The notes under the pieces were generated by a model. It worked only from the letters and a program-made list of their open reading frames with translations, searched no databases and was not told where the DNA came from. From Armatimonadota bacterium (lineage in GTDB: Bacteria > Armatimonadota > JAAZEB01): a stretch of DNA of 34,758 nucleotides. The stretch covers positions 1 to 34,758 of the forward strand of contig JAAZEM010000125.1 in the NCBI GenBank assembly GCA_012512265.1, read 5' to 3'. Shown piece by piece: positions 1 to 34,758 of this stretch (within the stretch, counting starts at the first letter, position 1; the number at the start of each line of letters is the position of its first letter). The translations under genes were made by a program, and so were the position numbers.

Positions 1-471
1 ACCGTGGAGGAGGAGATCCCCGCGGAGGCGATCCGGCGCGGCCTGGCCGAGGTGCGCATCGCCGGGCGCCTGGAGGTGCTCCGGCGCGACCCGCTCTTCC
101 TCATCGATGGCGCCCACAACGCGGCCTCGTCCACTGCGCTCGCAGCGGCCCTCCGCGAGCTCTATCCCGAGCGACGGCGCATTCTCATCCTGGGCGTCTC
201 CGCCGACCACTCCGCCGCCGACGTCGTGGGAACGCTCGCCCCGGACTCCGCCGTGGTGATCGCCACGCAGGCCGATAACCCGCGCGCTCTTCCGGCGGAG
301 GCCGTGGCCGCCGAGGCCCGCCGGCATGTGGCCGATGTGCGAATTGCGGTGCCCGTTGCCGATGCCGTCCGCCTAGCGTTGGAGCTGGCCGGTCCGGAAG
401 ACCTGATCTGCGCCACCGGCTCCTTCTTTGTCATCGGCGAGATCGACCGACAGATGGTAGCCCGCGCCTGA
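1..471 (+). CDS. folC: FolC bifunctional folylpolyglutamate/dihydrofolate synthase, C-terminal fragment
   Basis: This is the 3' end of a gene whose start lies before the window; the frame is open from base 1 to a TGA at 469-471. FolC adds glutamate to folates (and makes dihydrofolate from dihydropteroate) in the cytoplasm. The visible part is the C-terminal Mur-ligase-type domain. It has the hallmark LFLIDGAHNAAS segment, in which the Asp-Gly-Ala-His-Asn run is diagnostic of the Mur/FolC C-terminal domain, and it ends with the typical CATGSFFVIGEI strand near the carboxyl end. About 156 residues are present of the usual 420 or so, so the ATP-binding domain is missing from view. It converges with the histidine kinase gene, with only 8 nt between the two stops. 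The family assignment is secure; which of the two activities dominates cannot be told. Confidence 0.93.
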   Translation, partial: TVEEEIPAEAIRRGLAEVRIAGRLEVLRRDPLFLIDGAHNAASSTALAAALRELYPERRRILILGVSADHSAADVVGTLAPDSAVVIATQADNPRALPAEAVAAEARRHVADVRIAVPVADAVRLALELAGPEDLICATGSFFVIGEIDRQMVARA

Positions 472-479
472 GTCCGCAC

Positions 480-3374
480 TTACTCTGCGTCCCCCTTCGC
501 GGTCACCCATTCGCGGATGCGAGCATCGATCGCGTGGATGTCGACCGGCTTCACGAAGTGGCAGACAAACCCGGACTCCTGTCCGCGGCGCACATCCTTC
601 TCGCTTCCGAGACCGGTCACAGCGAAGGCCGGCACCTCGGTCATGTGTGGTAGCTCTCGTGCCCGCCGGAGGAATTCGAATCCATCCATGCCGGGGAGTC
701 CGATGTCGCATAGAATGATATCGGGGCGACGCCGGGAAGGCGAGCACGCGCCGGGATGACAAGCCTGCCCCGCGAGACAGCAGTGCGCCTGCTCGCGCAA
801 CAGCTTCAGGGCGTCCTCACCGCTGGCGGCCGTCTGCACGTCGTAGCCGGCGAGGGAGAGGGTATCGGCTACGAGGGCGCGTGTGTCGGGATTATCCTCT
901 ATCAGCAAGACGCCGATGGTGCGCGGGAGGGCAGCGGGTGTTTCGCTTTCAGGCGTGCGTACGCCGGGCGAGGGCACCAGCGGCAGATCCACGATGAACC
1001 GGCTCCCCTTGCCGGGGCCCTCGCTCTCGGCGTAAACGTGACCACCGTGACGCTCGACGATCTCCTTCACCAGGGCGAGACCGAGCCCGAGGCCCGGCTT
1101 GCGTTGCGCTCCCACTTCTCCCTGCCGGAACACCTCGAAGAGGCTGTCGATCTGATCGAGGTCGATGCCGATCCCGGTGTCCTCCACGATCACCTGAGCT
1201 CTGTTCCCGGCCTGGGCGACATGCACCCGGATTTCCCCCCCGGATGGGGTGAACTTGATCGCGTTGGAGAGGAGGTTCATCACCACCTGTTGCAAGCGGT
1301 CGAAATCGCCATGAACCCACAGATCGGGGATCACGGTGGATGTGAGGCTCAGGCCCGCCTCTGAGGCTTCGCTGGTGGAGGCCTGCACTGCCGCCGTGAC
1401 CATCCGGGCGATCTCGACTGGGGCGTGCTGAAACTGGAGTTTCTCTCGCTGAATGCGCGACAGATCCAGCAGATCATTCACCAAGCGCGCCTGGAGTTTA
1501 ACGTTGCGCCCAATGATCTCGAGGGTGCGGGCTGCGCGCGGGTCGCTCGTGCCCAAGTGCTGCAGGAGACCGACGCCGGCCTGGATGGCGTTGAGCGGGT
1601 TGCGCAGTTCGTGCGAGACAAGGGCGACGAACTGATCCTTGGCGCGGTCGGCCTCCTCCGCGGCGGCACGGGCTTTGCGCTCGCCGGCGTACAACTGCGC
1701 GTTGTCGATGGCCAGCGCCGCGCGCCGGCCCAGCTCCTGTGCGATTTGCAGGTCATCCTCGCAGCAGCGCCGGCCCGATGTCGTCATCATCAGGCTGAAC
1801 GCCCCGAGCACGCGGCCGCGCGCGACCAGCGGCACGGCAAGGAAAGAGCAGAGGGACAGCTGCCGCAGGATCTCGAGGCACCGCCCGGTCCGGGCGGCCG
1901 CCGCCAGCGCGGCCGCATCGATCTCCGGAACAAAAACAGGCTTTCCCGAGGCGATCACCTCAGAGATGCTCGCCGGGCAGGGCCCGCTAGAGCCATCGGT
2001 ACACAGCCTGTCGACGAGCGCCTGCTGGGCCGGGTCGCTGGCCCGTGCCGTGACCCGCCGGACGCGCGCGTCTTCTTCCACGAGGTCGATGACGCACACA
2101 TCGGCGAGTGCCGGCAGCGCCAGTTCGGCCACGCGCTGCAGCGTCTCGTCGTAGTCCAGCGAGGATGCCAGGATACTGCTAGCCTCCGAGAGGAAGCGGG
2201 TGCGCTCCTCGCTCCGTTTGCGCTCAGTGATGTCGCGAGCGACGTGTACCGAGCCGATCATGCGGCCCTGCTCGTCATGCAGCGGGGTGGTGCTCACCAG
2301 GAAATGGCCGCCGAGGTGCTCTTCGTGCACCTCGGCCACGTGCTGCTTCCCGTCCTTCAGCGTCAGCGCATGAGGGCAACCTTCCGGTGGTTGCTTGGCG
2401 CCATGCACACACCGATAGCAGGGCGTGCCGATAGTCGCGCCAGGGGTGACCCCCAGGCGTTCTGCCATCGCCCGGTTGGTTCGCACCACCTGGTAGTTCA
2501 CGTCGAGGATCGCGATCAGATCCGGGACGCTATCGAAAGTGCGCTCCCACTCCTCATTGGCGCGCCTCAGCGCTTGTTCAGCATGCTTGCGCTCGGTGAT
2601 ATCGTTGATAGTGACCACTGCAATGAGCGGCCGGCCATCTTCCCCATAGGCGAGGGTTCCTCCATAGCTGAAGAAGCGCTCCCAGTCGGTATCGAGGCGC
2701 CGGATGCGTAAGTCCCAACCCTGCAGGCGCTCGCCGCGCAGAACGCGGGCGAGCGGCCACTGCTCCGGGGGCAATACGGTGCCATCCAGGGTGGAGAGTT
2801 CATAGAAGCTTTCGAGCTCCTCCAGGCTGCGAGGGCCAATGGGGTCGTGGGCAATCTGATGCATCGCGAGGGCTGCACGGTTCCAGCCAACCAGGTGGCC
2901 TTCGAGATCGGCGATCACGATCCCCTCGTTGAGGCCATCCACAATGGCTTGCAGCCGGGCCTCACCTTCGCGCAAGGCTTCGTTGGCCAGCACCAACCCG
3001 TGTGCTGTCTCCCGCAGGCGTGCCTGAACGGCGCGCGCATGATCTACCCACAAGCTGATCAGGATGCCGGTGGAGAGGAAGAGGCCATAGCCCACCGCCT
3101 GGCTGTAATTGTGGACTCCCAGTGAACGCAGCGGTTCCAGAAGGAGGTAATCAACCGTGAGCGCGGACAAGACGGTTGCAGCAAGCCCGGGGATCAGACC
3201 CCCCACCCAGGCGACCAGCATCACCCCGGGGACGAAGAGGAGCCAGGGGATTTCGGTCTGTAGGACAGGCCAGCCGATCACCCGGATGGAGGCCGCAACA
3301 GCGACGGTCAGAATCACGACGCCACAATGCAACCAGACCGGCCACTGCTCCGGAAACTTCCTGGAGTTGTTCAT
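480..3374 (-). CDS. Membrane hybrid sensor histidine kinase (DUF4118-PAS-PAS-GAF-HisKA-HATPase-REC)
   Basis: A 964-residue hybrid sensor kinase. Four hydrophobic segments at about residues 15-110 form a DUF4118/KdpD-like membrane module. PAS domains follow at about 140-262 and 273-387; the second has the C-x2-C-x-HG...CPH pattern seen in many PAS_4 domains. A GAF domain lies at about 397-562, and a HisKA domain has the motif SHELRNPLNAI with phospho-acceptor His588. The HATPase has clear N and G boxes (NLLSNAIKF, DTGIGI, GLGLGLAL). The C-terminal receiver (about 822-942) has Asp890 in CDIGLPGMDG and Lys942, so phosphate can pass from His588 to Asp890. An unusual insertion with Cys865, 866, 872 and 877 sits between receiver helix 2 and strand 3. 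Start: ATG 3374 has GAGG 5 nt upstream; ATG 3392 and 3407 are in-frame alternatives. Open frame continues to 3863 but has no protein-like character. No dedicated response regulator is adjacent. Confidence 0.9.
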   Translation of the reverse strand: MNNSRKFPEQWPVWLHCGVVILTVAVAASIRVIGWPVLQTEIPWLLFVPGVMLVAWVGGLIPGLAATVLSALTVDYLLLEPLRSLGVHNYSQAVGYGLFLSTGILISLWVDHARAVQARLRETAHGLVLANEALREGEARLQAIVDGLNEGIVIADLEGHLVGWNRAALAMHQIAHDPIGPRSLEELESFYELSTLDGTVLPPEQWPLARVLRGERLQGWDLRIRRLDTDWERFFSYGGTLAYGEDGRPLIAVVTINDITERKHAEQALRRANEEWERTFDSVPDLIAILDVNYQVVRTNRAMAERLGVTPGATIGTPCYRCVHGAKQPPEGCPHALTLKDGKQHVAEVHEEHLGGHFLVSTTPLHDEQGRMIGSVHVARDITERKRSEERTRFLSEASSILASSLDYDETLQRVAELALPALADVCVIDLVEEDARVRRVTARASDPAQQALVDRLCTDGSSGPCPASISEVIASGKPVFVPEIDAAALAAAARTGRCLEILRQLSLCSFLAVPLVARGRVLGAFSLMMTTSGRRCCEDDLQIAQELGRRAALAIDNAQLYAGERKARAAAEEADRAKDQFVALVSHELRNPLNAIQAGVGLLQHLGTSDPRAARTLEIIGRNVKLQARLVNDLLDLSRIQREKLQFQHAPVEIARMVTAAVQASTSEASEAGLSLTSTVIPDLWVHGDFDRLQQVVMNLLSNAIKFTPSGGEIRVHVAQAGNRAQVIVEDTGIGIDLDQIDSLFEVFRQGEVGAQRKPGLGLGLALVKEIVERHGGHVYAESEGPGKGSRFIVDLPLVPSPGVRTPESETPAALPRTIGVLLIEDNPDTRALVADTLSLAGYDVQTAASGEDALKLLREQAHCCLAGQACHPGACSPSRRRPDIILCDIGLPGMDGFEFLRRARELPHMTEVPAFAVTGLGSEKDVRRGQESGFVCHFVKPVDIHAIDARIREWVTAKGDAE

Positions 3375-4062
3375 CGGCACCTCAGCAAGCATGGGCTCCT
3401 TTTCCATGGAAGGTGATCCGAGGGCGCTAAGTTGGCGGCGAGAGAAGAGCCCCCATGAATCAGTATTCCCGTTTCGATAGCATCCCATTCGGGAAAGTAC
3501 AAAGAATTTCGGCAAGTGCGAGGGTACTCGCAGCCACTGCCATCGCGCGGCACCGACCAGCGGCTTCCAGGCACCCGCGCTCAACCATGTATACGGCAGA
3601 TTCCCCATCCGGGTTCCGGAGGAAGAGCTTTGCTTTGGATGGCAGTCTTGGATGCCAGGTGCCCCGGCGCCCCCGCGGTTTCGTGAGGCACGTTCCTCCT
3701 GGCCCACCCGTTCTGGCGGCCTGCGAAGGCATGCGCGCTGCGCACAGCAGTTGCCCAGGGTCTGGAGAGAGAATCGAACGCCCTCCCGGAGGCAAGGAAA
3801 GAGCTCTTCCGCCTTCCGCACCCGGCCGATGCCGGAGAGGGCAATCGCTAGGCACGAGAACAAACCCGAATCGAACGGCTAGTAGGTTGAAAAGGAGCGC
3901 GGACAGAGAGCAAACTCGGGTGCCGTATCCATCGGGCAGTCGGTGGAAAAGGCGTGGCTGTGGAACGAGCCCGAGTGAGCAGGATCATCCATTCGGATAC
4001 TGATGGGACAGAAGGCTGGGGCGGATGGAACCTGTATTCCAGCGGATACTGTACATAAAAAA
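3375..4062. other. Intergenic region without a supported gene
   Basis: About 690 bases between the kinase start and the tRNA. The kinase frame stays open through part of it, but the translation is rich in Cys, Trp, Arg and Pro and has no family resemblance. No strong promoter for the kinase was found. It contains a 7-bp inverted repeat, ACTCGGG at 3914-3920 with CCCGAGT at 3970-3976, enclosing a smaller stem at about 3930-3947. Immediately after the tRNA CCA end (minus strand) there is a run of six T (4057-4062) that could help end tRNA transcription. Confidence 0.5.
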
Positions 4063-4139
4063 TGGTAGCCCGGACGGGGATCGAACCCGCAAGCTCCGCC
4101 TTGAGAGGGCGGTGTCCTAACCAATTAGACGACCGGGCC
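4063..4139 (-). tRNA. tRNA-Glu (anticodon CUC), CCA encoded
   Basis: The minus strand folds as a standard cloverleaf. The 7-bp acceptor stem is GGCCCGG with CCGGGCT (first pair G-U). The anticodon stem-loop is CCGCC-CTCTCAA-GGCGG, giving anticodon CUC for GAG codons. The T-arm is GCGGG-TTCGATC-CCCGT. Discriminator A and the CCA end (4063-4065) are encoded. The D-arm and the GGACACCGCC block are typical of bacterial tRNA-Glu. The gene has its own perfect promoter at 4192-4220 and is directly followed by T6. Confidence 0.97.
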
Positions 4140-4191
4140 ACCAGCTCTATCGCGGGAATTGAAGAAACTTCCCTCCCGCAACGTCACCCAG

Positions 4192-4220
4192 ATTATAGCA
4201 TGAGGCGGCTTGCCTGTCAA
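4192..4220 (-). promoter_or_regulatory. Perfect sigma-70-type promoter of tRNA-Glu
   Basis: On the minus strand TTGACA (4215-4220) and TATAAT (4192-4197) are separated by exactly 17 bp. Both hexamers are perfect consensus. The predicted transcription start is near 4185, about 45 nt before the mature tRNA 5' end, leaving a short 5' leader for RNase P to remove. Confidence 0.9.
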
Positions 4221-4282
4221 CCCCGAATTTGCGCTTCATTTTGGGGTTTGTTCACGACCGCCGGCGCAGGTTGTGAGGGACT

Positions 4283-4312
4283 TTGCCAAATGGTGTGGGA
4301 TCGTGCTATAAT
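4283..4312 (+). promoter_or_regulatory. Strong sigma-70-type promoter with extended -10 for the tandem-HTH gene
   Basis: TTGCCA (4283-4288, one mismatch to consensus), an 18-bp spacer, and TATAAT (4307-4312) preceded by TGC, an extended -10. The predicted start near 4319 leaves a leader of about 228 nt before ATG 4547. It is divergent from the tRNA-Glu promoter. Confidence 0.75.
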
Positions 4313-4318
4313 AGGCAA

Positions 4319-4546
4319 ACCGACCTGTTGTGCCCCGTCGCCGTGGTGTTGGCTGCCCTCTTATTGCCGGAGGGCGTGGCGCCCGGGGCCGGTGGATAGA
4401 GAGACGACTGGGTATGTCTGGCTTGCCTGCCCGCTGGCGGCAGGCAAAAGCGAGGCATGGAGTGCGCGATTCCCCGTGCGTGTAGTGTGGTGCCGGCGCC
4501 GCACCGCGGCGTATCGGGCGCCGCAGTCGCACCGATGGAGAAGCTG
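4319..4546 (+). promoter_or_regulatory. Long structured 5' leader of the tandem-HTH gene
   Basis: About 228 nt lie between the predicted transcription start and the ATG. It contains a perfect 9-bp hairpin, TTGCCTGCC (4423-4431) with GGCAGGCAA (4439-4447), loop CGCTGGC and no U-tract after it, followed by a GC-rich tract. An in-frame open stretch begins at 4457 but has no ribosome binding site. I do not recognise a known riboswitch class. It could be an attenuator, an autoregulatory site for the downstream DNA-binding-like protein, or plain leader. Confidence 0.35.
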
Positions 4547-5578
4547 ATGAGTCCAGGCGTAACTTTCCGCTGTACGTGCGAGCACTGTGGGGCAATCTTC
4601 TTCGGGCCGGACCGAAAGGCGACCGCCTGTATCAAATGCGCCAAGCGCCACAAGATTCGCACGGAGCTGCCTCGGCAGACGGCCGATCTCGATGATGACC
4701 CCTTTGCCGCGGCGTTGATCAGCGCGGATCCTCGCCCATCGCGTGGTTCCCACCGCCGCGCCGCGGCCGTGCCACGCGGCTCCAGTGATGCCGTCGTGGC
4801 CTCGCGCTCGGCGGCGCCTCCTGGCCGCACGGTTACCGCCCATGCCGATGCCAGCCCAATGCGGGGCCCAAGGGCAACCGAATTGACCGAGGAGCGGCGT
4901 GCCCAGATCTTGAGCGCCTATCAGGAGTATGAGGGGCGCGATGAGACTCCCCTACGCCGTATCCACGCGGAGATTGCTGAGAAGACGAATCTCGCTCGGG
5001 CGCTCGTCGCACGGGTGATTGCCGAGGTGCGCACCCCACCCGCCGCGCTCACCGAGGAGCAGCGCGAGTCGATTATTGCCCGTTACCGTGAGTATGTGCG
5101 GACTATGGCGCGTCCGGCCACCGGGCGCCGCGCCACGATTGCCCGGGAGATGGGGCTCAGCCGCCAGCAGGTGGTCACCGTGGTCCGAGAGTGGGGTGCC
5201 AGCCAGCCTACGGTCACCGATCTGAGCCGGGAAGAGCTCTTCCGGATTGAGTGCGCCTACTGCTCCGCGCTGGAGGCGGGAGAGCCGTATGATGGCCTGG
5301 CCCGCCGGATTGCCTCCAAACTCGGGTTCACCGAATGGCAGGTGGAGCGCTGGATCGACATGCTCCATGACGGCGACTTCAGCGATGTCGACGATCCCAC
5401 GGACGAGCAGAAGGAGATGGTGATCTCCGCCTATCAGGAGTATCTCCAGGGCGACGGGCCGCCACCGAAATCCCTCCACGTGGTGCTGGGTGAGCGGTTT
5501 GGGCTCGTGCCTCGCCAGATCCACAAGACGCTCGTGGAGTACCGCCTGGACCGCCGTCGGGATGCGTTCGGCTTCTAG
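4547..5578 (+). CDS. Zinc-ribbon protein with four tandem HTH-like repeats, function unknown
   Basis: A 343-residue cytoplasmic protein that I do not recognise as a named family. The N-terminus has a zinc-ribbon-like motif: Cys11-x2-Cys14 and Cys28-x2-Cys31 (an extra Cys9). A low-complexity Ala/Arg/Ser/Pro linker follows (about 55-112). The remainder is four repeats of about 50-55 residues at about 113-162, 168-216, 226-274 and 285-333. Each opens with a (L/P)(T/S)(D/E)E-type helix cap, has I/A-x2-Y/A-x-E-type helix residues, and ends in a segment resembling an HTH recognition helix, e.g. IAREMGLSRQQVVTVVREW. This suggests several DNA-reading units in one chain (inference). Start: ATG 4547 has GGAG at 4537-4540 with a 6-nt spacer; the in-frame ATG at 4535 lies upstream of that site. 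It stands alone behind its own strong promoter. A sigma-factor-like or nucleoid role is possible but unproven. Confidence 0.8.
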   Translation: MSPGVTFRCTCEHCGAIFFGPDRKATACIKCAKRHKIRTELPRQTADLDDDPFAAALISADPRPSRGSHRRAAAVPRGSSDAVVASRSAAPPGRTVTAHADASPMRGPRATELTEERRAQILSAYQEYEGRDETPLRRIHAEIAEKTNLARALVARVIAEVRTPPAALTEEQRESIIARYREYVRTMARPATGRRATIAREMGLSRQQVVTVVREWGASQPTVTDLSREELFRIECAYCSALEAGEPYDGLARRIASKLGFTEWQVERWIDMLHDGDFSDVDDPTDEQKEMVISAYQEYLQGDGPPPKSLHVVLGERFGLVPRQIHKTLVEYRLDRRRDAFGF

Positions 5579-5715
5579 GCCGCGGCCCACCCAATAGGAG
5601 AGCTATCAGAGGGTGCCTGATCCCGGGATCGGGACCATTTCTGGTGTGTGAACGTCCGGGGCAGAGGGAGTGTGCCGCGCCGGCGGTGTGCGCGACGCGG
5701 CGTCTCGATGGGATG

Positions 5716-6564
5716 CTACGGGGCGGCTGCCAAGCCAGCGCGGATCCGTTCCGCCGCCTCGCGCAGGCGATCAATCACCTCCAGGCCGCAGGTGCGCTCG
5801 CCGAGCGGGGCGCCGGTGCCTGGGGAGCCGTGGAAATCCGAGCCTGCTGTCGCGATGAGCCCCAGTTCTCGCGCAATGCGGTAGTAGTGGAGCACCTCAT
5901 CGGGGCGGTGGCTGGTATGATCCGCCTCGATTCCCACCAGGCCGAGGCGCATCCAGTCGCGGAGGCACTCATCGCGCCCGGCCGATGCCGGATGTGCCAG
6001 CACAGGTGCGCCCCCTCCCTCGCGGATCGCCACGATTGCCTCCTCCGGCGTGAAGCGTGGCCGCGGCACGTGGGCCGGCCGGCCCGGAGAGAGGTAACGA
6101 TCAAAGGCGTCGCTGATATCTGCTGCGAAGCCGGCCTCCACGATGGCGCGCGCGATGTGCGGCCGGCCCACGGCGCCCACGCCATCGGCAATCGCGAGGA
6201 CGCGCTCGAGCTCCACGGGCACGCCCACCCCGCGCAGCTTCGTCACGATCTGCTCCGCCCGGCGCAGCCGCCCCTCCCGCAGGCCCTTCAGCGCTTCGCG
6301 CAGCGTGCTCGAATCGATGTCAATGAAGTAGCCGAGCATGTGCACCTCGGAGCCCGGCACGTCGGTGTTCACCTCGACGCCTGGAACGACGGTTACGCCC
6401 AGGCGCTCGCCGGCCTCCAATGCCTCGGCAACGCCGTCGATGGCGTCATGGTCGGTGATCCCCACGGCGGCAAGACCAAGCTCGCGGGCATGTGCGACGA
6501 CTTCGGCGGGGGTCAGCGTGCCATCCGAAAAGGTTGTGTGCGTATGTAGATCTGCTCTCTGCAT
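5716..6564 (-). CDS. PHP-domain phosphoesterase (TrpH/YciV type)
   Basis: A 282-residue soluble metal-dependent phosphoesterase of the PHP superfamily, similar in length and motif order to YciV/RNase AM and 3',5'-nucleoside bisphosphate phosphatases. The metal-site motifs are in order: D5-L-H7-T-H9 followed by FSDG at the N-terminus, ITDHD at about 36-40, PGVEVN at about 61-66, an AHP segment, a region with EADHTSHRPDE, and GSDFHG near the C-terminus. Known members use three metals to hydrolyse 5'-phosphate groups of short RNA or pAp-like nucleotides; the exact substrate here cannot be read. Start ATG 6564 has AGGGA six nt upstream. It is divergent from the zinc-ribbon membrane protein gene, with about 130 bp between starts. 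Confidence 0.88.
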   Translation of the reverse strand: MQRADLHTHTTFSDGTLTPAEVVAHARELGLAAVGITDHDAIDGVAEALEAGERLGVTVVPGVEVNTDVPGSEVHMLGYFIDIDSSTLREALKGLREGRLRRAEQIVTKLRGVGVPVELERVLAIADGVGAVGRPHIARAIVEAGFAADISDAFDRYLSPGRPAHVPRPRFTPEEAIVAIREGGGAPVLAHPASAGRDECLRDWMRLGLVGIEADHTSHRPDEVLHYYRIARELGLIATAGSDFHGSPGTGAPLGERTCGLEVIDRLREAAERIRAGLAAAP

Positions 6565-6671
6565 CTGTGGTCCCTAACTTCGCTGCTCACTTTCCCTCGC
6601 GGTGCCGTGGCAAACCGCTCCGCGATGGCGGCAATTCACCGCGCCGGGGTACAGTATGGAGCCGGACGCGG

Positions 6672-6677
6672 TATAAT
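6672..6677 (+). promoter_or_regulatory. TATAAT -10 element for the 6697 gene
   Basis: A perfect TATAAT with only a weak -35-like sequence about 17 bp upstream. The expected start near 6684 gives a very short leader of about 13 nt before ATG 6697, which still includes GAGAG (6683-6687) as ribosome binding site. Confidence 0.45.
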
Positions 6678-6696
6678 AGAGCGAGAGATGGCTGCC

Positions 6697-7311
6697 ATGA
6701 ACTCGGACTCATGCCAGGGGTGCGCTCGCGCGCGCAATGAGGATGGGTTTGCGGTGCCCGGCTCCCCAGAGTGCTTGGGCTGTCGGCGTGCCTTCACGCA
6801 TCGCCCGGACTTGCCGGACCTGTGGAGTGGTCACCCGCCGGGTGGGGCCGATATCCGTTGCGATGCGCGCGGGATCACCTTCACCTCTCCGCTCCCGGAC
6901 GCGTTCCGCTACACGCTGCTCCTCCTGGCTTGCCTGGTGTGCGCGGCGTGGATGCTTCATTACGGCGGGCTGCTGCCCGGCATCGTCCTGGGAGGCCTCA
7001 TCGGCCTCGGGACACGCGCGCTGCGCTGGCGTGGCGTCCGACATACCTGGGGAGTATGGGACTGCCGCGTCTGGCATATCGCGGCGCTGGGGGCGCTCTC
7101 CATCCGGCGGGGCTATCCCGCCGGCGCCGTGCGCGCCTTCCATTGTGCCGGGGCGCGGGCCGATGGCCCCGTCTGCTTCCACCTCGGCCAGTGGACCGTC
7201 GCGGTCACTCATCTCCCTACTGCGGCGGATAATGAGTGGCTGATGCGCGAGCTGAATGCCCGCCTGGCACGCGAGAGACGGAGAATCGAACGCTCCGCTC
7301 GCGCCCGGTGA
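6697..7311 (+). CDS. Small zinc-ribbon membrane protein of unknown function
   Basis: A 204-residue protein not assignable to a family. The N-terminus has two Cys pairs, Cys6-x2-Cys9 and Cys26-x2-Cys29, spaced like a zinc ribbon. Two adjacent hydrophobic segments follow (about 70-88 and 91-108), then a cytoplasmic-looking region with many Trp, Cys and Arg residues, ending in an Arg-rich helix. This resembles the general plan of small zinc-ribbon/PH-like membrane proteins, but no ligand is evident. Start: ATG 6697 is chosen because GAGAG lies 9 nt upstream; ATG 6688 is in frame but directly abuts that site. It converges with the PfkB gene, with about 65 bp between the stops. Confidence 0.75.
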   Translation: MNSDSCQGCARARNEDGFAVPGSPECLGCRRAFTHRPDLPDLWSGHPPGGADIRCDARGITFTSPLPDAFRYTLLLLACLVCAAWMLHYGGLLPGIVLGGLIGLGTRALRWRGVRHTWGVWDCRVWHIAALGALSIRRGYPAGAVRAFHCAGARADGPVCFHLGQWTVAVTHLPTAADNEWLMRELNARLARERRRIERSARAR

Positions 7312-7349
7312 GGACGGAGCGGAGCGGGCGTGAGGCATCGGCACCAGTA

Positions 7350-7380
7350 GGTGTCCGCTCGCCGGGCAAGCGGCGTCACC
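7350..7380. terminator. Imperfect hairpin between convergent genes
   Basis: GGTG-t-CCGCT (7350-7359) can pair with AGCGG-cgt-CACC (7369-7380) around the stop of the PfkB gene. It sits between two convergent genes and might act in both directions. There is no U-tract, so the call is tentative. Confidence 0.25.
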
Positions 7381-8320
7381 CTTCGCGTACGGGTGTCTGC
7401 CGCATGAACTCTTCTGTCTCCGCCAGCGAGCGAATCCCGTTCGAAGCGCCCATCGCGGTGACGGACATGGCGCCGACCGCGTTCCCGAGCCGGGCCGTCT
7501 CCACAAGCGAGCGCCCGGTAACGATCCCCGTGATGAAGCCGGCAACCCACGAATCGCCGGCCCCAGTGGCGTCCACGGCTTCCACCTGGTAGGGAGGAAG
7601 GTGGTACTCCTCATGGGCCGAGCGGACGTAGCATCCCTTCTCGCCCAATTTGATGCCGACATACTTCACGCCGGCGGCGAGGAAGACGCGGGCTATCGCG
7701 GCCGGGTCGCGCTCGCCGGTGAGCATGCGTGCCTCCTCGTAGCTGGGAACGCAGTAGTCGGTATAGGGAAGGCAGGGGCCCACGGCCTCCATCCACCGGC
7801 CGCGTCCATCCCAGGCGGTGTCGAGGACGGTGGTGACACCCAGCTCTTGGGCTCGCTTCAGAACGCCGGCGAGCGGGGCGCCGTCCAGCTTCGGAATGAG
7901 GAGCGCCGCGCCGACGTGTAGCACCTTGGCGCGCTCGACGATATCGAAATCTACGTCTTCGGCACCCAGCTCTGCGTTGGCCCCCAGGTAGTGGATGAAA
8001 GAGCGCTCGCCACTCGGAGTGACGCAGACCATGGAAGCCGAGGTGTTCACGCCCTCTTGCCGGCGTATTCCAGCGGTATCCACTCCCTCGCGCTGCAACG
8101 CGGCGACGAGATAGTCACCGAAGGCGTCTTGGCCCACCTTGCCGATGATGCCCGCAGAGAGCCCGAGGCGCGATAGCGCCACGGCAGTGTTCATCGCGCA
8201 CCCGCCGGTGTGCAGCTCAAACTGGTCGACCAGAATCAGCTGCCCTTCTTCAGGCCATTGCTTGATGGGTTTGGCCACCACGTCGGCGACCAGGATGCCC
8301 AGCGATATGACGTCGCTCAC
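7376..8320 (-). CDS. PfkB-family carbohydrate kinase
   Basis: A 314-residue ribokinase-like sugar kinase that transfers the ATP gamma-phosphate to a sugar or nucleoside hydroxyl in the cytoplasm. Signature 1 is at about 39-53 (GGCAMNTAVALSRLG). Signature 2 is at about 250-262 (DATGAGDSWVAG), in which Asp256 is the expected catalytic base and GAGD forms the anion hole. Length is typical. The substrate cannot be fixed from motifs; ribose, fructose, 2-keto-3-deoxygluconate or tagatose-phosphate type substrates all use this fold. It starts 32 nt after the stop of the alcohol dehydrogenase on the same strand. The two probably form one transcription unit oxidising and phosphorylating a sugar or polyol (inference). 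Confidence 0.9.
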   Translation of the reverse strand: MSDVISLGILVADVVAKPIKQWPEEGQLILVDQFELHTGGCAMNTAVALSRLGLSAGIIGKVGQDAFGDYLVAALQREGVDTAGIRRQEGVNTSASMVCVTPSGERSFIHYLGANAELGAEDVDFDIVERAKVLHVGAALLIPKLDGAPLAGVLKRAQELGVTTVLDTAWDGRGRWMEAVGPCLPYTDYCVPSYEEARMLTGERDPAAIARVFLAAGVKYVGIKLGEKGCYVRSAHEEYHLPPYQVEAVDATGAGDSWVAGFITGIVTGRSLVETARLGNAVGAMSVTAMGASNGIRSLAETEEFMRQTPVREG

Positions 8321-8352
8321 GCCAGTTACCTCCCTTGGCGGCCGACCGGGCG

Positions 8353-9369
8353 CTAGGACCGACCGGCTACCATGATCTTGACGGCTCCACCCGCTTCAGC
8401 AATCTCCATAGCGCGCGGGAAATCGTCGAGCGGAAGCCGGTGCGAGACCAGCGGATCTACCTTCACTCTGCCGCTGGCGACCAGGTCGATAGCGCGTGCG
8501 TGCGTGCAGGGATTGATGTAGGATCCGATGATCGTCAGTTCGTTCAGGAACACCTCGTAGGGCCGGATGGGCACTTCGGCCTCCTTCGGGTTGACCCCGA
8601 AGAGAAGCACCCGCCCGCCGCGCCGGGGGAGTGTCAACGCCTGGGCCACAGTGCCCGGATGGCCGACACACTCGATCACCAGATCCGCGCCGATTCCCGT
8701 CAGATCGCGCACGGCCTGTGTCAGATCCGTCGATCTGGGGTTGAGCACGGTGTCTGCTCCCAATGCGCGTGCCAACTCCGCCTTCTCCTCCGAGGGTTCA
8801 GAGACGATCACCCGCGACGCCCCTGCTAACCGGACCAGCTGGGTGATCAGCAGGCCAATCGAGCCTGCACCCAGGATGACGACCGTATCCGAAGCCCGGA
8901 TCTGCGCGCGATCGATCCCATGAACGCAGCAAGCCAGCGGCTCCACGAACGCCCCTGCCTCCCAGGGGAGGTCGTGGGGCAACTGGTATACCTGCTTCGC
9001 GGGCGCCAGGCAGAACTCCTGGAAACCACCCGGGCGATTTACCCCCAAAGCCGTGAGATGGGTGCACAGGTGGATCTCGCCGCGCCGGCAGAAGGGGCAG
9101 ACGCCGCATGAGATGTTTGGATCAATGGTGACGTGGTCGCCTACGCGCACGTGCTCGACCGCGGCGCCGGCCTCCACTACCTCGCCACTGAATTCATGAC
9201 CAGGGATCACCGGATAGTCGGCACGGAATCCACCGTGAAAGATATGAAGATCGGTGCCGCAGACGCCGCACGCCCGCACGCGGATTACGACTTCATCGGC
9301 TCCGGCATGGGGCATGGGCAGGTCTGCGAGGCGCACCGAACGCGGTTCATCAATGACAACAGCTTTCAT
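8353..9369 (-). CDS. Zinc-dependent medium-chain alcohol/polyol dehydrogenase
   Basis: A 338-residue NAD(P)-dependent MDR-family dehydrogenase of the sorbitol/threonine dehydrogenase type. The catalytic zinc ligands are visible: Cys37 in CGVCGTD and His58-Glu59 in GHEF. The structural zinc is bound by Cys88, Cys91, Cys94 and Cys102 (CGVCPFC...LC). The Rossmann motif GAGSIG is at 167-172. The start is ATG 9369 with GGAGG five nt upstream; a GTG 12 nt earlier in frame lies before that site and is rejected. It is the first gene of a likely two-gene unit with the PfkB kinase, which points to conversion of a polyol or sugar acid to a keto-sugar that is then phosphorylated. The exact substrate is unknown. 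Confidence 0.9.
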   Translation of the reverse strand: MKAVVIDEPRSVRLADLPMPHAGADEVVIRVRACGVCGTDLHIFHGGFRADYPVIPGHEFSGEVVEAGAAVEHVRVGDHVTIDPNISCGVCPFCRRGEIHLCTHLTALGVNRPGGFQEFCLAPAKQVYQLPHDLPWEAGAFVEPLACCVHGIDRAQIRASDTVVILGAGSIGLLITQLVRLAGASRVIVSEPSEEKAELARALGADTVLNPRSTDLTQAVRDLTGIGADLVIECVGHPGTVAQALTLPRRGGRVLLFGVNPKEAEVPIRPYEVFLNELTIIGSYINPCTHARAIDLVASGRVKVDPLVSHRLPLDDFPRAMEIAEAGGAVKIMVAGRS

Positions 9370-9418
9370 TAAGCCCTCCACCCCTCATGCTACCATAGAG
9401 AGTGGCGCGGTCACAAGG

Positions 9419-11599
9419 TTACTCCAGACTATGCATTGTCGGAGACGTCTCGGGTGTTTCGGGGGCCTCCAGGAGGCGGCGCGCGGTGGCGAGGGGCGCG
9501 CGGATGAGCTGGCGAACGCCCATGGGGTCCACCTCCGGCTTCAGGGTGCGCGCGAGCGTGATGGCGCCTTGGAACGCGCGCACGCTGTGCCCCTTCAAGC
9601 CGAGTTCTCGCGTCAATCGCTCCAACTCTTCGAGCTCAGCCTGGGCCAGCTCAATCGGCGTGGCCTGCAGCGGGTTAAGCTGGGTGATGATCACCGGTTG
9701 CTCGCTGAGATCGATGCGGAGGCGCTTGCCCTTCTTGTGCCGGGCGATCACTTTGCCATCGAGGTTGCGCACCTCAACGGTCTCGTAGGTGCGCGGCAGG
9801 AGGTGGATGCGGCGCTTCCCTTTGGGCGACCACATCAGGATGCGGTAGCCGGATTGGTCGCGGATCCCGAAGCCGCGAAGGTCCGGCCCGAGGTCGATCG
9901 GGTCCCACCCGGCCAGGGTTGGGATCCACCAGCAGTCTTCCCGCACCGGGCCGGGATCCGCGCCGACTGGCTGCTGCTGATGCCCGAAGCCCCCTGTTTC
10001 TCGGATGCTATGCGGGAAGAGGATGTACTGAGGAGTGTAGCCGGCAGCGTCGCCACGGCTTTCCTGGGCGGCGCGCTGGGCCACAACCCACGCCGGCAGC
10101 TCCGCAGGTGCCGTGGACGGTGGCGCGACAAACCATCCCTTCGCGCCGGCCTGGCGCACGGTGTCTACGGCCCCCTGAAGCCGGGCAGCCGTGTCGCATG
10201 CCTCCAGGGCGAGCGCCAGGCACCATGGCCGGCTTGCCGCCAGGCGCGCCGCGCCGATGGCGGTGGCGGCTTTAGCGGCCACGTGCTCTGGGGCGGCGCG
10301 CACCCCGATACCGGCGAACCCGCCAGACGGCTGGTTGTTGATGTGGAAGTAGCGGATGCTGCCTGCGCACTCCATCACCACCGGCACATCGGCGAGCTGC
10401 TCGCCGATGAACTGGGCGAGTTGGTTGGCCTGCTCGCGCAGCGAGTGCTCGCGGAAGTAAAGGTGATCATACCAGAAGCGTGAGTCGCCGGGATCGATGG
10501 CGTAGCAGCGCGACTCCTTCTCATCCAGCAGGTAGCCCGTCGTCCGTCCTCGAGCCGATGAGATGGCCAGGGGAACAAGCCGCGCGGCGGTCTGTAGATC
10601 GCTCGGAAGCTCGCCGCGGAAGTCCCACTGAGAGCGCAACGCCTCGACCTTGCGGTACTTGCGCGCGAGAAACGCCTCGAACTCCAGGCGGTAGGCCTCT
10701 GAGGTGGGCACGACGTAACCCGCCGACCCGTCGAGGTCGATGAGGCCGGCCAGTGGATGCACAAAGAAACGAAGTCCGCTCCCGAACTTGAGTGGCGCCA
10801 GGGCGATCAGCGAGTCGCGGACCGCGCCAAAGTGGCTCCACAGGTCGGGCAGGCCCGGCGTACTGGCGAGGAGCGGGCGCAGCTCGATGATCGCCTCCTC
10901 GCGAGGCGCCTTATCGAGGTTCACCGTAGCCCGCAGGCCACCCGCCGCCGGAGACGCCTTCGCCCAGTCCACGCGCAGCAGCGCCCCGGAATCGACGCCG
11001 ATGGTCGCGGCGGCGATCCGCTGGGCGCGAAGGTCCTTGACGTCGGGGATGGCGATCTCCGTCGCATGCTCGCCCGCCGCCTTCAGGGGCCCCAGGCGGA
11101 ATGCCCCGGTGCGCACGTAGTAGCCTGCCGCCGGCTGGATAGGAGCGATGGGCAGGGCGATCCCATAGCACAGCCTCAACGTCTCAAGCTGATCGATCAG
11201 GCGCTGCCAGGCGGCGACCGGTATCGCGGTGGCGGGCCGGTCAGGCTGGATCAGCACGTCACGGATGCCGGCCTCTTTCCACGCGTGCAGCGTGGCGGAG
11301 TCGGCTTCCCACGCCTCTGCCTTCTCGGGCTCTGCCAGGGAGCGTGGCTGGAACACCATCCCAGCAGGAAGATAGGGGGCGCCGTCCCACAGGAGCGCGA
11401 ACGCTTCGTTGACGTGCCACCGGTGCGGGACGCCATCGCGATCCTGGTAGGTGCCGGCTGCTCCGGGGGGAGAGGCGATCACTGGCTGGGCGGGCTCTGC
11501 TTTCTCTGCCGCCAGGGCCGGCGTGACTAGGGGAAGGAGCGCGGTGGCCGCCGCGACCGCGAGGAGAATAGCGTATGAGAGAGAGCGGTGGCGTCGCAT
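9419..11599 (-). CDS. Secreted glycosidase-like protein (putative TIM-barrel hydrolase)
   Basis: A 726-residue exported protein. Residues 1-31 form a signal peptide (Arg/His-rich start, hydrophobic core, ending LVTPALAA). The next part resembles the N-terminal region of GH42/clan-A TIM barrels: an LLWDGAPYLPAGMVF strand, a segment about Trp/helix turns (HAWKEAGIRDVLIQPD), and a later FLARKYRKVEALRSQW element that recalls beta-galactosidase-like barrels. The C-terminal 150 residues contain a beta-sandwich-like stretch and a charged helix pair. I cannot place the catalytic Glu pair, so family membership and substrate are inference. Start: ATG 11599 gives the signal peptide and has AAAGGA 13 nt upstream; an in-frame ATG at 11644 lies at or before the predicted transcription start. 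It is transcribed from the 11643-11671 promoter. Confidence 0.7.
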   Translation of the reverse strand: MRRHRSLSYAILLAVAAATALLPLVTPALAAEKAEPAQPVIASPPGAAGTYQDRDGVPHRWHVNEAFALLWDGAPYLPAGMVFQPRSLAEPEKAEAWEADSATLHAWKEAGIRDVLIQPDRPATAIPVAAWQRLIDQLETLRLCYGIALPIAPIQPAAGYYVRTGAFRLGPLKAAGEHATEIAIPDVKDLRAQRIAAATIGVDSGALLRVDWAKASPAAGGLRATVNLDKAPREEAIIELRPLLASTPGLPDLWSHFGAVRDSLIALAPLKFGSGLRFFVHPLAGLIDLDGSAGYVVPTSEAYRLEFEAFLARKYRKVEALRSQWDFRGELPSDLQTAARLVPLAISSARGRTTGYLLDEKESRCYAIDPGDSRFWYDHLYFREHSLREQANQLAQFIGEQLADVPVVMECAGSIRYFHINNQPSGGFAGIGVRAAPEHVAAKAATAIGAARLAASRPWCLALALEACDTAARLQGAVDTVRQAGAKGWFVAPPSTAPAELPAWVVAQRAAQESRGDAAGYTPQYILFPHSIRETGGFGHQQQPVGADPGPVREDCWWIPTLAGWDPIDLGPDLRGFGIRDQSGYRILMWSPKGKRRIHLLPRTYETVEVRNLDGKVIARHKKGKRLRIDLSEQPVIITQLNPLQATPIELAQAELEELERLTRELGLKGHSVRAFQGAITLARTLKPEVDPMGVRQLIRAPLATARRLLEAPETPETSPTMHSLE

Positions 11600-11642
11600 T
11601 CTCGTGCCAGGTTCCTTTCCAGGGCGATGGGGTGACGAAGGC

Positions 11643-11671
11643 ATTGTATCATAGGGGTAGGGGGGAGTCAA
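11643..11671 (-). promoter_or_regulatory. Sigma-70-type promoter of the secreted glycosidase-like gene
   Basis: On the minus strand TTGACT (11666-11671), a 17-bp C-rich spacer and TACAAT (11643-11648). Each hexamer has one mismatch to consensus. The predicted start near 11636 gives a leader of about 37 nt before ATG 11599. This rules out longer in-frame starts. Confidence 0.7.
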
Positions 11672-11696
11672 TGAACGCTGCGCGCCTCGACGGGCG

Positions 11697-12389
11697 CTAT
11701 TTGGGGGAGTTGATCGCCAATCCGGCAAGGATGCGCCCCGAGCCCATGCGCACTTTCCCGTTGACGGCGAGCGTGGCCGAGCTCCCGCCATCCAGGTTCA
11801 TCGCATCCTGCGCGCCCAGGCGTACGAAGGTACGCGCGAACTCGGTCAGGGTGACATCGGATTGCGCCACGATGAGGAGCTTCCCGTCGCGAGTGAGCCC
11901 GAGGCCCACGTGTCGCGTCCGCCGGGCCACATCGTTCCGGAAACCCTCCCGCGATCGCGCGACGGCGACCCGGCCATTCGTCACGAGGCGCGGCCCAGCT
12001 TGTACGAGCGTGCGCACATTCGTGAGTGGACCCGAACTCGTGTAGAGCCGGCCCCCCTTCTCGTACACCTCCAGAATGCGCACGCGCTGCCGGCCATTCA
12101 CCTGCTGCACGACGAAGGATGTGCGCGGCGGCTTCTGCTTCAGCCCGCCGTTGACGAGCCGGCCCTCTTTCACAAGAATGCCCAGGGGAGCGCCTCTCCA
12201 GTAGAAGTTGGCGTTGACGACGATATCGGCGGGCACCTTGCGCACATGCACCCACTCACGCATGTACACGGCTTTGAAGCGTAGCGCGTTGGCGTCGCGC
12301 TTGACTACGTGAGCGGGGCCGGCCCAAGCCGCCTCCGCTGCCATCGCCAGGATCACCGAGAGCAGCGGCACCCGCCAGCCCCTCGCCAT
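11697..12389 (-). CDS. Exported NAGPA-family (phosphodiester glycosidase-like, DUF2233) protein
   Basis: A 230-residue protein with an N-terminal signal peptide (MARGWRVPLLSVILAMAAEAAWA). It belongs by motif to the NAGPA domain family, named for the enzyme that removes GlcNAc from a phosphodiester-linked mannose. Typical landmarks are VVNANFY-W near the N-terminus, a G-x-L/V-NGG-type turn, and the C-terminal AMNLDGGSSATLAVNGKV block, the best diagnostic of the family. It is likely periplasmic or extracellular and acts on a phosphodiester-linked sugar or on cell-wall glycan; the bacterial substrate is not fixed. ATG 12389 has GGGAG seven nt upstream. It is about 100 bp upstream of the secreted glycosidase-like gene, which has its own promoter. 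Confidence 0.85.
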   Translation of the reverse strand: MARGWRVPLLSVILAMAAEAAWAGPAHVVKRDANALRFKAVYMREWVHVRKVPADIVVNANFYWRGAPLGILVKEGRLVNGGLKQKPPRTSFVVQQVNGRQRVRILEVYEKGGRLYTSSGPLTNVRTLVQAGPRLVTNGRVAVARSREGFRNDVARRTRHVGLGLTRDGKLLIVAQSDVTLTEFARTFVRLGAQDAMNLDGGSSATLAVNGKVRMGSGRILAGLAINSPK

Positions 12390-12615
12390 GCCGGATCTCC
12401 CTATGCCGCGTCCGCCATCCACCATCACCCTGTGCCGTCACACCGGGAGGATGCATGGAGGGTGCCAGTCACCGGAGCCTCATTTGGAGAGAACGAGCAG
12501 GGGATGGTGCCACGCCGCATTGCACGGACGCGCGTGAGCGAGAGTGTCGGACCGCGTGGTGCCAGAGAGAGCCCGCGAGTTCCCTCCTGGCGGCGCCTCA
12601 GGCGGTAAAAGCGCC

Positions 12616-13014
12616 CTACAGGGTCGGAGGTCCGGACGCGGAGCCTACATCGAGGAGAGCATCCGTGGGTTTGGGGTGGGATTCGCTGGAGGCCGCGGCG
12701 GGCAAGTCAAAGAGGGTGTGGAGATGCATCCGCCGCAGCATCCGCTCCACGGGGGCGCTGCAGCGGGAGAGACGGAGTGGTATCCCCGCGTGATCGGCAA
12801 GCCGGCGGATTCGGATGAGGGCGCACACGCCGCGAGCATCCAGGAGTGGACAATGCTCCAGATCCAGGGCAATCGCGCGAGCGCCCCTGGCAATCGCTCC
12901 CGCGGCGAGCCGCTCTAACGCAGCACTCGTCTGCGCATCGAGGGCGCACCGCGCCTGCACGACTGACTCGTCACCGGTTCGCTCAACAGAGAGCTCAGTT
13001 TTGGCTGGCCACAT
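12616..13014 (-). CDS. STAS-domain protein lacking the phosphorylatable Ser
   Basis: A 132-residue protein that matches the anti-sigma-factor antagonist (STAS) fold. It has an initial strand pair, ALDAQTSAALERLAAGAIARGARAIALDLEHCPLLDARGVCALIRIRRLAD, then a second strand and a helix with VERMLRRMHLHTLFDL. In SpoIIAA-type proteins the turn D-S-S-G carries the regulatory Ser; here it reads D59-A60-R61-G62, so classical phosphorylation is not possible. A short acidic/Ser tail follows. It may be constitutively in the binding state or use another control (inference). Start ATG 13014 has AAGGGG eight nt upstream. It lies 78 nt after the coiled-coil membrane protein on the same strand. No anti-sigma kinase or sigma gene is adjacent. 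Confidence 0.8.
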   Translation of the reverse strand: MWPAKTELSVERTGDESVVQARCALDAQTSAALERLAAGAIARGARAIALDLEHCPLLDARGVCALIRIRRLADHAGIPLRLSRCSAPVERMLRRMHLHTLFDLPAAASSESHPKPTDALLDVGSASGPPTL

Positions 13015-13092
13015 GCCTCGTACCCCTTCCTGAGCGGGCGATGCGAGGCGCGCGGATGCAACATCGAGGCCAAACGAAAGAGGCAGCGCGGG

Positions 13093-13542
13093 CTAGCGCC
13101 CGGGATCCGTAATGCCGAGATCGACCCCTGTGGTTTTCAAGTCGCGCACGAGGCGGTTGAAGCGCTCTGTGAGGCGGGAATAACGGGCGTCCAGGATGGC
13201 GACGCGTGATTGAATCTGTTGGGCATCCGGGGCAGAGACGGCGGCGCCTTCGGAGTCGGTCACCTGCACCTCGGATTCGGGAGTAGCGGCACGGCTCTCG
13301 CTCGCCGCGCGTAGCTCCTCGCGTGCCTGCGCGATGTCGCGGCGCAGGGCGGCGATCTCTCGGCGGACGCCCTCCAGCTCGCGGCGAATCTCAGCCTGCT
13401 CGCGCTCGGTGCCCCGCAATCGCGGTCCGATGGCCAGCGAGAAGATGACGGCCATGATCGAGATCACCAATGCCGCTACGGCAAAGCGTCCGCTATCACG
13501 CGCGGGTGCCGTCTTGTACTCCTCATCCCTGCTGTCTACCAT
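13093..13542 (-). CDS. Single-pass membrane protein with coiled coils, function unknown
   Basis: A 149-residue protein with a short charged cytoplasmic N-terminus, one transmembrane helix at about 20-38 (FAVAALVISIMAVIFSLAI) and a long heptad-repeat coiled coil at about 45-82 rich in Glu, Arg, Leu and Ala. An acidic Ser/Thr-rich linker follows, then a second amphipathic helix at about 105-136. This plan is common for small envelope scaffolds, but no family is recognised. Start: ATG 13542 has GAGGGA six nt upstream; a start 24 nt earlier in frame is rejected because it precedes that site. It is upstream of the STAS gene and may be co-transcribed. It is divergent from the alpha/beta hydrolase. 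Confidence 0.75.
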   Translation of the reverse strand: MVDSRDEEYKTAPARDSGRFAVAALVISIMAVIFSLAIGPRLRGTEREQAEIRRELEGVRREIAALRRDIAQAREELRAASESRAATPESEVQVTDSEGAAVSAPDAQQIQSRVAILDARYSRLTERFNRLVRDLKTTGVDLGITDPGR

Positions 13543-13871
13543 CCACCATCCCTCTAAGAAGAACAATTCGACGGCGACCGGACAGTTCCCTGCTTCGAAA
13601 CAGGATGCAGCGAGCGCGACCCGCGATGGCTTTGGGCAGGGTGCTGCTTCCTGGTCTCCTGGCCAGGGTCGCGGAGACCTGAAAAGAGGCGCGATCTGGA
13701 TTGCGGCCAGGCTGTCTGTTTACTGCGAGGGATGGTCGGGAAAATCCAGGGGGTATCATGAGACGGGGTGCTGACTGCTGCCATTCCGGGGAGGCTGCAG
13801 AGCCTGGGCTTCAGTGGTGGACGGAGACCGCGGCAAAGCGGCCACGCTTTGGGTGGAGGGAGTGCGCTTGG
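13543..13871. other. Divergent intergenic region, no gene seen
   Basis: About 330 bases between the coiled-coil protein (minus) and the hydrolase (plus). The hydrolase frame stays open leftwards to 13701, but its translation is not protein-like and lacks a ribosome binding site. No consensus promoter was found; TATCAT at 13754-13759 on the plus strand is a weak -10 candidate. Confidence 0.4.
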
Positions 13872-14537
13872 ATGAAAGGCGCCACAGCGGGCGAGATCGA
13901 GATGCCGAATGTCAGGGGCATCGACATAAGCGGTGGGAGCGATGCTCTCCGCGAGATTCGGATCGCGACGGATGAAGGGGAAGTGTGGGGGTGGATGCAT
14001 CCGGCGCCAGGGGCGACTCTGGGCGTGGTGATGGTCGGCGGTGCCGGGGGAGGGGTGACCGGGCCGGCCAGCATCTACCCGGAACTTGCCGAGGCGATGA
14101 GGCTGCATGGCGCGGTATCGCTTCGCCTCGACTACCGTCACGCCACCGATCTGGAGGAGTGCGTCTACGATACCCTGGTCGGCACGGAAGCCCTCGGGCA
14201 GATGGGAGTGGAGCGCGTCGCGCTGATCGGTTGGTCCTTTGGAGGGGCGGTGGTGATCACCGCCGGAGCGCTCAGCGACCGCGTTGTCGGCGTGGCGACT
14301 ATCGCCAGTCAAAGCTACGGCACGGAACTCGCGCCAGCGCTCTCTCCCCGCGCGCTCCTGCTTCTGCATGGCACGGGCGACCAGACGCTGCCCTACGCTT
14401 GCTCCGAGGAGATCTACCGGCGCGCCCGCGAGCCAAAGGAGCTGGAGATCTACCCCCTGGCAAATCACGGCCTCGATGAAGTGCGCGACCGGATGAAGGA
14501 CCGGCTGATAGAGTGGCTGCTCCGCGTCCTGCCGTAG
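13872..14537 (+). CDS. Alpha/beta hydrolase (dienelactone-hydrolase-like)
   Basis: A 221-residue cytoplasmic hydrolase. The catalytic triad is visible: nucleophile Ser122 in GWSFGG, Asp170 in HGTGDQTLP and His199 in ANHGLDE. The opening strands, the MVGGAGGGVTGPA oxyanion loop and a short lid are consistent with small esterase/dienelactone hydrolase-like enzymes acting on ester or thioester bonds. There is no signal peptide from the chosen start. ATG 13872 is preceded by GGAGGGAG about nine nt away; an alternative ATG at 13902 would still keep the fold. The substrate is unknown. The next gene begins 14 nt after its stop, so the two are co-transcribed. Confidence 0.88.
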   Translation: MKGATAGEIEMPNVRGIDISGGSDALREIRIATDEGEVWGWMHPAPGATLGVVMVGGAGGGVTGPASIYPELAEAMRLHGAVSLRLDYRHATDLEECVYDTLVGTEALGQMGVERVALIGWSFGGAVVITAGALSDRVVGVATIASQSYGTELAPALSPRALLLLHGTGDQTLPYACSEEIYRRAREPKELEIYPLANHGLDEVRDRMKDRLIEWLLRVLP

Positions 14538-14550
14538 TCGGAGGAGACCT

Positions 14551-14802
14551 ATGCGTAACGCGAACGTCTGCCGTTTCTGCGGGCGCGAGATCCTGACGAA
14601 CCCCTATCTGGGCGATGTCAACCCGGAGCATGTGCGGGCCATTCGGGACCCGGATGCGCCTTCAGTCGAGATTCTGCATGCGCAGGACCGCGTTTACGAT
14701 ACCTTTTGCAGCAAAGAGCACTACATTCGCTGGCTGAAGGCGGAACGCCACCGGCTGCCGGATCCCCCGCCGCATACTGGCGGGCCTTGCCCGGGCGAGT
14801 GA
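14551..14802 (+). CDS. Small Cys-rich (zinc-binding-like) protein of unknown function
   Basis: An 83-residue protein. Cys7-x2-Cys10 (NVCRFCGRE) and a later Cys53-x3-His57 (FCSKEHYIRWL) look like a treble-clef/TRASH-type zinc site. The C-terminal tail is Pro/Gly-rich. An excellent ribosome binding site, GGAGGAGA, precedes ATG 14551. It is the second gene of a unit with the alpha/beta hydrolase. No enzymatic motif is present; a protein- or nucleic-acid-binding accessory role is possible. Confidence 0.75.
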   Translation: MRNANVCRFCGREILTNPYLGDVNPEHVRAIRDPDAPSVEILHAQDRVYDTFCSKEHYIRWLKAERHRLPDPPPHTGGPCPGE

Positions 14803-14835
14803 ATGCCGGCGCGAGGGCGCTCTCTCGGGCGCCCA

Positions 14836-15160
14836 ACCGACGGTTTGTCTACCTGCGCCTCGGAAATCGGAGCGCGCGCCGTGTTGCTGCCGGAGATGTA
14901 ATAGCTGAATGCATAGCCGTTGGTCACCGGCCCCGCGATCAGAAAGCCCCTAATTCCCCGTTGACGTCGCCGGGCGTTCTCGGCGGGCAGGTCAACACCT
15001 GCGTGTTCTTCAGATAGGACGAGACGGCGACCATAGGGTGCGCGGGAGAGTTGGTCGCGGCATGTCGCGCGCCCACAGGCAGAACTTGCCCGCGCAATTC
15101 CTGCTTCTGCCTGGCGCTGAGCACGCTCCATTGAGGGTGGAGTTGGCCCGAGCCGGGCAC
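14836..15160 (-). pseudogene. Decayed DUF1559 / H-X9-DG-type pseudopilin C-terminal fragment
   Basis: Two adjacent minus-strand frames each carry part of what looks like one gene. The first frame (to 14939) contains VAVSSYLKNTQVLTCP, matching the 'Y-KNTQ-F-CPSD' block of prepilin-like DUF1559 proteins. The second frame continues with LIAGPVTNGYAFSYYISGSNTA and ISEAQVDKPS, matching the 'SYGYNYYLSG...VDKPSETVLFA' block. The frame change lies near 14950-14960. Neither the N-terminal pilin helix (FTLIELLVVIAI) nor the H-X9-DG end is present. It is therefore a truncated, frameshifted remnant. The homology call is from remembered family patterns and should be treated as probable. Confidence 0.55.
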
Positions 15161-15239
15161 GGGCGCGCCGCGGTCGGGCCAGCGAGGGCCGTGCCGCAGC
15201 TCCAGGGAATGACGGGTGGGGGAGCCCAGGCTGGCCCGC

Positions 15240-15262
15240 GGGGGATGGTCCGACTATCCCCC
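15240..15262 (-). terminator. Stem-loop overlapping the SRPBCC stop codon
   Basis: On the minus strand GGGGGAT (15256-15262 complement) pairs perfectly with ATCCCCC (15240-15246 complement), with a 9-nt loop. The SRPBCC stop TAG (15254-15256) starts in the stem and ends in the loop. There is no U-tract. It lies at the end of the four-gene polyprenyl operon. Confidence 0.4.
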
Positions 15263-15700
15263 TTCAGCCTGCTTCTTCAGCGCGGCGAGGATGTCGTTGG
15301 CGTTCTGGACCATCAGCTTGTGCACCAGAGCCTTCAACATGGGGCCGATGAGGGGCACCTCATAGCGGTAGTCCACCTGCATCGTCATCCTCGTGCCGCC
15401 CTCCGGCGCCGGCTCGAAGGTCCACCGGCCATCGTATTGCTGGAAATCCCCCTTGATCTGCCGCCATGTGCAGGTGTACGTCTCCTCGTCCCAGATATCT
15501 TCCTCGGACCACTTCATCTCGATGCGGAACTGGGAGACGAGCGCGACCCACTCGCTCACCTGGCTCTTGCCACTGCGCTCCGTCACACGGATCGACTTCA
15601 CATCCGGCATGAACTCGGGGTAGCGCTCGATGTCACGAGCGAGCGCGAAGACCTCCGCGACAGGAGCGTTGACAACGATGCTGGTTTCAAAATGGGGCAT
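15254..15700 (-). CDS. SRPBCC/START-like protein (RatA/Coq10-type)
   Basis: A 148-residue single-domain protein of the SRPBCC (polyketide cyclase/COQ10) superfamily. It has the typical opening ETSIVVNAPVAEVFALARDIERYPEFMPDVKSI and a middle strand pattern WRQIKGDFQQYDGRWTFEP followed by GTRMTMQVDYRYEVP. The family forms a deep hydrophobic cavity for lipids such as quinones or polyprenyls. It starts 13 nt after the 4-TM transporter gene, at the end of an operon whose other products handle polyprenyl-phosphate sugars. Binding of a polyprenyl lipid is therefore plausible (inference). RatA-like toxin annotation is often given to such proteins by similarity only. No partner antitoxin is present. 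Confidence 0.85.
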   Translation of the reverse strand: MPHFETSIVVNAPVAEVFALARDIERYPEFMPDVKSIRVTERSGKSQVSEWVALVSQFRIEMKWSEEDIWDEETYTCTWRQIKGDFQQYDGRWTFEPAPEGGTRMTMQVDYRYEVPLIGPMLKALVHKLMVQNANDILAALKKQAEGG

Positions 15701-15713
15701 GCTTCTCTTCCTC

Positions 15714-16097
15714 TCATTTCGGATCCGGCGCGGGCGTTCGCGCGATCACGGCGACGCCGGCCAGGATGAGCGCCAATCCAAGGTAGCGCAACGAGGGCAC
15801 TGCCTCTCCATGCACATACTTGGCCAGGAGCGTCACGAAGATGTAGTTCAGGCTGATCATCGGGTAGGCGAAGCTGACGGGCACGCGCTGCAAAACGACG
15901 AGCCACGCGAGGGTTGCCACGACGTAGCATGCCAGGCCCGCCAGGACGGCGGGACTCCGGAACGCACTGGCGAGCGCCCAACCCGATGTCACCGGTGGCG
16001 CGTTCTCCATCCCGCCCTTCAGCACAATTTGGCCCACCGACCCAAGTAACACCGAGGCCAGGATCAGGCACAGGGCAAGCGTGTCCGGCTTGGTCAT
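15714..16097 (-). CDS. Four-TM EamA/SMR-like transporter (possible lipid-linked sugar flippase)
   Basis: A 127-residue inner-membrane protein with four predicted helices (about 4-22, 36-58, 64-85 and 95-115). It is a half-size DMT-superfamily protein. It has the conserved GSVGQIVLKGGM turn in helix 1, with Lys in place of the SMR Glu region, and the P-V/SFAYPMISLNYIFVTLLAKYVHGEA block that closely recalls ArnE/ArnF and the undecaprenyl-phosphate-aminoarabinose flippase subunits. Such proteins act as dimers. Start: ATG 16097 has AGGAGG four nt upstream; an in-frame start 30 nt earlier precedes it. It sits between a UbiA-like prenyltransferase and an SRPBCC protein, which supports a role moving a polyprenyl-linked sugar (inference). 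Confidence 0.82.
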   Translation of the reverse strand: MTKPDTLALCLILASVLLGSVGQIVLKGGMENAPPVTSGWALASAFRSPAVLAGLACYVVATLAWLVVLQRVPVSFAYPMISLNYIFVTLLAKYVHGEAVPSLRYLGLALILAGVAVIARTPAPDPK

Positions 16098-16151
16098 CTT
16101 TCCTCCTGGAAAGCGAAGCTTCCGCATTCAGCCCTCTCGATGCGCCTCGCG

Positions 16152-17054
16152 CTATCGCAGAAACGCGAGAGCCAGCACGGTTCCGACCCAGAGCAGGCCG
16201 TTGGCCAGGAAGAGCGGGTCGCGGAACGCCAGCTCTGGGCTGCCGCCGAGATCTTGGCGATACGCGAGGTATTGGTAGCGCCACACGCCATAGATGACGA
16301 AGGGCACTGTGAGCATCATTCGACCATCAGAGGGAGCATTCCCGTGTGGCTGAAAGGTATAGAGCATGTAGGCAACGATGGTGGCCGCGGCTGTCTCGGC
16401 GATCATCTGGTTCAGGAGCTCAGGGCTATAGTGTGACAGCACCGGGCGAGTGGCGCCGTTGCCCTCACCGAGGAGGATCATCTCGTGCCGGCGCTTGCAA
16501 AGCCCGAGGAAGAGCGCCAGCAGAAGCGTGCAGATCAGGATCCAGGGCGAGATGCTCACCGGAATCGCCACGCACCCAGCGACGACGCGCACCACGAAGC
16601 CAAGGGCGATGAAGAGCAGATCGAGGATGACGAGGTCTTTGGCGATGAGCGAGTAACCGACATTCAGCACCAGGTAGAGCAGGCTGGTGATCCAGAAATA
16701 GCGATGCCCACCATCGGCCGGCGGGCGGAGGGAGATGGTGGCGGCAAGCGCGCCGGCCACCACCACGCAGAGAAGGGCGGCCAGCAGCGCCGTTGGGACT
16801 GGCAGCCTGCCACTGGCAATCGGCCGATTCCGCTTGATGGGGTGTTCCCGGTCACGCTCGCGGTCCACGACGTCGTTGACCAGGTAGACGGCGCCGGAGA
16901 GGAAGCAGAAGCAGAGAAAAGCCAGCGTGACGTAGAAGAGGTCTGCTGCCCCGACTGGAGCCCCCGCATATCGCCCGAAAAGGGCCCCGGCGAAGAGGAA
17001 GGAGTTCTTCACCCACTGGTGCGGGCGCATGGAGTGGAGGATGCTGCTAATCAC
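16152..17054 (-). CDS. UbiA-family prenyltransferase, decaprenyl-phosphate phosphoribosyltransferase-like
   Basis: A 300-residue integral membrane protein with about 8-9 helices. The first Asp-rich motif is N60-D61-VVDRERDREHP; the family uses these Asp residues to bind Mg-pyrophosphate. The start MRPHQWVKN(SF) is characteristic of the DPPR-synthase branch (Rv3806c-like), which makes decaprenylphosphoryl-5-phosphoribose from PRPP in mycobacteria. The rest, ending in LANGLLWVGTVLALAFLR, has the matching length. Start: GTG 17054 overlaps the preceding glycosyltransferase stop by 8 nt and has GAGG seven nt upstream, so translation is probably coupled. An ATG at residue 9 is an alternative start. 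The true prenyl and sugar donors in this organism are unknown. Confidence 0.88.
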   Translation of the reverse strand: MISSILHSMRPHQWVKNSFLFAGALFGRYAGAPVGAADLFYVTLAFLCFCFLSGAVYLVNDVVDRERDREHPIKRNRPIASGRLPVPTALLAALLCVVVAGALAATISLRPPADGGHRYFWITSLLYLVLNVGYSLIAKDLVILDLLFIALGFVVRVVAGCVAIPVSISPWILICTLLLALFLGLCKRRHEMILLGEGNGATRPVLSHYSPELLNQMIAETAAATIVAYMLYTFQPHGNAPSDGRMMLTVPFVIYGVWRYQYLAYRQDLGGSPELAFRDPLFLANGLLWVGTVLALAFLR

Positions 17055-17754
17055 GCTCAGACCTCAATTGCCACAAGCGGATGATGGCCTCCCAGACGAT
17101 CCGCCCGCGCATTTTCGATGTTCCGAAGCGTCGGTTTGGGAAGATGATGGGTAACTCTGTGATACGCGCACCGTGTTGGTGGGCACGGAAGGTCATCTCA
17201 ATCTGGAAGCAGTAGCCATTCGAGCGAACGCCGCTCATATCAATTCGCTCGAGTGTCTCGCGACGCCACGCCTTGAAGCCGCCCGTCAGGTCGCGATAGG
17301 GGATGCCCAACATGGCCCGGGCCACCCAGGAGCCGCAGCGGCTGATCCAGCGGCGGACCAGCCCCCAATCCTCAACGCCGCCCCCAGGCACGTAGCGCGA
17401 GCCCAGCACCAGGTCACTCTCCTTGAGTTGGGCCAGCATCGCCGGGATGTACTTCGGGTTGTGCGAGAGGTCCGCGTCCATCTGCACAATCACCTGGTAC
17501 TCTCTCTCCAGAGCCCAGGAAAAGCCGGCGACGTAGGCCCGGCCGAGGCCTTCCCGGTTCGCGCGATGGAGCACATGCACCTCGGGATGGACGCGGGCGA
17601 GCGCATCTGCTGCGTCACCCGTACCATCGGGGGAGTTATCGTCCACCACCAGGATGTCCAGGTCCGCGTTCAGCGCGAGAAGGCGCTCGACGATCAGGGG
17701 GAGGTTCTCGCGCTCGTTATAGGTTGGAAGCACGGCCAGTCTGGAGCATTGCAC
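17047..17754 (-). CDS. Polyprenyl-phosphate mannosyltransferase-like GT2 glycosyltransferase (leaderless GTG start)
   Basis: A 235-residue GT-A fold family 2 glycosyltransferase of the dolichol-phosphate-mannose synthase (DPM1/Ppm1) group. It transfers a hexose from a nucleotide sugar to polyprenyl phosphate at the cytoplasmic face. Landmarks are LPTYNERENLP (9-19), VVDDNSPDGTG (36-46), the DxD motif D93-A-D95, GSRYVPGGGV, and DLTGGFKAWRRETL followed by YCFQIEMTFRAH. There is no C-terminal membrane anchor, as in single-domain DPM1 proteins. Start: the predicted transcript begins at the GTG at 17754. The longer open frame to 17805 covers the promoter and is rejected. The gene is first of a four-gene operon with UbiA-like, EamA-like and SRPBCC genes. 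Confidence 0.9.
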   Translation of the reverse strand: MQCSRLAVLPTYNERENLPLIVERLLALNADLDILVVDDNSPDGTGDAADALARVHPEVHVLHRANREGLGRAYVAGFSWALEREYQVIVQMDADLSHNPKYIPAMLAQLKESDLVLGSRYVPGGGVEDWGLVRRWISRCGSWVARAMLGIPYRDLTGGFKAWRRETLERIDMSGVRSNGYCFQIEMTFRAHQHGARITELPIIFPNRRFGTSKMRGRIVWEAIIRLWQLRSERD

Positions 17755-17760
17755 ACGGCC

Positions 17761-17790
17761 ATTATACCGTGCCGCCGCTTGAGGTGTCAA
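17761..17790 (-). promoter_or_regulatory. Perfect consensus promoter of the polyprenyl-sugar operon
   Basis: Minus strand TTGACA (17785-17790), an 18-bp spacer and TATAAT (17761-17766), both hexamers perfect. Transcription should begin 6-8 nt after the -10, at 17753-17755. That coincides with the GTG start codon at 17754, so the mRNA should be leaderless. The promoter fills the gap between rimO and the operon. Confidence 0.85.
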
Positions 17791-17805
17791 CGCGCGCTCA
17801 GGCAT

Positions 17806-19140
17806 TCAGTTGGCGATGAGGTCGTATGGCTTCGCGTCGGTCACGGTGGCCTCGACAAACGTGCCGGGCGTCGCATGGCTATCACGCAAAATGACCGTGC
17901 CATCGATCTCAGGGGCGTCGCGATAGGAGCGCCCCACGCGATCCCGGCCTCGCGGGCCGGCCGCGGTCTCGACCAGGACACGGATCCGCTGGCCGACCAG
18001 CTGCCGGTTGCGCTCGAGCGAGATCCGCTGCTGGACGCGCATGAGCTGGTCGAAACGGCGTCGCGCTAACGACGCCGGAACCGCGTCCGGGAGGTCGAAC
18101 GCCGCGGTGCCCTCCTCGGGCGAGAATGTGAACGCGCCCATGCGGTCAAAGCGCGCCTCCTGGACAAACTGGAGGAGCTCCTCGAACTCCGCATCCGTCT
18201 CTCCGGGGAAGCCGACCAGGAAGGTCGTGCGCAGGGCGATCTCGGGGCAGGCCTGGCGGATACGCTCGATCAGCTTCAGGTAGGCATCGCTATCCCCGGG
18301 CCGGTGCATCCGGCGAAGCACCGATCGGGCAACGTGCTGCAGGGGGATATCCATGTAGCTGCAGACCTTTTCTTCCTCGGCCGTGGCGGCAATCAGGGCG
18401 TCGTCGACGTTCGTGGGGTAGTAGTAGAGCGGGCGAATCCACTCGACTCCGTCGATGCGCGCCAGCGCGCGGAGGAGCTCCGCGAGGCGCGGGGCTCCAT
18501 ACAAGTCCGATCCGTATTGACTGGTATCCTGGGCAACGAGCACCAGCTCGCGAACGCCTCCCTCGGCCAGGCGTCGGGCTTCCGCCACAATCGCCTCCAG
18601 CGGCCGGCTGATCATCGGCCCGCGAATGCTCGGAATGGCGCAGAAGGCGCAGGGCCGGTTGCAGCCATCGGCAATTTTCAGGTAGGCGGTCCACGGTGCC
18701 GTGGAGAGGACCCGTGGCAGCTCTTCCGGGAGCACCGCCCGCGGCGCGCCCACGGCGTCGTAGCCGCGACCGGCCAACGCTTCGCGCACCGCCTCGACGA
18801 TCCGATGCTGCCCGCCGATCCCGACGAAGGCGTCGATCTCCGGGATCTCGGCGCGGAGCTGATCTGCGTAGCGCTGGGCCAGGCAGCCGGTGGCCACCAC
18901 CCGGCGCACCTTGCCCCTCTCCTTCAGGTGCACGGCATCCAGGATGGCCTGGACCGACTCCTCCTTCGCATCGGCGATGAACCCGCAGGTGTTCACCACC
19001 ACCACATCCGCGCGCGCGGGCTCGGACGAGAGCTCGAAGCCCTCTTCGCGCAGCAGCCCCAACATCACCTCGGCATCCACCTGGTTCTTCGGGCACCCCA
19101 GGTTGATGACCGCCACCCTCGTCGCTCTACTCTTTGCCAT
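17806..19140 (-). CDS. rimO: Ribosomal protein uS12 methylthiotransferase RimO
   Basis: A 444-residue radical-SAM methylthiotransferase that adds a methylthio group to the conserved Asp of ribosomal protein S12. The N-terminal UPF0004 domain has Cys16, Cys52 and Cys86, which bind the auxiliary cluster (NLGCPKNQVDAE is typical of RimO). The radical-SAM motif is Cys160-x3-Cys164-x2-Cys167 (GCNRPCAFCAIP). The C-terminal TRAM domain ends with VTDAKPYDL, in the usual RimO style. RimO is told from MiaB by N-L-G-C-P-K-N and the overall length. ATG 19140 has GGGAG six nt upstream. It stands in its own unit, ending about 20 nt before the next promoter. Confidence 0.95.
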   Translation of the reverse strand: MAKSRATRVAVINLGCPKNQVDAEVMLGLLREEGFELSSEPARADVVVVNTCGFIADAKEESVQAILDAVHLKERGKVRRVVATGCLAQRYADQLRAEIPEIDAFVGIGGQHRIVEAVREALAGRGYDAVGAPRAVLPEELPRVLSTAPWTAYLKIADGCNRPCAFCAIPSIRGPMISRPLEAIVAEARRLAEGGVRELVLVAQDTSQYGSDLYGAPRLAELLRALARIDGVEWIRPLYYYPTNVDDALIAATAEEEKVCSYMDIPLQHVARSVLRRMHRPGDSDAYLKLIERIRQACPEIALRTTFLVGFPGETDAEFEELLQFVQEARFDRMGAFTFSPEEGTAAFDLPDAVPASLARRRFDQLMRVQQRISLERNRQLVGQRIRVLVETAAGPRGRDRVGRSYRDAPEIDGTVILRDSHATPGTFVEATVTDAKPYDLIAN

Positions 19141-19162
19141 AGATCTCCCTCACGTACTCCCA

Positions 19163-19191
19163 ATCGTATCACAGCCTGCCCGCACCGTCAA
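19163..19191 (-). promoter_or_regulatory. Putative rimO promoter
   Basis: Minus strand TTGACG (19186-19191), a 17-bp spacer and TACGAT (19163-19168). The -35 has one mismatch and the -10 two. The predicted start near 19156 gives a short leader of about 16 nt that contains the GGGAG ribosome binding site. Confidence 0.6.
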
Positions 19192-19476
19192 CGTGGTGCC
19201 GGGGTCTCCTGTGCCCGCGCCTGCGCGGGGTTGGAAGGAAGGGGCCGGGCGTCAGGGATGGCACGGGTCCAAAGGAATCTGGGCTCACTATCGCCAATCT
19301 TCCCGCTGGGGAGTTCTCCCGCGCAATGGCGAGGCGCTGTCAGGTGCTGACAGCGTCTCTTCTGATCATCGGACGCCCGCTCGCGCCGGTCTGGGGTATC
19401 TCGGCCAGACCACGGCGCCCGCCCTGGCGCTCGAGGTCGATTCTCGACACATTAGAAGGGGCAATGCTCCGCTCGG
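19192..19476. other. Intergenic region with a strong hairpin
   Basis: No gene is supported between the rimO promoter and the DUF486 gene. The notable element is a 12-bp stem at 19331-19359: GAGGCGCTGTCA (19331-19342) with TGACAGCGTCTC (19348-19359), one G-U pair, pentaloop GGTGC, followed by a short pyrimidine-rich stretch on the plus strand. It could be a terminator for a plus-strand transcript or a regulatory leader of the DUF486 gene. No consensus promoter for that gene was found. Confidence 0.4.
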
Positions 19477-19803
19477 ATGCGTACGATCATCCTGCTTACG
19501 ATTTCAAACATATTCATGACCTTTGCCTGGTATGGACACCTCCGCTTCAAGTCGTCGCCACTATGGATTGTGATCCTGGCGAGTTGGGGCATCGCCTTCG
19601 TGGAGTATTGCTTTCAGGTGCCCGCGAACCGCATTGGGCATGGACAGTTTTCGGCGGCTCAGCTCAAGGTGATTCAGGAAGTGATCACGCTCGTCGTCTT
19701 CGCGGGCTTCTCTGTGGCCTACCTGCGCGAGAGCCTGCGCTGGAACCACGTCATCGCGTTCCTGTTCATCCTGGGGGCGGTCTTCTTCATGTTCCGGAGG
19801 TGA
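19477..19803 (+). CDS. DMT-like DUF486 membrane protein
   Basis: A 108-residue inner-membrane protein with four helices. It matches the DUF486 family: MRTIILLTISNIFMTFAWYGHL at the start, ILASWGIAFVEYCFQVPANRIGHGQFS in the middle with the conserved PANRIG turn, and VIQEVITLVVFAGFSVAYLRESLRWNHVIAFLFILGAVFFMF at the end. The family is a conserved but uncharacterised member of the drug/metabolite transporter superfamily; no substrate is known to me. The ribosome binding site is poor (AAGGGG 15 nt away). The gene stands alone and is followed by a hairpin at 19847-19879. Confidence 0.92.
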   Translation: MRTIILLTISNIFMTFAWYGHLRFKSSPLWIVILASWGIAFVEYCFQVPANRIGHGQFSAAQLKVIQEVITLVVFAGFSVAYLRESLRWNHVIAFLFILGAVFFMFRR

Positions 19804-19846
19804 GAGGGGAGACGAGGCGCCTCGAGCCAGCACCTTGCTAACGGGA

Positions 19847-19879
19847 GGCTGCCCACATCCAGCAGGTATGCGGGCAGCC
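19847..19879 (+). terminator. Hairpin after the DUF486 gene
   Basis: GGCTGCCC (19847-19854) and GGGCAGCC (19872-19879) form a perfect 8-bp stem with a 17-nt loop, 43 nt after the DUF486 stop. No U-tract follows, so termination would need another factor. Confidence 0.4.
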
Positions 19880-20053
19880 ATCCGGGATCATGCGCCGAAG
19901 CTACCTGGCTCGGGCCGGGCGCATCTCATATCGATAGGGGAACGTTCCGCCGCCGCGTTGCGGCCTGGCATCTGAACTCCCGCCCGGCGGGTCCGAGCGG
20001 TGCAAACAGCGCCCTGGGTGGGCACTGTGGCCGGCCGCTATCGGGGCGGGATG

Positions 20054-20176
20054 CTATGGCTGTGGGATCGATAGAGAGGATCTCTTTTCGGCGCGCTTTT
20101 CGGCACGCTTCTCCTTCAGCGTTTTTAGCGGCTTCTTCTTTGGCTCGCTCTTTGGTGCGCTCTTATCCTTCGCCAT
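20054..20176 (-). CDS. 40-residue Lys/Arg-rich basic protein, function unknown
   Basis: A small gene below usual ORF-length cut-offs. ATG 20176 is preceded by GGAGG at a 5-nt spacing, an ideal ribosome binding site, and the frame runs to TAG at 20054-20056. The product starts MAKDKSAPKSEPKKKPLKTL and continues with two KRAEKRAEKR-like steps and a Ser/Pro tail. About one third is Lys or Arg, and there are no Cys and no membrane segment. Similar very short basic proteins with a K-x-L-K-E-K-R core are widespread in high-GC bacteria as uncharacterised proteins. A nucleic-acid or ribosome association is a guess from charge alone. No consensus promoter was identified. Confidence 0.7.
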   Translation of the reverse strand: MAKDKSAPKSEPKKKPLKTLKEKRAEKRAEKRSSLSIPQP

Positions 20177-20486
20177 TGCAGCCTCCATCTTCAGAACGCA
20201 GCGTGGTGGCGCGTTCATATGACGCCACACAGCCTTGAGCTTCTATTACCGACGCGTCCGGGGCGCTCCCGGTTCGGTCGTCCCTGGCCAAACGTAGCGG
20301 TACCGAGCAGCGTGCCCGCGGCTGCTGCCTTTCGCGGGAACGCTGGCAACAGGCGGAGCTTCGCGGTCCACCAGGAAAGAGGCCCACTGGTCAAGCTGGA
20401 ATCCGAGTGCCGAGCGATAGCCCCCCTGGGCTGCCGTCTGCCGGCGCAACACCAGGGGGGCGATAGAGAGCGGGATGCTCCCGAGA
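20177..20486. other. Intergenic region, no gene seen
   Basis: About 310 bases between the small basic protein and the aminotransferase stop. It holds the strong hairpin at 20421-20460 and no supported coding sequence. The frames that are open here have no start with a ribosome binding site and no protein-like composition. Confidence 0.4.
20421..20460 (-). terminator. GC-rich double hairpin after the aminotransferase gene
   Basis: CCCCCCTGG (20421-20429) pairs perfectly with CCAGGGGGG (20452-20460), with an inner GCCG/CGGC stem. It lies 26 nt after the aminotransferase stop on the minus strand. No U-tract follows. The element is also flanked on both sides by GCGATAG / CGATAG direct copies. 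Confidence 0.5.
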
Positions 20487-21854
20487 CTATCCAAGCACCG
20501 CGTCGACCGCTTCCTCGAAGGCGCTGATCGACTCGCGGAGCGCATCCTCGGGGATCGTAAGCGGCGGGGCGATCTTGATGCACTCGCCGGCGCCGCCCAC
20601 CGGGGCGAACATGAGCACACCCCGGTGCATGCACGCGATGTTGATCGCCAACGCCGTGTCCGGATCAGGCTCCTTGGTACCCGGCTTCACCACCTGAATG
20701 CCGGCCACCAGGCCCTTGCCCGTCAGGCATCCGAGCGGGCCAGGATACTTGGCCTGGATCCGCGCCAGCTCCGGCATCATGATCTCGCCCATCTTCGCCG
20801 CGTGCTCCACCAGGCCACGCGACTGGATTACCTTGAGGCTGGCGATGGCCGCGGCCACCGGAAGCGGCGAGGCGCTGTGCGTCGAGGTCATCGAGCCGGG
20901 GGCGTACAGGCCCATGATATCGCGGCGGCCGATCACTGCGGAGAGTGGCAGCGACGAGGAGATTCCCTTGCCACACGCGATCAGATCCGGCGTAATCCCG
21001 TAGTGCTCGAAGCAGAACATCTTGCCGGTGCGCCCGAAGCCGGCCTGCACCTCGTCCATGGTGAGGACGATATCGTGCTCGCGGCAGAACGCCTCCAGCT
21101 TCTGCGCGTATTCGACCGGGAGGAAATCTGGGCCGCCGCCTTGATAGCTCTCCGACATCACGCCGGCGATCTCGTGCGGCTGGATTCCCTTGTCGCGCAG
21201 GGTCTTCAGGAAGAGGTCGAAGGAGGTGTCCTCGTTCTTGAAGCCATCCGGGAAGGGCACCTGGATGAAGGTGGGGTCGCGATCCACCATCCAGCGCTTC
21301 TGCTTCTCCCAGCCGCCGGCCAGCTGCGAGCCCATGGTGCGCCCGTGGAAGGCGTTCACGAAGGAGACGAAGTACTTCTTCTGCGGGCCGTGCTTCTCAA
21401 GAGCGTACGTCTTGCTCAGCTTGATGCAATTCTCGGTGGCCTCACTCCCCGTGCTGAGGAGGAAGACGGTGTAATCATCCGGCTTGGGCGCGAGCGCCTG
21501 CAGCATCGAGGTGAGCTGCGCGCGCCGCTCGTGCACGAAGACGTAGGTGGACAGCAGACTCTGGTCAATCACCTCACGGAGCGCCTGCTTGACCTCTTCA
21601 GCGCCATGGCCCGCGTTGGAAACGAGCACACACGAGGACCAGTCGATCCAGCGGTTGCCCCATGGGTCCGAGACGATGAAATCCTCCGCCTTATGCCAGA
21701 TGATCGGGGGCTGGCCCATCATCGACTGCGGCTCCGACTTCTTCAACTGCTCGAAGATCGGGAGCGACTCGGGCACGGGCAGCTTCGTCTTGATCGTTCG
21801 GTACTTCGTATCAATATGCGGAACCTCGACCGGCTCCAGGCTATAGACAGCCAC
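20487..21854 (-). CDS. Class III PLP-dependent aminotransferase
   Basis: A 455-residue fold-type I aminotransferase of the omega-amino acid/GABA/acetylornithine group. It has GSEA at 136-139 (phosphate-binding), the aromatic-His pair AFHGRTMG at about 168-175, DEVQAGFGRTG with Asp267 contacting the PLP pyridine N, and Lys296 in CGKGISSSLPLSA, which forms the Schiff base. It probably transfers an amino group from an omega-amino acid or amino sugar to 2-oxoglutarate or pyruvate; the exact substrate is not readable. ATG 21854 has GGGAGG nine nt upstream. It is 160 nt downstream of a Gfo/Idh/MocA oxidoreductase on the same strand. An oxidase-plus-aminotransferase pair can make amino-modified sugars or cyclitols (inference). 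Confidence 0.92.
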   Translation of the reverse strand: MAVYSLEPVEVPHIDTKYRTIKTKLPVPESLPIFEQLKKSEPQSMMGQPPIIWHKAEDFIVSDPWGNRWIDWSSCVLVSNAGHGAEEVKQALREVIDQSLLSTYVFVHERRAQLTSMLQALAPKPDDYTVFLLSTGSEATENCIKLSKTYALEKHGPQKKYFVSFVNAFHGRTMGSQLAGGWEKQKRWMVDRDPTFIQVPFPDGFKNEDTSFDLFLKTLRDKGIQPHEIAGVMSESYQGGGPDFLPVEYAQKLEAFCREHDIVLTMDEVQAGFGRTGKMFCFEHYGITPDLIACGKGISSSLPLSAVIGRRDIMGLYAPGSMTSTHSASPLPVAAAIASLKVIQSRGLVEHAAKMGEIMMPELARIQAKYPGPLGCLTGKGLVAGIQVVKPGTKEPDPDTALAINIACMHRGVLMFAPVGGAGECIKIAPPLTIPEDALRESISAFEEAVDAVLG

Positions 21855-22013
21855 GTTCTACCTCCCTAGGTGCGAAAGCATGGAGAGATGGAAGAGCGGG
21901 GAGGGAAACGGCGCCGCGCCGCTAGTTTCGGCTGGTTGCGCAACTGATGGCCACGGCTGGCACTGCGGGCCGCCGCCCAGTTCCGGCGTTTCCATTCCCC
22001 CTCTCTCCATCCT

Positions 22014-23276
22014 TCAGGATCTTGGCTCGACGTGCGGCTGGCCTTCGTAGACGATCCGGACGGGTTCTCCATCGCGCAGGATCGACATGCGAGCCGCTTC
22101 GACAACCAACTCATTGATATAGCTATTGGCCGGGGTGGCGATGAGCCCCTTCTCGTCCACCTCTCGGATGATGGCACGCCGGCGCTGCAGCGATGCCTCG
22201 GGATCCATGCTCGCCACTTCCGATTCGATGTTGTGAATCGTGTTCAGCGTGGCGCTCACGGAGTCGGGGCCATAGCCAACCGGCTTGTAGCCCGCGCCCT
22301 CCCAGGCCGCGTACTGGAAGAAGTCCGGGTTCACGTAGTTATACCGGGAGCCGCCGGGGCCGATCCCCTCGAGGAAGGAGTGGATTACCCCACGGAACTG
22401 GTCGTCATGCTCCAGGTAGCCGCTGCGGTCATTCCCCTCGAAGTACATGACCAGGCCTTGCTCGTTTGAGCCGGCGCCGTCATCCGGGTATCCCAGGCCG
22501 TTGGTCACGGTGAGGATGGCACCGTTCTCGTAGCGTACCCGACCGCTGGACCAGAGGAAGCCCTCGTTTCCGTTGGGGAACTTGCCCTTGACGCCGGAGA
22601 CGGAGACCTCGACCGGCTTGATCCCGGTGATGAAGTAAACCAGGTCCACATAGTGGCAGCCGATGTAGACGAACGGGTCGGTCTTATCCGTGGTAAACCA
22701 GTTCTGGAAGTTGGAATGGCGGTAGTAGTAGGGCTCGATCAGGCGTGCCTCGCCCAGGATGAACTCGCCAAAGTGGCCCAACTCGTAGCGGCGTCGCGCG
22801 ATGAGGGCGCGGCGGTCGAAGCGCTTGTGATACTCCACTCCGACGAAGAGGCCCTTCTCATAGGCCAACTTCTCGATCTCGACAGTCTGAGTATACTTCA
22901 AGACCAGTGGCTTGACGCAGAGAACATGCTGGTCGTTGCGGAGTGCTTCCATCACCGTGTCGTAATGGAACTGGTCGGGCACGGCGACGATCACGGCTTG
23001 CCGGGGAGGCATCTCCGCGATCACCTGGCGGAAGAGATCCGGGTAGACCTTATCAGGTGGCTCGGAGAGCGAGGGGTAGGGGATGAACTCCTGGCCCGGG
23101 AAGGCTTGGGCCAGCGTCTGGTCCTCCTTGAGGGTTCGCAGCGGTGGGCTGTTGAGCGCGCACACCTGGATGCGGTCAACGACGCCCATGCGCTGAAGCT
23201 GGTAGACGGCGGGCAGTAGGAGATCCTGCGTGATCATCCCACCGCCGACGATGGTGACATTGATGGGTTTACTCAT
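22014..23276 (-). CDS. Gfo/Idh/MocA-family NAD(P)-dependent oxidoreductase
   Basis: A 420-residue oxidoreductase. The N-terminal Rossmann fold has VTIVGGGMITQD (8-18). The usual E-K-P motif appears as VKP with Lys122, the catalytic-helper Lys. The C-terminal alpha/beta domain has VEYHKRFDRRAL, IGCHYVDLVYFITG and an aromatic-rich substrate region. Such enzymes oxidise or reduce sugars, inositols and related carbonyls; the donor and product here are unknown. ATG 23276 has a good ribosome binding site (GGAGAGGGA) just upstream; a start 12 nt earlier in frame is rejected. It lies 90 nt downstream of the zinc-ribbon protein gene and is likely co-transcribed with it from 23669-23697. Confidence 0.9.
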   Translation of the reverse strand: MSKPINVTIVGGGMITQDLLLPAVYQLQRMGVVDRIQVCALNSPPLRTLKEDQTLAQAFPGQEFIPYPSLSEPPDKVYPDLFRQVIAEMPPRQAVIVAVPDQFHYDTVMEALRNDQHVLCVKPLVLKYTQTVEIEKLAYEKGLFVGVEYHKRFDRRALIARRRYELGHFGEFILGEARLIEPYYYRHSNFQNWFTTDKTDPFVYIGCHYVDLVYFITGIKPVEVSVSGVKGKFPNGNEGFLWSSGRVRYENGAILTVTNGLGYPDDGAGSNEQGLVMYFEGNDRSGYLEHDDQFRGVIHSFLEGIGPGGSRYNYVNPDFFQYAAWEGAGYKPVGYGPDSVSATLNTIHNIESEVASMDPEASLQRRRAIIREVDEKGLIATPANSYINELVVEAARMSILRDGEPVRIVYEGQPHVEPRS

Positions 23277-23366
23277 GTCCCTCTCCACTCAAAGCGTGTC
23301 GGTCCAAGTGATCGCGGTGGCCACCCGCAGCACGCCACGGTGAGCTCGCCGTACACGCCTCCACTC

Positions 23367-23645
23367 TCAGGGGCGCGGGCGCGGGCCTTCGGCCTTCGCC
23401 CGAGGGGCATCCGGAGGCACGTTGATCGGGGCGACCCGAGAGAACACGGGGCCGGCAGCTGCGCGCGCGCGGCTCCAATAGGCCCCCAGGCGCGGGTTGC
23501 ACTGCGGGCAGTTGCTAGGACCGCATTCATAGCAGCCAAGGCTCAGTCGCTTGAAGAGCGCCTTGGCGATTATCCACACCAACCGCCAGGTGTGCCCGCA
23601 GTGATAGCAGACCACCGACGCATCTCCGGAAGAACCGTCAAGCAT
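23367..23645 (-). CDS. Small zinc-ribbon/zinc-finger-like protein, function unknown
   Basis: A 92-residue protein with Cys13-x2-Cys16 and a dense second cluster Cys38-x2-Cys41-x4-Cys46-x2-Cys49, spaced as in paired zinc ribbons. The segment between is hydrophobic (WIIAKALFKRLSLG). The C-terminus is Ala/Pro/Arg-rich and disordered-looking. No enzyme motif is visible. ATG 23645 has AGGGGG six nt upstream, and the gene has a good promoter at 23669-23697. It precedes the Gfo/Idh/MocA gene. It may be a regulatory or scaffold zinc protein of that unit (inference). Confidence 0.78.
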   Translation of the reverse strand: MLDGSSGDASVVCYHCGHTWRLVWIIAKALFKRLSLGCYECGPSNCPQCNPRLGAYWSRARAAAGPVFSRVAPINVPPDAPRAKAEGPRPRP

Positions 23646-23668
23646 TGGATCCCCCTGTGTGCCGGCCT

Positions 23669-23697
23669 ATTATCGCACGTGAGGAGGAACCCGTCAA
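23669..23697 (-). promoter_or_regulatory. Promoter of the zinc-ribbon / oxidoreductase / aminotransferase genes
   Basis: Minus strand TTGACG (23692-23697), 17-bp spacer and GATAAT (23669-23674), one mismatch per hexamer. The predicted start near 23662 gives a leader of about 17 nt before ATG 23645. Confidence 0.7.
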
Positions 23698-24001
23698 GCG
23701 CCTGCCGGCGCCGCGAAGAGCAGCCGGCTCCACAGGCCCAGAGCAGGTAGAGCGCGCCCGGATAGAGAGAGGACCACGCCCTCCCCCATAGGCCGGCGCC
23801 TGCCCCTCGACGCGGCGGCAATCTAGTTGTTCGGCATCGGAGCCGCTTCTCCCTTCGAGAAGCGGGCTATCAGGCGCTCTTCTCCCGCGAGGAGCACGAT
23901 ACGCGGGCGCAGCGGCGAGAGCTTGAGAGGGGCGTTGCGTGTCTGGCGGGCAAAGCAGGGCCCGGCATGCGAGTGTGAAGAGGGGATATGGACGGAGTGA
24001 G
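23698..24001. other. Intergenic region with a perfect 9-bp hairpin
   Basis: No gene supported. CCGCTTCTC (23843-23851) and GAGAAGCGG (23857-23865) form a perfect stem with loop CCTTC; with one bulge the stem extends to about 12 bp. It lies between the pfp terminator hairpin and the next promoter. No U-tract follows. Confidence 0.4.
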
Positions 24002-24029
24002 CGGGGCGGCCGGATGCCCGGCCGCCCCG
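24002..24029 (-). terminator. Perfect 12-bp GC hairpin after the phosphofructokinase gene
   Basis: CGGGGCGGCCGG (24002-24013) and CCGGCCGCCCCG (24018-24029) pair without mismatch around a 4-nt loop, 13 nt after the stop codon. No U-tract follows. It probably ends or protects the pfp transcript. Confidence 0.55.
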
Positions 24030-24042
24030 AGTGCAAGGAGGA

Positions 24043-25695
24043 TTACTTCTTCTCGAGAGCCAGCGTCATCGTCGGCGCGTCGCAGACCTCGGCGGGGCCG
24101 AAGTACTGGATCGGGCCGGGGAAGATATAGTGATCCTCGAGCGCCCACTTGTCGCGGTTCTCGGCGAAGACCTTGAACGGCTTGCCGTCCAGATCCACCA
24201 ACGCCTTCTTGATCACCGGGACCATCTTGCCCTTGCGCTTCTCCAGGTTCAGCATCATCGTCACCGGAGTACCGCCGGCCTTCCACTGATCCACCGGCTT
24301 CGTCACGTTCTGGACGTTGACGGTGTAGCCGGTCAGGCCGCCGCGGATCAGCTGGGCCGCGGCATAGCCGAGCGAGTAGGTGTAGTCGGCGTCGAAGTTC
24401 GACGGCGCGGCGCAGCGGCCCTCATACCCGAAGAAGTGCGAGAGCGGGCTAAACTTCGCGTTGGTTTCGCCACGCGCCTTCATCAGGCGGATCTTGTCCG
24501 AGACGAGGTCGATCAGCAGGCGCTCCGTCTCCACCTGGGAGAGGGGAACGTTGCCGTGGCTATCGCGCGTGAGCAGAACATCCTGGATCGGGGCCGGGAG
24601 CGAGTTGTAGACCTGGGCGCTCTCGGCGCTGAGCTGCGTGTTGAGGTACTGCACGCGCTCGGAATGGTCCGGCAGGCTGCGCAGGTACTGCTCATCGCGC
24701 CCGAGGATGGTGCTCAGCTCGTCGATCATCACCTTGAAATCGGGGATGAACTCCACCAGGCCCTCGGGAACCAGGAGCACGCCGTAGTTCTTACCGGCGG
24801 CGGCACGCTTCACCACGATATCGACGATGTAGTCGACGATCTCGGCGAGCGTGGTGCCCTTTGCCTGAACCTCCTCGGAGATCAGGGTGATGTTCGGGTG
24901 CGTCTGCAGCGCGCACTCCAGGGTGACGTGGCTGGCCGCGCGGCCCATCAGGCGGACGAAGTGCCAATACTTCACGGCGGAGGTAGCGTCACGCTCGATG
25001 TTGCCGATCAGCTCCGAATAGGTCTTCGCCGCGGTGTCGAAGCCGAACGACGTCTCGATCTGTTCGTTCTTCATGTCGCCGTCGATCGTCTTCGGCACGC
25101 CGATCACGCAGGTGGGGCAATCCTGGGCGCGGAGGTACTCCGCGAGGACCGCGGCGTTCGTGTTGGAGTCGTCGCCGCCAACGATCACCAGGCCGTCCAG
25201 ACCCATCTGCTCGAGGTTGGCCTTGCACGCGGCTAGGTCCTCGGGCTTCTCGATCTTGTCGCGCCCGCTCATGATCATATCGAAGCCGCCGGTGTTGCGA
25301 TAGCGATCGATCACATCAGAGGTCAGCTCTTTATACTTGCCCTTGATGATTCCGCCAGGGCCCTTCAGGAAGCCAAAGAGACGGCTCTCGGGGTTCGCGG
25401 CCTTCAGCGCATCGAACAGGCCGGCGATGACGTTGTGTCCGCCCGGGGCCTGGCCGCCGGAGAGGACGACGCCCACCTTCAGCGGCGCCGTGCTGAGCGA
25501 GCCGTCGCCCTCGGCGAGGGTGGCAACCGGTTGGCCGTAGGTGTGCGGAAAGAGCTTCTTGATCTCCTCCTGGTCGCTCGCCGACTCCGTCGGTGCCCCA
25601 AGAACGACCTTCACGTTACCTGCGCGCAGCGCCGGCGGCAACTTCGGCTGATAGCTGGCGCGCGCCTTCTGCAAAGCAGAAATCTGACAATCCAT
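24043..25695 (-). CDS. pfp: Diphosphate-fructose-6-phosphate 1-phosphotransferase (PPi-PFK, long beta-type)
   Basis: A 550-residue enzyme that reversibly phosphorylates fructose 6-phosphate with pyrophosphate, in glycolysis or gluconeogenesis. The key discriminators are GG-Asp175-Asp176-S (GGDDS; ATP enzymes have GGDGS) and PKTIDGD (201-207) with Lys202 and catalytic Asp205 in place of the ATP-type P-G-T-I-D-N-D. Other landmarks are VLSGGQAPGGHNVI (78-90), LMGRAASH and SHFFGYEGRCA. Its length and N-terminal extension match the long, plant-beta-like subgroup. Start ATG 25695 has AGAGGGA eight nt upstream; open frame extends another 789 nt but is not protein-like. It is expressed from an extended -10 at 26048, leaving a 350-nt leader. 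A strong hairpin follows the stop. Confidence 0.95.
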   Translation of the reverse strand: MDCQISALQKARASYQPKLPPALRAGNVKVVLGAPTESASDQEEIKKLFPHTYGQPVATLAEGDGSLSTAPLKVGVVLSGGQAPGGHNVIAGLFDALKAANPESRLFGFLKGPGGIIKGKYKELTSDVIDRYRNTGGFDMIMSGRDKIEKPEDLAACKANLEQMGLDGLVIVGGDDSNTNAAVLAEYLRAQDCPTCVIGVPKTIDGDMKNEQIETSFGFDTAAKTYSELIGNIERDATSAVKYWHFVRLMGRAASHVTLECALQTHPNITLISEEVQAKGTTLAEIVDYIVDIVVKRAAAGKNYGVLLVPEGLVEFIPDFKVMIDELSTILGRDEQYLRSLPDHSERVQYLNTQLSAESAQVYNSLPAPIQDVLLTRDSHGNVPLSQVETERLLIDLVSDKIRLMKARGETNAKFSPLSHFFGYEGRCAAPSNFDADYTYSLGYAAAQLIRGGLTGYTVNVQNVTKPVDQWKAGGTPVTMMLNLEKRKGKMVPVIKKALVDLDGKPFKVFAENRDKWALEDHYIFPGPIQYFGPAEVCDAPTMTLALEKK

Positions 25696-26041
25696 CGTTC
25701 GTATCCCTCTTTGAGCCCGTGTATTCCCCGAAATGACAATATGTGAGGAGGGGTCCGGGGTGATACCCACCCGTCGGCCGCTGCCTCGAAGCCCGCGGGC
25801 CGTACCAGATGCTGGCCGAGGAGGCATGCAGAGGCCGGATCTGTCCTGGATCGCGGAGCGCGATGCGCAGCTTGCCAGAAGGGGGCTGCCCCACGGCAGT
25901 CCTGAACCGGCGGCCTGCCCACTGCCCTTCGACGATCCGCCCAGACTCGATTCGATTGCCATCCAGCGGCTTCCTTCCCGCTCGCTGGCGCATCGAGCCT
26001 TGCTTACACCCGCCGCATTCGGCGGGGAGCCACTCCGTTTC
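25696..26041 (-). promoter_or_regulatory. Long 5' leader of pfp with hairpins
   Basis: About 345 nt of untranslated leader are inferred between the -10 element at 26048-26053 and ATG 25695. It contains a perfect 7-bp hairpin (CCCGCCG 26009-26015 with CGGCGGG 26020-26026) and a 6-bp hairpin (CCAGCG 25963-25968 with CGCTGG 25983-25988) with an A/G-rich loop. I know of no riboswitch class that it matches. A separate frame is open here but has no ribosome binding site. A regulatory leader, or a second undetected promoter closer to the gene, are both possible. Confidence 0.35.
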
Positions 26042-26047
26042 TCCCCT

Positions 26048-26058
26048 ATTATAGCACA
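26048..26058 (-). promoter_or_regulatory. Extended -10 element upstream of pfp
   Basis: Minus strand TGTGC directly followed by TATAAT (26048-26053). The -10 is perfect and carries the TG extension, with only a weak -35. Expected transcription start is near 26041. Confidence 0.55.
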
Positions 26059-26299
26059 ATCTCTTTCGGATGGGACGGGCGATGCGGGACGTGCGGGCGG
26101 CACCCCCAGCGCGATGCCGTGAGAGCCAGCGCGAACGAGGATCATGACCACCGTGGCCGGCAGCTGCGCCGGTGATCGGGCCACGCGAGAGGGGGTGAAG
26201 TGGATCCCGCGTGGAGAGTTACCCGCAGAGCGGGGGCATGCGTGATCGCGATTGCCCGGCGCGCTCTCGCTGCCGGCGTGGCGGCGTTGAAGCACGGAA

Positions 26300-26554
26300 T
26301 CAGCCGACGTCGTCGGGGTCGCGGTCGCGCCCGGGGCCAGAGAAGGTTTTGCCCCGGTCCGGCTCTTCCGGCTCGAAATCGGAAGGTGGATTGCCTTCGG
26401 CGCGGATGTCGTACGGCCCCGGATCCACTCCCGCTGCCTTCGCGGTGTACCACTCGATCCGCTCGGCCTGGATGTTGCCGCCATGGTGCGGCTTCACCGC
26501 GCGATGCCGATTCGAGCCCTCTGGATCCTGTTTGATCTGCTTCTTGGTGCTCAT
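26300..26554 (-). CDS. Small highly charged protein of unknown function
   Basis: An 84-residue soluble protein. It begins MSTKKQIKQDPEGSNRHR, has a central AERIEWYTAKAAGVDPGPYDIRA block that looks like a folded core, and ends in an acidic/basic mixed tail (FEPEEPDRGKTF...DRDPDDVG). There is no Cys, signal peptide or membrane segment. ATG 26554 has GGGAGG nine nt upstream; the longer open frame is not protein-like. It is about 155 nt downstream of the GAF histidine kinase on the same strand, so it may share its transcript. I do not recognise a family. Confidence 0.65.
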   Translation of the reverse strand: MSTKKQIKQDPEGSNRHRAVKPHHGGNIQAERIEWYTAKAAGVDPGPYDIRAEGNPPSDFEPEEPDRGKTFSGPGRDRDPDDVG

Positions 26555-26708
26555 TTGGATACGCCTCCCGTGGAAGCGTACCCGGCCAGCTGGCCCGGGA
26601 AACGGCCTCTCCGATTTGAGGCGCGTCGCGGGTCTGCGTCGTGATGCACGCCCATCGCAAATCCGGCGCTGGCAGGCCCCAGCGAGGGGCTTCCGCACGT
26701 CTGAACCG

Positions 26709-28772
26709 CTACGCGCCGCGCTCTGGCGGCCCGAGCACCGGGAGCTCGAAAACAAACCGAGAGCCCTTGCCCAATTGGCTCTCCACCCAGACTGCGCCGC
26801 CATGGGCTTCCACCACGCCCTTGACGAAGAAGAGACCGAGACCCGTGCCCTTGATAGAGGTGTGCGCCTTCGTCTCGACGCGGTAGTAGCGCTGGAACAG
26901 CTTGCCAATCATCTCCGGCGGGATGCCAAGCCCCTGATCCGTCACGCTGACGCGCACGCGGTCGCCGCGGGCAAGCGCCGCCGTGGTCACAGTGCCCCCG
27001 TTTGGCGAGTACTTGATGGCATTGCTCAATAGGTTGATCACCACCTGATACACCTTATCGGCATCGGCGGTGATCTCGGGGAGACCGTCTTCCACCTGCA
27101 ACACAAGGTCGTGTCGCGAGGTGTACGCCTTCTGCGCGGTCACGGCGCGCTGCAGGAGGCCTGGGATGTCAACCGGTGCGAGGGAGAGGTGAAGCCCACG
27201 GCCGGCCTCCATGCGCGAGACGTCCAGCATCTCGCCAATCATCGAGAGGAGACGCCCTGATTCGGTGAGGATGATGTCGAGAAACTCGTTTTGCAGATCG
27301 CGGTCCAGCTCGCCTGGTGCGGCGTCGCGCATCGTTTGGGCGAAGCCCTGGATTGAGGTGATCGGCGTGCGCAGTTCGTGCGAGACGAAGGAGACGAGCT
27401 CGGTCTTCGCGTCGCTGATCTCCTTGAGCGCGGTGATGTCGGTGAGCACCGCGATGAAGCCCTGCGGTCGCCCGCGCTCATCGCGCTGCGGCGAGATATT
27501 GGCGGAGAGAACGCGCCGCTCCTCGCCCGGCACAAGGACCTCTTTCACGATAGTCATGCCGTCGCTCTGCTGGGCTTCCTCCAGGAGCGCCATCAGGCTC
27601 TTGCCAGCCGGCCAATGCTTCAGGCCCTTGCCCACGGCCTGGGCCGCCGGGATGGAAAGCATCGTCTCCGCGGTTGGGTTGATGAAGGTGATCCGGCCCT
27701 GCCGATTGGTCACCAGCACGCCATCCGCCATGCCATCGACAATCGCCTGGATCTTCGACTTCTCCTGCGCGAGAAGGTGGTTGGCGCGAATCAGCTCGCG
27801 GTTGGCGAGGTTCACGCGCTGCTCCAGGCGGCGGTAGAGGCGCGCGTTCTCAATCGCGATGGCCGCCTGGTCCGCCAGTGTTGTCAGGAAATCGAGATGC
27901 TCCTCGCCGAAGTTGTCACCGCTCTCTGGGCCGCTGATGTTGATCACGCCGATGGTGCGCCCGTGAAAGCGCAGGGGCACGCACATCGCCGCGTCCGCGT
28001 GTTCGCGCGCGCGCCCGCTGGCCGAACGCACGTCAACCGTGCCCTTGTCCAGCACGATGGAGACCCCGGATTGGGCGACCACGCCGGCGATCCCCTGGCC
28101 GATCGCCAGGCGTGTTTCGCGCACGACCTTGCGATCCAGGCCGACCGCCGAGGCGATGCGCAGCTCTTGGCCGTCATTGCTCAGCAGCATGATCGACCCG
28201 CAGCGGGCGCCAAGAATCGAGGTCGCCCGGCGCAGCACCTCGCGGAGCACGCGCGAGAGGTTGAGGGTGGATGTGAGCGCCTGCCCCACGCGATGGAGGG
28301 CACTCAACTGGTGCATCTTGAGCTGGAGCGACTCGGATAGCCGCGCGTTCTCAATCGCAGAGGCAGCCTGACCGGCGAAGGCCATCAGCACGCGTACATC
28401 CGCGCGCGTGAAATCGCCGTCGCGTGATCCACTGACGTTGAGCACCCCGATAGTGCGGCGCTCCACCCGCAGCGGCGCGCTGATGGCGGAGGCGAGGCGA
28501 TCCGCGCTGGAGAGGGAGTCCGCGGCGCGTTCCTCGCGCTTGAGGAGGCGCGCCCGGTTGTGCGCCAGCACCCACCCCGCGATCCCTTCGCCTGGGCGTA
28601 CACGAACGCGCTGGATGACATCAGGGGGGAGACCATGCGCGACAGAGATCCGCAGCTCGTTGGTTCCGGGATCGAGGAGCATCAATGAGCCACTCTGCGC
28701 GCCAAGGAGTTCCACCGCTTCAGCGAGGACGTTCTGGAGTATGGGCTGAAGGTGGGCGGACTTGTACTGCAT
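26709..28772 (-). CDS. Soluble sensor histidine kinase (GAF-GAF-PAS-HisKA-HATPase)
   Basis: A 687-residue kinase with no membrane segment. Two GAF domains (about 6-144 and 159-311), a helical linker, a PAS domain (about 338-451), HisKA with His465 in SFVSHELRTPITSIQGFAQ, and a HATPase domain (about 566-680) with NLLSNAIKYSPNGG, DQGLGIPPEMI and GTGLGLFFVKGVVEAHGG. Signals are sensed in the cytoplasm by the GAF/PAS domains; ligands are unknown. The start is ATG 28772, six nt after the last base of the preceding peptidase stop codon; GTG 28781 overlapping that stop is an alternative. Translation is probably coupled to the peptidase gene. No response regulator is nearby, so the kinase is an orphan. 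Confidence 0.9.
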   Translation of the reverse strand: MQYKSAHLQPILQNVLAEAVELLGAQSGSLMLLDPGTNELRISVAHGLPPDVIQRVRVRPGEGIAGWVLAHNRARLLKREERAADSLSSADRLASAISAPLRVERRTIGVLNVSGSRDGDFTRADVRVLMAFAGQAASAIENARLSESLQLKMHQLSALHRVGQALTSTLNLSRVLREVLRRATSILGARCGSIMLLSNDGQELRIASAVGLDRKVVRETRLAIGQGIAGVVAQSGVSIVLDKGTVDVRSASGRAREHADAAMCVPLRFHGRTIGVINISGPESGDNFGEEHLDFLTTLADQAAIAIENARLYRRLEQRVNLANRELIRANHLLAQEKSKIQAIVDGMADGVLVTNRQGRITFINPTAETMLSIPAAQAVGKGLKHWPAGKSLMALLEEAQQSDGMTIVKEVLVPGEERRVLSANISPQRDERGRPQGFIAVLTDITALKEISDAKTELVSFVSHELRTPITSIQGFAQTMRDAAPGELDRDLQNEFLDIILTESGRLLSMIGEMLDVSRMEAGRGLHLSLAPVDIPGLLQRAVTAQKAYTSRHDLVLQVEDGLPEITADADKVYQVVINLLSNAIKYSPNGGTVTTAALARGDRVRVSVTDQGLGIPPEMIGKLFQRYYRVETKAHTSIKGTGLGLFFVKGVVEAHGGAVWVESQLGKGSRFVFELPVLGPPERGA

Positions 28773-28777
28773 GCCGT

Positions 28778-29782
28778 TCACCGTTCCGCGTAGACAACCC
28801 TCCTGACGACGTCGCCCACGATCTTCAGTGACGTGGGGCTGCACTTATCCGGCGTGTCCTGAAGGGTATGCCAATACGGGTAGTCAAAGTCGATAATATC
28901 GATGGCCGGGATTCCCTTGCGAAGCAGGGGCAGGTGGTCATCGTAGATGGCGGGGCCGATGGAGGCGGAAAACTGGCTATAGCCCAACTCCGCGGCGGCC
29001 TGCCACACTTTATCCACAATGGCGCGTGCTTGCTCGTGCGAGTAGCGCTCTCGGGGGATCCGCAGATCGGCATCTCCCACCATATCGAGGAGGATCGCGT
29101 AGCGGAAGGGACCGCCAATCGGGTGATCCGCGAAGTAGCGCGAGCCCAGGAACATCTCATCCAGGCCACGCCCCCAGTCCTCGCCGTCAAAGAGCACGAT
29201 CGTCACGCCCACCGGTGGCGGGGCGGCACGGAAGAGGCGCGAGAGCTCCATCAAGACGGCCACTCCCGAGGCCCCATCGTTCGCACCCGGGATCGGCTGG
29301 TTGCGATTGGCGGGATTCGGGTCTTGATCGGCAAACGGGCGCGTGTCCCAATGCGCGCAGAGGAGGACGCGGTCGCCCTCTTCCGGCCCGTAGGTGGCGA
29401 TGATGTTGGCCAAAGGGAGATGACCCTGGCGCGTCTGGTGGGTGAACTCCTGGACCTGCGCGGTGGGGCCCAAGCCCTCGACCAGCATGCGGCGTACCGT
29501 GGCGTGCGTCTTGGTGCCGGGCACACGGAACCCGGCATCCACTTGCTTGCGCAACCACGCCATGCTGCGCTCGCCGTCAAACTCATCCTCGGGCATCTGG
29601 GGGGAGGGCGCGGCGGGCGCCCCGTTCTGAGCGGGCGCATCCTCCGGAGGGTCCGCGGCGGTGTGGCATCCCCATTGGCCGGGAAGCAGGGCGGTCAGCA
29701 GCAGCAGCGCCACCCATATCCGATGGCTCCGCGTGCCACTGATTGCGGCTCCCTGCTTCCATGGGCCACGCTTTCGTGCCAT
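28778..29782 (-). CDS. Exported M28-family peptidase, glutaminyl-peptide cyclotransferase-like
   Basis: A 334-residue exported protein. The N-terminus is basic with a hydrophobic core (IWVALLLLTALLPGQWGC); the Cys after it could be lipidated but the preceding QWG is not a good lipobox. The mature part matches the M28 fold of the QC-like branch: LLCAHWDTRPFADQDPNPANRNQ, the Zn ligand Asp in GANDGASGVAVLMEL, Glu in FDGEDWGRG, and His in YWHTLQDTPDKCS. QC-like members form pyroglutamate at N-termini; others are aminopeptidases. Both possibilities remain open. ATG 29782 has AAGGA seven nt upstream; an ATG at 29797 is an alternative. It is upstream of, and nearly overlaps, the GAF kinase gene, suggesting that peptide or amino-acid processing is linked to sensing (inference). 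Confidence 0.85.
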   Translation of the reverse strand: MARKRGPWKQGAAISGTRSHRIWVALLLLTALLPGQWGCHTAADPPEDAPAQNGAPAAPSPQMPEDEFDGERSMAWLRKQVDAGFRVPGTKTHATVRRMLVEGLGPTAQVQEFTHQTRQGHLPLANIIATYGPEEGDRVLLCAHWDTRPFADQDPNPANRNQPIPGANDGASGVAVLMELSRLFRAAPPPVGVTIVLFDGEDWGRGLDEMFLGSRYFADHPIGGPFRYAILLDMVGDADLRIPRERYSHEQARAIVDKVWQAAAELGYSQFSASIGPAIYDDHLPLLRKGIPAIDIIDFDYPYWHTLQDTPDKCSPTSLKIVGDVVRRVVYAER

Positions 29783-29977
29783 GCTCTTTTCCTTCATTCT
29801 CGCCGTCACTCCCCGCTACTTCTAGGCTCCATCGCGGAAATGCCCTTCGCCGCTCGAAAACCACCGATGAGGACGCGGTGGGGGGGCGTCTGCCCGCAGC
29901 ATCGAGTGCATTGTGGCGTCGCATAGTACGCGACGCTCAGAAATGACGCCCGGCTGGGGCACCGGCGTGATGGCGGA

Positions 29978-30003
29978 GGGAGCGCCGGGCGTCCGGCGCT
30001 CCC
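29978..30003 (-). terminator. Perfect 11-bp hairpin after the outer-membrane protein gene
   Basis: GGGAGCGCCGG (29978-29988) and CCGGCGCTCCC (29993-30003) form a perfect stem with a 4-nt loop, 14 nt after the stop codon on the minus strand. No U-tract follows. Confidence 0.5.
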
Positions 30004-30017
30004 AAACCCACGCAACC

Positions 30018-31316
30018 CTAGAAGTTGAACGTCTGGCTGGCCACGAGCGGCGAGCGCTCGGCGTAGGCGATGCCGAAGTTACCGAGTGAGAGGCCAGCGG
30101 CCATGCCGGTGGCGCTGTTGTAGCCAGCTCGGATAGCGAACCACTTGAGAATGGGCAGGCTCGGACGGAACTCTGCGCCGATTCGGAACTGCGCCTCGCC
30201 GTTGGGATTGGCGCTGTTGGCACCGGTGATATCCAGCAGGTCGGCAGCCAGGAGCAGCCCGCCCGGTATGGTCATTGCCGCGCCGAGGTTGAAGGTGCGC
30301 GGCATCAGCTTGTCGCCGCGCCCCGGAACGATGCTGGCGTCCGCGCCCGCGGGAATCCGAAAGCTGGGCTCGATCAGGTTATCGACCGTGAGGGCAATCG
30401 TGGTATAGGGGATGTAGGCCGGCTGCCACAGAAGGCCGAAATCCATGCCGAAGCTGGTCTCTTCCAGGCTGTCTTTGCCTCCCAGTTCGCTGGCCGCTTG
30501 CCCCTGGAGCTTGATCTTGCCCCATGCGCTGTCGCTCAGACCGCCATTCGGGTTGACATCCTCCTGCGACAACTGGGCGCTCGGCTTGACCACCCAGTGG
30601 CTATAGTAAACTCGGGTGGGCTTGACACGGACGCCCACACGCACGTCACCGATGCGAGAGCCGCCAAGGAGCCTGTTGGGCACCTTCATGCCGAAGCCGA
30701 TGGAGGGCGAGACGGTGGCGGCGCCAACGAGATGCGCGCCCAACTGATCGCCAACGCGGTTGAGCGCGGCGTTCGCTTCGTCAACGGTGGTCACGCCGTT
30801 GAACTCGGCTCTCAGCTGGCTGGCGGCAGAGGAGTTCTGCAGCCAAGCCCCCGGCTCTTGCCCGGAGATCGCCCAAGAGGTGAACAGATCGCTCGGCCGT
30901 ACTGCGACGTTACCAAGGGCGCGTGCGCGCACATCGAGCGAGCTGAGAGCGAAGCCGAAGCCCAAATTGGCCTCGACGCGCGTTGGCTTTGTGCCCAGCT
31001 CCCGGGCCAGATCCACGGCTTCGGTCACGCTCAGCGAGCCGGACGCGAGCTGGTCGAATGCATCGCCAATGCCGGCGCCGCGCCAGCGCAGGCCGATGTT
31101 AGGCCACTGCATCCCGAACGCGGCGGGGCGGAGCGAGAGTGCCGCCGGATTGATGAGCCCGGCCTGCGTGGGGTTGTCGATCACCGCCAGGCCGGCGCCG
31201 CCGAGGCCGACGTAGCGCGCCTCGTAGCCGAAGCTGAGATCGGCACGGGCTGGGGCCGAGTAAGCGAGAGCTGCGGCGACCAATCCTACGGTACACCATC
31301 TGAGGAAACGCTTCAT
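30018..31316 (-). CDS. Outer-membrane beta-barrel protein (TraF/PorV/FadL-like)
   Basis: A 432-residue exported protein. Residues 1-26 form a signal peptide (MKRFLRWCTVGLVAAALAYSAPARA). The mature N-terminus LSFGYEARYVGLGGAGLAVIDNPTQAGLINPAALS is the 'aRalGMGGA..A...d..a..~NPA' signature of the TraF_2/PorV/FadL-like barrels. Alternating aromatic/polar strands follow and the last residue is Phe (SQTFNF), typical of BAM substrates. This is strong evidence that the organism has an outer membrane. The name TraF does not imply conjugation. ATG 31316 has GGGGAGG nine nt upstream. The promoter at 31588-31616 leaves a leader of about 265 nt. The gene stands alone. Confidence 0.82.
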   Translation of the reverse strand: MKRFLRWCTVGLVAAALAYSAPARADLSFGYEARYVGLGGAGLAVIDNPTQAGLINPAALSLRPAAFGMQWPNIGLRWRGAGIGDAFDQLASGSLSVTEAVDLARELGTKPTRVEANLGFGFALSSLDVRARALGNVAVRPSDLFTSWAISGQEPGAWLQNSSAASQLRAEFNGVTTVDEANAALNRVGDQLGAHLVGAATVSPSIGFGMKVPNRLLGGSRIGDVRVGVRVKPTRVYYSHWVVKPSAQLSQEDVNPNGGLSDSAWGKIKLQGQAASELGGKDSLEETSFGMDFGLLWQPAYIPYTTIALTVDNLIEPSFRIPAGADASIVPGRGDKLMPRTFNLGAAMTIPGGLLLAADLLDITGANSANPNGEAQFRIGAEFRPSLPILKWFAIRAGYNSATGMAAGLSLGNFGIAYAERSPLVASQTFNF

Positions 31317-31741
31317 GTGGTAAATCCTCCCCTCTGGGGGTAGCACTGCCTCGTTTGCGAGCGCTGAACGCGGGCATCCCTTGTGGGCCGACGAAGTGGC
31401 CGGCCCCATGGATGGCGCCTGTGCCCAACGCCCGCCGGGCCCCTTGTCGGTCGCGCGTGAAATGCCCGGCCCTGCGAGGATGTTGCCGGGTAGCGCGCCA
31501 CCACAGCACCGCGCGAAGAGTAGCGAGCTGTCTCGAGGCGGAACACGCGGTGTGCTCAGGTCGCCACCGCGTGTCTGCTACGCGGCCAGTATAGCACGCA
31601 CCCGCGCCAGTGTCAACGGGCATGCGCGGAAGCAGCGCCGACGCGCCCGGCGGCGCAGAACGCAGGACTTTCACCGCGGCGGGGCGAAGAGTGACACGAC
31701 AGAGGATTTCCTCCCTGTCCAACGGAGCCAGGGGATTCCTG
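31317..31741. other. Divergent control region between the OMP and the ASKHA genes
   Basis: It holds the OMP promoter (31588-31616) and a 265-nt GC-rich leader on the minus strand. On the plus strand the ASKHA frame stays open back to 31610 but lacks a start with a ribosome binding site. No clear plus-strand promoter was found. No small gene is supported. Confidence 0.4.
31588..31616 (-). promoter_or_regulatory. Strong promoter of the outer-membrane protein gene
   Basis: Minus strand TTGACA (31611-31616, perfect), a 17-bp spacer and TATACT (31588-31593, one mismatch) preceded by TGC (extended -10). The start is predicted near 31581. Confidence 0.8.
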
Positions 31742-33241
31742 ATGAAGATACGCGTGATGCCCCTCGGGGCTGAAGTCGAGGCCGCGCCGGGTCAGGCGCT
31801 GCAGGACGTGCTCTTTTCGCTGGGCGTGGAGTTTCCGTGCGGCGGCCGTGGCCGGTGCAAAGGATGCCGGATCCAGGTGCTGGAGGGCTCTCTCTCACCA
31901 CGGCCGGCCGATTACGAGGCGTTCACCCCCGAGGAGTTGCGCGATGGCTGGCGGCTCAGCTGCCGGGCGCGAGTAGAGGGAGATCTGGTGATCCAGGTCC
32001 GCCAGTGGGATACCCTGGTGCTCTACGACAACACCCCGGTGGAGTTTGAGCCGCAAGAGGGCCTCGGGATCGCGATCGATATCGGCACCACGACCGTGGT
32101 GGCGCAGTTGCTGGACCTGGCAACAGGCCAGGTGCGCGCCGTGCGCGCGGGCCTGAATCCCCAGGCGCGCTGGGGCGCTGACGTCATCTCGCGCATGGAG
32201 CACGCGATGGCGGGCGAGGCCGCGGCGCTGAGCGATGCGATCAACCAGGGTCTATCGGCCATGGTGCTTGCCCTGTTCGAGAGCACGCGCCTGCCGTGGA
32301 CCGAGCTCCGAAAGATCGCCGTCGTGGGCAACACGGTGATGCAGCACCTGATGCTCGGCTTCCCGCTCGAGCAGCTCGCGATGGCGCCGCATGTGCCCTA
32401 CACGATGGAGGAGCAGACGCGGAGCACGGCGGAGCTGGGCTGGCACCTCCCCGTGGACGTGCCGCTACGCTTCCTGCCCAACCTGGGCGGATTCGTGGGC
32501 AGCGATATCCTCGGCGTCATCCTGGCGACGCGCATCCTGGAGAGCGACGTCCTGGTTGCAGCCGCCGATCTGGGGACCAACGGCGAGATCGTGGCAGGCA
32601 GCCGCGAAGGGGTTCTCGTCTCTTCGACGGCGGCCGGTCCGGCGTTCGAGGGGGGACGCATCGAGATGGGGATGCGCGCGGGCAAGGGCGCCATCTCACG
32701 CGTGAGCGTCGTGGACGGCCGGATGGAGGTCCAGGTGATCGGTGGGGGAGCGCCCCGCGGCATCTGTGGCAGCGGTCTGGTCGATGCCGTCGCCGCCGGC
32801 CTGGAGCTCGGCCTGATCCAGCCCACCGGGCGAATCACCGAGGGGGATCGCGTGGTGATCCAGGAGCCGGTCGCCATTACCCAGCGAGACGTGCGCGAGC
32901 TGCAACTTGCTAAGGCCGCGATTGCCGCCGGCTTGCGCATGCTCCTCGAAGAACTGGGTAAGACGGAGGAGGATGTCCAGAAGTTCTACCTGGCGGGGGC
33001 GTTCGGCAATACCCTGGGCGTGACGAGCGCGGAGCAGATCGGTCTCTTCCGATTCGGGAGCGAGAGGACGATCCCGGTGGGGAATGCTGCCCTGCGTGGT
33101 GCGAAGATCGCGCTCCTCTCTCGCGAGGGCGGGGTGCCGGCGGGGATCCAGGAGCGAATCCGCTTCCTCAATCTCTCTGCCCGACCGCGCTTCCAGGAGC
33201 TGTTCGCCGAGAAGATGCTGCTAGACCCCGAGCCGATGTAG
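31742..33241 (+). CDS. [2Fe-2S] ferredoxin-ASKHA domain protein (DUF4445/RACE-like)
   Basis: A 499-residue cytoplasmic protein. The N-terminal ferredoxin domain has Cys33, Cys39, Cys42 (FPCGGRGRCKGC) and Cys74, the ligands of a plant-type [2Fe-2S] cluster. The rest is an ASKHA-type ATPase fold with AIDIGTTTVVAQLLD from about 111 (phosphate-1), AADLGTNGEI, and VSSTAAGPAFEGGRIEMGMRA. This combination is found in activators of corrinoid proteins (RACo/RamA-like) that use ATP to drive reduction of inactive Co(II); many homologues, including those without corrinoid neighbours, are uncharacterised. ATG 31742 has AGGGGA six nt upstream. Only 57 nt separate it from the multihaem cytochrome gene, so they are probably one unit; electron transfer between them is a guess. 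Confidence 0.9.
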   Translation: MKIRVMPLGAEVEAAPGQALQDVLFSLGVEFPCGGRGRCKGCRIQVLEGSLSPRPADYEAFTPEELRDGWRLSCRARVEGDLVIQVRQWDTLVLYDNTPVEFEPQEGLGIAIDIGTTTVVAQLLDLATGQVRAVRAGLNPQARWGADVISRMEHAMAGEAAALSDAINQGLSAMVLALFESTRLPWTELRKIAVVGNTVMQHLMLGFPLEQLAMAPHVPYTMEEQTRSTAELGWHLPVDVPLRFLPNLGGFVGSDILGVILATRILESDVLVAAADLGTNGEIVAGSREGVLVSSTAAGPAFEGGRIEMGMRAGKGAISRVSVVDGRMEVQVIGGGAPRGICGSGLVDAVAAGLELGLIQPTGRITEGDRVVIQEPVAITQRDVRELQLAKAAIAAGLRMLLEELGKTEEDVQKFYLAGAFGNTLGVTSAEQIGLFRFGSERTIPVGNAALRGAKIALLSREGGVPAGIQERIRFLNLSARPRFQELFAEKMLLDPEPM

Positions 33242-33284
33242 GCGGTCGGCCCGTGGGCGCCGCCGATTTCCTTTACGCCTTGAG

Positions 33285-33296
33285 AGGAGGTGATCC
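33285..33296 (+). promoter_or_regulatory. Exceptionally long Shine-Dalgarno sequence
   Basis: AGGAGGTGATCC is a 12-nt perfect complement of the bacterial 16S rRNA 3' tail, and the GGAGG core ends 8 nt before the TTG start at 33299. It decides the start: the GTG at 33290 lies inside the site and cannot be used. It also signals strong translation of a gene with a weak start codon. Confidence 0.85.
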
Positions 33297-33298
33297 CG

Positions 33299-34648
33299 TT
33301 GGCCGATCGAGTGGCGCGCAAGCGCGCGAGGATCTGCTTTCTCCTGATTGCAGCCGTGGTAGCCGCGTGGGCGCCGCACCTCCTCCCGGTGGCGGACCGG
33401 TGGCTGGAGGCGCGCCGGATACGCACGAACATTGCCATCCTCTATACGACTGACACGCGCGGCTTCCTCGATAGCTGTGGGTGAGGGGGTGCCCTGGGGG
33501 CCGGTCTGGCTCACCGTCACACCTTCTTAGCCCGCGAGCGCGAACGTCGTCCCTTCTCGCTGCTGGTCGATGGCGGTAACGCGGCGGATACTCCGACGAA
33601 GCTGGAGGTGATCCTCCGTATCATGGGGGCCGACCTCTACGACGCGGTGGGCGTGGGTGCGCTCGACCTGCAATACGCGCGTGAGTATGCCCAGGCAGCA
33701 CCTGGCCAGATTCCCCTGGTGCGGGCGCTTCCCCGCGACGATGCGCTTGCCCGCCTGAGCGTTGACCTGCGCGTGAAGCGGCTGCGAGGCCGCGATATCG
33801 GAGTGACTTCGCTGCCCCCGCCTCCCGAGGGGACTGGGCGCGAAGCCTACCTCGACGCGGCGGCGCGTGCCCTTGCCGAGATGCGCCAGCGCTGCGACTT
33901 CCTGGTCCTGCTCAGTCAACTTGGTCTAGAAGGCGATCTGGAGCTCGCGCGGCGGTGTGGAAGCGCGGGGCCGCACGCGATCATCGGCAATATGGAAGCG
34001 GCCACCCTCCGCGAGCCGCTCCATGTGGGCGATACCGTTCTGCTACCCACGGGAGCGGGCGGAACCCACGTGGGGATCGCCGAGATCGTCTTCCCGGCAT
34101 GGGGCCGGCCCCGGATCGAGCATGTGGCCGTGGTGCCGGCGAAGGTGGAGGGGCCGAACCGCGCCGCCGATCCGGCCATCGAGGATACGATTGCTCGCTT
34201 CTATGAAAGCGAGCAGGACGCGTTCGTGGCGCGAATCGACCGCCGGCTACTCGCAGCGGAGATGGCAGAGGGCGCGGGCGATGAACAGCGTTGCGGCAGC
34301 TGCCACCGGCACGCCGTCGCGACGTGGAGAGAGACGGCGCACTCCCGGGCGGTCGATACCCTGATCGAGCGCAAGCGTCTCGTCCCCGAGTGCCTTACCT
34401 GCCATTCGACGCGCTATGCCGCGACGGGCCGGTTCGATCATGCGGCGCGTGCCGGCGATGTCGATTGCACCGGGTGTCACCCCGTTGTCTCGGAGAAGGA
34501 ATCTGCGTGCCCGGAAAAGGCGGCGCGCACGCGGGGAGTGGCGTCGTGCGCCTCGTGTCACACCCCGGCGCATAGCCCTGGGTTCAATTACACGAGTTAC
34601 CTGTCGCGTGTCAACCATGCCTGGAAGCCGGCTGGGATTCCGAGATAA
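33299..34648 (+). CDS. Putative selenoprotein: UshA-like domain fused to a four-haem cytochrome c554-like domain (Sec62)
   Basis: 449 residues if TGA 33482-33484 is read as selenocysteine. Residues 12-30 are a hydrophobic signal/anchor. The next domain starts NIAILYTTDTRGFLDSCG-U62-GGALGAGLAHRHTFLA. It matches the 5'-nucleotidase-like (UshA/SoxB) proteins that read D-T-H-G...PCGC...LGGLARRA, so Sec replaces the second Cys of C-G-C. The frame and similarity continue past the TGA (SLLVDGG, DAVGVGALDL). The usual catalytic His and Asn positions are changed (DTR, GALD), so phosphatase activity is doubtful. The C-terminus has four haem motifs: CGSCH 332-336, CLTCH 365-369, CTGCH 390-394 and CASCH 417-421, as in cytochrome c554-type proteins, ending NYTSYLSRVNH. 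Start TTG 33299. Alternatives are a nonsense pseudogene or a sequencing error. Confidence 0.75.
33482..33515 (+). promoter_or_regulatory. In-frame TGA with bacterial SECIS-like hairpin
   Basis: TGA is at 33482-33484. After 18 nt, loop GGTCT (33503-33507) is closed by a 5-bp stem, GGGCC (33498-33502) with GGCTC (33508-33512), one G-U pair; G33496-C33514 can add a pair. As I recall it, the E. coli fdhF SECIS also has a GGUC(U) apical loop that begins 18 nt after the UGA. SelB needs the G-U of such loops. The stem is shorter than some, and other folds (GGTG/CACC) compete, so it needs testing. Confidence 0.65.
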
Positions 34649-34655
34649 GGAATCC
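34635..34655 (+). terminator. Hairpin spanning the stop codon of the selenoprotein candidate
   Basis: GGATTCC (34635-34641) and GGAATCC (34649-34655) pair perfectly; the TAA stop (34646-34648) is in the 7-nt loop. No U-tract follows. Confidence 0.4.
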
Positions 34656-34675
34656 GAAGCCACGGAGGCAGCACG

Positions 34676-34739
34676 CAACCCGGCGCGCGGCGATAAATCA
34701 CCGCGCTGCTTGCGAGCGAAGCCCTGCCGGGCTGGGTTG
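34676..34739. repeat. Y-shaped palindromic (REP-like) element
   Basis: The outer stem CAACCC (34676-34681) with GGGTTG (34734-34739) encloses two hairpins: GCGCGG (34685-34690) with CCGCGC (34701-34706), whose loop contains GATAAATC, and AGCCC (34720-34724) with GGGCT (34729-34733). The whole can form a three-way junction on either strand. It lies in the last intergenic stretch, right after the cytochrome gene. Only one copy occurs in this window, so whether it is dispersed is unknown. Confidence 0.5.
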
Positions 34740-34758
34740 GGGATACTCCCAGATGTCT

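Follow-up and report, generated by a model that had tools for sequence, protein, structure and literature searches.

Selenoproteins with a C-x-U motif in a UshA-like domain have been catalogued before. A 2008 listing contains the entry 'COG0737, UshA-like, CxU' (PMC2398784), which in the accessible part of that paper is placed outside the group of families that have conserved Cys-based redox motifs, and UshA-like C-x-U selenoproteins are listed again in tables of PMC9312934 and PMC13188914. The latter table ties them to the NCBIfam model NF041198 and adds a second family, NF049981. No function is given for these proteins in the available portions of the three papers. The NF041198 model, named 'UshA-like (seleno)protein' (UshA_like_PCGU), covers a UshA part as well as a haem part. 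The protein described here is encoded near the end of a stretch of 34,758 nucleotides from an Armatimonadota bacterium, the whole of which is referred to as the window. It shares with NF041198 the UshA-like domain, the C-x-U motif and the C-terminal haem part: positions 21-268 and 408-519 of the model were matched in model order within one chain, and the second place of C-x-C/U in the UshA-like domain is taken by Cys or Sec. Nevertheless, the window protein scored 126.1 bits and did not reach the curated cut-off of 275, and ten relatives scored between 116 and 218 bits, so that under the curated rule these eleven proteins are not members of NF041198. The clade of the window protein further differs from NF041198 in the loss of a haem-domain His, the gain of Cys404 and the presence of a RACo neighbour, while its host likely belongs to another phylum than the listed NF041198 examples. 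The original prediction had taken the protein to represent an unknown selenoprotein family. The view that the family is entirely new was given up in the light of NF041198 and of the papers from 2008, 2022 and 2026, as far as their contents were accessible. The window protein is likely a divergent relative of the UshA-like (C-x-U) selenoproteins, the kind being known and the branch new.

Other described systems resemble the window protein in one part or another. The second UshA-like family, NF049981, was matched in its UshA-like part at residues 46-230, but the score of 39.8 bits did not reach the cut-off of 140, the 262-position model was matched only in the UshA part, and its motif is given as CxxU in the accessible part of the source, whereas the window protein has CxU. 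UshA, the 5′-nucleotidases and SoxB (1ho5, 3ivd, 2wdc) gave a clear fold match to the window domain; unlike these, the window protein is changed at seven of the eight metal-site positions and adds Cys-Gly-Sec and a haem part. Cytochrome c554 (1bvb) matched the part with four CxxCH motifs with a phmmer E-value of 3.5e-4, the match being limited to residues 329-425. The solved 'multiheme cytochrome c selenoprotein' MccSep (PDB 9wt8-9wtc) likewise combines multiple haems with Sec, but in a profile search its match was confined to the haem stretch (E 4.8e-4), its Sec lies at position 325 and it was not among the fold-search matches listed. ExtKL (NF040886) also combines multiple haems with Sec, but the window protein scored only 9.5 bits against this model, whose cut-off is 250. 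Neither UshA nor Armatimonad was found in PMC5029168 or in the accessible part of PMC12013277, and a search of one literature library returned neither a paper on the solved MccSep structure nor one that treats RACo, corrinoid and a selenoprotein together.

The predicted selenoprotein gene spans positions 33299-34648 of the forward strand. By sequence reading, a ribosome binding site, GAGGAGGTGATC (33284-33295, forward strand), carries AGGAGG at 33285-33290, from which a spacer of 8 nt leads to the TTG start at 33299. The frame comprises 449 codons plus a TAA (34646-34648), with Sec as codon 62: the in-frame TGA (33482-33484) lies directly 3′ of GAT-AGC-TGT-GGG (D-S-C-G) and is followed by 387 open codons. 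The frame opened by a ribosome binding site, the TGA after DSCG, the 387 codons and the four CxxCH motifs of the original prediction were all confirmed in the sequence. Residues 2-40 (33302-33418) form a predicted single helix in the secondary structure of the protein model and, judging from a basic and then hydrophobic start, are likely a membrane anchor. Profile searches and fold searches with the model assigned residues about 40-310 (33416-34228) to the UshA/5′-nucleotidase fold, and this domain carries the Cys60-Gly61-Sec62 motif (33476-33484). The haem domain (34292-34561), recognized from the sequence, Pfam and phmmer, has its CxxCH motifs at residues 332-336, 365-369, 390-394 and 417-421 and matched Pfam Cytochrome_C554 (PF13435) with 29 bits against a cut-off of 20.8. 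Thus, the description as a multihaem cytochrome holds for only half of the protein: four CxxCH motifs are present, but residues about 40-310 have the UshA/5′-nucleotidase fold with C-G-Sec. The gene likely encodes both parts, the UshA-fold domain with C-G-Sec and the four CxxCH motifs, joined in one chain.

The identity of residue 62 was examined in relatives of the window protein, for which a Cys at the TGA position had been foreseen. In a tblastn comparison with the first fetched loci, residue 62 was aligned to Cys or TGA in all 32 covering rows, one further row having no coverage of this residue. A wider set of 77 rows, in which one TGA gene was counted twice, was aligned with 17 family members and displayed TGC in 39, TGT in 11, TGA in 25 and other codons in 2 rows. 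Three rows (L068, L075 and L076), in which C-G-TGA was shifted by one or two codons, were re-registered by eye, and the site then showed Cys in 49 and TGA in 28 rows, accounting for 77 of 77. In a 66-row family alignment, consisting of the window protein and 65 of 70 stretches (two further ones, L090 and L041, had been skipped for an inner TAG), C60 and residue 62 were each kept in 65 rows, the remaining row being a gap. The nearest relative with DNA, G001, which belongs to another genus of the same family and is 47% identical, also has TGA at this site. A read error in the window assembly is therefore not the explanation. Chance can be excluded chiefly on the grounds that other genomes have a TGA at this very Cys of the alignment. 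Furthermore, the differences from G001 at codon positions 1, 2 and 3 amounted to 0.37, 0.33 and 0.58 over the 375 codons after the TGA, as compared to 0.46, 0.44 and 0.53 over the 61 codons before it. The low differences at positions 1 and 2 relative to position 3 after the TGA indicate that the downstream frame is under selection. In agreement with the expectation that gene callers would truncate such a gene, the stored proteins P0002-P0005 from other contigs of the clade all begin after the Sec site; P0002 and P0003 share 99% identity with the window protein. A new family model would mend both the truncation of the stored clade proteins and the position of this branch below the curated cut-off.

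Downstream of the TGA we found a predicted SECIS hairpin (33489-33520, forward strand). Its GGTCT (33503-33507) starts 18 nt past the TGA, and the same pentamer starts 18 nt past the in-frame TGA of E. coli K-12 fdhF (NC_000913.3); the fdhF-like spacing put forward in the original prediction is thus exact. RNA folding of the window sequence placed GGUCU in the apical loop. According to the accessible part of PMC13188914, bacterial SECIS elements have an apical loop of 3-9 nt with a G in the first two places, an upper stem of 4-16 bp and a loop 16-37 nt past the UGA, and the window element conforms to each of these rules. The window hairpin alone was not stronger than shuffled sequences (z of 0.34, -1.21 and -0.25 for three cuts) and did not differ significantly from synonymous recodings (z -1.45, p 0.10). 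Support for the hairpin comes from the set of relatives and not from the window hairpin alone.

This set contained 25 distinct Sec forms, the duplicate being merged and L068 and L075 left out, and 49 Cys forms, of which 48 entered the loop-codon count (L042 has no Gly site). A conserved Gly-Leu located seven or eight codons past the site was encoded as GGT-CT in 22 of the 25 Sec forms versus 7 of the 48 Cys forms (Fisher p 9e-10, calculated, like all hairpin statistics here, over related rows that are not independent), and in a tree-corrected test with 10 pairs the loop codons reached a median p of 0.25, which is not significant. The share of GGT among the other Gly codons of the same genes was 17% for the Sec set and 12% for the Cys set. 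With L068 (GGG-GTT) and L075 (GGG-GTC) included, GGT-CT was present in 22 of 27 Sec forms. Exactly at the fdhF distance, GGTCT was detected in 20 of the 25 Sec forms and was missing from five; GGT-CT was wholly absent from three of the 25. Seven stem pairs formed in 120 of 140 cells of the 20 Sec forms with GGTCT at the fdhF distance. The 40 Cys forms that have Gly at this distance reached 139 of 280 cells, and slid controls gave 29-53%. Stem pair 16-33 appeared as GC, GT, CG and TA. Relative to synonymous recodings, the hairpin had a mean z of -1.52 in Sec forms (p<0.05 in 11 of 25) versus 0.03 in Cys forms (1 of 48).

The genome from which the window derives is a metagenome-assembled genome that is 97% complete, with 6% contamination, in 219 contigs. 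All four genes of the Sec-decoding set named in the original prediction, selA, selB, selC and selD, were found in it: the tRNA-Sec scored 71.7 bits against a cut-off of 47, and SelB, SelA and SelD each scored above their curated cut-offs. Across genomes, SelB was detected in 17 of 19 with a Sec form, as compared to 16 of 30 whose fetched forms all had Cys (Fisher p 0.012), and the two Sec-form genomes in which SelB was not found, G001 and G030, both have a tRNA-Sec. When 14 genomes were tested for tRNA-Sec, it was found in all 10 that have a Sec form, as against one of the four that have Cys forms. The window genome also gave two matches above cut-off to cytochrome c assembly genes. No second selenoprotein was shown in this genome: the six matches from a search for Sec-type formate dehydrogenase did not exceed the cut-off and were free of inner stops.

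Conceivably, the TGA could be a sequencing or assembly error or the mark of a decaying pseudogene, and the assembly is indeed fragmented into 219 contigs and 6% contaminated. This we consider highly improbable, since 28 of the 77 rows, G001 among them, share a TGA at this alignment position, the frame past it is under selection, and the starts of P0002-P0005, which lie on other contigs, fall behind the site, as a TGA there would lead one to expect. The codon could also be a real stop, with a short anchor peptide as one product and a second product made from an inner start; a frame of 346 codons is open from GTG 33608, for example. However, such an inner product would have no signal or anchor and would miss the first strand of the UshA fold, while relatives have an aligned Cys with the frame conserved straight through, and the genome contains the Sec-decoding genes, which makes a stop very unlikely. 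Under a changed genetic code, UGA would stand for another residue such as Trp, and the frame would be open under any such code. Yet Cys is the residue aligned there in the 32- and 77-row sets, without a single Trp, a dedicated tRNA-Sec, SelA and SelB are present, and a downstream hairpin is common to the TGA forms, so that we find a changed code hardly conceivable. The central claim of the original prediction, TGA as selenocysteine in C-G-U, is supported by the alternation at the site and by the sel genes. We therefore hold with considerable confidence that TGA 33482-33484 encodes Sec and that 33299-34648 would give one relative of the UshA-like C-x-U proteins, 449 residues long, with a likely anchor, a predicted UshA fold with Cys-Gly-Sec and four CxxCH motifs.

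A further alternative concerns the role of the UshA domain, which might still be a metal-dependent phosphoesterase or a SoxB-like hydrolase in which the Cys-Sec pair is structural or regulatory and not the catalytic centre. The clear fold match to 5′-nucleotidases and SoxB would fit with this, and the first Asp is kept as D52 (Asp in 43 of 66 rows). At the other aligned positions, however, the window protein has R54, N94, A121, L122, Q207, M232 and A234, where 3ivd has H, D, N, H, H, H and H, respectively. Given the metal-ligand roles that we assume for the eight positions in 3ivd, the UshA-type two-metal ligand set is absent from the window protein. His occurs at the place of Q207 in 19 of 66 rows, but the pair that is conserved instead is C60 and residue 62, each in 65 of 66 rows. 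Although the fact that UshA-like proteins were not counted among the Cys-based redox-motif families in the accessible part of PMC2398784 would also favor a hydrolase, we regard this role as unlikely. The preferred reading remains that of a Cys-Gly-Sec protein with an altered metal site.

The haem part and the gene upstream set the clade of the window protein apart. A His at column 399 was found in 63 of the 66 family rows and is absent from the window protein, G001, P0004 and P0005, the latter two being outside these rows; the same four proteins all have Cys404. Both features lie within 34493-34510 on the forward strand. Upstream of the selenoprotein gene, at 31610-33241 on the same strand, is a gene for a RACo-type ASKHA activase with a 2Fe-2S domain (Pfam Fer2, Raco_middle and RACo_C_ter), the end of which is 57 nt from the selenoprotein gene. 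G001 has a RACo-type gene upstream as well, with a gap of about 30 nt, and the two RACo proteins are 70% identical; the linkage was judged in these two, the only clade members with DNA. RACo relatives are, however, common (22 of 22 genomes tested), and in G002 no UshA-like gene was found within 4.1 kb behind its 72% RACo relative. The linkage is therefore a lead and not proof, and a shared operon of the RACo-type activase and the selenoprotein gene is to be taken as a lead as well. The RACo frame of G001 (L049:68-3970) is open over at least 1300 codons, with RACo only in the last 520 and no Pfam match in the front part. Among mechanically called neighbour ORFs, one of three beside the G001 gene (L049) was RACo and two had no Pfam match, while beside other Sec or Cys genes (L052, L055, L056 and L057) six of seven had no Pfam match and one had a BNR domain.

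As to mechanism, we suggest that SelB and Sec-tRNA would read the UGA, aided by the hairpin. The protein would be exported and would receive four c-type haems. Its former metallophosphoesterase site would have lost the ability to hold the two metals, and the Cys-Sec pair would carry out two-electron thiol/selenol chemistry on a substrate, its electrons being passed one by one to or from the haems. In the window clade, as a lead only, the selenoprotein may act together with the upstream RACo-type activase. In SoxA, DsrJ and TsdA, haems acting on sulfur compounds have a distal Cys instead of His. A more far-reaching and rather doubtful possibility is that the RACo-linked clade represents a new redox enzyme derived from a dead metallophosphoesterase, with Cys-Gly-Sec in the former two-metal pocket and the distal His of one of the four haems replaced by Cys, which would be made with a RACo-type activase and would carry electrons to or from the haem wire, with a sulfur or corrinoid-linked substrate at the other end. 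Concrete predictions for biochemistry follow from the altered metal site and from the His lost and the Cys gained in the haem part of this clade.

The alternation of Sec and Cys at one site within the phylum amounts to a natural experiment. On a tree of 65 rows, from which the truncated copy L036 was left out, 14 Sec/Cys changes were required. One case involves two genes of one genus with 95.4% identical DNA, L075 (G106) with TGA and L081 (G129) with TGC at the Sec site, and this difference is a very recent Sec/Cys switch. In two genera the switch goes together with the absence of tRNA-Sec. In the g59 genus, G139 has Sec in both tandem genes (L022) and a tRNA-Sec, whereas G073 has Cys in both tandem genes (L025), and SelB and tRNA-Sec were not found in it; in the g20 genus, G020 has Sec and a tRNA-Sec, whereas G161 has Cys, and SelB and tRNA-Sec were not found. 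One of the G073 Cys genes retains a SECIS-like hairpin (z -2.35), which is likely a fossil, whereas its tandem partner has lost the stem. Many Sec-form copies of the family are present in G072 on several contigs (L062, L063, L064, L066, L094 and L095). In the window itself, the only RNA gene found was a tRNA-Glu (ctc) at 4063-4139 on the minus strand.
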